The notes beneath the pieces were generated by a model. The model was not told the origin of the DNA, searched no databases, and was given only the letters and a program-made list of their open reading frames with translations. 64,000 nt of DNA from Periplaneta americana (lineage: Eukaryota; Arthropoda; Insecta; Blattodea; Blattidae): assembly GCF_040183065.1 (NCBI RefSeq), contig NC_091120.1, forward strand, positions 15,455,708 to 15,519,707, in the 5' to 3' direction. Below, piece after piece: positions 1 through 64,000 of the stretch. The position numbers and the translations under genes are program-made. Every line of letters begins with the position of its first letter. Positions within the stretch are counted from its first letter, which is position 1.

Positions 1-370
1 GCTAGATTGTAGACTGGAGTGAAGTGATATTATGACGTCACTTTTTGGATGGAAGTGGTTAGGTTGGTAGATTTGTAAATTTTTATGTTCGTGGTTGGTA
101 TTCATGAGGTTTGAATGGCGTACCAATTAAGGATGTGTTTGGATCTGAGAGGATAAAAAGAAGGTTTGGATGGTGAACGTTTTATTTGTTTTTTTATAAG
201 GATGGGTTTTCGTTTGCTAGGGTAGTAATTATGTATCGAAGATAATGTTTAATTTATTTATTGTAGATATATGTTTTTATTTTTGTTGGTTTTGTATATA
301 TGGGTGTGTGTGTGTGTGGATCTGTTCGTTGTTTCTTTTTAATGTTTTTATTTGGGGTTCAAAATTGCGC
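1..370. other. unassigned AT-rich sequence with a TGACGTCA site
   Basis: No gene is recognised. A CRE-like palindrome TGACGTCA lies at 33-40. The same 8-mer recurs twice on the far side of the minisatellite (3143-3150, 3165-3172), so this may be the edge of one larger repeat. Confidence 0.4.
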
Positions 371-686
371 TCTTATCCAAAATACGATATCACCAATAGA
401 AGTGGGGTATCGGGGCTGCAAGCTCCGATGATGATCGTTGAGGTGATATTTTAGTGACATGAGATGAATATATGTTTTGAAATTGTTTTGCTGATATTCT
501 ATTCTCGATAAGAGGGGGTGCGTTATATTCGAGAATGGGATGTTTGTAATTGATTTGGTGATATCGTATTTTGGATAAGAGCAGATGGGTTATATTTCAG
601 AATGGGATGTTGTGATATTGGTTTGCTGATATCCTATTTTGGGCTCTGTTCCAGTATGGGATATCGTGAATTGTTTTGGTGATATC
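371..686. repeat. 68-bp minisatellite, left part
   Basis: Units beginning near TGATATCGTATTTTGGATAA start at about 492, 559 and 628, giving a period of 67-69 bp. The last unit before the hAT insertion is shortened to 52 bp. An inverted copy of the unit core sits at 371-402. The array resumes at 2883 after the hAT element, so both parts were one array before insertion. Confidence 0.8.
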
Positions 687-2882
<2,196 letters not shown>

Positions 2883-3080
2883 GTGATATCGTATTTTGGA
2901 TAAGAGTGGATGGGTTATATTCCGTAATGGGATATCGTGAATTGTTTTGGCGATATCGTATTTTGGATAACAGCGGATGGGTTATATTTCAGAATGGGTT
3001 ATCGTGATATTGTTTTGCTGATATCCTATTTTGGATAAAAGCGGATGGGTTATATTGTAGAATGGGATATCGTCAATTTG
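2883..3080. repeat. 68-bp minisatellite, right part
   Basis: Units start at about 2884, 2951 and 3019 (67-68 bp apart) and continue the array interrupted by the hAT element. Confidence 0.8.
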
Positions 3081-3124
3081 TTTTTTAAATTTTTTTAGAT
3101 AGTTTTATTTATTAATTGTTTTGG

Positions 3125-3180
3125 TTTACGTCGGCCATGTTGTGACGTCATTGGCGCCATATTGTGACGTCATAGTTTGT
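3125..3180. promoter_or_regulatory. paired TGACGTCA (CRE-like) motifs
   Basis: Two perfect TGACGTCA palindromes at 3143-3150 and 3165-3172 lie in a roughly 22-bp direct repeat with GCCAT before each. This sequence is the consensus site for CREB/ATF bZIP factors. No adjacent gene is identifiable, so function is unproven; it may only be part of a repeat. Confidence 0.35.
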
Positions 3181-3461
3181 CCAACTTGACGAAAATTAAG
3201 CGATATCCTATAGTAAATGAATCCCAAACCGTCCGTGATAGAAATGGTCTGTATGAACCGATGTAGTACTGCAGGACTTACTTCAATCATGAAATTAGAC
3301 ATTAACTTGATTTAGTTTAAATTAATGAGAGGCGTTTTGCATTAGTTGTAAAAGTAAACCATCTTGTTAAGCCTGTGATTTATAAATGAAGTAATGAGGT
3401 GTGAAAATCTTTATTCATTTGCTGTATGTGACCTACTTCCTTTTATCAATATATTATGTTT

Positions 3462-3665
3462 ATTGAGAACGTATGGGCTGAACTGAAATGAGGGAGGATC
3501 GAAAAATATCTAAATGGCCCACCTCGGAATCCAGATCAGTTGTGGGATTAAGTTCTGGCTACCGTACCTGGGAAGATCTCGCTGAGGATGAGAACTTAGT
3601 CGACTCTATGCCCCGAAGATGCCAGGTGGTGATAAATACCAGTTGCATGTTGTGGACAAGGTATT
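3462..3665 (+). pseudogene. Tc1-like transposase C-terminal remnant
   Basis: Reading across frameshifts and stops gives IENVWAELK, then PPRNPDQLWD, and finally DSMPRRCQVV. This order is the end of the DDE domain of Tc1-like transposases (glutamate in the P-IEN-W-LK block, then SMPRR). No TIRs were found, so only the 3' end of the coding region is preserved. Confidence 0.75.
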
Positions 3666-4022
3666 AGGTCCACATGTCTTCTTCTTCTTCTTTTTTTTTG
3701 TATATTTTTGCATCAACTTCTTTGTTTATTTTTGTTTTATTTCGGGAAGAAAATTTAGCTCCCAAGTAGTATATACAGTAGAACTTCATTTAAACGTTTT
3801 TATTGGGATCTGAGAGGGGGGGGGGGAACACGTAAGTGAGGAAAACGTAGACTGAACTGACATTTAATAATATTTGAAATAGCATTTCAAGACGATATAT
3901 AGGAACAAGTTAAGTTAATTTAGTAACATTTTTACAAAGAGAAATGTAGAATTTCATAATTAAGCCATCTTTGAGTCTATAATATAGAATTCAAATTTAT
4001 AACAGATATTCTTTAAATATAT
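3666..4022. other. low-complexity and unassigned
   Basis: Contains a T-rich stretch and an ACAGTAGAACTTCATTTAAAC motif near 3777 resembling a degraded pogo/Tigger end, followed by a G9 run. Nothing else is recognised. Confidence 0.3.
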
Positions 4023-4270
4023 ATGATTATATCTTGTGACGAGAATATTGTACGAAATGGAAATATGAAAATTAGAAATTTATTCTTTGAAGAGGTGGAA
4101 AAATTCAAATATCTGGGAGCAACAGTAACAAATATAAATGATACTCGGGAGGAAATTAAACACAGAATAAATTTCCCTTCTTTAAAATTTAATATCTATG
4201 TTTACATACGTATAATAATTTTTTTTGAGGATATACTGAGTCCGTAAGGGCTATGCTCAATGGGGGACAG

Positions 4271-4350
<80 letters not shown>

Positions 4351-4915
4351 TACTATTATTATGGGAAATGCCTGTTGTTATTCGGTTGAGAAGCTTTTAT
4401 CATCCAGTCTGCTGTCAAAAAATCTGAAAGTTTCAATTTATAAAACAGTTATATTACCGGTTGTTCTGTATGGTTGCGAAACTTGGACTCTCACTTTGAG
4501 AGAGGAACTTAGGTTTAAGGGTGTTTGAGAATAAGGTGCTCAGGAAAATATTTGGGGCTAAGAGGGATGAAGTTACAGGAGAATGGAGAAAGTTACACAA
4601 CGCAGAACTGCACGCATTGTATTCTTCACCTGACATAATTAGGAACATTAAATCCAGATGTTTAAGATGGACAGGGCATGTAGCACATATGGGCGAATCT
4701 AGAGATGCATATAGAGTGTTAGTTGGGAGGCCGGACGGAAAAAGACCTTTGGGGAGACCGAGACGTAGATGGGAAGATAATATTAAAATGGATTTGAGGG
4801 AGGTGGGATATGATGATAGAGAGTGGATTAATCTTGCTCAGGATAGGGACCAGTGGTGGGCTTATGTGAGGGCGGCAATGAACCTCCGGGTTCCTTAAAA
4901 GCCAATACGTAAGTA
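4023..4915 (+). pseudogene. TAAG-tailed non-LTR retrotransposon, 5'-truncated, copy 1
   Basis: Reverse transcriptase C-terminal segment. [17 protein letters not shown] is read at 4083-4140, then the coding region is broken by a non-LINE insertion with an (ATT)n run. It resumes at about 4362 ([20 protein letters not shown]) and after a frameshift ends with the RWTGHVAHMGESR and [11 protein letters not shown] motifs at 4898. The 3' end is a short TAAG repeat. It matches six other copies here (11376, 31180, 38852, 40284 minus, 49012 minus, 59414). Clade is uncertain, RTE-like or a relative. Confidence 0.85.
4170..4361. mobile_element. (ATT)n-tailed insertion inside LINE copy 1
   Basis: A segment absent from the other LINE copies separates CACAGAATAAAT from ATGGGAAATGCC. 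It ends in about 80 bp of ATT repeats, typical of a SINE or LINE 3' tail. The element family is not recognised. Confidence 0.5.
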
Positions 4916-5204
4916 AGTATTCTTGAAATATATGAGATTACCTGTAGAAAGTCTTAGCTGCTTAGAACTAAAGCTGGCTGCTATATTACATTTCAAACTC
5001 TGATGCAGAAAATTTTACGATGTTGACTCACCTTGTTCATTTAATAACATACTTTAATACGATTCTTGGCATCTCTCAGTGCAGTCCCTATCCAGAGATC
5101 TGATTGAGGGACTAAACAACAACTGAATAGACTACAGTGCATATATATTAGACTACAGTGGACTTTATGTTGTCAGCAAACAGCTGGATACATTAAGAAG
5201 ATTG

Positions 5205-5360
5205 AAGATTCATTTAATAACATGTGATTATTTTACAAAAAGTCAGTTATTTTGGACTGCATGATCCTAAGGAATAAACCATTCCCTCAAATTGTTATAA
5301 TTGTTCCATAATTTGTTCAGTTACATCATGTGTTACAAAATGTTTCACTGTTTCTAAAAC
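5205..5360 (-). pseudogene. pogo/Tigger-like transposase C-terminal fragment
   Basis: On the minus strand it reads TVLETVKHFVTHDVTEQIMEQL followed by a segment rich in K, S and I. The same stretch appears on the + strand at 34585-34780 ([19 protein letters not shown]). The shape matches the tail of CENP-B/TIGD-type transposases, but the assignment is by eye. Confidence 0.45.
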
Positions 5361-5656
5361 AGTAAAGGTAAAGGTATCCCCATAACATGCCATGAAGGCA
5401 CTTGGGAGCATGGAGGTAGAGCCCCATGCTTTCCATGACCTCGGCACTAGAATGAGGTGGTGTGGTCGGCACCACGCTCTGACCGCCCTTTTATCCCCGG
5501 GAAAGACCCGGTACTCAATTTTATAGGAGGCTGAGTGAACCTCGGGGCCGTTCTGAAAGTTTGGCAACGAGAAAAAATCCTGTCACCACCTGGGATCGAA
5601 CCCCGGACCTTTCAGTCCATAGCCAGCTGCTCTACCAACTGAGCTACCAGGCCGCC
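5361..5656 (-). mobile_element. tRNA-derived SINE, family A, copy 1
   Basis: In reverse complement it starts GGCGGCCTGGTAGCTCAG with an A box (TAGCTCAGTTGGTAGAGC) and a B box (GGTTCGATCCC), then a body ending in a CTTTACCTTTACC tail. Near-identical copies lie at 35394-35698 (minus) and 62367-62580 (plus). Confidence 0.88.
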
Positions 5657-6351
5657 ATTGATGTATTAAAATATATGAAAATTTATCTGTGCATTTGTGT
5701 GTAAGTAGGCCTAATCAAAATGATATTCACTGCATCACAGACTCGGTATGAAATGAATGTGATAATGTCAGCTAAATGGGTCCCAACGTTTCTTCTATAT
5801 GGGTTGTATTTAGTTACTGCTTCCCTATTTAAAAAAAATTACTAGCCTACACGCCACTGATGTAAACGATTACTGTACAGTAAAAATTAAAATTAAAGGA
5901 CACAAGATTGTTGGGGGTACACATGGGCAGCTTCCACGAATTTCAAAGTGGGCCTCATCTTAACAGTGAATACATGCTGCATTTTCGCTTTCTTACATTT
6001 TAATGGCAAACCTAATTTCGAGCAAAATTGATTAAGAATGTATAAATAACGTTTTGTATCTCCAGGGGTTTAAAATATGATCATATATAAGTGTAAGAAA
6101 ACGTGTAAACGAAAAAGGTATAACTGAAATAAATTGACGTGGAAAAATAAATACATTTTTTCCGAGACTTAGGGAAAAAACATACACATGTGAAAAAATA
6201 TATAATAGTGCAATGTACTGTGTTTGTTGGGGGGAAGTACAGATCTTACACATGTTAAAAGCAGTATGTATTAGTGTGCATGTGCTTGAATGTTCTGGTT
6301 ATTGTGTGATTATGTATGAGATTAAAAATTAACACAGAACTGTCGAGATTT
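5657..6351. other. no recognisable feature
   Basis: AT-rich sequence with no supported ORF, repeat end or RNA. It could hide a 5' exon of the EXD1 gene, but none could be identified. Confidence 0.4.
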
Positions 6352-6359
6352 GTAATGAT

Positions 6360-7330
6360 CAGAGGTCTGCATCGGACATTTTCGCTCGAGCGCCAAGTAG
6401 TTCATAGCATAATCCAATAGGTAGCGCACATGCATGATGGGTAAAATTGTCGCGAGCGATAAATCCTCGAACGGTATAAGCAGAGCGTTAGACATTCGTT
6501 CTTGTTACAGTGATGAACTGTGTAATAACATCATAGATGTTTATCATTTCAAAACTTTACAGTGTTTAACTAACCTCTACATAGTACAACTACAAAACTT
6601 GCTTTAAAATGTAATATAAATGTTGTAGGTAAATGTTCCTCCCCCCCCCCCCCCCACAGGAATGATTTTGATTTTGCCACATCTGATAGATGTTATTGCA
6701 TGTAAATGTAATTATTATAAATGGAGAACACAATCATGATAATGCAAGAACCGTATCAAGTTTTCTAATAATAATAATAATAATCTCTAATAATTAGTGT
6801 ATCAATCTTTGCGTCTGTAACAGTTGTGCAGCATGATTATTCGTTTTATTATATTTTCTGTTACGTTATCTCTGTACTGATATTGTTATTAATCAATTGC
6901 TATATCATTATTTTGTAAAACGTTTCTACATTGTCACAGTATATAGGCGGAACACTATGTATTGACCTATCATATTATATATGTGGTAAATCAAGTATTG
7001 GATAATTATTAATTAGCAATAATAGCTGTATATCGAAGTTTTTCATACTATTTTATTTATAATTTCTTGTTCCTGTTTTGGTATGTTCCATTGACTGTTC
7101 CATTAAACGTTTGTCATAAACGCAGAAAATAAAGCCTCATTCTTACCGTGTGAGCAAAACATATGTGTATCTTATCTGTCGCCTTCCATACAAGATAAGA
7201 CATGTCGGTGAGATGACCTTGTATTGTGCTTCTATTTATTACGAGCGTATCATGACCGATCGTATCTCACTCGAGGGTGCGACACTCGACTGATTTCAAG
7301 CGAGCGATTTAATTCCAATGCAGCACTCTG
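6360..7330. mobile_element. non-autonomous hAT MITE with perfect target duplication
   Basis: 971 bp. The left end CAGAGGTCTGCATCGG and the right end (reverse complement CAGAGTGCTGCATTGG) match at 13 of 16 positions. Flanking 8-bp duplications GTAATGAT (6352-6359, 7331-7338) are identical. There is no transposase ORF. It lies in the intron just before an EXD1 exon, 46 bp from the splice acceptor. Confidence 0.9.
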
Positions 7331-7376
7331 GTAATGATGAACGGTAAGTGACCAACACTTGGATTTTTTATTACAG

Positions 7377-7562
7377 TTCGTATCTTGGAGCCAGGTTCAT
7401 ACACAGGCGTGGACACAACCAATGAGGCAGCTGGAAACTGGAACCTTATGAGGAAGACCGAATCATCTGTGATTAGTAATAAGCTTCCTGCTCGAGTTGT
7501 TCCTGCAGATGTTGTCATGAACTGTAAACCTGGCTATGGTCAGAACAGACAGTCTGTTTCAA
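7377..7562 (+). CDS. EXD1: EXD1 exon (first found)
   Basis: Acceptor TTTATTACAG, donor A|GTGAGT. Reads [20 protein letters not shown] and onward, likely the end of the Sm-like region. It begins with two bases of a split codon, so at least one exon lies upstream. Confidence 0.8.
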
Positions 7563-10500
7563 GTGAGTTCATATTAATAAAATATCTATAGAGAGAATAT
7601 CATCGAAATGATAGCCATCCAAATCTTGGATTTAAAATATTGGCATCCTAATCAATTCAAATGAACAAAAATGAAAATGTAAATTAATGTTAAAAAATAC
7701 ATGATGAAATTTTAAAAAAGAATATTCTGCGACAAGATTTGGTAGCTATAAATGTACTGATTTATTAATATATTCAATATCATATGATAAGTTTTTGACG
7801 CAAAATTAAATTGTGTATATCTTTTTTTTTAATAACACTTATGCCACATTTACAATCTGTCTACAATAGACAATAAGTAAATATTATAAAAGAATATGAC
7901 ATGAGTGGAAATGTTATCCCATGACAACACTCCAAAAGAAAAATAACAATGTTTTAAATAGTTGTAGTAAAAATGAATGGAAGGTCAAGAGCGTTGGTCC
8001 TTTAAGTCTTCTTATTGTTTGACTATTATCCAGCAAATTTAATGCATGATGATTCGGATGTTGATTTAATCGGTGTAGGTATTTTTTGCTGAACTTATAA
8101 ATCTCTTCTTTTACAGTTGAAATGTTTAGATCATGATGAATGACATCATTACGTACATACCACGGTGCAGTGACAATGGAACGTAAAGTTTTAGACTGAT
8201 ACCTCTGCAGTATTTCAATGTTTGAGTTGCTAGCAGTTCCCCACAGTTGGATGCCGTATGTCTAGATTGGTTTTAGTATGACTTTATAAACAAGAAGTTT
8301 ATTTTCTAATGACAGTTTTGATTTAGGTCCCAGTAGCCAGTAGATTTTTGATGTTTTAAAATTTAATTCTTTACGTTTAGTTTCAATATGTTTTCGCCAT
8401 GTTAAGCAGCGATCTAAGTGCATACCTAAATATTTAACATCGTCTGCTTCAGGAAGTTCTTTGTTGTACAGTGTTACAGGAGGACAGTTTTCACTTCTTG
8501 TTCCGAAAGTAACATGAACTGATTTGTTTTCACTCGCTTGTATTCTGTTGTTGTTGTTGTTTTCTAATACCAGGCGTTTGACAATAAAGTCATTTGACCT
8601 CTTGCACTCCAATATTTTTCAAAGATATTATCATGACCAGCCACTGAAGCACAGATTTTGAGATTCCGAATCCATTTCTTGGTTTGAGTTGCACAATGGG
8701 CAGTTAGGGGACTGATATATTCCAATTCTATGCACGTGTTTGGCCAAACAATCATGGCCTGTTGCCAATCTAAATGCAGCTACAGACGATTTTCGTGGTA
8801 AATCAGGAATTAACTGTGGATTTTGATGCAGAGAGTTCCATTTTTTCCCTTGAGATTGTGTTATCAAATTTTGTTTGTTTAAGTCTAAGTACGTAGATTT
8901 AATAAATCTTTTCACAGAGTAATGCGTAGATTTAGTAACAGGTCTGTAAGTAGCAGTGCTGCCCTTCTTTGGTAAAGCATCCGCATTCTCGTTTCCCAGG
9001 ATTCCACAATGGGATGGTATCCATTGGAATACAATTCTTTTATTGAGTGATATTATAATTGAGAGAGCATTTTAGTTATTTCTGCTGTTTGAGATGAAGG
9101 TGTGTGTTTAGAGACTATTGATAGAGTAGCTGCTTTGGAGTCTGACAATATAACTGCATTTTTAAATTTATTGATGTGGCATAGAAGATTCCTGAGACTT
9201 TCACTTAAAAAAGAAAATGTAAATTAATGTTCAAAAATACATAATGAAATTTTAAAAAACAATATTGTGCGACAAGATTTGGTAGCTATAAATGTACTGA
9301 TTTATTAATATATTCAATATCATATGATAAGTTTTTGACGGAAAATTAAATTGTGTATGTCTGGATGTATTTTGTGCATAAGTATTATGATTAGTTTCTA
9401 TCTTAATGGTAATAAAACTCGGAGATTACTGTTAACATTAAAAATTATATTGAGTATATGGCGAAGTCACATGTAAAATTATTAGGCAATAATATTGATT
9501 TCAAATTTACATGGCAACTTCGTATAATAGATAGCCTATCAAGAGTTTTATTCATGCAACTATATAATGTATTCATGTGATGTGTTTCAGATCGGAAAAC
9601 TAACCTGAGTGAGGAAGAGTATGATGAATTAAATAAACTTCTTCATAACTATGTGTTTATTGATCGTGTAGGAGATGTATTCAAAAGGGCTGTAAGTATA
9701 TTTAATGTTTTAAATAGCAAAGATGAGCTGTTTATCTGAGTCTTTTCATAAAGTTTGTATAGTGGTTGTACCAACTAAAATTCCTCTAAACTGCTGCATT
9801 CCCTCACATACTCAACTGTACGAGGCTACTTACCATGACTCTTTATTGTGTTGTTTTAATATCTTAAGGTACGGTCACACGTTTCTACTTTTGCAGCGCT
9901 GCAGTACAAAAAACTGTGCAGCTCTTTTACTGCGAAGTGTGAACACGGTGCAACCCGAAAAGTAGCGGCTGCCGAACCTGCTGCCTGCCACTTTTCCATG
10001 CTGCGCGCAGCTTAAAAGTAGCGACGTGTAAACAGGGTTCTCAGGGTTGCAGCCGCAGCATTTTTGATATCGGTTTTGTTGAAACTTTTGCTGCGGTTGC
10101 AACCAGTGTTACCACCCAAATGTGCCAATGATACTTTTATTGTTTGGATATATTTTAATGTTAAATGTGATGAAAATAAATTATTTGTAACAGTTATTAA
10201 ATACACAACACAGTCTGAGCATAATTGGTGACGATATAATTCATTTTTTAACTTTTCCGTAGCGTAGTTCCAAACAGGAGGGTTGCGAACGTGAATATAT
10301 TGTTGGTTATCATTTAAGTATATAGGCGTTTTTAAAAGTTTTATAGTAAAAATAATGTCAATTTCTGAATACGAGATACGACAGAAAAGCAAATAATAGA
10401 TAAGTAAGCTTTCGCATGAGTTTCTTAATAATGCGAACATAACCACAAAATGTATATTGAGAAGTCAACACGGAGATGGAAACCTGCAGCATGACTGCGG

Positions 10501-13191
10501 CTGCAAAAGTAGCGCCTTGTGTGTGAACAGACTCGCAACCTCCAGTTGCAACTTTTGCAGCACTCGGGTTGTGCAGCACGAAAAGTAGCATGCAGCACGC
10601 TACTTTTGGCTTACGTGTGAACACGACAGCAACTTTTGCAGCTGCAGTACAAAAGTAGTGATGTGTGACCGTACCTTTAGTAATAACAGTAAATTAATAG
10701 AGACATGTCTGTGTACTTTTCTCAGCTTTGCTTTAAGTAGTAGAGAAAATTGTTAATTTTTGTTATTTGTCCAGGGCACAAATTGAAGAAAATACTTGTT
10801 TTCAGTGAATTCGAATAAGATGTCCTGGTAGAAGCATCTTCTTTTTCGATTTCGTCCAAGGTGCATGCATTCTTTGTTGACAATTTACAGCACAAATCCA
10901 AGAAGTAACTTTTATTGTATTCAAATACATTGCTCTGGACCAAAGAACAAATATCAACACAATTTTCTGTATTATTTTAAGTCATGAAAGACGATACATG
11001 ACAGCTGTCATTGGTAATGAGTGTAAAAGAAAAAGGACATGGAATTGCTAGTCAGGCAAATTATCGAATAACGGTAACGCTACAACATGCATCCAGTGCG
11101 ACTGCTTGTATGTGTCTTCTTCAATAAATGTAGGCTAAGTAGTTGGAAATTCTGGTAGGATGGAAGAGAAGGCCTTATGGCCTTAATCCTGTCAGATTAA
11201 ATAAATTATTATTATTATTAGAATGATAAAATTAAGTCTTAACCGTTAATTGGTCATTAAAGTGTTCACTTCTTATCAAGTGTTTGTTACTTTAGCTCTT
11301 TGACTTCTTATCTGATCTTTTCAGTGTCACATCACACACTGAATGTTTATACTTTGTAGTGTCTTTACAAACCGAAAAGACAAAGTATATGATTATGTCT
11401 CGTGACCAGAATATTATACGAAATGGAAATATAAAAATTGGAGATTTATCCTTCGAAGGAGTGGAAAAATTCAAATACCTTGGAGCGACAGTAACAAATA
11501 TAAATGACACTTGGGAGGAAATTAAACGCAGAATAAATATGGGAAATGCGTGTTATTATTCGGTTGAGAAGCTTTTATCATCTAGTCTGCTGTCAAAAAA
11601 TCTGAAAGTTAGAATTTATAAAACAGTTATATTACTGGTTGTCCTGTATGGTTGTGAAACTTGGACTCTCACTTTGAGAGAGGAACATAGGTTAAGGGTG
11701 TTTGAGAATAAGGTGCTTAGGAAAATATTTGGGGCTAAGAGGGATGAAGTTACAGGAGAATGGAGAAAGTTACACAACGCAGAACTGCACGCATTGTATT
11801 CTTCACCTGACATAATTAGGAACTTTTGTAATTCATTTTTGTGTTCAGATAAGTCTAGTAATATAATGAAAAATATGTAAGTTCAATCATAAGTCTTATG
11901 ATTGAACTTACATATTTTTCATTATAATTAGGAACATTAAACGCAGACGTTTGAGATGGGCAGGGCATGTAGCACGTATGGGCGAATCCAGAAATGCATA
12001 TAGAGTGTTAGTTGGGAGACCAGAGGGAAAATACCTTTGGGGAGGCCGAGACGTAGATGGGAGGATAATATTAAAATGGATTTGAGGGAGGTGGGATATG
12101 ATGATAAGAGACTGGATTAATCTTGCTCAGGATAGGGACCGATGGCGGGCTTATGTGAGGGCGGCAATGAACCTTCGGGTTCCTTAAAAGCCATTTGTAA
12201 GTAAGTAAGTAAGTGTCTTTACAAATGAAAACTGATAGCAGTGGTAGTACCACCATTTAAAATAATTTCAAAGATTTGTGAGTGCTATGTCACATCAGGT
12301 AATCATTTTTTCCTTGTTTAACAGATACAAGAAATACGTGAAGAACCAGCTGTTGGTGTAAGTGTTGAGGGTGCTGTGTTTGGAAGGCGAAGCAAGATTG
12401 GCGTCATTACCATTGTGACACCCAAATGGGCCTTTCTATTTGATATCCATACTCTTGGTGATGAAATGTTTAACAACGGGCTTCGTGATATTTTGGAAAG
12501 CAAAAATATTGAGAAAGTTATGCATAACTGTCGCCTGGTGTCTGATTGCTTGCATCACAAACATAAAGTTACTATTGACAATGTATTTGACACCCAAGTA
12601 AGTACACTGAAGAGTTTGAGTTTCAAAAGTACAGTAGAACTTGGTTATAACGACATCCAAGGGACCTTAAAAATTATGTTGTTATAAACGAGTGTTGTAG
12701 TAACCGAGATTCACATTATCAACCTAGTGAGGTGGAAAATGAAAAATAACAAACTTAATTAGACTTATTTTAGATTTATGTATTGACTTTTATGTCTAGA
12801 ATGAACATAATAAAATACACGTAGGCCTACAATTATAAATACAGTATTCTGTATTAAAACAGTTTGTTCAGTACTCACAAAACTACCAATACACACTTTC
12901 TAGGACTAAATTACGTTCTATGTTCATAATTTCAGTTGCAATTTCACTGCTCCCTTCCCTAGCTTCATAGAACATGTTCATAATTCTAATGACTTCTAAA
13001 GTGTCACTCACTTCTTTTAGTGGCCATACTGCGTTAAAATGCGTGCACTTAATGAAAACTTCCTGTCGAAACTGTCCAAGTATAATATATTTGCCAGCAT
13101 TATGCATTTTTGAGACTGTGAATATTTTATTTTATCTATCTATCTGTCTGTCTGTCCGTCCGTCCGTCCGTCCATCCATCCATCCATGCTG

Positions 13192-13229
<38 letters not shown>

Positions 13230-14404
13230 GTCTGTCTGTCTGTCTACGTCTAAAGTAAGAACTGTAGGAAGATGATACATTGATCTTTCTGATTTAATTT
13301 TTCTTTTCATATTTCTCCCAGAGGAAACTGTCGATCATCCTTGGCCGGTTTTGAACCCTTCAGAAGCACAGTACAGTAGTAGTCAGTAGTGTTGTTAACA
13401 CTTGGTTGCACTCGTGATACAGATTTAATTTAACAGTTTCACTGTACTTCGTTGAAGTCTGTGGGAGTGGATAAATAAAGTTGGAAATAGAATAATGTTT
13501 TTGAGATAATCGTGGCAACAAAGGATACAAGAGAAGAAAGTAACACTAATGGCTACAACAAACACTTTGTTCTGTATACAACAAAATTGACTGCATTGCG
13601 TAAAACTCGGAAATGTTTATTTCAGGTAGGAGACCTGACAGTGATGCAGCAGAAGTACGGACAGTTTCCGCGAACAGTAAGCAGTTTGCCACAATGCCTA
13701 ACAAAGTACTTGCATTTGCCAGAAAATCTCATACATCAACCACAGATCCGTGCAGGCTATATGGTGGTGAGTATGTAAGATGTGTAGGTTAATAAATATG
13801 TTTATCCATGACCATAACGAAAAACATGCCTTTACTAAATACTTTTGCGTTTGTAAATTAGGCTTTTATTCAACAATACTTTATTCCACTAGTGAGATAA
13901 AGACTTTACCTCACAGTTTGAACTTTATCTCACAGTTCATTAGTATTTTCCTAGTACCCGGGTACACACGTATACTTTTCCATTGAACTATTACTCAAGA
14001 AGTTAATATATTAGTTACTAGATGTCACTACCTCTACTTCTTTATTACCATTTCTTTAAATATACACACTTAATCTCCTTCTCTTTTCTCTATCTGCTAC
14101 GTCGTAATTTGTGCATTGCATCCGTATCTAATATGTATTTTTTTTAAATTTTGTAATAATTTACCTTTTGGGATGCGAGGAGACTCGAACGTGCGAGGTT
14201 GGGTTTATAGGATGTTAAAACTTAAAACAACACGCATTAGTCAACTGAGCTAAACAGACATGATGATTAATTACGTTTTAATATTCCTCCTAAGTTCACA
14301 GAAGTAAAATGTGAAATTATTTTAATCACATTAGTCCTGTGAACACTTCTAAATAATCCCTGAAACTTCAAAAAGATAAAAATACACGTTTAAAATGAAA
14401 ATAT

Positions 14405-14458
<54 letters not shown>

Positions 14459-17400
14459 GTAACTACTTTAATGTTTAGAATTTCTGGAACATGTTCCCTG
14501 ATACGTTCTACGTCGATTAAACCTAACATACCTCTATCCAAAGTTCTATAGGTTTGGATTATTTGTACCCCAAAATTAAATTTTTGAGTTTAATTTTATC
14601 GCTGAATACTGAAAGAAGTAACACAAATTTCCGAAAGTGACATGTCTATGTCATTATTTTTATTATTACCATATTACATTTTAATATCAACTACTTGTGA
14701 GTATGAAAGAAGCAGAGCAAAATTGAAAAAAAAAAAATGTTCTTAAGATTCCAAACACTGTACCGTAAAGTGGGGTGACTTTGAACGCTGAGGTGACTTT
14801 GAACAGTAATTTAGCGCCTTTCTAAATTAAATGCTGTACCTAATTGCGAAAAAACTGTTTAAGTTGTCAATAAATTAGTTCACTTTTTTCGCAATTGGGT
14901 ACAGCATTTAATTTAGAAAGGAGCTAAATTACTGTTCAAAGTCACCCACTTTACGGTACTTCTTGAAATTTGCCAATAGGCACGTGAAAATACCTGTGCA
15001 CTAGGAATCCTACGATCTCGGAACCGTGCTTGATATGCCAAAACAGCTGCTGTTGCATTGCCATCACATGTCCATACACATAAACTATGTCGGTGTATTC
15101 CTGATGTGTGTACACAAAAGGCGTGTTTTAATGGTCAAAAATCAATAAAAAGACTAGTCACAATACGGTTTATTTTTCTTACAACTGTTATTTTAAACTG
15201 TTGTCTGTTTCGTTTCCTTAGCAACCTAAACAATTTTAATTTAATTTCTCTTAAAAGTAAAATTTCCTTCATTCACTGCTTTTCAAATGTTTCTTATGTA
15301 TCTCTACTTAGTAATGCCATAAAATAGTCCTTGTATAAACGGTATAATGCTTGGAGCTGCAAGAAGTTCTATTTTTTCCAGCTCTGTTATCTCTGTAACC
15401 TCTCAATTTCGGATATAGGTATGTTAGGTTTAATCAACGTAGAACGTGTCAGGGAACATGTTCCAGAAATTCTAAACATTAAAGTTGTTACACCCTATAT
15501 ATTAAAATTATATAATTAATTATAATTTGTTATTTATCCAACGCCTTAGATACCATTCTTCACTAATCATGGCCTCCTATATCATAACCTACCTAGTACA
15601 CATATTGATTCTAAAATCCATGCCATGATATGTGATTATATGAGGACTTATTTTCAACATATTTTGTTTTATAAAACAGAATTTTTCGTTATGGTCATGG
15701 ATAAAATTACGTATGGTACTTGTGAGCGTGATCTTTATTGCGCTCGTGTAATTTAAGCATGCTGCTGACGCCTCATGCTTAAATCTTTCCACTCACGCAA
15801 TGAAGATACACTTACCTCACAAGTACCATAAGTAACTATTGAAATAGTGTTAAGGTCACAAGATACTCATGGGTGAAAAGCAGGTGAAATTAATTCCAAA
15901 AGCAGGACACAACAGATTTTGTTGAGGTTTCTATATCTTATTATTATTATTTTTTTTTTGGATTAAAATGTAGAATTAATTTTCTTAAATTTTGTTCAAA
16001 TTGTTATTTTATTCATAGTAGCTCCACCAAAATTCAATATGCTGCATCTTCCACATGACCATAATGTTATTGCACACACTTATGTGGTTTTGGGAAACCT
16101 GTAAAATGATTTCCATTCACTCTGAATTTGGTAATTAAAACAGCCTATATGGCACAAATAACACCTCTTCCAGCCATTTTCAAGACATACGAAATAAAGA
16201 GAAAACATAATTTTTACCAAAACAAATTGTAACTTCCATGGACGCTGCTGCTAGTTATCTTATTGAACCGCTAGATGGCAATTGCAGAGTATGTCGACAG
16301 TTTTTACCATTGCTTTCCATCATTGTAGTAGTAAGCTATTTGGTGTTATGTAAGTTATGCTACTTAGGTTGTGTGCTAAATATTGTAGAATGTATAAGAT
16401 TGTCATTTGTCTTGTTGTGTAATTTAGTTTGCTTAAAAAATAAATTTTGTGCGAGATCGTGCGTATTTGCTTGGTTTCCACACAAAACCAATCTGCGGTA
16501 AGTCTAAAATTCCACATTCAGTATTCCCAACCTAACACACATAACAATTTCCCTCTTCTTACCGCTTAAGTGACATATTGATTTTACTGCTTTAGGCTTT
16601 TAACATATTATTTTTAGAGACGTTCAATGTAGTATTAATTATAAATTGGAAACTTACCACTGCAATTTCACCTAAATTGCACTGTTAATTATTGTTTTTA
16701 AATATTTGCAAAAATTAAGTAAACTCTACAACTCCACTAAAGTTACTGCATTCGTGATGCAAGTAACATTAAGGAAGCCGTGAAAAAATCAACAAGATTC
16801 CAGATGCCGATGTTATTACTGCAATATGTTATATAAATAATATTGTTAAAATATTAAAATGAAAAATAAATCATTACATAACCTTACCGTTTGTTTTAAG
16901 TTCGCAATTATAGACGGGGGGGAAAAAAAGACAGATGTATATCACGGCCTGCTGGAGTATAGTAAACACAGAAAACATTTTAAAGCAACAATGTTGAAGA
17001 TAGATATTTTTGTTTTGCAAATTTGCCGTCATTGAACAGAAACCAAGATGGATAGTTCATTGCAACTAATTAGAAATTCCTCTTTCAGGTATGTAATAAA
17101 CGATCTTCACACAAAATAATGTACGGTACACGAGTGGTATATTTTCTTTCAATTCTCGGAAATTAAAAAAGCTCAACTATGTTTCGCTTTTTCAAACTTT
17201 TCCTCGAACATGAAAACTTCAACATACCGCTCTTGTAACACATATTACTATTGTAAATTAGTGAACTTGTGTGTTTCTAGGTAGATGTATTGAAATGGAT
17301 TAAACGACCCTTATCAATAGAGCTTAGGTCGGCAGCAGTAAAGAATGGTATTTACTTACTTCACCTCAAGAAAAGGATTCTTGCAGAGATGATGAATACA

Positions 17401-19820
17401 TTCCATCAATGTGTGAACTTGTTCCTGAATGTAGTGAGGGATGCGGACCAACAGGAAGCCAGTGAACACCAGGTCTGTAATAACTAGACTGGGCACTAAA
17501 AAACATAGATTTATGCACCTAAAATACAATTTCAAGCAGCTAAAAATACTATTTTATGCAGCTAAATGTAATTTCTATCCACACAAACTACAGTAAGTCG
17601 CTTGGGGGGTATCTTTTGTACATATATATACCATTGCTGCTGATACGACTGAATTTCTTGTACCAAATTTTTTGTATTATATTCCTTCCTTATGTCATTG
17701 TTTCTCATTCTATCCCTTAATGTGACTTCCATGGTGTGTCTTAAAAACCCCATTTCTGATGGTTCTATTCTTCTTCTATCTTGTCTCATCACCCATGTTT
17801 CACTTCTGTAACATAAGGCCAAAAAAGGATCCAATTTAATTCAGAATACAAATACAAGCCTACCTTTTACATCCATCAAAAGACTAATTAAAAATAAATA
17901 TAAAATCAAGCAAAACCAAGCACTATGTACCAAAGCCAAAGATAAAAAATGGAGCATTTTAATAAAAATAACAGAAATTATTCCAGAAATCCCACGTAAA
18001 TCTGCAGTAGCAAAATTCAGACTGCTTACAGAACACGATTATTTGGCCAAACACTTGAATAAAATAGGAATTTACACAAATCCAAATTGCCCTCTATGCA
18101 ACAAAGAAGAAGAAATGGCTGAAGATCATCTACAAACCTGTGAAGTTCTACCTGATGGATCCACCACAGAGAAATATTGGAGAGCAAGAACCGCTAATGG
18201 CTTCATTGCCAAAGCCCGGCATTAGATAACAACAGCAACAACATAAGACTGGTTTAGATATAATGTTATGCATTCTGATTTTTAGATCCTGTCTTATGTT
18301 CTTTCCAAAATATCTATTTATACATTAATTTAATTTATACAACTGAATAGACTACAGTGGACTATAGTGGACTTTATGTTGTCAGCAAACAGCTGGATAC
18401 ATTAAGAAGATTGATCGATTGATTGATTTAATTTATTGTATTTCTGGGTATTCTCTTCTAGATCAGCATTAAGTATATGTGTTGAAATAGTACAACCAAG
18501 ATATTTAAATGCGTGAACTTGTTCTATTAGTTCTGAATTAATTTCTATTTTGCTCTTAATTGGAATTTCTCATGTATAGCCATTGCTTTTTTTTTTTTTT
18601 TTTAACAGTGTTTATAATTTATTTCGCAGGTATATGCCCTTGGGATTTGTCATTTTCCATTCCTCTAGGATCTTATTTATATAAATATCAAACAACAAAA
18701 ATGATAGGACACATCCCTGTCTTAAACTCTGATTTACTATGAAGGATTTCTCATTTTTATTATCTTTGCTGATTATTAAAGCTGTTGAATCATATGATTT
18801 TAAGGCATTTATCAAGTTCATAGGTAAACTATATTCATTTAAGATGTTTCATAATTTTCTTCTTGGAACTCTGTCATACGCTTTCTCATAGTCTACAGCT
18901 GTTTAAAATATTTGAAGAAAATACCCCTGTTAAGTAAGTGACACGTGTAACAGCCCCCATTTTGATGACCCTATGACATGAATGAACAGTACATATCACT
19001 CAAGTTTAAAAGTGTCCTATAATACAAAGAAATTATCTAAATTAAAAAAGGAACGTAAAAGTTATATATTACAGTTATATGAACACTAATAAATATAATA
19101 CAATTATTAAAAACTAGTAAAAGTGAAACATGTTTCGGAGATGCTTCTCCATCCTCAGTGACTTTACCACGACGGCTGGTTCAGGTGATCGAACTGCGTT
19201 GTTGGGTGACTTAAAGGAGACTTTTCACTTAAACCAGCCGTTGTGGTAAAGTCACCGAGGATGGAGAAGCATCTCCGAAACATGTCTGACTTTTACTAAT
19301 TTTTAATAATTATATTATATTTGTGTTCATATAACTGTAATATATAATTTTTACGTTTCTTATCCAATCCATGCACACTGTATAATTGGCCCAACATATG
19401 TGGTTTATCTGTGAAAATTAAAAAAGGAAGTTCAGATCAGATACACATTGTACATAAATTCTGCAACCAACAATATATGAAATAAAGTTGCTAAAGTTAA
19501 AAAAATATGTATCAACTTCAGAAATTGTGGTACGTAATAATGAAATGATCAGAAATAATGATAATGTGCATTATAATATGGGATTTTAATTGGGAATTTA
19601 AAATATGTATGCAAAACTGAAATATGCTCTGAAATATGCTCTCCACTATACTGACAAAATACTGTACAGTGCAGTGTTATATTGTGAACGGCAACTTGTG
19701 AAAATACTTTTATTCTTGTGTTTGCAGGCTAATGACACACTGGTGCCACTGGAAGTGTTGTCATTCAACAATCCTAGAAGTCAGATGACAGACAAGGAAG
19801 TGGTTAGAAATGGTGTCTGA
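7377..19820 (+). CDS. EXD1: EXD1 orthologue, piRNA-biogenesis exonuclease-like protein (six exons, 5' partial)
   Basis: Exons 7377-7562, 9591-9691, 12325-12597, 13626-13766, 17281-17472 and 19728-19820 join in one frame, all with AG acceptors and GT donors, giving at least 327 residues and a stop. The core [47 protein letters not shown] and NVFDTQVGD follow animal EXD1 closely. EXD1 proteins belong to the DEDD exonuclease fold but have lost catalytic residues; here the first DxE motif reads SVE. In mice EXD1 binds RNA and works with TDRD12 and PIWI in piRNA biogenesis. The family N-terminus is Sm-like; its first part is missing because no upstream exon was found. It is shorter than mammalian EXD1 (about 500 residues) for lack of the long C-tail. 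Confidence 0.9.
7673..7821. repeat. 149-bp flanking duplication, left copy
   Basis: Matches 9213-9361 at 143 of 149 positions with no gaps (six substitutions counted by eye). It ends exactly where the poly-T (reverse poly-A) of the minus-strand LINE begins, as expected of a target-site duplication, though an unusually long one. Confidence 0.85.
7822..8546 (-). pseudogene. Jockey-type LINE 3' portion
   Basis: Minus strand: [48 protein letters not shown], then after a stop [20 protein letters not shown]. This is the C-terminal reverse-transcriptase and thumb region of Jockey elements. The poly-A tail appears as T9 at 7822. The 5' end is truncated and abuts the CAA tail of a second LINE. Confidence 0.85.
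8547..9212 (-). pseudogene. RNase H-bearing LINE, 3' portion, copy 1
   Basis: A (TTG)n run, i.e. a (CAA)n tail on the minus strand, is followed by a cysteine-rich C-terminus ([22 protein letters not shown]) and RNase H segments ([31 protein letters not shown]). Frameshifts break the frame. It matches copies at 40569, 53494 and 45338. RNase H places it in the I/R1/LOA-like group; exact clade unsure. Confidence 0.85.
9213..9361. repeat. 149-bp flanking duplication, right copy
   Basis: Right partner of 7673-7821. It begins directly after the 5'-truncated end of the RNase H LINE. Confidence 0.85.
9591..9691 (+). CDS. EXD1: EXD1 exon
   Basis: Acceptor TGTGTTTCAG, donor GTAAGT. Reads [20 protein letters not shown] then [13 protein letters not shown], the helix leading into the nuclease-like fold. 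Confidence 0.88.
9868..10675. mobile_element. foldback DNA element with GGTACGGTCACAC ends
   Basis: Ends GGTACGGTCACACGTTTCTA and (reverse complement of right) GGTACGGTCACACATCACTA. TTAA precedes the left end and TTTA follows the right, suggesting a TTAA target. Both arms of roughly 200 bp repeat TACTTTTGCAGC and CTGCAG motifs. No transposase. Confidence 0.75.
10676..11375. other. intron sequence with an (ATT)n-tailed LINE end
   Basis: At 11140-11220 the sequence AAGGCCTTATGGCCTTAATC leads into AAATAAATTATTATTATTA, a common insect LINE 3' end. Nothing else is recognised. Confidence 0.5.
11376..12215 (+). pseudogene. TAAG-tailed LINE, copy 2
   Basis: In frame from [11 protein letters not shown] through [14 protein letters not shown] to [10 protein letters not shown], then broken by a roughly 105-bp insertion that repeats TAATTAGGAAC on both sides. 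It resumes with [20 protein letters not shown] and ends in a TAAG tail. Lies in an EXD1 intron. Confidence 0.88.
11863..11925. repeat. perfect 30-bp-arm palindrome
   Basis: The arm ATAATGAAAAATATGTAAGT and its next 10 bases are followed by GTC and the exact reverse complement. It forms the right half of the small insertion in LINE copy 2. Confidence 0.92.
12325..12597 (+). CDS. EXD1: EXD1 exon, core of exonuclease-like domain
   Basis: 91 codons, phase 0 at both ends. [20 protein letters not shown] to TIDNVFDTQ. The DEDD first motif is degenerate (SVE); [10 protein letters not shown] corresponds to motif II. Confidence 0.95.
12631..13110 (-). pseudogene. pogo/Tigger-like fragment
   Basis: Starts ACAGTAGAACTTGGTTATAA, a typical pogo-group end. 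The minus strand at 12883-13107 reads [20 protein letters not shown], resembling the tail of TIGD/CENP-B-type transposases. Confidence 0.5.
13130..13255. repeat. compound tetranucleotide microsatellite
   Basis: Runs of CTAT, CTGT, CCGT, CCAT, CTAT and CTGT in succession. Confidence 0.9.
13626..13766 (+). CDS. EXD1: EXD1 exon
   Basis: Acceptor TTATTTCAG, donor GTGAGT. Reads [20 protein letters not shown] then [27 protein letters not shown] spans the intron and keeps the conserved aspartate. Confidence 0.93.
14405..14454. repeat. (TA)n microsatellite
   Basis: About 45 bp of TA repeats directly before the left end of the DUF4817-type element. Confidence 0.9.
14763..14956. mobile_element. 194-bp mariner-type MITE nested in the DUF4817 element
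   Basis: Ends CCGTAAAGTGGGGTGAC and CCGTAAAGTGGGTGAC, with inverted repeats covering most of its length and TA on both sides. The two arms share GTGACTTTGAACAGTAATTTAG and beyond. Confidence 0.88.
14957..15130 (-). pseudogene. DUF4817 helix-turn-helix remnant of a transposase
   Basis: The minus strand, with one frameshift, reads [12 protein letters not shown] then [20 protein letters not shown] and [13 protein letters not shown]. This fits the YG-GNA-A---Y--RFP-RR-P pattern of the insect DUF4817 domain. Confidence 0.75.
15496..15711. other. unassigned intron sequence
   Basis: AT-rich. A stretch TTTATCCATGACCATAACGA occurs on the + strand near 13801 and in reverse near 15690, the only internal similarity noticed. 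Confidence 0.3.
15712..15830. mobile_element. 119-bp palindromic MITE
   Basis: TATGGTACTTGTGAG at 15712-15726 is matched exactly in reverse complement at 15816-15830. An inner pair ATTTAAGCATG and CATGCTTAAAT is also exact. Confidence 0.7.
16447..17252. repeat. dispersed repeat, copy 1
   Basis: Closely similar to 36998-37690 over its whole length, except that it keeps about 100 bp (near 16805-16915) missing from copy 2. It ends about 28 bp before an EXD1 splice acceptor. No ORF or TIR recognised; probably an unclassified transposon. Confidence 0.85.
17281..17472 (+). CDS. EXD1: EXD1 exon
   Basis: 64 codons, acceptor TGTTTCTAG, donor [26 protein letters not shown] then [16 protein letters not shown] matches the end of the EXD1 nuclease-like domain (RP--- L---A--A-YLL-L---LL-EMM). 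Confidence 0.93.
17562..17834 (-). pseudogene. LINE reverse transcriptase C-terminal fragment
   Basis: Reads [20 protein letters not shown] then [20 protein letters not shown] on the minus strand, the region after the RT palm in RTE-like or related LINEs. Confidence 0.7.
17840..18240 (+). pseudogene. RNase H LINE C-terminus, plus strand
   Basis: [20 protein letters not shown] then [20 protein letters not shown] and a stop at 18225, followed by a CAACAGCAACAACA tail. Same protein type as the minus-strand copies but a divergent subfamily. Confidence 0.8.
18440..18912 (-). pseudogene. LINE reverse transcriptase palm fragment
   Basis: Minus strand reads [15 protein letters not shown], then [17 protein letters not shown], and a separate [10 protein letters not shown] segment. 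The catalytic YADD region is deleted. Together with 17562-17834 it may be one LINE split by the RNase H fragment. Confidence 0.75.
19117..19168 (-). ncRNA. hammerhead ribozyme motif (minimal type I), minus arm
   Basis: Core CUGAGGA intact, stem II GGAGA/UCUCC with loop AGCA, then GAAA, a two-base-pair stem III (AC-AU-GU), and stem I strands GGUAAAGUCA and UCACUUUUAC. The cleavage-site triplet is GUU and one stem I pair is lost. An extra U lies between the core and stem II. Confidence 0.6.
19245..19296 (+). ncRNA. hammerhead ribozyme motif (minimal type I), plus arm
   Basis: Stem I GGUAAAGUCA pairs with UGACUUUUAC (seven contiguous pairs, a one-base slip, then more). Core CCGAGGA has C in place of the invariant U4. 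Stem II GGAGA/UCUCC, then GAAA, stem III AC-AU-GU and cleavage triplet GUC. The same extra U precedes stem II. The U4 change probably inactivates this copy. Confidence 0.6.
19728..19820 (+). CDS. EXD1: EXD1 terminal exon with stop
   Basis: Acceptor TTGTGTTTGCAG. Reads [20 protein letters not shown] then [10 protein letters not shown] and TGA. Frame continues from the previous exon in phase 0. Confidence 0.88.
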   Translation, partial: ANDTLVPLEVLSFNNPRSQMTDKEVVRNGV

Positions 19821-20001
19821 CCAAGTTGCCAAATATCTGTGTGAGAAGAAGTTAGTTTATGTAGTTATTTCATAAAAGTGTTGGTGAAAGAAGACTTTTT
19901 TTTTCGGTGTTGGAATGTCAAGTCTAAGTGTTCAAGACTTTTACATTTAATTTTAGTTCCAGTAAGTTCGTTGTAAGAAACTTAAATTTTATAACAATGT
20001 G

Positions 20002-20007
20002 AATAAA
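20002..20007 (+). terminator. candidate EXD1 polyadenylation signal
   Basis: AATAAA 182 bp after the EXD1 stop, the first canonical signal downstream. Confidence 0.6.
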
Positions 20008-20517
20008 TACAATTATTCAGTCTTTATGATAGTGTGGCACTATTAACGAAAAACACAAGGAGGACATTTTGTCCAACCTCTTAAAAATAGTGAAAACTTT
20101 TGGTATCTTTTAAGATTTCACGATGTATCTTTTGTTGAGATTTTTATTGGGGAATTCGAAGTCTGTGACAGTAAAGTCATATTAATATATAATGGATGTC
20201 AGTAGAGACAATGAAAACTCTTTCATATCAATTGACAGCAAGTGACAATGTTTTCAGTATTACATTTATTCTAGCAGATCAAGAGAAAATATACAGAATG
20301 ATCTGCTTGTTATGTAACCCCCAACATTCTTTGTAAAACTACAGTAAGTAATTCAGTACCATGAGATACAGTAACTGTACTGTTTGTCCGAGTGGGTACA
20401 TCGCACCCCAGTTTCCCCACCCATTTCTGCTGGCCCCTCTGTAAAGGCTAGTGGCTGGGTTATTAGCTCTTTGCTGAAAATATTTGCTATACTGAATTGA
20501 AAGTCTACACATTATTA

Positions 20518-20625
20518 TACAACTGTTTAAAATAACTTTAAGAAAAGGGCTCTGTTAAGTAACTAACTGTTAACGTGATTCCCTCATTTTGATGACCCTA
20601 TGACATAACCACTCGGACAAACAAT
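20518..20625 (+). repeat. short dispersed repeat, also at 18895-18990
   Basis: Both segments share GCTGTTTAAAATA or CTGTTTAAAATAA, GTTAAGTAA and TTTTGATGACCCTATGACAT. Unclassified. Confidence 0.55.
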
Positions 20626-20644
20626 AGCTGTAATGAAAAACTGG

Positions 20645-20835
20645 TTCACTTCTTGGAGTAGTGGTCATTGTGCCTGATTGCGAAACTTGTGGAGCGGAGT
20701 CGAGCCCTTGTTGAGACAAGTGTCTGGTTGAGGTTTCATTTGGTGTTTTTCCTCAGCTTTTCGAGTAAATGCTGGACAACTTTTGTCGTTTGGTCCTTGT
20801 GCTCATGTCACCGGCAATATCATCATCATCATCAT
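20645..20835 (+). mobile_element. degenerate tRNA-SINE, family B
   Basis: TGGAGTAGTGGTCATTG resembles a tRNA-like A box, followed by GGTTGAGGTTT and GAGTAAATGCTGGACAACTT shared with the two family-B copies at 21000 and 21571. Ends in (ATC)n. Confidence 0.65.
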
Positions 20836-20999
20836 CATCAGATGGAAAGCAACAGGAAACTATACTGTGTCTAGCATCCATGTACCTAGTACTGTCTGGT
20901 AGCTGCTGGATTGCCAATACAATCTTAGTTGGAACATTCTGGTAGACGTCAGATTGTCTGCAATCATTTCAGTTAGGTACTTGAGGAGGAGGATTATTA

Positions 21000-21247
21000 T
21001 TATTTTGGTTATTTTACGACGCTGTATCAACATCTCAGGTTATTTACCGTCTGAATGAAATGAAGGTGATAATGCCGGTGAAATGAGTCCGGGGTCCAGC
21101 ACCGAAAGTTACCCAGCATTTGCTCGTATTGGGTTGAGGGAAAACCCCGGAAAAAACCTCAAGCAGGTAGCTTGTCCCAACTGGGATTCGAACCCGGGCC
21201 ACCTGGTTTCGCGGCCAGACGCGCTGACCGTTACTCCACAGGTGTGG
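21000..21247 (-). mobile_element. tRNA-derived SINE, family B
   Basis: Reverse complement starts TCCACACCTGTGGAGTAACG, B box GGGTTCGAATCCC, body ACCTGCTTGAGGTTTTTTCC, and ends near GTCGTAAAATAACC. Opposes the copy at 21571. Confidence 0.88.
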
Positions 21248-21570
21248 ATTTGAGGAGGAGGAGTAGAAGAAGAAGAAGAAGAAGAATGAAAGACTAATGG
21301 AATGACAATGACAGATAAAAAAAACTCGCTCAGAGGTTCTTTATCAAGCATAAATCTGATGGTATCTACCAGCAATTTACATAACTAGTGTATCACCACC
21401 CTATATTGTAAAATAATATAAAATAAAATTTGGCCATGTGTGTATGTTTTCTATAATTTATTGTGTATATATATATATAATTTTTCATTACATATACAGG
21501 ATGTCTCTGGAGAAATGATAATGTACTTTGGGTTATCCTACATGTTTTAACCTGATATTCTAGTTGTCTG

Positions 21571-21830
21571 GTCCACACCTGTGGAGTAGCGGTTAGCGCG
21601 TCTGGCCGCAAAACCAGGTGGCCCAGGTTCGATTCCCGGTTGGGGCAAGTTACCTGGTTGAGGTTTTTCCAGGGTTTTCCCTCAACCCAATATGAGCAAA
21701 TGCTGGATAACTTTCGGTGCTGGACCTTGGACTCATTTCACCGGCATTATCACCTTCACCTCATTCAGACGCTAAATAACCTAAGATGTTGATAAAGTGT
21801 CGTAAAATAACCTACTAAAATAAAAAATAA
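21571..21830 (+). mobile_element. tRNA-derived SINE, family B
   Basis: CCACACCTGTGGAGTAGCGG, B box GGTTCGATTCC, and the same body and GTCGTAAAATAACC 3' end as the minus-strand copy. Confidence 0.9.
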
Positions 21831-22436
21831 ATTCTAGTGGTCTGAAGTATAACTGTTCAGGAGATGTTGATTGGTGAACTTTTAAACGGATAGAAGCTTG
21901 ATACAGTATTTCTTTGTCTATTTCACATTAAGCACATGCTCAGGGAAAAAATAAAATAATTACACAAGACAAATAGTTACTGAGATACATTTCTCATGGA
22001 TTCCATGAACTATACCTCAACTGCAGGAGAAGTGTGGTTTGTTTATGTTCATGTAATGCTGGCCTTCACACTACAGCCCAAGAAGCCTTCTCGATAAGGA
22101 TACCTGAATGAAACATTTGGTAGCTATGCTAGTACACAAATGACATTCCAAGAATCAAACAGCAACACTATAACAACAGCAATGTACTCAGCTCAACAGT
22201 CATACTGTCTAAGCAATGTACTCAACAATCATACTGTCTACTGTAGAATTAAGTGCCATGTAAACACAACACTGTAGCAACAGAAATGGACACAACTCAA
22301 CTGAATCAAATGTCAAGTGAACATAAATTCAGTTGTGTGTGTGTTCGAGTATTTCTGCCGTTAATTTTTCCACAGTCATTAGACTTCGAACATAGACACA
22401 TAAGGCTAAATTCATGTAGTTTAACCCAGGAGTTTC
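21831..22436. other. unassigned intergenic sequence
   Basis: An imperfect direct repeat of GCAATGTACTCA and AATCATACTGTCTA occurs around 22180-22245. No gene recognised. Confidence 0.35.
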
Positions 22437-22859
22437 CAAACTTTTTTAGCCTACCGTCTGCTTCTAAGAACTGGATGCTGGTTACCACCTCCCAAAGATA
22501 AACATAAAAGCATACTGAAGTCAGAGATAACCTGAAATTCATGTTACATTATACTTCGATATTTAAATATTTCAATAACAATTAGAACTCAATTCATTCA
22601 CTTTTATTAAAACAAATTATAATAACAAATATAATTTTATCATCTGTCAAAAATCACGAATTTGTCCACACTTCTGATCAATGGCAGCCTGCTGAAACAT
22701 CTCTGCGCAAATATTGTACATCCCTGTTAAAAAAAATACCACAGAGTAACTACTTTTTCTCGTGGGTTCACTTACAATAAAATTATGAATGAAAGACGCT
22801 AAAACATAATTAAGTTAGACAGAAGGAAAGATCTGGTGGCCTTTGCTCTGCTAGATTAA

Positions 22860-22918
<59 letters not shown>

Positions 22919-23136
22919 ATGTTTATAAACATAAATAATTAAATGTACTATCAAAATTATAATTCATTTATTTTAAAATAAATTCAAGACTCTTTTATTA
23001 AATATTTTGTTGCCTATTATTATTAACATAAAATTATATCTGTAATTTCCATAAAATTTACACCTTAGTGCCCTCTTAGATTAACCGCCTCCCTCTAAGG
23101 CAAAAACACCCCTTAGGGAGGTGGTGCTGCCCACTG
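22437..23136. mobile_element. degenerate hAT-like non-autonomous element
   Basis: The left end CAGGAGTTTCCAAACTTTTT is Charlie-like. The right end closes with CCCACTG, and flanking octamers GTTTAACC and GTTGAAAC agree at 6 of 8 positions. A LINE tail with about 57 bp of (ATT)n is inserted at 22800-22918. Confidence 0.45.
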
Positions 23137-23424
23137 GTTGAAACCCAAACTGCATTATTCTGAAGTATTTTACATTTCTCCTGGGATACTATGAATAAAA
23201 TAAAATGGCTTTCCTATACCTGGAGTGAATAGGAATTTATTAGATAGGTCTCTCTCCTAGAACTGATGTTGGCAACAGTTTTGGTATATATGTGCAGAGC
23301 GAGAGAGAGAGGGGGGCAAAGATATTTGCAACCTTACCCTGTGCTGAAGAAAAGAGGGAACATGCGTGGATTTTATTTTCCACCTAAAGTTTAGTGGGAA
23401 AATATGATACAAATATGTCATATA

Positions 23425-23939
23425 CAGGGGGAACAGGAACTCAACCAACAAACTTCCAGAGGTTGTTCAGGGAATTTAGGTCAGTGTTTTGATATAAGAA
23501 CTCATGGTTTTCAGTGCCTCATTACCAGTGACGAAGTGCAATGACCTCCTGTGATGTTAGTTAAACAACCCACGATGCATTGCTGTACACTTTGTCGTAA
23601 TCGTGGCGTTCGACATTTAAACAGAATCACTATCCAGCAAAAAGTAAGAGCATTGCTGTACAGTAATTTGTTTAGTGTTATTTCTTTGTTTCTTAATTTT
23701 GTCAGTTATTCGTTCATAGTAATGTTAATCAAGAGATTATGACAGACGAATTATTAATTTCTTTATAACGTATCAGATGCCATCTGTCACAGTCTTATGG
23801 AGATAATTACAATCTACTACATTAATAAATTACTCAATAATGAGGGTCCGGAGAACATGGGTTCTTTATATCAAAACACTTAGGTAATTATCCCTGAACA
23901 ATTTCTGGAAATTTGTCAGTAGAGTTTGTATTCACCCTG
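23425..23939. mobile_element. 515-bp mariner-type MITE
   Basis: TA-flanked ends CAGGGGGAACAGGAACTCA and (reverse complement) CAGGGTGAATACAAACTCT. Inverted repeats run about 85 bp, including GTGTTTTGATATAA in both arms. Confidence 0.85.
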
Positions 23940-24629
23940 TATATCTGCAAACTAAAGAAACTTGTCTTTCTTGATAACAATCTAAGTAAAATGCAATGGA
24001 AACAAGGTTTGAATGATTGCGCGAAACTTCTGTATTCGAAATGAAGTAATAAAATACAATATGTACAACTTTAACACTGTTGTGTATTTTATTTTATGTT
24101 CATGTGATACATAACCCATATACCCAATATTTCCATGACTTGTTTGGAAAAAACAGAGAGCAAGACGGACTGTGTGGAAAAACCAATCACACTTCTGTTT
24201 CCATGGTACCAAGAGGGAGTGTCACCAGATTTCGCTCTCTCTCTCTCACACACATGGTGGAAGGTAACCACTGCATGAAAAAAAAACTGATAGATCATGA
24301 GGAGATATTTGAAAAATTAAAATACATTTTTTTTCTAACATTCATCATTTTAGACGAAATCGTTACATTTCTATGAAACATTTGGCAACATTACAGCTAA
24401 TGCAATAACTCTAGAAAAGTAACAGAAAAGTCTGTAGATTAAGATGATGTACCTGGTTTGTCTTAAAAAAAATGAAGATTTGTAACAATGGGTTGCTCAT
24501 GACTTTCAGTATGACCCTCAAAGAAGATAGAAATCACTTCACTTCAGGCTTTCAAGACTTGGGGGGGGGGGGGTAAGATGGGTTTATAGACTGTCTTATA
24601 TCCATCAATGAGGCAACATTTTGCATAGA
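23940..24629. other. unassigned intergenic sequence
   Basis: Holds a CT/CA dinucleotide-like run near 24235 and a G11 run near 24561. Nothing supported as a gene. Confidence 0.35.
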
Positions 24630-25095
24630 TAGAAAGGTAAATCGTCACAATTGCCGAATTTGGGATGCTGAGAATCCACACACATTGAATCATTGAATTG
24701 AACATCGTGATTCCCCGAAATTGAACGTCTTTTGTGCCATATCGTATTGTACAATACAGGACCTTTTTTTATGGAGGTTCAGTCAGTGGCATATTTTATA
24801 TGGGCAAGCTCCAATCTTGGTTAATGTTCCAAATGAATGTTTCTAATGATTACCTATACTAGGAAGATAGAGCACTTCCTCATTATCACTGCGAAGTTTC
24901 TGACTATCTCAGTCTCGCACTTCCAAAAGTTGGATAGCACGAATAGAAAACATCGACAATGCTTTCATGAAATGGCCTCCACGATCCCCTGATTTATCTC
25001 TGCTATTTTTTCTTATTGGGTTATATAAAGGACAAAGTCTATGTGCTGTCCCTGGTACCGTACCTGCAGGAATTCTGAATGAAGTCAGTGAATAC
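24630..25095 (+). pseudogene. Tc1/mariner transposase remnant (DUF4817 group)
   Basis: With frameshifts: IWDAENPHTLNH, RDSPKLNVFCAI, then QDGAPPHYHCEV-like, WPPRSPDL-like and GYIKDKVYVL. The order matches the DDE domain of the mariner group that carries DUF4817. Stops throughout. Confidence 0.75.
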
Positions 25096-25430
25096 AGCAA
25101 ATATACAGTGTAATCTCTTTATTGCACTCTCTTCATTGTCATGTTAAAGTAGCGTATAAAATAGGTACCAGAAACAAATATTTGTGATATTATTAGTGGT
25201 AATTTTTAGCGTCATGATCTACAAAAGCTGGACTGAAGATGACTCTAATAGGGACACATCAACCCGTGAGATGATTCTACCTCAAAGTCTCAATCGCACA
25301 GTGTGATAAATACCACGTCATGCAGTGTAATAAGTGCCCTAAAACAGTGATTGAACCTCTATTTATTTATATTATTTTAATGTACCGAAGTACATATGAT
25401 ATTTCCATGCAGATATTCTGCATCATCATA

Positions 25431-25535
25431 CGATGAAAGAGTAATGGAACGGAGAAAAATTCTCTCCGGTTGAAAACCCGGGTTCAAATCCCGACGCCGG
25501 AGAGAATTTTTCTCCGTTTCATTACTCTTTCATCG
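25431..25535. repeat. 39-bp-arm palindrome with tRNA B-box loop
   Basis: Arms 25431-25469 and 25497-25535 differ at one position. The 27-base loop holds GGGTTCAAATCCC, a tRNA B box. The same SINE sequence occurs at 26940 and 27330-27580. Confidence 0.9.
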
Positions 25536-25559
25536 CTCTATTTATTTGTCTATGGACCG

Positions 25560-26441
25560 AACTTAGCGACGTAGGTATCTTATAACTAGTGGTAATTTTA
25601 TGTTGCGTAAAGCTAATTATTGTAAGCAAATGTTGGTCACCCTGGGTAAACCGGGCAAACTGAGTTGTTTGTGTTGTGTTGTATGACGTTTGGTAGTGTA
25701 ATTGAAGTTGTGTTTTCTATTATTTAAGTAAATTAGAGCATCATTAAAGTAGTTTGTTGGTGTCTTATTTGATAGGCTTTTTTATGAAGACTGGTGAAAA
25801 AAAAATTACTTCTGCTTTGCATATTGTGAGGATATTGGGAAAAACATTTCAATGTACGCCTACAGGTGTCTGCAACTTATTCTGTCGAAAAAATATCAGT
25901 GTGTGAGGTATGATAGGTATTTGTGTATATATGTAGAGAGTGATGTAATTTAATTTTCGCTTAACCCGATTATGCTTCTGAATTATCTTAATTCGTATAC
26001 CTCTCTATTGGTTATAGTATGTAATCGAACAACTTACATATTAGGCCTACATTTGGTCGTAATCATTCTTCTTCATACAGTAGTTTGATAAGAAATGGAG
26101 TTTAGATACCACTCGTAAAGACGAGTGATTGATTATATCTTTTTATGCCTTAAATGTGCTCTCAGGATTTACTATGGTGAAGTTATAACTTCTAATAATG
26201 CTGTAAACAGTTAATATCTTCTCCTTACCTGTATTTCTCTTCCACATTTCGTCTCATCATACTGAGATCTGGAGCTGGATCATTGCATAGGCCTAGTGAA
26301 ACGTATTATGAAATTGTTTAGTTTTACTTTATCTTTATTCGTTACAAATGAGTATTACATTTAATTTCACTTCGACTTTTGAAGTATCTAGCACAGTAGT
26401 TTAAGTTAACCGGTTACATTTTAGGTCCACGTATTGGGCAT
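25560..26441. other. unassigned intergenic sequence
   Basis: AT-rich, no ORF or repeat end recognised. It is part of the gap between EXD1 and the first CEP152 exon and could contain an untranslated first exon. Confidence 0.35.
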
Positions 26442-27898
26442 TTCTTTACTGTAGCGTTACCACGTTAAGGTACAAAGGTATTTACAGTCTTGGAATCATA
26501 GGTAACTCGAAAAGAAATGAAATTGAGTGCCGACGCAAATTTCACACACTTAAAATGAGGGTCGAAAGTTAATGTGAAAGTGGGATCCGGTGGAGAGATG
26601 CGTGCAGGAGGGATTACTCCTTCCAGGTGGAAGAAGTAGGCGGCAGTGAAGGGTAGCACATACATCTCATTTCCGTGCATTTCCTTATTGATCACAGAGA
26701 AAGACCGAGTTTTCGTAAGTCGAATCTGTGACAGGTTAGGTTAGTTTAAGCTTTTGCTATGCCTTGCATATAGGTACCCCCAATTGTTTAAGAATGTCTC
26801 CTTTCTTCCAAGACATACCATAAGCCTAAACTAACCTAATCTGTATATTATTTTAATGTACCGAAGTATACATATGATATTTCCATGCAGATATTCTGCG
26901 TCATCATACAATGAAAGAGTAATGGAATGGAGAAAAATTCTCTCCGGCGCCGGGATTTGAACCCGGGTTTTCAGCTCTACGTGCTGATGCTTTATCCACT
27001 AAGCCACACTGGATACCACCCCGGCATCAGACAGAATTGTCTCTGATTAAGTTCCAACTCTTGGGTTCCCTCTATTGGCCACCCTCTGCACTACGTCATA
27101 GATGTCTATGAACGTAGGACCGAAGTCCACACATGTGCTGAGGTGCACTTGTTATGAGTGACTAGTTGGCCGGGATCCGACGGAATAAGCGCCATCTTAA
27201 ATCACGAAGTGATTTACGCATATCATATATATTATTTTAATGTACTGAAGTACATATGATACTTCCATGCAGATATTCTGCGTCATCATACGATGAAAGA
27301 GTGATGGAACAGAGAAAAATTCTGTCTGGCGCCGGGATTTGAACCCGGGTTTTCAGCTCTACGTGCTGATGCTTTATCATAGACATCTATGACGTAGTGC
27401 AGAGGGCGGCCACTAGAGTGAACCCAAGAGTTAGAACTTAATCAGAGACGATTCTGTCCGACGCCGGGGTGGGTATCTGTTGTGGCTTAGTGGATAAAGC
27501 ATCAGCACATAGAGCTGAAAACCCGGGTTCAAATCCCAGCGCCGGAGAGAATTTTTCTCTGTTCCATTACTCTTTCATCGTATAACCTAATCTAACCTGT
27601 CACTGAGTCGACCTTACGAAAACTCGCCTTGTCTTTGTGAATGAGTAAGGAAACACATGGAAATGAGATGCATGTGCTTCCCCTCCCTGCTGGTTACCCC
27701 TTTCACCTCGCTCGAGCAATCCCGCCTGCCCACACCTCTTTGCCGGCCAGCACTTTCACAGCAACTTTCGACCCTTATTTTCAGTGTGAAATTGATGTCG
27801 ACACAAAATGTTTTTTGTATACAATACATATGACTCAACTACAACATAACGATGTGAATTTTGTACCTTAACGTGGTAACGCTATAGGAAAGAATTGG
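26442..27898. mobile_element. large foldback element upstream of CEP152
   Basis: Ends pair as CGTTACCACGTTAAGGTACAAA and its reverse complement near 27863-27890. Arms of roughly 300 bp (26442-26745 and 27595-27898) are diverged inverted repeats. The core 26845-27590 is filled with tRNA-SINE copies in opposite orientations. Confidence 0.7.
26849..27590. mobile_element. cluster of inverted tRNA-SINEs
   Basis: Two minus-oriented units (26849-27010, 27235-27380) share ATGTAC-GAAGTA, CATGCAGATATTCTGCGTCA and GGGATTTGAACCCGGG. A plus unit at 27478-27590 (GTGGCTTAGTGGATAAAGCA, GGGTTCAAATCCC) mirrors them, so the segment can fold back. Confidence 0.82.
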
Positions 27899-27977
27899 TA
27901 AAGTTTACCCAGTTCGTTGATTATTTTTGGCTATGAAAATATAAACATAATAGGTTTATTTGTTCTTGGTATTTCAG

Positions 27978-28117
27978 TATATGTAAAATTTGACCTCACC
28001 ATGGAAGGTACTGGAATAAGTCTTTTTCATAGTTCCGGAGATTTGGAACTGGATACAAATGTCCAACACCATGAAGAGGAGGAAGAAGAAGAAGATCGAA
28101 AACGCAGGAATGAAGAG
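27978..28117 (+). CDS. CEP152: CEP152 exon 1 (start codon at 28001)
   Basis: Reads [20 protein letters not shown] then a run of glutamates and DRKRRNEE, ending phase 0 before GTATGA. TTTCAG precedes 27978, so an untranslated exon may lie upstream. Bases 27978-28000 would be 5' UTR. Its end joins the next exon as RNEE|LHNLL. Confidence 0.82.
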
Positions 28118-31100
28118 GTATGATCAGTGATTAGTTGGAAAAATATTTTAAGTGGAACTCACTTTACAGCCTGTTTCATATACCCCTCATATGTAACTTC
28201 TTTCACTGGCCGTCATTTTCTACATGCTGTTTCATCTGGCATCTCGCAACCACGATTATATACAGGGTGTTTCAGAAATAGTTTGACAAACCTTGGGGGC
28301 ATGTTCCTTACAACAAAACAAGAAAAAAAGTTCTTATAAACATATGTCCGAAAATTTTTACGTTTTTAGTTATTAATGAAAGAACATAATGAAGCATCTG
28401 TTAGATATTTTCAGCTTGGTAGCAAGTGTTGCAACTTTAATCAATTCAGAAACTCGTAACAATGAAAGTTTATGTTCAACGCGTTTCGAGGTACAATCCA
28501 ACAACTTAACTTAAGTTTGTAACTGGTAATAATTCATTTTGTTAGATAGTCGATACAAATCTGCTGATGCACCCATTGTATCCTAGAAGGCTATGTGTTG
28601 CCAAGGAGACTTGTTTACTACAGTCATTTGTCATTTGAACGTTTGTTATGAGTTTCTGAATTGATTAAAGTTGCAATACTTGCTGCCAAGCTGACAATAT
28701 CGAACAGATGTTTCATTATGTTCTTTCATTAATAACTAAAAAACTAAGGATTTTCGGACATACGTTTATATGAACTTTTTTTCTTGTTTTGGTGTGAGGA
28801 ACATGCCCCCAAGGTTTGTCAAAGTATTTCTGAAATACCCTGTATAAGGGTGTGGATTGGAGGGCCAACACTGCTAATGAAAATCAACCCACTTGCTGAA
28901 CTTGCACAAACTAGGAGAGAATTTCTCTTCTTTGATAACACTTCATTCATTGTGCTGAATGATCTTCTGTATTCTGATTGTATTGTATTGTATTGTATTT
29001 ATTAACATTCCATGGTATTCATACATGCTTACAGCTAGAATATGGAACAAGTCAAAAAACTTAATACTATTATAAAATCTTATTTTTATAGTCACAGTCT
29101 AGATGAAATATATACAGATGAGATTTACAATATAGTCTACTAGTACAACACATAGTTTTAGTATCAATTTCACGAAGTGTTATTGAATGTCATGAATTCA
29201 CCTACAGAATAGAAGGCGTGAGAAATTAGGTACTTCTTTAATTTGGCCCCAAATAATTTTATGTTTTGGGTTTCATTTTTTATATCGATAGGGAGGCTAT
29301 TAAAATTTTTACTGCCATATAACGCACTCCTTTTTGATAGCACGATAGACTTGGCGATGGAGTATGAAAGTCATTTTTTGACGTGTATTTATGCTATGAA
29401 CTGTTGAATTAGTTACAAAGTTTTCACGATTACATATGAGAAAGACTATTAATGAAAAGATATACTGACAAGCCATGGGCATTATTTGTAGTTTTTTGAA
29501 AATAGTCCTACACTATTCCCTAGATTTGGCACCTACTATTATTCTAATTACTCTTTTTTGTAATAGAAATATATTGTTACTATCTGTGGAATTTCCCCAG
29601 AATATTATTCCAAAACTCATTACCGAGTGGAAGTATGCAAAGTATATTGTTTTTAAGGTATTGATATTTACTATCTTTTGCATAGATCTAATAGCAAAAC
29701 AAGCTGAATTTATGTATGATTTGAGGCTTTCTCGGCGTTGGTTCGCTAATATGTTTTCGCGGGATATCAGCCGAGTTAAGATTTTGGAATGCTCCAAGCT
29801 TTCGACTGCTATCTCTGCAGCCATCTTCAGATATCTTCTGCTATCTCTGCAGCCGGCCTTAGACCAACTCAGGCCCTCTTACAATCAAGGTCACGAAGAT
29901 CACGGACCGAGGACGGCAACCGATTCCAACCGGCGGAACAAGGCTCGCCGCCCGCCAAACTTCACGCAGTAATCCCGGGAGGGGCGGAGCTTACGAGCGA
30001 TGACAATTCCCGGCCCCGGATTGGCCGATCCGCCAACCAATCCCGTTTCACCTGAGACAGCCACATCTATATAACCTTTCGACTTTCTGTTCGGACATCA
30101 CTTCCCTGAAGATGGCTGCAGAGATAGCAGTCGAAAGCTTGGAGCATTCCAAAATCTTAACTCGGCTGATATCCCGCGAAAACATATTAGCGAAGCTGAA
30201 TTTAGTTTGGGGGTAATTTCTTTAATATGATTTTTCCAATTTAACACATTATCGATTTTTAAGCCAAGAAATTTGGTTGTTGTTGTTTCTAATAGGGATC
30301 TGTTGTTAATTATTGCGCTAGAAATTTTGCGACGTTGAATTTGGACAGGATTTAAATTGAATTATGTTTGTTTTGTTACAATTTAATACTAATTTATTGA
30401 CTGAGAACCAGTCACATATTTTGAAGAGAATTTCCTCTGTTGAAGATTGGAATGTGTTGGAGTTATTGGCTGTAATTACTATACTTGTGTCATCTGCAAA
30501 TAATATGGGATGACCTACATCTTTTATAAGGGGGGCAAGATGTTGAAATTGACAGTGTCGATTGTTTGTTTTACAATTTTCGGTTCATGTGTTTCAATTT
30601 CACAGTCAGTAAACTCACGGAAAGCAGTTATGAAGAGTTGCTTTTCTAATAAACAAAAAACATAAGAATCTGCACACACTTTTATCACTACCAGTGATAT
30701 CAGTCTCAGGAGGGCAGTTTTTTGTGTTAACCAAATTCAGATCATTTACAAGTAAATTAATTTGTTCATCACTTAACAAAAAGAAAATTTCAGTTGGTGA
30801 CACTGGAAATTGACTAAGTTGGTGGCGTTTCTTGAGACTAACTTCATCTTTATACAGCAGAGTGCCTGCTACCATAGCGCTGGACTGCATACAGAAAAGA
30901 AAATGGACTGCTGACGTAGTGATCCATTATGTCTCCCTCCATTGCTTGCTTTATGTTTCCAAAGATCATGTTCCTTGAAGGAAGTACTTTTGAGCGAATT
31001 TGTATGTGTTATAAATTACAGTAGGAACAAGAAAATTAGCTATGGACAGTAATATCTAGGGAGCGGATTTTTATGTGCCAAAAAATTTAAATATATTTAT

Positions 31101-34100
31101 TTTTTATGTGCTAAAAAGTATGAAAATATTTACTAAAAATAAAAATATATTTCTTTTAAATATGACAAAAAGCTAAGCGGGATGAAGTTACAGGAGAATG
31201 GAGAAAGTTACACAACACAGAACTGTACGCATTGTATTCTTCACCTGACATAATTAGGAGCATTAAATCCAGACGTTTGAGATGGGCAGGGCATGTAGCA
31301 CGTATGGGCGAATCCAGAAATGCATATAGAGTGTTAGTTGGGAGACCGGAGGGAAAAAGACCTTTAGGGAGGCCGAGACGTAGATGGGAGGATAATATTA
31401 AAATGGATTTGAGGGAGGTGGGGTATGATGATAGAGACTGGATTAATCTTGCACAGGATAGGGACCGCTGGCGGGCTTATGTGAGGGCGGCAATGAACCT
31501 TCGGGTTCCTTAAAAGCCATTTGTAAGTAAGTAAGTAATACCTTACTTAGCTTGAAAAAAAAAATGACTAGATACTCACCAACCACACTTGTGTTGCTAG
31601 TAGTTGGCCGAGAATTGCAGTGAACAACAAAGGTCATCTCCAAATTCTCCATCACAAATGCAAGCCGATTATCTCTAAGCAACGACTTATACTGTGAAAA
31701 CGATCTTTCCATATCAGATGATGTCAGATGTGCATATTTAACACCATCAATTTTCACCTACAGGCACACCCTCCAATACTTGATCAACTTTACACATTTT
31801 TTTATATCCACTGTTTTTCCCAAACACATTCTGGAATTTGTCCCTTAGTACTTGTACTTCTGAACCTGGTAGCGAGTCTAGTTTAATTTTCACAGCACGC
31901 ACCTCCTTGTTTCAGACAACAGGTTTTTGGATGTTTCGAGTTTTTTTATGGTGTCACACAAAAAGCTTAGATTTCCTAATAGGAAAGCCAAATCGTTTTT
32001 TAAACAACCATCTTTCAGTATATCTTGAAGGATATCAGTTGACGAAGCCTGATAGCAGGGAATCACAACAAGACATATTGCCTTACTTGATAGACATGAG
32101 TGAGAGGCGAGAGATTTGTTTAAATTAAATAATGTTCATACCCGTGCTCTTATCTTTTGTGTTTCACAAAGCGTGGAATGAAATCATCTTCAGCAACAAT
32201 AAACATTCCTAATTATGTGTTGCAAGATCTCTCCTCCTTGTCCACGTTAATTTATTCTCTAATAATAACACTGATATGCTGCCTAGCAGTTCTCAGAACT
32301 TGAGGCGATACTATTACGAAAATGGATCACGGATACACCACACAGCGCTTAGAAACACGAAGCAACCAAGAATTCTTAAAAAGTTAACGTACTTCCGAGT
32401 GACATAATTGATTTAGTTTTAAAATATTTAAAAGTTCTTGTAAAAAATTATTTAAGGAAAAAAAACTCAAAGATTTATGTGTTTATAATAGATTTCTTGA
32501 AAATATGTATTTACATAATTTTTTTGTGAAAATATGTGTTTTTATGTGAAATAAAATTCGGGTTTTAAACTTGAAACTTCATATTCGGAATTTTTAACTT
32601 TGTTAATTGTGTTTTATAACACGCAAAAATAATATTTAATTACATAGGAATCCGCTCCTTAGTAATATCATTCACAACATGTTAATGGAACTAAATTGTT
32701 ATGAAGAGCAGGAAACAGTTAATGAGAAAGCATGTCACCTTTGTAACATTATTATAATTTTTTTTAGATATTTTATGTGTATTAGAAATTTGACTTCCAG
32801 GAAATCTAATACAAATAGCCACTTAACTTCATTTCAGCTCCATAATCTTCTCAGAAGTGAATTCGATGATCTGCTGGGTGATGACACTGGTGATGATGAC
32901 GATATAAGTACTTTTAACAGCAGTTCCCATTCACCAATACCTGTAATTCAAGGTGGGTTTAGGTTATTCTACTTTCCCTTTGCTTACTGATGGGTGTGAC
33001 TTTTGTTTACAGTACTAATCACAAATTTACATCAGCTGATTTAAATATTTGGTGTAGAAGTGGTAGTGAAAGTGGTGGTGAAGATCTTGAGCATTAGAAA
33101 TGTAATCATCTCACGATGTTGGATGACGTATATACGTCCGTTGATGTGACATATTAATGAATTTAAATGCTTTATAGTCACAATCATGCCATTGTATGAA
33201 AGAAAAATTTCACAACCTCGAGCGGGATTCGAACCTGCGACTTCCTGTACTCCGTTCAGGCACTCTACCAACTGAGCTATCGAGTTCGTCTCATGCTAAA
33301 GGCTCGGAATCATCCTTTCATACTGGCGACTCTGTTATAGAGTACTGTCCATAGCGTCTGATCTAATCAGCATTGCTTATGGGTGGGAAAAAACATTGGA
33401 AGTCGCAGGTTCGAATCCTGCTCGAGGTTGTGAAATTTTTCTTTCATACAATGGCATGATTGTGACTATAAAGCATTTAAATTCATCTTGGGCATGTTAG
33501 AAAATGGCTCAATAATAATAATTGTATACAAATCAGTCTTTTGTTATTTCTTATATATTTGGAATGCAGTTTGGGGGTACGAAGGTAAAAGAAATGTATT
33601 TTGGGGATATGCTAGGAAAAAGGATTGAATATCACTGATGTAGAATGTTGCAAATAATTACATGATGGCACACAGTATATTCGCATACTCTTTTTTAATG
33701 TTTCAGAAAATGAAAGAAAAGCTGCTAGTAAAATGGGATCCCATGATACATCAAATGATTCACAGAAGCAGTATTCGAACTTGGATGGTGCTGGAGACAA
33801 TCCTGAAGTTTCAGCTCACTATACACACTGTTTTAAAATTAGTCCCTTTGGCGATAAAAATGAACAGTATCGCAATGCAGGTATCAGTATGCTTAGGGAG
33901 ATTTATGTGCCACACTTACTAAATACTTGTTTGTGTAGTGATTATAGATTTTGTAAAAGAAAAGCGGAACACTTCAATTAAATCTACAATATGTCAAAAT
34001 ATCGTTAGTCATTTCTCTGTATTTGTGCTGGACGTTATCTTGCAACCTTTACGCATTTGTACGCATTATTATAGAAAGAACTGCAAAAGAAAGCAATCAT

Positions 34101-35227
34101 TGGGCCTCTTGGGAGGAAGGGAGAGAGGAGAGAGGGAGGAGGTAGGTTGGGAGGGATGGGAATAGGGTGCGAGGGAGAAGGGAAGGAGAGAGGGGAGAGC
34201 GAGCGAGTGGGAAGGGAGGGAGGGGAGGAAAGAGAGGGGAGAGGGAGATAAAGAGGGGTAGGGAGGGTATAATGTGGGAGGGAGGGGAGGAAAGAGAGGG
34301 GTTTGAGGAGGAGGGATAGAGAGACGGGCTGGGAGATAGCGGGGACTTTTTCTGAGGTCCCAGCAAAATTGCTACACTTTCCATGCTAATTTAGTTGAAG
34401 TATATGGTTTTGGTTTATTCGTTTTTTACACTTTCATAGTCGTATTTTAAACCCTGGAAGATATGAAACGTCATTTATAAGTTTTAAATCAATTTTGCTT
34501 GAAATTAGGTTTGCCGTGAAAGTCTGAGACTGCTAAAACACAGTAGTATTCTTTGTTAAGATGCGACCCACTTTTTAATTTGTAGGAATTCGAGCTGCCT
34601 ATGCTTGCCCCCAACAATCTTGCTTGCTTTAATGATGTTTTTACTGCTTTAGAAACAGCGAAACATTTTGTAACACATCAGGATGTTACTGAACAAATCA
34701 TGGGATAGTTATCATAATCATTTGAGGCCATGGGTTTATTTTGTAGGGGCAAGCAGTCCAAAATAACTGACTTTTGTGAAATAATTACATATTATTAAAA
34801 GAAGACATGGTAAGAACAAAGTAAGTCAATTTCATAACAATTTCTGGATTGGAGTTTGAAATATACCAGCCAGGTTTGGCTGTAAGCACCTAAGATTTCC
34901 TACAAACAATCATAAATTCTTCAAGAATACCTGTTATGAATTTTAGTACCGTATTATAGACTCAAACGTAGCTTAACTTTGAAATTATAAATTTCTCTTG
35001 TGAAAATTTTATTAAATTGACTTGACTTGTTGTTCCCAAAGTCTTTAGAAACTGTTTCAGATGTTATTAAATGTCATTTCAATTTCAAATTCAAATTTAT
35101 TTACAATTTACATTTGAATTGAATACATATGAATAGATACCCGAAATGAGCATAATGCTCATGCTCGGGTACAGTCCAGCAGTCTACATAAATTTTACAG
35201 GGTTCAAATAATAATGCTGATGATATA

Positions 35228-35291
<64 letters not shown>

Positions 35292-35352
35292 GAATAATTG
35301 TGACAAATGATACAGAGATTGTAATACAAAATAATTCATTAATAGTAATAAC

Positions 35353-35397
<45 letters not shown>

Positions 35398-35699
35398 GGT
35401 AAAGGTAAAGGTAAAGGTATCCCCGTAACATGCCATGAAGGCACTTGGGGGGCATGGAGGTAGAGCCCCATGCTTTCCATGACCTCGGCACTAGAATGAG
35501 GTGGTGTGGTCGGCACCACGCTCTTACCGCCTTTTACCCCCGGGAAAGACCTGATACTCAATTTTATAGGAGGCTGAGTGAACCTCGGGGCCGTTCTGAA
35601 AGTTCGGCAACGAGAAAAAATCCTGTCACCACCTGGGATCGAACCCCGGACCTTCCAGTCCGTAGCCAGCTGCTCTACCAACTGAGCTACCCGGCCGCC

Positions 35700-35742
<43 letters not shown>

Positions 35743-38700
35743 GTGATAAAACAAAAATTTTACAATAATAAAATAAATACTAAGACGGATAAAATAAAAT
35801 ATAAAACCACTAGCGAGAGTTAACACAACTTAAATAAGCATATAATAACCGGAAAAAATGCCAAACTCGAAAATAACAGAAAAGTTCGTTGTATCGCAGA
35901 CGACAGCGAGGTTACAAGTTTTTCTCGCTTATGCAGTTTCTTCTTCAGAGCCTCCTAAAAATGTATAAATGAAGTTTTACTGTTTCAGTAAGGTATTTTT
36001 ATTACTAGTGCTTTAATTTGAGTATAGATACTTTGTGCCATTCATTGGATTTCCTTAAATCCCCTGCCAATTTTTTTAAGTAAATAGGCGAGTTTATTAT
36101 TGTGGCCTAATTATCAAAAACATCTCTTTTTGTAAATAATATGAACTATAACCCAGGGAAAGCTGTTACATTTTTCAGTACAGTGTCATTATTTGAATGA
36201 GTTATTTATTTTTTTAATATATCCTTAATGTAGCCAGCGTAAACAATACCTATCAGGCTTTATTTCAGTATAGTACTTTTGTACTTGCAGTAAGTGTTTT
36301 AATGATAACATGTCTCAGCGTATGTGGTGGGAATAATTTCTTGCAGAATATGGGAGCATGGAGCAATTACAAGTATTGTATGACATGCGTGTGAGAGAGG
36401 TGCATCATCTTGCTGAACAACTTGAGCAAGAAAAACAGAAATCAACAAGGGAAAAAGATCAGTTGTATAGGAAGTTTGCTCTTTCAGAGGCTGAAAAAGA
36501 AAGAGCCAAACAGCAACATACACAGGTCACCAAACTTCTTAGTAAGTTGTAATCTTATTCCGTTTTTGTAAAAATTAGGAATTTGATACCGTAGTTATTT
36601 AGAATCAGTGAGGGAAGTGAGACGGTATGCGACGGTATGGAATACCGCCACTGGTTTCTATGGCCAGAAAACATACTGTTAGTGAAAAATGACATACTGT
36701 CACTGAAAAAATGTGACGGTAAAAATTTGTTTATACATTTCTTCACAGCAAAGAGTACTATCTCTCTGCTTCGTAAATCTAAATCATAGCCTTGTGGAAA
36801 TGTATTCATTGTGTATTTTGACATGCTTACTTGATAAGCTCAACCCCTGGAATGCTTACAAAGGTAGTATTTCAGGTATAGAAGGCTGTGGTCTGTAGCT
36901 TGTGGTGGCCATTGTTATCAATTTAGTGACTATGTCATTTTTTTTGTTGCACTTTTTATTACTAATTAAGTAAGGCACTTTGAAGCTTTAACATTATTTT
37001 GTGTGAGATCGTGCGTATTGGCTTGGTTTCCGCACAAAACCAATCCGTGGAAAGTCTAAAATTCCACATTCAGTATTCCCAACCTAACACATATAACAAT
37101 TTCCCTCTTCTTACCGCTTAAGTGACATGTTGATTTTACTGCTTTAGGCTTTTAACATATTATTTTTAGAGACGTTCAATATAGTAATAATTATAAATTG
37201 GAAACTTACCACTGCAATTTCACCTAAATTGCACTGTTAATTATTGTTTTTAAATATTTGCAAAAATTAAGTAAACTCTACAACTCCACTAAAGTTACTG
37301 CATTCGTGATGCAAGTAACATTAAGGAAGCTGTGAAAAAATCAACAAGATTCCAGACTCATCATAGACTGGGGGGAAAAAAAAGACAGATGTATATCACG
37401 GCCTGCTGGAGTATAGTAAACACAGAAAACATTTTAAAGCAACAGTGTTGAAGATAGATGTTTTTGTTTTGCCATCATTGAACAGAAACCAAGATGGAGA
37501 TTTCATTGCAACTAATTAGAAATTCCTCTTTCAGGTATGTAATAAACGATCTTCGCACAAAATAATGTACGATACACGAGCGGTATGTTTTCTTTCAATT
37601 CTCGGAAATTAAAAAAGCTCAACTACGTTTTGCTTTTTCAAACTTTTCCTCGAACATGAAAACTTCAACATACCGCTCTTGTAACGCATATTACTATAAA
37701 ATGATAAGTCTTAATGGACATTGTAAATTTATTAGTAAATAGCTGAAATAAATTGAAATTATTTTATTAAGAAATTTAATATGTTGTGTAAGCTTCAAAT
37801 ATTCGTGTTACTGATTGCACGAAACAATTTATTGTATACATAATTTATGTCTATGTTGTAAGGGAGGGGGTATGCCTTTTTTAAATCGAGGTATGCCAGA
37901 GGAAAATCCTGGGGTAGCATACCACCTCTGGTTTTTTTCCCCACTTTCCTCACTGTTTAGAATTAGCAAGTACTTGATAATTGAGCGAATTTTCATAATC
38001 CTTTTAGTAACCATTCAAACTAACCAAATTATAATCTTTTCACTGTAAGAAAAATCCTAATATAAACAATAGCACGTGACTGAAGTGAGGCTTCATTGGC
38101 CGCTGTTTGGCGCCATAGATTCTCAGTACGTGTTCCCGCCTACTGTTGTACATTCTGTTTCATGTTAAAAATTTCCCGTTACTCGTCAAGTAGGCCTAAC
38201 CTCACTACTATGTATTCATTTGCTTAGGAAGCATTTATTTTATAATTACTGTAATTAAATTATTTTTAAGTCTTATGTCTTCATAATGGACAGTTGAGGA
38301 TACGGAAGCCATACTTCAGTACCACGTGCTTACGTGAACAACTACGAGCTCAAGTGACGCCAGCTTGTTACAAGAACAGACTACCTCGGTATTACTGTTG
38401 GTATTCATCCGCGTTCATAGTACATAACAAAATATAAAAGTAGCTTTTCTTTTACATAGCGTTTTACATATGAGTGTAGTTATATGTTTCATCGTATTTA
38501 ACAACTAGAATTCAATGTTTTATTTTCAAATACAAGAGTGTGGTTTCCAAATACGAACTATATTTTCCTGTGTCATGTAAGTGTTTCGACTGGGAGCCAA
38601 TAATGGGTATGACAGCAACGTGCTTATGTTTACATTAGGATTTTTCTTACAGCGAAAACAGTATAGAAGTGACTGGGAACTAGAGGTTGCCATAGTAGAA

Positions 38701-41700
38701 TTGTCAACTACTACGGTTTTGCCATAATTATTACAGGTTCCCCCCCACTATTACGGCATTACAGTCAAAGGGGAAAAAAAAGTAAAATTATCACGGCTAT
38801 ATATATGAACTGGCTGAAGAGGAACATATTATTACATTAATTCACAGAGATAACTTGGACTCTCACTCTGAGAGAGGAACATAGGTTAAGGGTGTTTGAG
38901 AATAAGGTGCTTAGGAAAATATTTGGGGCTAAGCGGGATGAAGTTACAGGAGAATGGAGAAAGTTACACAACACAGAACTGCACGCATTGTATTCTTCAC
39001 CTGACATAATTAGGAACTTGAAATCCAGACGTTTGAGATGGGCAGGGCATGTAGCACGTATGGGCGAATCCAGAAATGCATATAGAGTGTTAGTTGGGAG
39101 ACCGGAGGGAAAAAGACCTTTAGGGAGGCCGAGACGTAGATGGGAGGATAATATTAAAATGGATTTGAGGGAGGTGGGGTATGATGATAGAGACTGGCTT
39201 AATCTTGCACAGGATAGGGACCGATGGCGGGCTTATGTGAGGGCGGCAATGAACCTTCGGGTTCCTTAAAAGCCATTTGTAAGTAAGTAATTCACAGAGA
39301 TAATAGATGAAGTAATTGCGAACAAGTTTTGTCATATAAGATTTTTAGTACATCCAATAGTTTTGAGAATATGAAATGCAACATTACAAAGAGTAGCTGT
39401 GCTCTTTGACATCATTGCTCCTCATTTGGGGTGAGTGTCACTCCAATCATCCACTCCGCAAGACTTGGGAGAGAAGAATGTAAACAAAAACCCATTATAC
39501 ACATTTCGATCAAATTACTATACAGACGTGGACAAATTATTAGACTAAAACGTTTTTCTTGGAAACATAATGTAATTCGTCATATCACCTATCAGTATAA
39601 TTCACAGAGTCTCTATTGTTATAAATGTGATTGTTTACATCTTCTGGTATATTTTTCCAATGGTTAAGTATATTTTATCTGGCTGTGTTGGTACTACTGG
39701 TGTTTTAATTATATAATGCAGAAGATTTCAACAGTCTGTTCTCCCATGGCCTGCAAGAAGACCGGACATGAACAAAATTGAAAATCTATTATATATACTG
39801 TAGACGAAAGTGAACAAAAAGAGGCTTACAACAAAACATGGACTCATTTAAGTACCGTCCGATATTTGGCTAAATGATGCTGATATTAAAAGAAAGTGTC
39901 AAATTTTGGTTTCCAGTATCCCTGACAAAATCAACGTGTTAATAAAGAATAAGGGAATTTTCACAAAATATTAGTAACCTCAAGACACTATTTTCTGTTC
40001 ATTATTTCTATGCAAAATACATTTTTGTTCATTATTTCTGCCGATAAATACAGCTTTGTTGCACATATAATTAATTTTGTCTAATAATTTGTCCACGTCT
40101 GTAGATGAAAAACATAAAGTATTCAATGAATTAATGACGCAAATTATTCGGTTTTTAACATTCCTTATTATGCTATAACCTCTGTAACTCTAAATTTAAT
40201 ACCATAAAACTTATTTAACGTTCACAGTAACTTTTGATTTCTTTGTTTTTTTATGTAATTACAAAATAGTAAAGAATGTATTTACTTACTTACTTACTGG
40301 CTTTTAAGGAACCCGGAGGTTCATTGCTGCCCTCACATAAGCCCGCCATTGGTCCCTATCCTGAGCAAGATTAATCCAGTCTCTACCATCATATCCCACC
40401 TCCCTCAAATCCATTTTAATATTATCTTACCACCTACGTCTCGGCCTCCCCAAAGGTCTTTTTCCCTCCGGCCTCCCAACTAACACTCTATATGCATTTC
40501 TGGATTCGCCCATACGTGCTACAATGCCCTGGCCATCTCAAACGTCTGGATTTTATGTTCCTGAATGTGTTGTTGTTTTCTAATGCCAGGCTTTTGACAA
40601 TAAAGTCATTTGACCTCTTGCACTCCAATTTTTTCAAAGATATTATCATGGCCAGCCACTGAAGCACAGATTTTGAGGTGTTCCGAATCCATTTCTTGGT
40701 TTGAGTTGCACAATGGGCAATTAGGGGACTGATATATTCCAATTCTATGCAGGTGTTTGGCCAAACAATCATGGCCAGTTGCCAATCTTAATGCAGCTAC
40801 AGACGATTTTCGTGGTAAATCGGGAATTAACTGTGGATTTTGATGCAGAGAGTTCCATTTTTTCCCTTGGGATTGTGTTATCAAATTATGTTTGGTGAAG
40901 TCTAAGTATGTATGTATGTAAGCCGTATCTTCGCAGGAGGGTGCGGAGTGTGAATGTGCGGCTTGAGCGGGCTCTGATGAGACCTGGGGCATCACACATT
41001 GGTTTGATAGATGTAAGCCCTATAAGAAGGTATGAATATACGTCACATGGCCTGCATCTGAATGGTAGAGGCAAGGAGCACCTTTCGGTTCTTATTGCTA
41101 ATAGCATCAGAGGCAGCCATGTTAAAAAGCAGAGTTGTAATATTCCTGTGTTAGTTAATGCTAGGGCTTCTCCTTTTTTAGGTTAAACCTCCCACCAGTA
41201 AGGTGTTTGAAACAAGTTCAACTAAATTGTAAATGCTCTGATGTTTCTAGTAATGAACACAGTAACTTCACTATTTTTCATCAAAATATTAGGGGATTAA
41301 AACAAAAAACTGATGAATTGATCACTTCTTTAGCAACTCAAAAGCATAAACCTCAGATATTATGTATAACTGAACATCATATGAAGCAACAGGAAATACT
41401 ACAACTGTCTTTACATGGATATGTATTAGGTTCTCATTTCTGTAGACATGTCTTCCAAAAAGGGGGTGCCTGTATTTTTATCAGAGAGGATCTATTATTT
41501 AGTAAAATTGATATATCTGATTTTTGCCTTGAACAAGATATTGAAATCTGTGGAATACAAATTGGTTATGAGATATCAAATTTAATTATCTTATGTGTTT
41601 ATAGGGCGCCAATGGGAGATTATAAGAAATTTACAACTAACTTAGATTCATTATTGAAAAGACTTTATAAACCACATACCGAATTTGTAATCTGTGGTGA

Positions 41701-44700
41701 CATAAACATAGATTATCTATCAGAAAGCTCACGTAAAAGAAAATTAAACTCGCTTCTTGAAACTTATAATCTTAGTCACACAGTAAGTTTTCCAACCAGA
41801 ACACAAGCTGGAAGTAGTACTGCCATTGATAATATATTTATAGATAAAAGTAGATTGAATTCCTATTCAACAGGACCATTAGTCAATGGCCTGTCTGATC
41901 ACGATGCACAAATTCTAAGTGTTTTCAATATGAGAGAAAAATTCCAAAGTGTTAATCTAAAAATAAAAAAAAGGATTATAAATGCTGAATCTCTTCATCA
42001 TTTAAATACATGTCTACAAAATGAATCTTGGGAAAATGTATATAGTACCGATACCATTGATATTAATACTAAATTTAATGCATTTTTCACTACATTTACG
42101 AATTATTTCAATGAATGTTTTCCAGTCAAGGTGGTGAAAAAATGTAAAAGTAAAAACATGTGGATAACTCAAGGAATTAAAATATCATGTGCTAGAAAAA
42201 GGAATCTATATTTAATGAGTAGGAATAGTGATGATCCTCATGTTCTTAATTACTACAAGAATTACTGTAAAACTTTGACAAAAGTTATAAAAGATGCAAA
42301 GAAAATGTATCTGAATGAAAAAATACAAAATTCAGATAATAAGATTAAAACTATTTGGGATATTATTAAAAATGAAACTAATCGATATTCAAAGAGTGAA
42401 AATATTACTTGCATTAAAATCAATGATAGTAAAATAGATAACCCAAAATCAATTGCAAATCATTTTAATGACTTCTATATAAATATTATTCAGAACTTAA
42501 ACATTCAAGATTGTCCAGAAGATGCTGCACTTGGTTACCTAACTGATGCATTTAACACTGAGTTTTTAGGTCTCAAATTTATTCCCACTACCGCAGCAGA
42601 AATCATGCATGTGATAAAACAACTAAAAACAAAATATTCCTCTGGATATGATGAAATTCCAAGTAAAGTTCTGAAAGCTTGTTCTGAAATATTATCCCAT
42701 CCGTTAAGCTATCTATGCAATTTGTCAATGCAATGTGGTATTTTTCCAGAAAGACTCAAATATTCAATAGTAAAACCAATATACAAAAAGGGAGATAAAT
42801 GTACTATTGCTAATTACAGACCCATATCATTATTAACAACATTTTCAAAAGTGTTTGAGAAAGTTATGTATAATAGATTATATCATTACCTGGAGTCCAA
42901 CAATATATTAGTTTTAGAACAGTTTGGATTTAGAAAACAAAAATCGACAGAGAATGCTGCTTTTAGTTTGGTGGATGAAATACTAAATTCATTAAATTCG
43001 AAACTACATGTAGGTGGGATTTTTTGTGACTTGGCTAAAGCATTTGATTGTGTAGACCATAGTATATTAGTAAAAAAATTGAAGTTTTATGGTATTAAAG
43101 ATGAGATGTTGGGTTGGTTTACATCGTACTTATCAAATAGAAAACAAAAAGTAGAAATAAATGTACCAAATAGTCATAAAGTTACTTATTCAGAATTTAG
43201 AAATATTAAACATGGTGTTCCGCAGGGGTCAATTTTAGGTCCATTGTTGTTTCTAGTTTATATTAATGATTTAGCCTTGACCATAAACAATTTATCTAAA
43301 GTAATTTTATTTGCAGATGATACAAGTGTAATTATTTCAAGCAAAAAATACGATCATTTTATAAACACTTCTAATACAGTGCTGAATCTAATGAATGAAT
43401 GGTTCCATGTAAATAAACTAGCACTTAATGTTGATAAAACCAGTGCAGTCAAATTTAGTACACACAATAGTGCTCAGGTTTCCTACAGTATTCGATTAAA
43501 TGGAACTCATCTCAAAGAATCTATAAGCGCAAAGTTTCTTGGTTTAGAATTGGATAATCACTTGAACTGGAAAACGCATATAGAATGTATTACTCGTAAA
43601 TTGAGCTCTGCCTGTTATTCATTAAGATCCTTATCTACTATTGGTGATATAAACTTACTTAAAATGTCATACTTTGCATATTTTCACTCTGTAATGAAAT
43701 ATGGATTAATATTCTGGGGTAACTCGTCTGAAGCTAAACACGTTTTTGTTTTACAAAAGAAAGCTATAAGAATAATGGCCGGTGTGCATAAAAGGACCTC
43801 ATGTAAAAATATTTTCCGAAACTTAGAAATCTTGACTTTACCTTGTGAATACATTCTTTCCCTAATGATGCTGTATATTAAGAACCAAGATAAATTCAGT
43901 ACTAATCAAGACATTCATCATTTTAATACAAGACATAAATCAGATCTTCATCTACCCTCTGTTAGTCTAAGCTGTTTTAAAAAAGGAGTTCGCTATTCAT
44001 GTATAACAGTCTTCAATGCACTGCCTAATAATCTTAAAGATTTGAAGAACAACGAGAAAAGGTTCAGAACAGAATTAACCAAATTTCTACATACTCATAC
44101 CTTCTACACAATTGATGAATTGTTTATGCTTGTGAATTGAATTATTCTACTTAAATGACATGTACAATTTTATATAGCTCAACTAAAATATGTTTTTATA
44201 TTGACTTAATCTGTTTACTATGTATTGTATTTTTTGTTTAGCATAACTGATGAATTGTATGTACTGTATACGTCAACTGATGAATTGTTTAAGCTTATAA
44301 ATTGAATTAATCTACTTCATATGAATTGTATAGCTTAACGAAAATAAGTTTGTAAATTGAACTAATTTGATTGTATATGTTTGTATAGTTTGGCTGATGA
44401 ATTGTATATGTTCTTAAAATGATTACTAGTCTGTGTAGCTCTACTGATGAATTGTATATAGACCTACTGTAAATTGAATGGTAATATGTATAGCTCAACT
44501 GATGAATTGTTTATGATTATAAATTGAATTAATCTACTTGATATTAATTGCACAAATTTGTATAGCTTAATGAAAGTATGCTACTTTGTATTGTATATAT
44601 TTGTATAGTTTTGGCCGATGAATTGTATATGCTTTAAATTGAATAGTAATCTATATAGCTCTACTGATAAATTGTTTGTGTTTGTAATTTGAAGTAGTTT

Positions 44701-47700
44701 GCATGATATGTATTATCAATTTCTGTATATCACAACTGGTTGAATTGTTTATACCTTAAATTTAATTAAATTGTTTTGTATTATAATATAGCTCAACTTA
44801 TGAATGATCGTTTGCGTTTGTAAATTTAATAATCTGATTGGCTATGTATTGTATACTTTTAGTAGAGCCATCGATGTAGCTCAGTCGGCAGACTCGCTGG
44901 GCTGCTGTTCCGGAGCTGCGTTCGGGCTTGGGTTGGATCCCCCTTTGGACTTTGGTTTCTTCCGAGGTTTTCCACAGCCGTGGGACTGAAGCCGGATGGT
45001 CTATGGCGAGTCCTTGGCATCAACACCTTTGATTGATTACCCCCTTTGATTTGATTACCTGGTTGGGTTTTTCCGAGGTTTCCCCCACCGAAAAGGCAAA
45101 TGCCGGGTAATATTTTGGCGAATCCTCGGACCTCATTTCATCTCACTACATCTCGCCAAAATGTAAAAAAAAAAAAATTGTACAACATTGTAAAAATTGT
45201 AGAAAATTACTAAATTGTAAAACTATAAAAATTTGTAAAAATTGTAATTGTAATATTGTAAAATGTTGACATGTTCCACATCTTAAAGCTACATTGCTCA
45301 TGTAAGATCTATGGAATAAAATAAATGAATGAATGAATTTTCACAGAGTAATAGGCTACGTAGATTTATTAACAGGTCTGTAAGTAGCAGTGCTGCCCTT
45401 CTTTGCTAAAGCATCGCATTCTCGTTTCCCAGGATTCCACAATGGGATGGTATCCATTGGAATACAATTCTTTTATTGAGTGATATTAATTGAGAGAGCA
45501 TTTTAGTTATTTCTGCTGTTTGAGATGAAGGTGTGTGTTTAGAGACTATTGATAGAATAGCTGCTTTGGAGTCTGACAATATAACTGCATTTTTAAATTT
45601 ACTGATGTGGCATAGAAGATTCCTGAGACTTTCACTTATTGCAATGATTTCTCCATCAAAACTTGTTGTTCCATACCCAAGAGATCTATAAAGTGAGAAG
45701 AGACAGCACGTAACACCTGCACCGGCACCTTGTTCTCTGGAGATCAAGGATCCGTCAGTGTATAAATGAAGCCAGTGTTGTGGAGGGTACCTAATATTAA
45801 TTGTCTCTAAAGACAATTGTTTTAGTAATGTTCCTGAATGTATATTCTTATAAAACAAAACTATTTTCATTAAAGATTCCTTTACATTTGATGTAAACTC
45901 AAAATAACATTAATAAGAATACACATTCTGTAACTTAATCTCTACTTAAGTTATCTTTGAAAGAAATAAAAAAATAAGTAATTTACAAAAGAAATTATGT
46001 TAAGTAATGTATTAAGTGTTACGTATGTACAGTAATTTGATCGAAATACATCTGATGAGACGTTTTTGTTAACTTTCTCCTCTTGCAAGTCATGTGCATT
46101 GGATGATTGGAGTTACATTCACCCTCATTGTGGAGCAATGACCTCAAGAAGGACAGCTACTCTTTGCAGCATTGCAACATGCTACATTTCGTATTCTCGA
46201 AACTATTGGACATATAAAAAAACTTATTGACAAAACTTGTTTACATTGACTTCATCTGTTACCTTTGTGAATTAATTTAATAGGTTCCTTTCAATCCTGT
46301 ATATATCTTCAGAAAAGAGGAAAAAAATACGTAATGGAATGTCAAATAGAAGCTTGCAGGAGTTGTTGATATCTTGAATATTTTATTAAAAAATTCTCAA
46401 ATTTGATTAATGAAGGTGATCATGACAGACTTGAAAAGGAATTTGGATCTTACTAATACGATACTTTTACTGAATATAAACTGGATCTAAGATAGATACA
46501 AATATGGCCGAAAGTGCAGATTTCAGAAATGAAAGTGGATGTAAAACATTAAGTCAACTTATGGTTGCAGTACTAAGTGTGTCTTACAGTGACTCTTCTA
46601 TGGGAAGTCTTCATTGTCGTGAAAAAGTCTCATCTAATACAATATGAACTTCAGCATGAAACAAGTTTCCATTTTCTTAAGTTATGAAGTTAAGAGATGC
46701 AAACTCAAAGTGAATGATACAGAGAGAGGAAGAGACGGAGTGTATTATGCTTGTGTCATGAGTGAGTGTTCCTTCAAACTGGGCTATTGCATTGTTAGTC
46801 TTGATGTGTATTACTGCTTATATATCACTTTTGTATATTTCAATAGCTTCCAGTAAAGAAAAGGTCTCAGAGCTGGAGAAAGAAGTGGAAACTTTGAAAG
46901 GAAATCTGAAAAATATGGAGGAATCAAACATGAAGGTAAGGAATGAAATAAGTTCAAATTTTATCCAGACTGAATTTGTGCTACGATTAAAAAAATATTT
47001 GCTTACCTGAGAAAAAGTTGAATAATAACTGCAGTTCTTTTGAGACTTTTTAAAGCTGATATTAATCAAATTAGACGAACAAAAGTGAATGCAGCCATGC
47101 TATAGTAAGCTTTTGAAAGGCAAATTGAAACAAGCCATAAGGTTCAGAAAACGTGGATAATTTTCTAATTGTAGTTCTAGAAAACAAAGATCTTTTTACA
47201 AAAAAAGCATTGCTAACAGACGAGTCAGTTTAGTTTCTTTGTTGAATTCTGTATAGGAATTTTAGTTCGCATAATTATTATAAAGATGAGCAATTGTGAA
47301 TATCAATTCACTTTATTTCAATTCAGTTTATTTGGCCATTAGACATACAGTTTTAGGCTTCGTCAGAATACCTTGAAAAAAAACATATAAATACATTTAA
47401 AAAAACACTAATAACAGAAACAGTAAAATTTAAGTAATACAATGAAAACATGAAATAATTTGAAACTTTTAAATTGAAGAAAACTAACTAAATTGCAATT
47501 AAAACTTATTTATTAAAATACAATTTCATACAAATTTGTGTTAAAAAACTCAGCAACAGAATAAAAGGGGTTATGTAATAACCAATTGTAAAATTTAGTA
47601 TTGAAACTATTGATTGGTAATTTATAATATTGACTTGGGAGCTTATTATATAATTTCATCCCCATAATTAAAAAGTTTGTATTGCTCTTGTGTAATCTAC

Positions 47701-49937
47701 AATATGGAATATTAATTTGTTCACTATTTCTAATTTCATGATCATGTATATTGGCCACTAATGAGTAATTGTCGATATTTTGTCTAGTGTACAGTACTAG
47801 GTCATATATATACAAATTTATGATTGTTAAAATCCGTAATTGTCTGAAAAGTGGCCGACAATGTTCCAGATAGTTTGATTTACATAAAATTCTAATGGCC
47901 TTCTTTTGTAAAATCAAGATGCTTCCAATTTTGGTTCCATTTCCCCAGAAAATTAGGGCATATCGAATTATCGACTGAAAGAAAGAAAAGTAGGCATCTC
48001 TTAAAAAATTTTGAGAAACGCAAGTAGTTAATTTGTTTAGCAAATATAAAACTCTTGATAGCTTTGTGCATATGTACTCGATGTGCTTATCCCATGTTAA
48101 ACTGGTGTCTATGAAAAGTCCCAGAAATTTTGTGTAGTTGAGGTTGTTGTCCTTATTTATTAGATAGTTTAGGCTGAAAGTTAAGTTGATGGTTTTTTCT
48201 TGATTAAGCAAGAAACCATTAGATTTAAACCATGAAGCCATCTGTGATAGAGTGTCGTTGTTGAGAGCATGTAATTGATTTAGAGCAGAGGAAGAACATA
48301 GGAAAGTAGTGTCATCTGCATACATAATTGTTATGCTTTGATGAATTCTGGAAGGTCATTTATTGCTATTAAAAGTAATAGGGGACCAATTATTGACCCT
48401 TGAGGAACCCCATAATGTGTAGTGGTAAGACTTGACCAATTTTCACCTATAGCAACTAATTGACTTCTCCCATGAAGATAGGAATTAGAGTTTCTTGATT
48501 TTAATGAATTATGTCACTGAAATTTCTTATGTTTCAGATTGCAAATGAATTGGATGCTGTGACTACGTCAGCAAAAGATTTGGAGCAAAAAGTTTGCTTT
48601 CTGGAACGTAATAAATTTTCTAACGCAGACACCCTTCTTCGTGGATTACAAGAGCGACATGACAAGGAAATACAGAACATGAGAAATCAGATGGAATCTG
48701 TTCAAGCGCAACTTCGTGCCAAGGTATGCTACAGAAATGCAGCTAGTGTCTTGCCTTTACTCTACAGCCTGACTGGAATTCGGTGCCTGTTTTACTCCTT
48801 GATGTTTTTTAGTAAATAGTGTGAAGTGTTACTAAATGTAGAATGAACCACGAAATTATAATGACATATATATGAAGCTTATTTCTGAGATCATTTTCAG
48901 TTTCAAAAAAATTGAGATAATATTGGTTAGTTTCAAATAATTAAGCATTTATTTCGAAATTTGGGCAATATGTCACTGTGAACCAAGCTTCTGTAGACTG
49001 ACCAAGTATTAATTACTTACTTATGACTTTCAAGGAACCCGGAGGTTCATTGCCGCCATCACATAAGCCTGCCATCGGTTTCTATCCTGAGCAAGGTTAA
49101 TCCAGTCTCTACAATTGTATCCCACCTCCCTCAAATCCATTTTTATATTATCCTCCCATCTACATCTCGGTCTCCCAAAGGTATTTTTTCCTCTGGCTTC
49201 CCAACTAACACTCTATATGGCCATACATGGATTGTTGTTGTTGTTGTTGAATAGAGCTGAAGAGAATAAAGCTACAAAAACTTAATTGACCATTTCATGT
49301 AATAGTTGTGTTTGTGTACTAAATTATTTTAAAATGTTATATAACCTTCAAGAGAGAACATAAATCATCCTTAATGATTAAATTTAGGAAATTACAAAAA
49401 TAAGCTGTGTTTTCATCCCACAATCAACTGATAATAACAAAAATACAGGTTGACAGGCGACGACAGAAAACAAAAGATGCGAAAACAAATGAATGAGGTG
49501 TATAAACAATTGAATGCTCTTTCATAAAAATATAGCCATGCTATTTGAAATTTCAAAGTGGGAGGGGGATGGGGGGTGAAATTTAGAATGCAATTAAGCC
49601 TGATTTCAGACTTCCCCCTCAATATCTAAATTTACGTGTTTTTTGTTTAAATTGAATTAAATTTAAATAATTAGTTATTTAGTGGTTCGAGTCCTCATGG
49701 GGGAAGAAATTTTCTCATGAAATTTCGGCCAGTGTATGGGACCGGTGTCCACCCAGCATCGTGATGCACTTGGGTAGCTACAATAGGTAGTGAAATCCGG
49801 TTGCAAAAGCCAGCTATAACGACTGGGGGGATACCTCCATTCTGGTTGGATGATCGTCCACCTCTGCTTCAGCATGTGGCCGTGAGGCCAGCAGCTGGCG
49901 GGTTGGTCTAGGCCTTTCACGAGCTGTAGTGCCACGG

Positions 49938-50015
<78 letters not shown>

Positions 50016-51687
50016 GTTATTTAGACTGGGAAGTTTTGAAATTAAAACTCTGTATAAAGAGTATGATGTGCTGAATGGTATTCACTGTTGAATGTGATAC
50101 ATTGCAATTTCGTTTAATTTCATTGTTTTATTTTGTCAAAGATGATGGTTTGTTGATATTACAAATTTTGTTACATAATTCTAAATAATGAAATGCCCAC
50201 GATTTTAAGAAGTGTTAAATGTAATATTTCAATTCTTCATGTTTTGTAGAAAATCAGAAAAAAATTCCATCTAAGAAGGAAATTTCCATTGACTTGCCTC
50301 TACGACAGTCACTGTACTAGTAATTGTATTGCATTGTATTGTATTTATTAACATTCCATAGTATTCATACATTGCTTACAGCTAGAATATGGAACAAGTC
50401 AAAAAACTTAATACTATTATAAAATCTTAATTTATAGTCACAGTCTAGATGAAATATATACAGACGAGATTTACAATATAGTCTACTAGTACAACACAAA
50501 GTTTTAGTATCAATTTCATGAAGTGTTATTGTCATGAATTCACCTACAGAATAGAAGGCGTGAGAAATTAGGTACTTCTTCAATTTGGCTCTAAATAATT
50601 TTATGTTTTGAGTTTCATTTTTTATATCAGTAGAAGGCTGTTAAAAATTTTTACTGCCATATAACGCACTCCTTTTTGATAGCACGATAGACTTGCCGAT
50701 GGAGTATGAAAGTCATTTTTTTGACGTGTATTTATGCTATGAACTGTTGAATTAGTTACAAAGTTTTCACGATTAGATACAAGGAAGATTATTAATAAAA
50801 AGATATACTGACAAGCCATGGGCATTATTTGTAGTTTTTTTAAAATAGTCTTACATGATTCCCTAGATTTGGCACCTACTATTATTCTAATTACTCTTTT
50901 TTGTAATAGAAATATATTGTTGCTATCTGTGAAATTTCCCCAGAATATTATTCCAAAACTCATTACCGAGTGGAAGTACTGCCAGTGCCTCACTTCCTGA
51001 GCTGTTTCTTTGCGGGGCGAGACGCAGAGGGGGTGAGTGGGCGGTCCTAGGTACAGCATGTGCCTACTACCCTACGTTCAGCACATCGGCCTTTTCAGGA
51101 TTCCTTTCGTCAGCTATGGAGCAAGATCAGCCATGGACAAGCGAATGTATAGGCTGCCCCCTCACGAAACAAATTATGTTCTTCTCATCAATTCCTGTAA
51201 CTAAACACTAATACCAGTGGTAGACTACAGTCTCTACTCGAGATTATCGACCTAATCGCGATTACGGTTGTCACGTGTACACATTCGTAAACTCTTTCCT
51301 CTGTGGCAGTGTTTCTCAAACGTTTTTCCACCGCAAAACCCCTTTTAATCTAAAGTGTAATTGCGGAATCCTTGTAATATTTTATTAGTGTTTAATAGTT
51401 AACAGACAAGTGAGAGCTAGTATCTCAATAATTCTGTTCAGTGGGACGAATGTATTTGTTTTTTAAGCCTGCAATCTGGTTTTATGGCGGAAAGTTGTAG
51501 TCTCATTTATGCTATACTTCTGCATTTTGTCTTTTCGGTATTTTGTTTTTGTGGATACATACGCAGTGAATGCAGTGATGAAAGTGGTAAGTATTATGGG
51601 TATTTTCCGTTTTAGACGTTTATTAGGCCTAAACATATTGTTATTACGCATATTATTGTAATATTATTATTACTCATATTCTTGGAA

Positions 51688-51773
<86 letters not shown>

Positions 51774-54700
51774 GTTGTTTCATGTTATTATTGATTCACA
51801 TTTTCGTAACATTGATATATTTTTATAGTATCCACTAAGTATAAAATAGCCACCAGTGCAGCCCAGTCGGCTAAGGCGCTTGCCTATCGATCCAGAGTTG
51901 CGCTCGGGCGCAGGTTCGATTCCCTCTTGGGCTGATTACCTGGTTCGATTTTTTCCCGAGGTTTTCTCCAACGGTAAGGCGAATGTCATGTAATCTTTGG
52001 CGAATCCCCGACCTCATCTCGCTAAATACCATTTCGCTACCATCAATCCCATCGATGCAAAATAACCTAGTAGTTGATACAATGTCGTTAAATAACCAAG
52101 TAAAAAAAGTATAAAATAAAATTTAAAATCATATAGGGCTCACGGAATCCCGGAACATACTTTGAGAAATGCTGCTCTATGGCAATTCAGCAATTGTCCA
52201 GACTGAACGAAGCGTGGCCTAGTGTGTACTTACATCACCATCACCATCAGAGATAATAGTGATACTGGTAACCACGATTAGAGTATCCAGTATTATAAAC
52301 AGTAAAGACCCCTGCAATGGCATAGGATAATGTTTTCAGCACATGTAATATGCTGCCGTGCCACACGCTGCAACTGCCGTTCCGGTCCGAGCAGACCTAA
52401 GAGGCGTGGTTATAAGCACTAGGGAGCTCTCGGTTCAGGACATGAGACACGGGCAGTATGCAAAGTATATTGTTTTTAAGGTATTGATATTTACTATCTT
52501 TTGCATAGATGTAATAGCAAAACAAGCTGGGGGTAATTTCTTTAATATGATATCATCTCCAATCTGTAATAAAATAAATGAACTTTTGTATAATCTATGC
52601 TTAATGCAGACTTGCTTGTTGCCATGGTTGTGCTTTGTGATCAGCCCATATGAATCTTAGTAATAATGAAGTGGGAAGTGACATATGTTATTAATATATA
52701 ACAGTCTTTAATAACAGAGACAGAACTCTTTGTTGGTTGTGTTACTGTGTTCCTTTATTGACAGGTTTCAGAATGTGATAACCTGCATCAAAGATTGACA
52801 GACTTAACTCGCACACATGAAGCACAGATAGTAGAGAAGACCGATACTATAAACCAGCTGATGGTAAATTTGGAAGAGAGCCAAAGGCACTGTCAGAATT
52901 TGATGACGAAGGTAGATAATAGAAAGATCATTGCAGAAAGGGAAGAGCTGGAGAAGGAAATGCAGAAACTTCGAGTGAGTGTTTACAGATTTGATTATGA
53001 GCGTTAGTGGTGCATATATATTACGAGGAGAGTGAGTTCATTTTGTTATCCCAAATTTTTACATAGTTGTGAATACGAAAATGTGTTGCAGACAGAATTG
53101 AATACAGCACGTACGGACCTGAAGCATTATGAAGCAGTGGCACAGTTCGGTTTGCTGGGAGCAGAAGATTCAGACTCCTTCGTAATGAACCACAAATCAT
53201 CAGCGCCTTCCAATGATCTAAACATTAGATTGCGTGACGAGCTCCAGCGCTGTTTGGCAGGTGAGAATAGATTACTCTGTCAGAACAATGCTGCTACTTT
53301 TTTTCTGAAACTTTCTTAAATTAGACATTAGACATTTCACAAACTGACGTCAGGTTTCTTTCAGTTTAGTTTTTCATTGTGGGAAAGATTTATGAAAATT
53401 ATTCATGAAAATGACAGAAAAGGTAAGCATATTTTATTTTATTAAAATATTTTCACAGAAATCTTAATAACTTTGAAAGGTATATACATAAATATGTTGT
53501 TTTCTAATGCCAGGCGTTTGACAATAAAGTTATTTGACCTCTTGCACTCCAATATTTTTCAAAGATATTATCATGGCCAGCCACTGAAGCACAGATTTTG
53601 AGGTGTTCCGAATCCATTTCTTGGTTTGAGTTGCACAATGGGCAGTTAGGGGACTGATATATTCCAATTCTATGCAGGTGTTTGGCCAAACAATCATGGC
53701 CTGTTGCCAATCTAAATGCAGCTACAGACGATTTTCGTGGTAAATCGGGAATTAACTGTGGATTTTGATGAAGAGAGTTTCATTTTTTCCCTTGAGATTG
53801 TGTTATCAAATTTTGTTTGTTGAAGTCTAAGTATATATATTTAATAAATCTTTTCACAGAGTAATACATAGATTTAGTAACAGGTTTGTAAGTAGCAGTG
53901 CTGCCCTTCTTTGCTAAAGGATCCGCATTCTCGTTTCCCAGGATTCCACAATGGGATGGTATCCATTGGAATACAATTCTTTTATTGAGTGTTATTAGTT
54001 GAGAGAGCATTTTATCTATTTCTGCTGTTTGAGATGAAGGTGTGTGTTTAGAGACTATTGATAGAATAGCTGCTTTGGAGTCTGACAATATAACTGCATT
54101 CTTAAATTTATTGATGTGGCATAGAGATTCCTGAGACTTTCACTTATTGCAATGATTTCTCCATCAAAACTTGTTGTTCCATATCCAAGAGATCTATAAA
54201 GTGAGAAGAGACAGCATGTAACACCTGCACCGGCACCTTGTTCTCTGGAGATCAAGGATCCGTCGGTGTATAAATGAAGGCAGTTTTGTGGAGGGTACCT
54301 AATATTAATTGTCTCTAAAGACAATTGTTTCAGTATTTCAGTGTTAGAACTAAAAATATGAATTCTCTGTGTTTGTCCGAACTTAAATGTCAAACCATTG
54401 CAGCTTTTTATCATAGCATGAGTCAAGGTCCCAGTGTATTAAAATAAATTTTATTCTAATATTATTTTAACCACGATTCCTCTCCAAATTAATATAAAAA
54501 TTTGTATTGGATTTATAGTTGGGTTTAAACATATTAAACACATTTTAAACTGTATTCACTCTCTATTTTAATTTTATTTTTGTCTGTATTGGAATCCCCT
54601 CCTGAGCACGAGTCTTACTCATTCAGGAGTGGGCTAGTTTATCTTGCATTGTATTAACTTGTATTCATTTCAAACTTACTAACAATAAAATAAATAACAT

Positions 54701-57700
54701 GGACGTCGAAAAATGTACTGAAACAACATTTTGTAGCAAAATTAATATATATATATAGTAAATGAAAACTGTTTATTGTGGGGACACCTTCACTGTTTCC
54801 AATTGCAGTGGTGGACAGTTCTAATGTTACAAGCATTCACTGATTAACTTTGATGACTTTAATAATGAATTAAAACTCGAGCCCAAACTGAACAGTGAAA
54901 AGCGCTACATGTTGTAGAAAGACCTGCTGCAATTTAGAATATTCTTGTAATTTTATGACAGATAGTAAGACATTGCTATATTCTGTTATCACAGGCCTGC
55001 AGATGAAACGGAAGGAAATAAAACGACTGAAAAGTCAGGTGGAGGACCAAGGCAGAGTTATTGAAGAAATGAAGAAGAACACTGAGCACTCTGCTGAAGT
55101 CAGCAACTTGAAGGTGAATAGTTTTGGATTTCGTTCACTTAAATTACTTTCTGTGTAGTTTGAACCTGTATGTTAAGATTCACAAAGGTTTATCTGTATG
55201 GATAAACGAAGCAGGAGGGAGCTATTTTACTATACTCATATATGCGACATTGTAATCTACTCACCACAGAATACAAGAACCCAAAATCTTCTACATCTGT
55301 CACGTAGGAATGAAATACAATAATTTTTTGCTATTTAAAAAATGACATGAAATGGTTATTTACGGGAAATTGGCTCTTAATAATTTCTTTATTTTCTTGC
55401 ATAAGTTAAAGTGGTAATTGGTGATAGTGATAGATTTATTTATTGATATTAGTTCACAAAAGTACAAAACTTAATAATTTAACAAAAAGATCTATATAAA
55501 AAAGTAGTTATACATAATAAATATACAATTTCTAAACTACTTAATTTATCGCAAATCTCAATAATTTATTGGTTCAAACTTGCACTTACATCTGGTTTTA
55601 GTCCATGTTTAAACCAATCGTAATAACCATTAAGACGTTAAACCTTATTTATCTGCTCCATTTCACAATTTACTACCATAAATATTTTTAATACTTTTTA
55701 AATTTTAACTCTACAATAAACAAGTGTAAATCAATCTTTCCTGTTGCTCTATTTATCCAGTATTTAATAAGTTAAAGTGCTAAAAGGTCAGATGCCAGAG
55801 ACATTTATGTTGAAATGTTAGGCACTTACAGTATGTGGGCAATTGGAAGATCACCATTGTAATTTTGCTAACACAGTCGATCACAGTGAAATGTCATTAT
55901 TACGAATGCTGCAATTACGAATTTTTCAGAATAACGAAATAATTTTTTAGTTCCAGCCATTTTACTATTTAATTTATATGTTAAAAATGTTCATTTTAAA
56001 GAATGCATAAGTAACAAACTATTCAGTTTAACATAATAATAATTCATTCCACTACAAAAAAATGTTATTTTAGTGAAATTAGGCCTAATAAGCAGTTAAA
56101 ATTTACTTAAAATAAATTTGAAAGAAAATAAAATAAATGAGTTATTGCTAGATATCGGTCACTCTTTGTTTCAGTGAGTTTTCTGAATGCACTTCCATAG
56201 GCACGATTGTTGGGGTTTGAATTTATATTTAAATGAAAATGTTTAATAAAATCGAACTAACATTGTTGAGGGAAGAAGTAAAGAAGAAAGTATGGCAGAA
56301 AAGCAACAGTTTTCACAGACGAGAAAAGAAAAGCCATTGAAAAAGTAGACAAAGGAGAGAAGAAAAGCGAAGTAAAGCCTATTGTAAAATATGCAAGAAT
56401 AATTCTTATTTGAAGTTGCAATATAATATGGATATACATTAATTAACCACAGTCTAGTATATACAGTCACGAAGCTCAATACGTAGTAAATATGCATCCA
56501 TAGATAGTTGCTAGCTACTAGGATCGCTAATATCGCCTCATTACAGACAATGCGAAATAGTACTGGCACAGTCTATTGTTCCTAGCACCCTCACAACTCA
56601 AGCTTCGTGACTGTATATACTAGACTGTGATATAACTAACCCAGATACAGTATCTGTTATTCCATAATATGGGACACAATTTGTAGGCAAATTTAATTAA
56701 TTTTCGGTTTAACGAAATTTCACTATAACAAAAATAATTACAGTACCCCCTCGAGTTCGTTATACTGGTATTTCACTGTAGTGTGTTAGGATATTCTACA
56801 TGCTGTAGATTAAGCAATATGGGGCCCACAGCTTTACTTCTCTCCTTGAGCAAGTTGTACTATATATAGATTTTCTTGAGAAGTTTGAAATTCACAGTCA
56901 CCATGAGTCATTTTATCCAATGCATTACTACAAATCAGACGGACAAAACATAGCCCTTATGAATGCAATAAGTTGCTGAACATACAACCTGCTCCCATCT
57001 GTTACATTTTTTACAAAATGTTAGTCCCATATGCAGGTCACTGGCGTTGATCCATAGCCCCTTTTGCAGCAATAAAATCATTTCTGAAAAAATTATACTT
57101 AGGTCTTTATGATTTTCCACTCTACAATTGTTATATTGTTGTTGTTGTTGTCTAGTGCCTTGCATCTGGCAATGAAGCCATTAGCAGTCGTGCTTTCCAA
57201 TACTTTTGAACTGTAGTTTCTTCTGATCTTAATGCTTCACAGGTCTTCATTCATTTCTGCTGGATCGTTACACAGGACACATATGGGTGAAGCTGAGATA
57301 CCTATTCTGTAGAGATGACTTGCTAGACAGTCATGATTTGTCAATAGTCTGAAGGCTGCAACTGCTGTTTTCCTTGGTCTCTGGGGGATGATATCTGGGT
57401 TGGAAAGTAGTGTAATCCATTTTTTGTCTTTAGCATTTGATTCTATTTCTTGTAGGTATGAATGAGAAAATTTTGTAGTGATCAAGCGTTTTATTGAGGA
57501 ATATGAGAAATTAAATTTAGACTTTTGTTTTATTGTTGTGCCTTTCTTTGCAAGTGTGTCTGCAGTTTCATTCCCCACGACTCCACAGTGTGCTGGAATC
57601 CATTGGAGACGGACAATCTTATTAACTTTTTGGAGTTGTGTTAACATTTTGTAGCATTCTCTTATTTTTGTTGACTTCTTTGTCAACATATTCCCTGAAT

Positions 57701-60700
57701 TGCAACTTTAGAATCTGAAAGAATTACTGTCTTGTTACATTTATTTAAGGGAAGATTTAATAATTGTCGGAGAGCAATGTGTATAGCCTCTATTTCACCA
57801 TCATAATTTGTTATGTCTCTGCCAACAGAATGATAAAAGGAAAAATGTGTACATGTAACTCCAGCTCCAGTAAGGTTTTCTGTGGTGGATCCATCAGTGT
57901 ATATGTGTAGCCATTCTTCTACAATTGTTATTGATTTTGCAAACCTTACATGAGTAGTGGCATTGTTACACACTTTACTACTACTGTACTTGGCATGTTA
58001 AATTATGTGGAGAGAATACTTAAATAATTTTAAGGGAAAAATTGTTCCGGGATGGATATCAAACCCAGGACCTTTGGCTGAATGGACCAATGCTCTACCA
58101 ACTGAGCTACCTGGGAACTTCACCTGACACCATCTCAACTTTTCCCTTGTCAGCCAACTCGAGTTATGTGGACATAAAGGGAAAAGTTGAGATGGTGTCG
58201 GGTGAAGTTCCTGGGTAGCTCAGTTGGTAGAACTTTGGTGCATTCAGACAAAGGCGGGATTAATACCCGGTCCCAAAACAATTTTTGCCTTGAAATTATT
58301 CAAGTCTGCTTCCCAGAGAGCTTTATCTGAAAGCTAGATTTGTCCAAAATATGACAAGTGCTTCTATGTGCAGGTGAACTGTGTAAAAATATAAGCAAAG
58401 GTATGAGTAAAAATTTATTTTTATAGCCGAAGATTCTTTAGTTTCTCACCTGCCCACATGCATATTTAACTGTATTTTACATTTATGTTTTTTTAGTCTG
58501 AACTTGCCGCTCTCAAACTTGAGAAAGAGTCTTTGAAGGATGAGCTGCTGTCTGTTAGGCAAAATAATGTTGAAGAGAAAAAAAGAGCAATTGATAAGCA
58601 TAGTGAGGAGTACATTCAATGGCACGACCAAACTTTGGTGAGAGTCAGACAGGAGGCTGAGCAACAGATCCAATCTATGAGTGCAGATTTCAGGTAAGAC
58701 ATTGAAAACTTGTCTTTTTTTTTTTTTTCCCATTGTTGGTAACTCTATAGCATCTATAAGATGCTTTATGGTTGTGCTAACAGATGGAGTTACTTGTCAA
58801 CAATGTGACGCTGAAACATGTGTTCAGGTTACTGCCCAGCGACAGTCCTCATGTATTTTTATATTGTGATGATTGGTTAATTAATATTAACCCGGCACAC
58901 TCACAGTCACACTCGCATTCATACAAATTTCCAGACTCTAGACACATAGGGAATTCTTCTTCTTCAAGAAAAATTCACCGAAAGCCGGGCCCGGGAATCG
59001 AACCCGGGACCTCCTGAGAGAGAGGTCTTCAATTATACAGTTGTTTAAATGTTGCTTAATATAATTAAATGTTTCTGCTGATGCTGTTTTGCTTCAACAT
59101 TATTAGAGATTGCTAATTACATTTAAGACTACTGCTTCCAGCATTCGACTGAAGGATATGCAAAATGAATGTGATAGAGTGAAGAATTTATATATTGAAG
59201 TTTGTGCTTCAAAAGATCAGCTTTTGACTGCTTTAGAGTGTGAACAGAAGGCTAAAAATGATCTCCTTAGACACCTGAATCTAACGAATGAGAAGTTAAA
59301 GAGTGTTCAGAAAGATCTGGAAGTTGAACAGAAAAAGGTATGTATTGTATTCTCTGGCTACTTTGTTCTACTATGGAATAATAAGGTTTTCTTTGTGCAA
59401 ATGGTGGATACTGTACAGTACATCAGTTATTCATAGATTTCAAAAAGGTGTATGACTCGGTTAAGAGAGAAGTTTTATGTAATATTCTTATTGAATTTGG
59501 TATTCCTGAGAAACTAGTTCGATTAATTAAAATGTGTCTTAATGAAACTTACAGCAGAGTCCGTATAGGCCAGTTTCTATCTGATGCTTTTCCAATTCAC
59601 TGTGGGCTAAAGCAAGGAGATGCACTATCACCTTTACTTTTTAACTTCGCTCTAGAATATCCCATTAGGAAAGTTCAGGATAACAGAGAGGGTTTGGAAT
59701 TGAACGGGTTACATCAGCTTCTTGTCTATGCGGATGACGTGAATATGTTAGGAGAAAATCCACAAACCATTAGGGAAAACACGGGAATTCTACTTGAAGC
59801 AAGTAAAGCGATGGGGTTGGAAGTAAATCCCGAAAAGACAAAGTATATGATTATGTCTCGTGACGAGAATATTGTACGAAATGGAAATATAAAAATTGGA
59901 GATTTATTCTTCGAAGAGGTGGAAAAATTCAAATATCTTGGAGCAACAGTAACAAATATAAATGACACTCGGGAGGAAATTAAATGCAGAATAAATATGG
60001 GAAATGCCTGTTATTATTCGGTTGAGAAGCTTTTGTCATCTAGTCTTCTGTCAAAAAATCTGAAAGTTAGAATTTATAAAACAGTTATATTACCAGTTGT
60101 TCTGCATGGTTGTGAAACTTGGACTCTCACTTTGAGAGAGGAACAGAGATTAAGGGTGTTTGAGAATAAGGTTCTTAGGAAAATATTTGGGGCTAAGAGG
60201 GATGAAGTTACAGGAGAATGGAGAAAGTTACACAATGCAGAACTGCACGCATTGTATACTTCACCTGACATAATTAGGAACATAAAATCCAGACGTTTGA
60301 GATGGGCATGGCATGTAGCACGTATGGGCGAATCCAGAAATGCATATAGAGTGTTAGTTGGGAGGCCGGAGGGGAAAAAACCTTTGGGGAGGGAGAGACG
60401 TAGATGGGAAGATAATATTAAAATGGATTTGAGGGAGGTGGGATATGATGGTAGAGACTGGATTAATCTTGCTCAGGATAGGGACCGCTGGCGGGCTTAT
60501 GTGAGGGCAACAATGAACCTCTGGGTTCCTTAAAGGCCAGTAAGTAAGTAAGTAATGGTGGATACTGGAGTGTAAGTCATTCACTCATATGAAGCCAGTT
60601 GTGTAGACCAATTTACCAACAGCCATTGCCCAAGATGTGCCGTAGGAGGCTGGTATACACTACACACACAGTGAGATGAAATGATGATGGAGATTTTTGG

Positions 60701-62077
60701 GGTACCACGGGGGAACCGGAGCTTCGGGAGAAAATCTGTGTTACCTGGACCACGGGCTTGCCCAACACAAGTTATAAATCAGGGGCACTCCAGGGATCGA
60801 ACTCAGGTCCACATAAGTATAAGTCCAGCGCTCTAGCTACTAGACCAGCATGGTGGCTATGTAATAATAATGTTGAAATTTTATTTCCTGTTTCGTAGCT
60901 GAATGGCTAGAGCATCGGCTTTCTATGCTGGTAACCTGGGTTCAAATCCTGGCTGGTCCAACTAGAATCTGTGGTGGACAAAGACGGTGTTTAGGGGTAG
61001 GTTTTCGTGAGGTACTCCTATTTTCCTTACTGGCATTCCACCATTACTCCATAAATCATTCAGCAAGATGCAGTGTTACGTAGTTGACCTCCTATGGTGC
61101 ATCAAGGACAATGCCTTCATGACAGCTAAAAAAGAACTGCAAGCTTTGGCATGTCATGCACTAGATGAGGGTGCTTGAGTGAATGACGCAAGTCTCTAGT
61201 GCGAGCCATTAGTGAAAAAATCTTTATGTCTATATAAAATGAAAGACTATTTCCATTAGCATAAAGAATACTTGGAATATTTTATGGACCATTTCATTGA
61301 AATGTGCAATAAATTGACATTGTCGAAGATAAGAAAAGAGTGAGAAAAAAAAGAAAGAATTTATTATTATTATTATTATTATTATTTCTATTTTTTTGTG
61401 TATCGAGTACTGATAAGTGAACATGATCCTACGTTCAGCCACCACAGGGATATTGTGTAGTGTAGTAAATCATGTTGTTCATATAAGAAAAGTTCCTAAG
61501 GGAAATGAATTTTAGTTTATTAGTTTGTACAGAATTATTTTTCTTTGCAATTGTTTTAGTTAACTCATAAGGTTTTACACCTTTCTACCATGTGATGTAC
61601 AGCATTTAAGAGATCCTTTCGTAACTAATTACATTTTCTTCAAAATTTGTATAAAGTGTTAGTTTAGGACATTTTATGTACAAAGGTTTGAGGTCGTAAT
61701 TTTAATGCATTTGGAAAATGTATTGCTTTACAGATGGCAAAGTTTCAGAATTTGCGACAGTCAAGTGACATAGAAGAACTACAGCGAGCCGTAGATTGTG
61801 AAAAGGAAAGAGTGAAAGCTTTAGAGGCCGAACTGAGAGCTGCTCAAGAACGTGACAGACATTATGCAACCACTGTGTCAGAGGAGATTGAAAAGGGTTT
61901 GTTTGAATATGATACTTTGTCTGGAATTCTGTATGCATTTGCTACTTTAAAAAAGTAAGTTTTTTGCGAAATTGGGGTATATGTGTTTGATTAATATTTG
62001 TTTTTATGTTACAAGAGTTTTTCATTTTCATTTCAGCCAAATTGGAGGCAATGAAGCAATTCCAAATTAATTATAAG
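27978..62077 (+). CDS. CEP152: CEP152/asterless orthologue, centriole duplication scaffold (13 exons, 3' partial)
   Basis: Coding exons: 28001-28117, 32838-32952, 33707-33880, 36347-36541, 46847-46935, 48538-48723, 52765-52974, 53092-53260, 54995-55113, 58497-58693, 59142-59337, 61734-61896, 62037-62077. All phases agree and the joined length is 1971 nt (657 codons). The N-terminus is acidic (EEEEEEED, then [17 protein letters not shown]), like the Plk4-binding end of CEP152. Diagnostic blocks follow: [73 protein letters not shown] and [14 protein letters not shown], all in vertebrate CEP152 order. The rest is heptad-rich coiled coil. CEP152/asterless recruits Plk4 to the centriole. Vertebrate CEP152 is about 1,650 residues, so more than half lies beyond the window. 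Confidence 0.92.
28263..28842. mobile_element. 580-bp mariner-type MITE
   Basis: TA-flanked ends CAGGGTGTTTCAGAAATAG and (reverse complement) CAGGGTATTTCAGAAATAC, with inverted repeats of roughly 190 bp each side. CEP152 intron 1. Confidence 0.9.
29981..30105 (+). promoter_or_regulatory. GC box, CCAAT, TATA and initiator cluster
   Basis: GGGGCGGAGC at 29981-29990, ATTGG at 30020, CCAAT at 30037-30041, TATATAA at 30068-30074, and TCACTT at 30098-30103 with its A 32 bp after the TATA start. This spacing fits an arthropod TATA-Inr core promoter. Confidence 0.65.
30101..30145 (+). ncRNA. hammerhead-like motif, weak
   Basis: CUGAAGA core at 30106-30112, then stem II GGCUGC/GCAGUC, then GAAA at 30133-30136. 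CUUCC before the core can pair with GGAG after GCUU. The cleavage triplet GUH is absent, so activity is doubtful. A reverse copy lies near 29787-29830. Confidence 0.35.
30546..31048. other. unassigned intron sequence
   Basis: The minus strand has a 91-codon ORF (30615-30890, [19 protein letters not shown]) not matched to a known family. Possibly transposon debris. Confidence 0.3.
31180..31535 (+). pseudogene. TAAG-tailed LINE, copy 3
   Basis: 5'-truncated at [12 protein letters not shown], intact to AAMNLRVP stop at 31513, TAAG tail. Nested in the hAT element. Confidence 0.9.
31555..32130 (-). pseudogene. hAT transposase C-terminal remnant
   Basis: [20 protein letters not shown] matches the 924-2408 transposase ([20 protein letters not shown]). 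Upstream, [20 protein letters not shown] is also recognisable after stops. Confidence 0.85.
32838..32952 (+). CDS. CEP152: CEP152 exon 2
   Basis: Acceptor TTCATTTCAG, donor [29 protein letters not shown] then [18 protein letters not shown]. Corresponds to the EL--LL-DLP-D-L acidic motif of CEP152. Confidence 0.88.
33158..33485. repeat. near-perfect 88-bp-arm palindrome of a tRNA-SINE
   Basis: Arms 33158-33245 and 33398-33485 differ at one position. Each arm holds the B-box half of a tRNA-like sequence. The left arm continues to the A box (TAGCTCAGTTGGTAGAGT in reverse), completing a full tRNA-like unit at 33214-33288. Confidence 0.93.
33707..33880 (+). CDS. CEP152: CEP152 exon 3
   Basis: Acceptor TGTTTCAG, donor [26 protein letters not shown] to [10 protein letters not shown]. 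Low-complexity linker; identity rests on phase and position. Confidence 0.8.
34110..34345 (+). repeat. polypurine (GGGA)n-like tract
   Basis: About 235 bp almost entirely G and A on the + strand, with few interruptions. CEP152 intron. Confidence 0.95.
34585..34780 (+). pseudogene. pogo/Tigger-like transposase C-terminal fragment
   Basis: [20 protein letters not shown] then [18 protein letters not shown], matching the minus-strand copy at 5205-5360. Confidence 0.5.
35080..35210 (-). mobile_element. LINE 3' end with hairpin
   Basis: Reverse complement holds CCCGAGCATGAGCATTATGC followed by TCATTTCGGG, a short hairpin, then AT-rich sequence ending GAATTT repeats, typical of CR1/L2-like 3' UTR. 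Confidence 0.5.
35227..35393. repeat. (AAT)n microsatellites
   Basis: Two AAT runs of about 64 and 48 bp separated by unique sequence. A third run follows the SINE at 35699-35742. Confidence 0.95.
35394..35698 (-). mobile_element. tRNA-derived SINE, family A, copy 2
   Basis: Nearly identical to 5361-5656, with an (AAAGGT)n-type tail on the left and tRNA-like head at 35630-35698. Confidence 0.92.
36347..36541 (+). CDS. CEP152: CEP152 exon 4
   Basis: [20 protein letters not shown] then [20 protein letters not shown]. Start of the coiled coil; closely follows the [20 protein letters not shown] region of human CEP152. Acceptor TTTCTTGCAG, donor A|GTAAGT. Confidence 0.92.
36998..37690. repeat. 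dispersed repeat, copy 2
   Basis: Pairs with 16447-17252; lacks an internal segment of about 100 bp present there. Confidence 0.85.
38041..38654. mobile_element. MITE with 45-bp TIRs
   Basis: Left CACTGTAAGAAAAATCCTAA, right in reverse complement CGCTGTAAGAAAAATCCTAA, continuing through GCACGT. Target duplication not resolved. Confidence 0.75.
38852..39286 (+). pseudogene. TAAG-tailed LINE, copy 4
   Basis: [20 protein letters not shown] to NLRVP (39269), TAAG tail. Flanked by a 15-bp duplication AATTCACAGAGATAA (near 38838 and 39290). Confidence 0.92.
39286..39521. repeat. inverted repeat partner of 46023-46275
   Basis: TAATAGATGAAG, ACAAGTTTTGTCA, CCAATAGTTTTGAGAATA and ATTTCGATCAAATTACT recur in reverse complement at 46023-46275. 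Probably two copies of one unclassified transposon. Confidence 0.7.
39523..40101 (+). mobile_element. Tc1/mariner element, internally deleted
   Basis: Ends CAGACGTGGACAAATTATTA and its reverse complement (TAATAATTTGTCCACGTCTG), flanked by TA. 579 bp. Confidence 0.88.
39720..39970 (+). pseudogene. Tc1-like transposase C-terminus
   Basis: [20 protein letters not shown], then [20 protein letters not shown] and [13 protein letters not shown]. The catalytic glutamate region is kept; the front of the DDE domain is missing. Confidence 0.8.
40284..40562 (-). pseudogene. TAAG-tailed LINE, copy 5
   Basis: Reverse complement gives CTTAC-type tail, NLRVP stop, RPRRRW-type region and [10 protein letters not shown]. 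Truncated where the RNase H LINE's target duplication begins. Confidence 0.88.
40915..41186 (+). pseudogene. LINE ORF1 C-terminus (esterase-like)
   Basis: [20 protein letters not shown] then [20 protein letters not shown], stop at 41184. The D..H-LHLN-GK pattern is the end of the SGNH esterase-like domain of CR1-type ORF1. Confidence 0.75.
41207..44140 (+). CDS. CR1-like LINE ORF2: endonuclease and reverse transcriptase
   Basis: About 977 codons without a stop. APE endonuclease at roughly residues 20-240: [35 protein letters not shown]. Reverse transcriptase from about 525: [33 protein letters not shown] (about 606), [20 protein letters not shown] (about 702), [16 protein letters not shown]-terminus [19 protein letters not shown] is family-specific; no RNase H. 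The frame starts with TTG, not ATG, and the first ATG lies inside the endonuclease, so translation probably depends on ORF1 (re-initiation or frameshift near 41184). The protein nicks target DNA and primes reverse transcription. Among the most intact retroelements here. Confidence 0.93.
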   Translation: MKQVQLNCKCSDVSSNEHSNFTIFHQNIRGLKQKTDELITSLATQKHKPQILCITEHHMKQQEILQLSLHGYVLGSHFCRHVFQKGGACIFIREDLLFSKIDISDFCLEQDIEICGIQIGYEISNLIILCVYRAPMGDYKKFTTNLDSLLKRLYKPHTEFVICGDINIDYLSESSRKRKLNSLLETYNLSHTVSFPTRTQAGSSTAIDNIFIDKSRLNSYSTGPLVNGLSDHDAQILSVFNMREKFQSVNLKIKKRIINAESLHHLNTCLQNESWENVYSTDTIDINTKFNAFFTTFTNYFNECFPVKVVKKCKSKNMWITQGIKISCARKRNLYLMSRNSDDPHVLNYYKNYCKTLTKVIKDAKKMYLNEKIQNSDNKIKTIWDIIKNETNRYSKSENITCIKINDSKIDNPKSIANHFNDFYINIIQNLNIQDCPEDAALGYLTDAFNTEFLGLKFIPTTAAEIMHVIKQLKTKYSSGYDEIPSKVLKACSEILSHPLSYLCNLSMQCGIFPERLKYSIVKPIYKKGDKCTIANYRPISLLTTFSKVFEKVMYNRLYHYLESNNILVLEQFGFRKQKSTENAAFSLVDEILNSLNSKLHVGGIFCDLAKAFDCVDHSILVKKLKFYGIKDEMLGWFTSYLSNRKQKVEINVPNSHKVTYSEFRNIKHGVPQGSILGPLLFLVYINDLALTINNLSKVILFADDTSVIISSKKYDHFINTSNTVLNLMNEWFHVNKLALNVDKTSAVKFSTHNSAQVSYSIRLNGTHLKESISAKFLGLELDNHLNWKTHIECITRKLSSACYSLRSLSTIGDINLLKMSYFAYFHSVMKYGLIFWGNSSEAKHVFVLQKKAIRIMAGVHKRTSCKNIFRNLEILTLPCEYILSLMMLYIKNQDKFSTNQDIHHFNTRHKSDLHLPSVSLSCFKKGVRYSCITVFNALPNNLKDLKNNEKRFRTELTKFLHTHTFYTIDELFMLVN
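44150..44865 (+). repeat. imperfect 60-80-bp tandem repeats in LINE 3' UTR
   Basis: Units contain TATAGCTCAACTGATGAATT, GTTTATG..TATAAATTGAAT and AATCTACTT, repeated about nine times with much variation. Confidence 0.85.
44866..45178 (+). mobile_element. tRNA-derived SINE, family C
   Basis: GATGTAGCTCAGTCGGCAGA A box, weak B box near GGGTTGGATCCC, body with TTTTCCGAGGTTT and AGGCAAATGCCGGGTAAT, poly-A at the end. Same body type as 51853-52110. Confidence 0.8.
46023..46275. repeat. inverted repeat partner of 39286-39521
   Basis: Reverse complement of the left copy with moderate divergence. Not classified. Confidence 0.7.
46276..46846. other. unassigned intron sequence
   Basis: No repeat end or exon seen before the CEP152 acceptor at 46846. 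Confidence 0.4.
46847..46935 (+). CDS. CEP152: CEP152 exon 5
   Basis: Split codon A|CT gives T, then [20 protein letters not shown] and KNMEESNMK. Coiled coil. Acceptor TTTCAATAG, donor GTAAGG. Follows a 10.3-kb intron. Confidence 0.88.
47312..48505 (-). pseudogene. CR1-like LINE, second family
   Basis: Minus strand: [15 protein letters not shown], a frameshift, [40 protein letters not shown], ending [11 protein letters not shown] 270-codon stretch is open. Ends about 33 bp before the CEP152 exon at 48538. Confidence 0.88.
48538..48723 (+). CDS. CEP152: CEP152 exon 6
   Basis: 62 codons, phase 0. [20 protein letters not shown], then [20 protein letters not shown]. Aligns with the [20 protein letters not shown] region of CEP152. 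Donor GTATGC. Confidence 0.92.
49012..49235 (-). pseudogene. TAAG-tailed LINE, copy 6 fragment
   Basis: Reverse complement contains the TAAG-type tail (degenerate), NL-VP end and [13 protein letters not shown] region. Strongly truncated. Confidence 0.8.
49236..49682. other. unassigned intron sequence
   Basis: A (TTG)n-like run near 49232-49250 and a G-rich patch near 49560. Nothing coding recognised. Confidence 0.35.
49683..50015 (+). mobile_element. SINE, family D, with (ATT)n tail
   Basis: B box GGTTCGAGTCCTC at the left edge, body with CCACCCAGCATCGTGATGCA, ending in about 75 bp of ATT. The A-box half is missing, so 5'-truncated. Confidence 0.75.
50330..50978 (-). pseudogene. CR1-like LINE, same family as 28975, part 1
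   Basis: AATAC-type tail, then [15 protein letters not shown] and [20 protein letters not shown]. Continues at 52457-52555 after an insertion. Confidence 0.88.
51668..51775. repeat. (ATT)n-(ATC)n microsatellite
   Basis: Contiguous ATT then ATC repeats, about 105 bp. Confidence 0.95.
51853..52110 (+). mobile_element. tRNA-derived SINE, family C variant
   Basis: GCAGCCCAGTCGGCTAAGGC A box, CAGGTTCGATTCCC B box, TTTTCCCGAGGTTTTCTCC body, and 3' GTCGTTAAATAACC end. Confidence 0.88.
52457..52555 (-). pseudogene. CR1-like LINE, part 2
   Basis: Matches 29634-29702 and resumes the LINE of 50330-50978 directly at the TA insertion point. Confidence 0.85.
52765..52974 (+). CDS. CEP152: CEP152 exon 7
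   Basis: [20 protein letters not shown], then [20 protein letters not shown], then [13 protein letters not shown]. The KT--INKL--SLEESQ-QC block is a CEP152 signature. A GTAGAT within the exon at 52912 could serve as an alternative donor. Donor used GTGAGT. Confidence 0.95.
53092..53260 (+). CDS. CEP152: CEP152 exon 8
   Basis: [30 protein letters not shown], and [14 protein letters not shown]. Matches E--LK-EI-LYESAAKLGI and KLKAEVQRLLGSN of vertebrate CEP152. Confidence 0.95.
53494..54435 (-). pseudogene. RNase H LINE, copy 3
   Basis: Minus strand from [20 protein letters not shown] through [39 protein letters not shown] and [20 protein letters not shown]. One or two frameshifts. CEP152 intron. 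Confidence 0.9.
54995..55113 (+). CDS. CEP152: CEP152 exon 9
   Basis: [20 protein letters not shown] then [20 protein letters not shown]. Coiled coil; phase agrees (G|GC). Confidence 0.9.
55114..55883. other. unassigned intron sequence
   Basis: AT-rich; 55435-55720 resembles a LINE 3' UTR in reverse but without a diagnostic ORF. Confidence 0.3.
55884..56778 (+). mobile_element. pogo/Tigger-type element, decayed
   Basis: Ends CAGTGAAATGTCATTATTACG and (reverse complement) CAGTGAAATACCAGTATAACG. The interior codes [20 protein letters not shown] and [12 protein letters not shown] (near 56308-56400), the CENP-B-type helix-turn-helix of pogo transposases. Confidence 0.8.
56448..56629. mobile_element. 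182-bp MITE nested in the pogo element
   Basis: CACAGTCTAGTATATACAGT and its continuation TCACGAAGCT recur exactly in reverse complement at the right end. Confidence 0.88.
57127..57975 (-). pseudogene. RNase H LINE, divergent subfamily
   Basis: (CAA)n tail in reverse, then [40 protein letters not shown] and [20 protein letters not shown]. Two overlapping ORFs joined by a frameshift near 57685. Confidence 0.88.
58030..58290. repeat. tRNA-SINE palindrome
   Basis: Inner arms 58094-58148 and 58177-58231 match at 52 of 55 positions. Each contains TAGCTCAGTTGGTAGA, a tRNA A box, pointing outward. Outer flanks are also weakly complementary. Confidence 0.88.
58497..58693 (+). CDS. CEP152: CEP152 exon 10
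   Basis: [20 protein letters not shown], then [20 protein letters not shown]. Acceptor TTTTTTTAG, donor AG|GTAAGA. Confidence 0.92.
58900..59022 (-). mobile_element. tRNA-derived SINE, family E
   Basis: Reverse complement has GGTCCCGGGTTCGATTCCCG then GGTGAATTTTTCTTGAAGAA. Only the B-box half and body remain. Confidence 0.75.
59142..59337 (+). CDS. CEP152: CEP152 exon 11
   Basis: [20 protein letters not shown] then [33 protein letters not shown] aligns with ECYLEVCREKDNL of vertebrate CEP152, the strongest single match. Confidence 0.95.
59414..60553 (+). mobile_element. TAAG-tailed LINE, copy 7, longest
   Basis: Perfect 14-bp target duplication AATGGTGGATACTG at 59400-59413 and 60554-60567. 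Ends in TAAG repeats. 5'-truncated within the reverse transcriptase. Confidence 0.95.
59448..60533 (+). CDS. TAAG LINE reverse transcriptase, C-terminal 361 residues
   Basis: Open from the palm: [47 protein letters not shown] (YADD near residue 93), [28 protein letters not shown], then [16 protein letters not shown] and [15 protein letters not shown]. The ATG at the start is fortuitous; the coding region continues left until truncation. It lacks the endonuclease and fingers, so it is inactive. Confidence 0.9.
60785..60860 (-). mobile_element. tRNA-SINE head, minus strand
   Basis: Reverse complement CCATGCTGGTCTAGTAGCTA with B box AGTTCGATCCC. Opposes the copy at 60893. Confidence 0.7.
60893..61130 (+). 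mobile_element. tRNA-derived SINE, family F
   Basis: CGTAGCTGAATGGCTAGAGC A box and GGGTTCAAATCCTGGC B box, then a body sharing GGAGTACCTC-like sequence with the minus unit's flank at 60650-60780. Confidence 0.8.
61360..61390. repeat. (ATT)n microsatellite
   Basis: Short ATT run within an intron. Confidence 0.9.
61734..61896 (+). CDS. CEP152: CEP152 exon 12
   Basis: [40 protein letters not shown], then [10 protein letters not shown]. Donor G|GTTTGT is chosen because it keeps the next exon in frame ([14 protein letters not shown]). A second donor at 61955 (GTAAGT) would lead to a stop in the next exon. Confidence 0.85.
62037..62077 (+). CDS. CEP152: CEP152 exon 13 (last in window)
   Basis: 41-bp exon: [13 protein letters not shown] after a split GCC codon. 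Acceptor TTTCATTTCAG, donor GTAAGT. The gene continues beyond the window. Confidence 0.8.
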
Positions 62078-62366
62078 GTAAGTGAGTTAGCTTAAGATTG
62101 CGAATTTGGGAATTCATGTACGTGTATATTGAGCAACAATATGAAGTGCAAATGGTATTCAAGAAGAGAATACGAGATAAAATGCGTTCTGTTGGTGTGC
62201 AAGAGGGAAGGGGAGACTGCCAGCACTTTGATTGTGTAACTGTCATTGGTGGATGTGACCAATCTCTGTTAATGTGTTCCAATACAAATATCAGGGAACA
62301 GAATTTTCTGAGTTTGAGGGTAACTCTGTCTTCATTTCTGAGCTTACCGTTCGCTGTAAGATATAT

Positions 62367-62576
62367 GGGTGGCCAGGTAGCTCAGTTGGTAGAGCAGCTG
62401 GCTATGGACTAGAAGGTCCGGAGTTTGATCCCGGGTGGTGATGGTATTTTCTCGTTGCCAAACTCCAGAACAGCCCCAAGGTTTACTCAGTGTGGTGCTG
62501 ACCACAGCACCTTATTCTAGTGAGGTCAAGAAAGCATGGGGATCTACCTTCATTTCCCCCAAGGGGATATCTTTAC

Positions 62577-62580
<4 letters not shown>
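62367..62580 (+). mobile_element. tRNA-derived SINE, family A, copy 3
   Basis: GGTGGCCAGGTAGCTCAG head, same body as copies 1 and 2, ends TATCTTTACCTTTA and runs into a (TA)n repeat at 62580-62614. Confidence 0.9.
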
Positions 62581-62619
<39 letters not shown>

Positions 62620-62752
62620 CACACAGGGTGATTCAAAACTTCTGCGACAAACTCTGAGGGGTGATAGATCTAACAATAAGGAACCCTTTTTGTTAAACAA
62701 TCCATGTCTTTTGACACGTCATTTCGAAGTAACTTTTCCCAAGTTAGCCAAC

Positions 62753-62920
62753 ATGGTAATGTGTTATGGGAAGGCTCGCGGAAATGGAAGAAGAGCTCTC
62801 CACATGTACCAGCAACAGTTTTAAAACAGAAATCACGCTCGACTTTATCAGCGCTTTCGAGACGAGGGTCTCTTCATTCCCGGCGCATTGGTGGAAGACA
62901 GTGTAGACATCCATTCACAA
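62753..62920 (+). pseudogene. DUF4817 transposase N-terminus
   Basis: MVMCYGKARGNGRRALHMYQ, stop, NRNHARLYQRFRDEGLF. The YGEARGNGR-AL-MY---P-R pattern is the DUF4817 helix-turn-helix. Interrupted by one stop. Confidence 0.82.
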
Positions 62921-63083
62921 AATTGATGATTACTCTGAACTGAAAGGAAAAGGTATTGAACATTAAACGTAAACAGACAACAACAACCCTTCTCGTCTCT
63001 TACAAACATCTCAACAAACAAACAGGGGTGCACACATTCGCATACATTGACGTACACCCACGCAAAAACATTTTCAACAGTAA

Positions 63084-63956
63084 AGGCTGGTTCACAATAA
63101 ACCGGGAACGAGAACCAGAGTGAAAACGAGAGGCAGAGGACGTGAATATGACAATTTTTGATTCACAATAAACCGAGAACGTAGACGACTATGCATATCG
63201 ATACGCATGTCAATAACGATATGTAAAGTCGATATTACGCATTCTGATGTTATTTGTGTATAATTGACCAATGGCGTTCTCTCATGAGTACAAGGCAGGC
63301 AACATAAACACAGGTTAACCAACTTCAAAATTTGAACGGTACTATAAATATGCCCATGCTTCTTTATTATCACAACCTATTTTAAGTCTACCATAACGTA
63401 AAATAATTAGAGAAGAAACATTTATAATAGAACAAAAATGAACACAACAGTAGTTATTGAATTGAAGCATAAATATGTAGTGTGTAATACAACCAATACA
63501 GTAATACAATATAATTCACTTACGATCGGTGTTCAAAGATGCAGCTATTGAAAGCCACGTATTCTCCTTCATTTTCTCATCTTTATATGAGGCGCGCCGT
63601 TTATCGTAAACGTGAGAATTTTCCTCAACACTCAATATTAGAATCTCATCAAATAAAACTTGCTCCATGATGCACAGCACAGAACAAAATAATGCATAGG
63701 TTATGTCACGGTCTTCTTGCTACAAAATATACGACGACATAATAGCTTTTAGATGGCAACAGAATGAATCTAGTGGGCTGTGATCGGAAACGTGAATGCC
63801 AAAGTTGAAACTTGGCCAACTCTCTGTTCCCGATCCTGGGCTCTGGCAAGCTTTTCGTTAATTGTGAATACTCACATTTAAATGTACACATTTTAACAAT
63901 TTTACCGTGTTCGTTTTCGTTCCGATTCTCATTTCCGGTTTATTGTGAACCAGCCT
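63084..63956 (-). mobile_element. PIF/Harbinger-like element nested in the DUF4817 element
   Basis: 873 bp, ends AGGCTGGTTCACAATAAACC and exact reverse complement at the right for the first 20 bases. TAA on both sides, the PIF/Harbinger target. Contains a MADF-coding exon. Confidence 0.82.
63524..63668 (-). CDS. MADF (Myb/SANT-like) domain exon of the Harbinger-like element
   Basis: The minus strand reads MEQVLFDEILILSVEENSHV then YDKRRASYKDEKMKENTWLS and IAASLNTDR, followed by a GTAAGT donor. LI--V---P-LYD----YKD---K---W--IA--L is the MADF pattern. PIF/Harbinger transposons encode a Myb/MADF-like DNA-binding partner, which supports the assignment. Downstream exons are missing, so the element is probably a deletion derivative. 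Confidence 0.72.
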
Positions 63957-64000
63957 TAACTTCGAAACGACGTGTCAAAAGACATAGGTTGTTTAACAAA

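What the first reader, a model, noticed from the sequence alone, without database searches (positions are those of the whole stretch)
19051..19359. Inverted pair of minimal hammerhead ribozymes in an EXD1 intron
Both arms of a 130-bp inverted repeat fold as type I hammerheads: C(U/C)GAGGA core, GGAGA/UCUCC stem II, GAAA, a two-base-pair stem III and GUC or GUU, with stem I strands that pair over at least seven bases. One arm has the intact core but GUU; the other has GUC but a U4-to-C change, so together they show the ancestral ribozyme. Both have an extra U before stem II. Hammerheads are known from Penelope-like elements, which these ends resemble. The inverted arrangement would also make a long hairpin across the intron RNA.
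Basis: partly seen in the sequence, partly recalled or inferred. Interest (0 to 1): 0.8.

Follow-up and report, generated by a model that had tools for sequence, protein, structure and literature searches.

The report
Ribozyme-bearing Penelope retrotransposon insertion, inverted pair
Beside or inside an EXD1 gene of a large animal genome lies a small decayed insertion of a Penelope-type jumping element that carries two facing hammerhead-ribozyme copies, and its relatives in the same genome suggest that such elements copy themselves into DNA from both sides of the cut at once.

Summary
The core motif occurs 1,037 times in the genome (reversed control 0); 549 copies have exact CTGANGA...GTC. Rfam does not recognise it, but three subfamilies keep stem I paired, and the 'extra U' belongs to an AUG placed as in a published Penelope-like element (PLE). 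The 343-bp unit contains the start of a PLE ORF, and a decayed PLE with reverse transcriptase carries the same pLTR.

New here: of 56 loci read, 41 have both insertion ends placed, and all 41 join one short end with one 'tail' end; none is short/short or tail/tail. Centres differ in all 32 pairs compared. Most arms are spliced sense copies. None of 64 inner ends lies at the ribozyme cleavage site. This favours two-sided target-primed reverse transcription over self-priming or MITE-like spread. Inverted pLTRs, tails and PLE hammerheads are known; the strict one-of-each rule I did not see in six searches. The window's ribozymes are damaged and probably inert. No activity was tested.

The parts
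19039..19053 (.). left target-site duplication AAATTAAAAAAGGAA (boundary may shift a few bases, the element end is similar)
   Evidence: D3; score 15; score >=12 in 1 of 1640 cross-locus controls
19054..19222 (-). short-end (S) arm, spliced pLTR copy in inverted orientation
19116..19168 (-). hammerhead with stem I strands; core motif 19127-19158, intact CUGAGGA, GUU triplet, C.C mismatch in stem I
19223..19224 (.). centre junction between the two arms, TT
19225..19414 (+). tail-end (T) arm, spliced pLTR copy
19244..19297 (+). hammerhead with stem I strands; core motif 19255-19286, CCGAGGA (U4 to C), GUC triplet, 7-bp stem I
19261..19263 (+). AUG at stem II (relic PLE start codon, inferred; its U is the 'extra U')
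   Evidence: same placement reported for PAc, PMC11167929
19364..19414 (+). 'tail' between the two inferred RT start sites
19415..19429 (.). right target-site duplication AAATTAAAAAAGGAA
   Evidence: (D3)
12322..12684 (+). EXD1 exon (ORF range), host gene
17281..17484 (+). EXD1 exon (ORF range), host gene

Best explanation
A non-autonomous derivative of a Penelope-like element inserted beside or in EXD1. Shown: its ends, its 15-bp TSD, its kinship with a PLE pLTR, and that its arms have the spliced form of that pLTR. Inferred: a PLE protein cut both DNA strands, staggered by about 15 bp, and each 3' end primed a cDNA on PLE-type RNA, one starting at the short site and the other at the tail site; the two cDNAs were joined in the middle, giving a head-to-head inverted pair. 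One cDNA often ran off the RNA 5' end, the other was truncated. The hammerheads are part of the RNA around the start codon; they do not set the ends of the cDNAs. The window copy has since decayed, and each ribozyme faces its complement, so it is probably inert.
For: Ends: 41 of 56 loci have one S and one T end, 0 S/S, 0 T/T (final count by eye). The one locus read of a second PLE family does the same. TSD score >=11 in 26 of 41 against 4 of 1640 cross-locus controls. Centres: 32 of 32 pairs of inner-end coordinates differ; 21 of 32 have an arm ending at unit position 1-5 (likely RNA 5' end), only 1 both. Splicing: the PLE copy has GTGAGT...TTTTGCAG where 45 of 56 loci are joined (read by eye). 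PLE link: PF00078 at 1e-8, 48% to the RT of a 605-aa PLE ORF with GIY-YIG, hammerhead pLTR at L083:1995. PAc cleaves and extends both strands and starts at two sites that bound the tail (PMC11167929, parts 1 and 2 of 4 read).
Against: 11 of 56 loci show a single arm, 3 of 56 have one odd end, 1 was not read to its end; L048's tail end stops about 17 nt early. In L031 the two arms differ in subfamily markers, and in L020 and L028 one arm alone has a 4-nt deletion, so one RNA template for both arms is not certain. The partner arm is the unique nearest relative for only 13 of 48 arms, tied for 6 more. PAc in vitro showed no difference of start site between strands, which does not by itself give the one-of-each rule. 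No enzyme or ribozyme was tested.
Confidence: 0.74

Rival explanations
1. Self-priming: one cDNA (or an antisense template) snaps back on itself and is copied, so that the second arm is a copy of the first.
For: Proposed for rotifer Penelope elements from palindromes at inverted junctions, with an antisense template (PMC3846280, Discussion read). Arms within a locus are closer (0.051) than arms of different loci (0.121).
Against: A copy of an S-started cDNA cannot contain the tail, and a copy of a T-started one has no reason to stop at S; the 41 placed loci all have one of each. Inner ends of the two arms differ by 10 or more positions in most of the 32 pairs. The intron is removed in sense orientation in 45 of 56 loci, so the template was sense RNA. 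L031 arms differ in subfamily.
Confidence: 0.1
2. MITE-like or fold-back element: an inverted-repeat unit with fixed S and T ends that is copied as such; centres vary by later deletion inside the palindrome.
For: Fixed ends, TSDs and inverted arms look like a MITE; palindrome centres are unstable (recalled).
Against: 21 of 32 pairs keep an arm to position 1-5 while the other is cut elsewhere in 20 of them, not expected from random central deletions; arms as short as 9 nt (L033) and 33 nt (L061); tandem units and preceding-unit sequence in the centre (L018, L044); PLE ORF start inside the unit.
Confidence: 0.08
3. The hammerhead-like folds are a by-product of a conserved PLE 5' region (start codon, protein-binding hairpin) and do not cleave.
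For: Rfam silent; two-pair stem III with a 2-nt loop; weak folding z-scores; no inner cDNA end at the cleavage site (0 of 64). In PAc the hammerhead needed the protein and was dispensable for insertion in vitro.
Against: Core, stem II, stem III and a GUH triplet kept in 44 of 56 arms; the only common core change is at N7, which is free in hammerheads (recalled); stem I stays paired across subfamilies; cleavage site at the 26th base from the A of the AUG, the paper giving 26 bp for PAc.
Confidence: 0.2
4. Animal retrozyme: a hammerhead satellite spreading through circular RNA made by double self-cleavage.
For: Array of 11 hammerheads at mostly 343-bp spacing (L018), unit size like published non-LTR retrozymes (PMC7229834, passages).
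Against: Minimal hammerhead; insertion ends are PLE-type start sites and no inner end is at the cleavage site; spliced transcripts starting near position 1; contains a PLE ORF start.
Confidence: 0.1

Closest known systems
Minimal type I hammerhead ribozymes of Penelope-like elements (Cervera and de la Pena 2014; Lunse et al. 2017: both seen only as cited in PMC7761336 and PMC6155905, passages)
   Same: core, minimal stem III, location in the pLTR, many dispersed copies
   Different: not shown to cleave here; Rfam models miss it; three subfamilies with paired stem I in one genome
PAc, Poseidon-type PLE of Anolis (PMC11167929, parts 1 and 2 of 4 read)
   Same: hammerhead at the start codon, same distance from AUG to cleavage site, two RT start sites bounding a tail, AT-rich targets
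   Different: here non-autonomous units; the two start sites are used once each per insertion, which the PAc in vitro data did not show
Adineta vaga Penelope elements with inverted pLTRs (PMC3846280, passages and Discussion read)
   Same: head-to-head inverted pLTR, tail on one of them, 8-10 bp TSDs, variable structure
   Different: the paper favours self-priming on antisense RNA; here arms are sense and mostly spliced, and ends obey a one-of-each rule in 41 of 41 placed loci
Non-LTR retrozymes of animals (PMC7229834, passages)
   Same: short tandem hammerhead units of about 300 bp
   Different: ours is PLE-derived with a minimal hammerhead and PLE-type insertion ends

Membership tests
Type I hammerhead ribozyme (minimal, PLE type) | C3U4GAN7GA9, GAAA, NUH triplet and three stems in type I order | tested here: met
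   44 of 56 aligned arms intact with GUH; window minus arm intact with GUU, window plus arm has U4C
Type I hammerhead ribozyme (minimal, PLE type) | stems kept by compensatory change | tested here: inconclusive
   96.0% of cells paired, slid controls 29-43%; both-side changes at col 10-55 (4 rows) and col 15-50 (1 row); cells changed on both sides 5 (reached by 2 of 500 shuffles), covariation score reached by 4 of 500, but pairs changed on both sides reached by 162 of 500; relatedness of rows not corrected
Type I hammerhead ribozyme (minimal, PLE type) | match to Rfam hammerhead models | tested here: not met
   no hammerhead match at E<=10; Rfam models are of larger hammerheads (recalled)
Type I hammerhead ribozyme (minimal, PLE type) | self-cleavage at the NUH site | not testable with these tools
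   no RNA or in vitro data
Penelope-like element | PLE reverse transcriptase in an element with the same pLTR | tested here: met
   L081/L083 carry the unit's ORF start, RVT_1 (1e-8) and the hammerhead pLTR; 48% to the L078 ORF
Penelope-like element | GIY-YIG endonuclease | tested here: inconclusive
   L083 C-terminal piece gives no GIY-YIG hit in Pfam, only a weak colinear match (32%, E 0.009 against 8 loci) to the GIY-YIG part of L078; L078 itself is over the PF01541 cut-off
Penelope-like element | pLTRs, tail, TSD of about 8-20 bp, AT-rich target | tested here: met
   target richness seen by eye only
Penelope-like element (window copy) | encodes its own protein | tested here: not met
   361-bp insertion, no long frame; non-autonomous derivative
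MITE / fold-back DNA transposon | fixed terminal inverted repeats copied as a unit by a transposase | tested here: not met
   ends are unequal (S and T), 32 of 32 centres differ, PLE ORF start in the unit
Non-LTR retrozyme | canonical type I hammerhead with loop-loop contacts, circular RNA | tested here: inconclusive
   tandem array present (L018) but stem III is minimal; loop contacts not examined; no RNA data

The most novel reading that the evidence does not exclude
PLE integration is obligatorily two-sided: each insertion is built by two target-primed cDNAs, one from each reverse-transcription start site and never two from the same, on an asymmetric protein-RNA assembly. The inverted pLTR pair is then the default product and not an accident, second-strand synthesis is primed on RNA and not on first-strand DNA, and the hammerhead plays no part in making the cDNA ends.
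Probability: 0.5. Interest if true: 0.75.

Novelty: new member of a known kind. Interest (0 to 1): 0.5.

Why it matters
How PLEs, relatives of telomerase, complete an insertion is open; the 2024 in vitro study names second-strand synthesis and repair as steps still to be validated. A genome with about a thousand core copies, many of them short insertions with readable ends, TSD and centre, gives a statistical test: strict pairing of the two start sites constrains the geometry of the integration complex, and spliced arms fix the polarity of the template. The lack of inner ends at the ribozyme site agrees with the view that the PLE hammerhead is not needed to make the insertion substrate.

Tried and rejected
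Rfam at permissive threshold: only matches below the gathering score, the best microRNA-like ones from the long hairpin, taken as chance. The first choice of the 343-bp unit was an interrupted copy, redone with an intact one. The first automatic end classes had loose limits: L054 and L033 were first scored odd or single and moved to S/T after reading their ends and TSDs; L067 fell within the S limit at both ends by BLAST and was read by eye as having one odd end. L046 may be an S end lost in a microsatellite but is counted odd. L058, L059 and L060 share flanking sequence beyond the tail, so they are not independent. L017 as a full-length PLE (two direct hammerheads 4.6 kb apart): no PLE frame seen. 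The top GIY-YIG hit on C85 is a UvrC-like bacterial gene by my reading of its frame, not a PLE. One RNA template for both arms: splice state agreed in 19 of 19 readable pairs (17 spliced, 2 with intron, none mixed, by eye; about 3.6 mixed expected by my hand calculation), but L031, L020 and L028 speak against it, so left open. Searches for other hammerhead families and for spliced against intron-bearing copies in the whole genome did not complete.
Full report
What is there. The inverted repeat is real and each arm holds the 32-nt hammerhead core, minus strand 19127-19158 and plus strand 19255-19286. The 29-nt core with up to 3 mismatches does not arise in 100 shuffles; a looser core pattern does (3 hits, 0.54 expected). 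A 15-bp direct repeat at 19039-19053 and 19415-19429 shows that 19054-19414 is one insertion; the arms cover about 170 bp and the right end carries an extra ~50 bp. EXD1 is upstream on the same strand (two exons matching PDB 5fiq colinearly); a downstream exon was not confirmed.

Relatives. The window lies in a 3.23-Gb assembly of 91 contigs. The core with up to 3 mismatches occurs 1,037 times, the reversed control 0. Exact CTGANGA...GTC copies number 549, control 0. Among the 100 places listed, the 12 opposite-strand neighbours within 400 bp are all in minus-then-plus order; same-strand neighbours at that distance are the L018 array. I read 55 loci from these lists plus the window, 56 in all.

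Is it a hammerhead? In 56 aligned arms the core, stem II, GAAA, minimal stem III and a GUH triplet are kept in 44; in the 45 arms with the exact motif N7 is A in 17, G in 27, C in 1, and the triplet is GUC in 42, GUU in 2, GUG in 1. Three subfamilies have stem I strands AAAGTCA/TGACTTT, AATAGTCA/TGACTATT and TTAGTCA/TGACTAA (read). With the named structure 96.0% of cells pair, against 29-43% when slid; both-side changes are at col 10-55 in 4 rows and col 15-50 in 1 row. Five cells changed on both sides are reached by 2 of 500 shuffles and the covariation score by 4 of 500, but the number of pairs changed on both sides is not exceptional (162 of 500). Mean major-base frequency is 0.974 in the core and 0.984 in the 5' strand of stem I, against 0.942 upstream, 0.929 in the 3' strand and 0.916 downstream, a modest contrast. 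Rfam finds nothing. The extra U is the U of an AUG: ATGGAGAAGCATCTCC starts in stem II and the cleavage site is after the 26th base counted from its A; for the anole PLE PAc the paper gives 26 bp and an ORF beginning at stem II (PMC11167929). A second PLE family here has another hammerhead-like sequence with an ATG at the same place.

It is Penelope-derived. L018 is an array of 11 minus-strand hammerheads, mostly at 343-bp spacing, with one inverted tailed arm, in one insertion with a TSD-like repeat. Positions 236-343 of the unit encode a stretch (KASEEKLVNFYYDVRLKIELLNKK...) that continues, in L080 and L081, into a longer frame. L081 and L083 together form a decayed PLE: RVT_1 at 1e-8, 48% identity (5.5e-29) to the RT of a 605-aa open frame in L078 whose C-terminal part is over the GIY-YIG cut-off. 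L083 ends with the same pLTR, a decayed hammerhead at 1995 and the tail end. L080 joins the ORF start, with stops, to the pLTR, as expected of an internal deletion derivative. The endonuclease part of L083 is only weakly supported.

Splicing. In L083 the pLTR has GAACCAGACG, then GTGAGT, about 350 bases, TTTTGCAG, then TCGTGG. Most elements read GAACCAGCCGTCGTGG, the spliced product apart from one base. By eye, 45 of 56 loci have at least one arm of the spliced form (counting the diverged junction of the third subfamily), 9 have an arm with the intron end (L017, L022, L034, L037, L052, L058, L059, L060, L068; L017 has both kinds), and 3 cannot be told (L047, L057, L070). The templates were therefore sense RNA. 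In 19 pairs where both arms can be read, 17 are spliced in both, 2 unspliced in both, none mixed.

Ends. Each arm stops at one of two places: short (S), near unit position 177, or tail (T), near 234. The automatic count gave 32 of 41 loci with both ends placed, 18 S/T and 14 T/S. After adding 15 loci and reading the ends, 41 of 56 loci have one S and one T, none has S/S or T/T; 3 have one odd end (L029, L046, L067), 11 a single arm (L017, L037, L038, L043, L047, L058, L059, L060, L066, L068, L069), and one (L062) runs off the fetched stretch. L048 is counted as T although its tail stops about 17 nt early. L033 has a 9-nt S arm and L061 a 33-nt T arm, so very short arms are easily missed and some single arms may be of this kind. 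Independent choice with equal odds would give 32 of 32 with probability 2e-10. TSD-like repeats score at least 11 in 26 of 41 against 4 of 1640 cross-locus pairs; the boundaries of 11 of the 41 loci were set by hand in that script, a few repeats are low-complexity (L022, L027, L064), and four misses (L035, L040, L054, L055) show repeats or on reading. One locus of a second PLE family, that of L078 (L079 with L084), has arms of 1,593 bp at 99.75% identity, one short and one tailed end (tail about 50 bp) and a 15-bp TSD read. In one search (108 matches listed, 150 of 7,667 candidates scored) GIY-YIG matches within 11 kb of each other are in minus-then-plus order in 10 of 10 cases.

Centres. All 32 pairs compared have different inner-end coordinates. 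In 21 of 32 an arm reaches position 1-5, a likely RNA 5' end, and in only one do both. The S arm is the longer in 19 and the T arm in 12. None of 64 inner ends lies at position 95-101 around the cleavage site (97/98); the loci were chosen for an intact core, which constrains one arm of each pair but not the other.

Mechanism. The published PLE enzyme cuts and extends both strands and starts at two internal sites that bound the tail (PMC11167929). Two-sided priming with later joining gives head-to-head pairs, two start-site ends, TSDs and private centres, as seen. Self-priming on antisense RNA, proposed for rotifer elements (PMC3846280), does not give one tail and one short end, nor spliced sense arms. 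Why the two start sites are always used once each is not explained: two enzymes on one RNA would predict a longer S arm, seen only as a weak excess (19 to 12), and the arms of L031 differ in subfamily, those of L020 and L028 in a 4-nt deletion.

Literature. Inverted pLTRs, tails on one of them, TSDs and PLE hammerheads are known (PMC3846280, PMC11167929, PMC6155905, PMC7761336; passages, one section or parts read). In searches of the held open-access library, judged from listings and the passages read, I saw no statement that the two ends are always one of each; Craig et al. 2021 is not held and the 2005-2006 PLE reviews were not read.

Window copy. One arm lacks U4, the other has a stem I mismatch and GUU; transcripts would pair arm to arm. 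I expect no ribozyme function there (inference).

Noticed in passing
L079 with L084 (G000:C15:136936799-136941240): Second PLE family with head-to-head arms 99.75% identical over 1,593 bp, 15-bp TSD, one tailed and one short end, and a different hammerhead-like sequence (CTGATGATGTTGACATGGTCAACGAAAACG) with an ATG at stem II.
   Followed up: partly
L020, L028, L031, L036: A 4-nt deletion directly after the GUC triplet (GTCTGACT to GTCT) recurs in 5 of 56 aligned arms, in three loci in one arm only; L045 and L053 look similar in another subfamily.
   Followed up: partly
L018 1549-6329: Tandem array of 343-bp hammerhead units in one PLE-type insertion; seven full units are 99.4-100% identical to the reference unit, which is one of them: a retrozyme-like satellite seed.
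   Followed up: partly
L062 3-500: Array of 47-bp-spaced sub-repeats of unit positions 11-63 beside the S arm; a similar sub-repeat in L024.
   Followed up: no
unit position 29-40 (window 19184-19195, minus strand): GGTTCGATCACC in the pLTR resembles a tRNA B box (recalled consensus); a pol III promoter was not tested.
   Followed up: no
G000:C85:1043112-1043339 (L072): UvrC-like frame beside other bacterial-looking frames (my reading): contig C85 may be of bacterial origin (symbiont or contaminant).
   Followed up: no
window 4481-60415 (D4, D6, D7, D9): Five copies of a repeat with a retroelement-like frame (RWAGHVARM...); its family was not searched.
   Followed up: no
window 17812-18222 (+) and 18615-18848 (-): Reverse-transcriptase remnants close to the element: zf-RVT and RVT_1 matches, both below the Pfam cut-off.
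   Followed up: no
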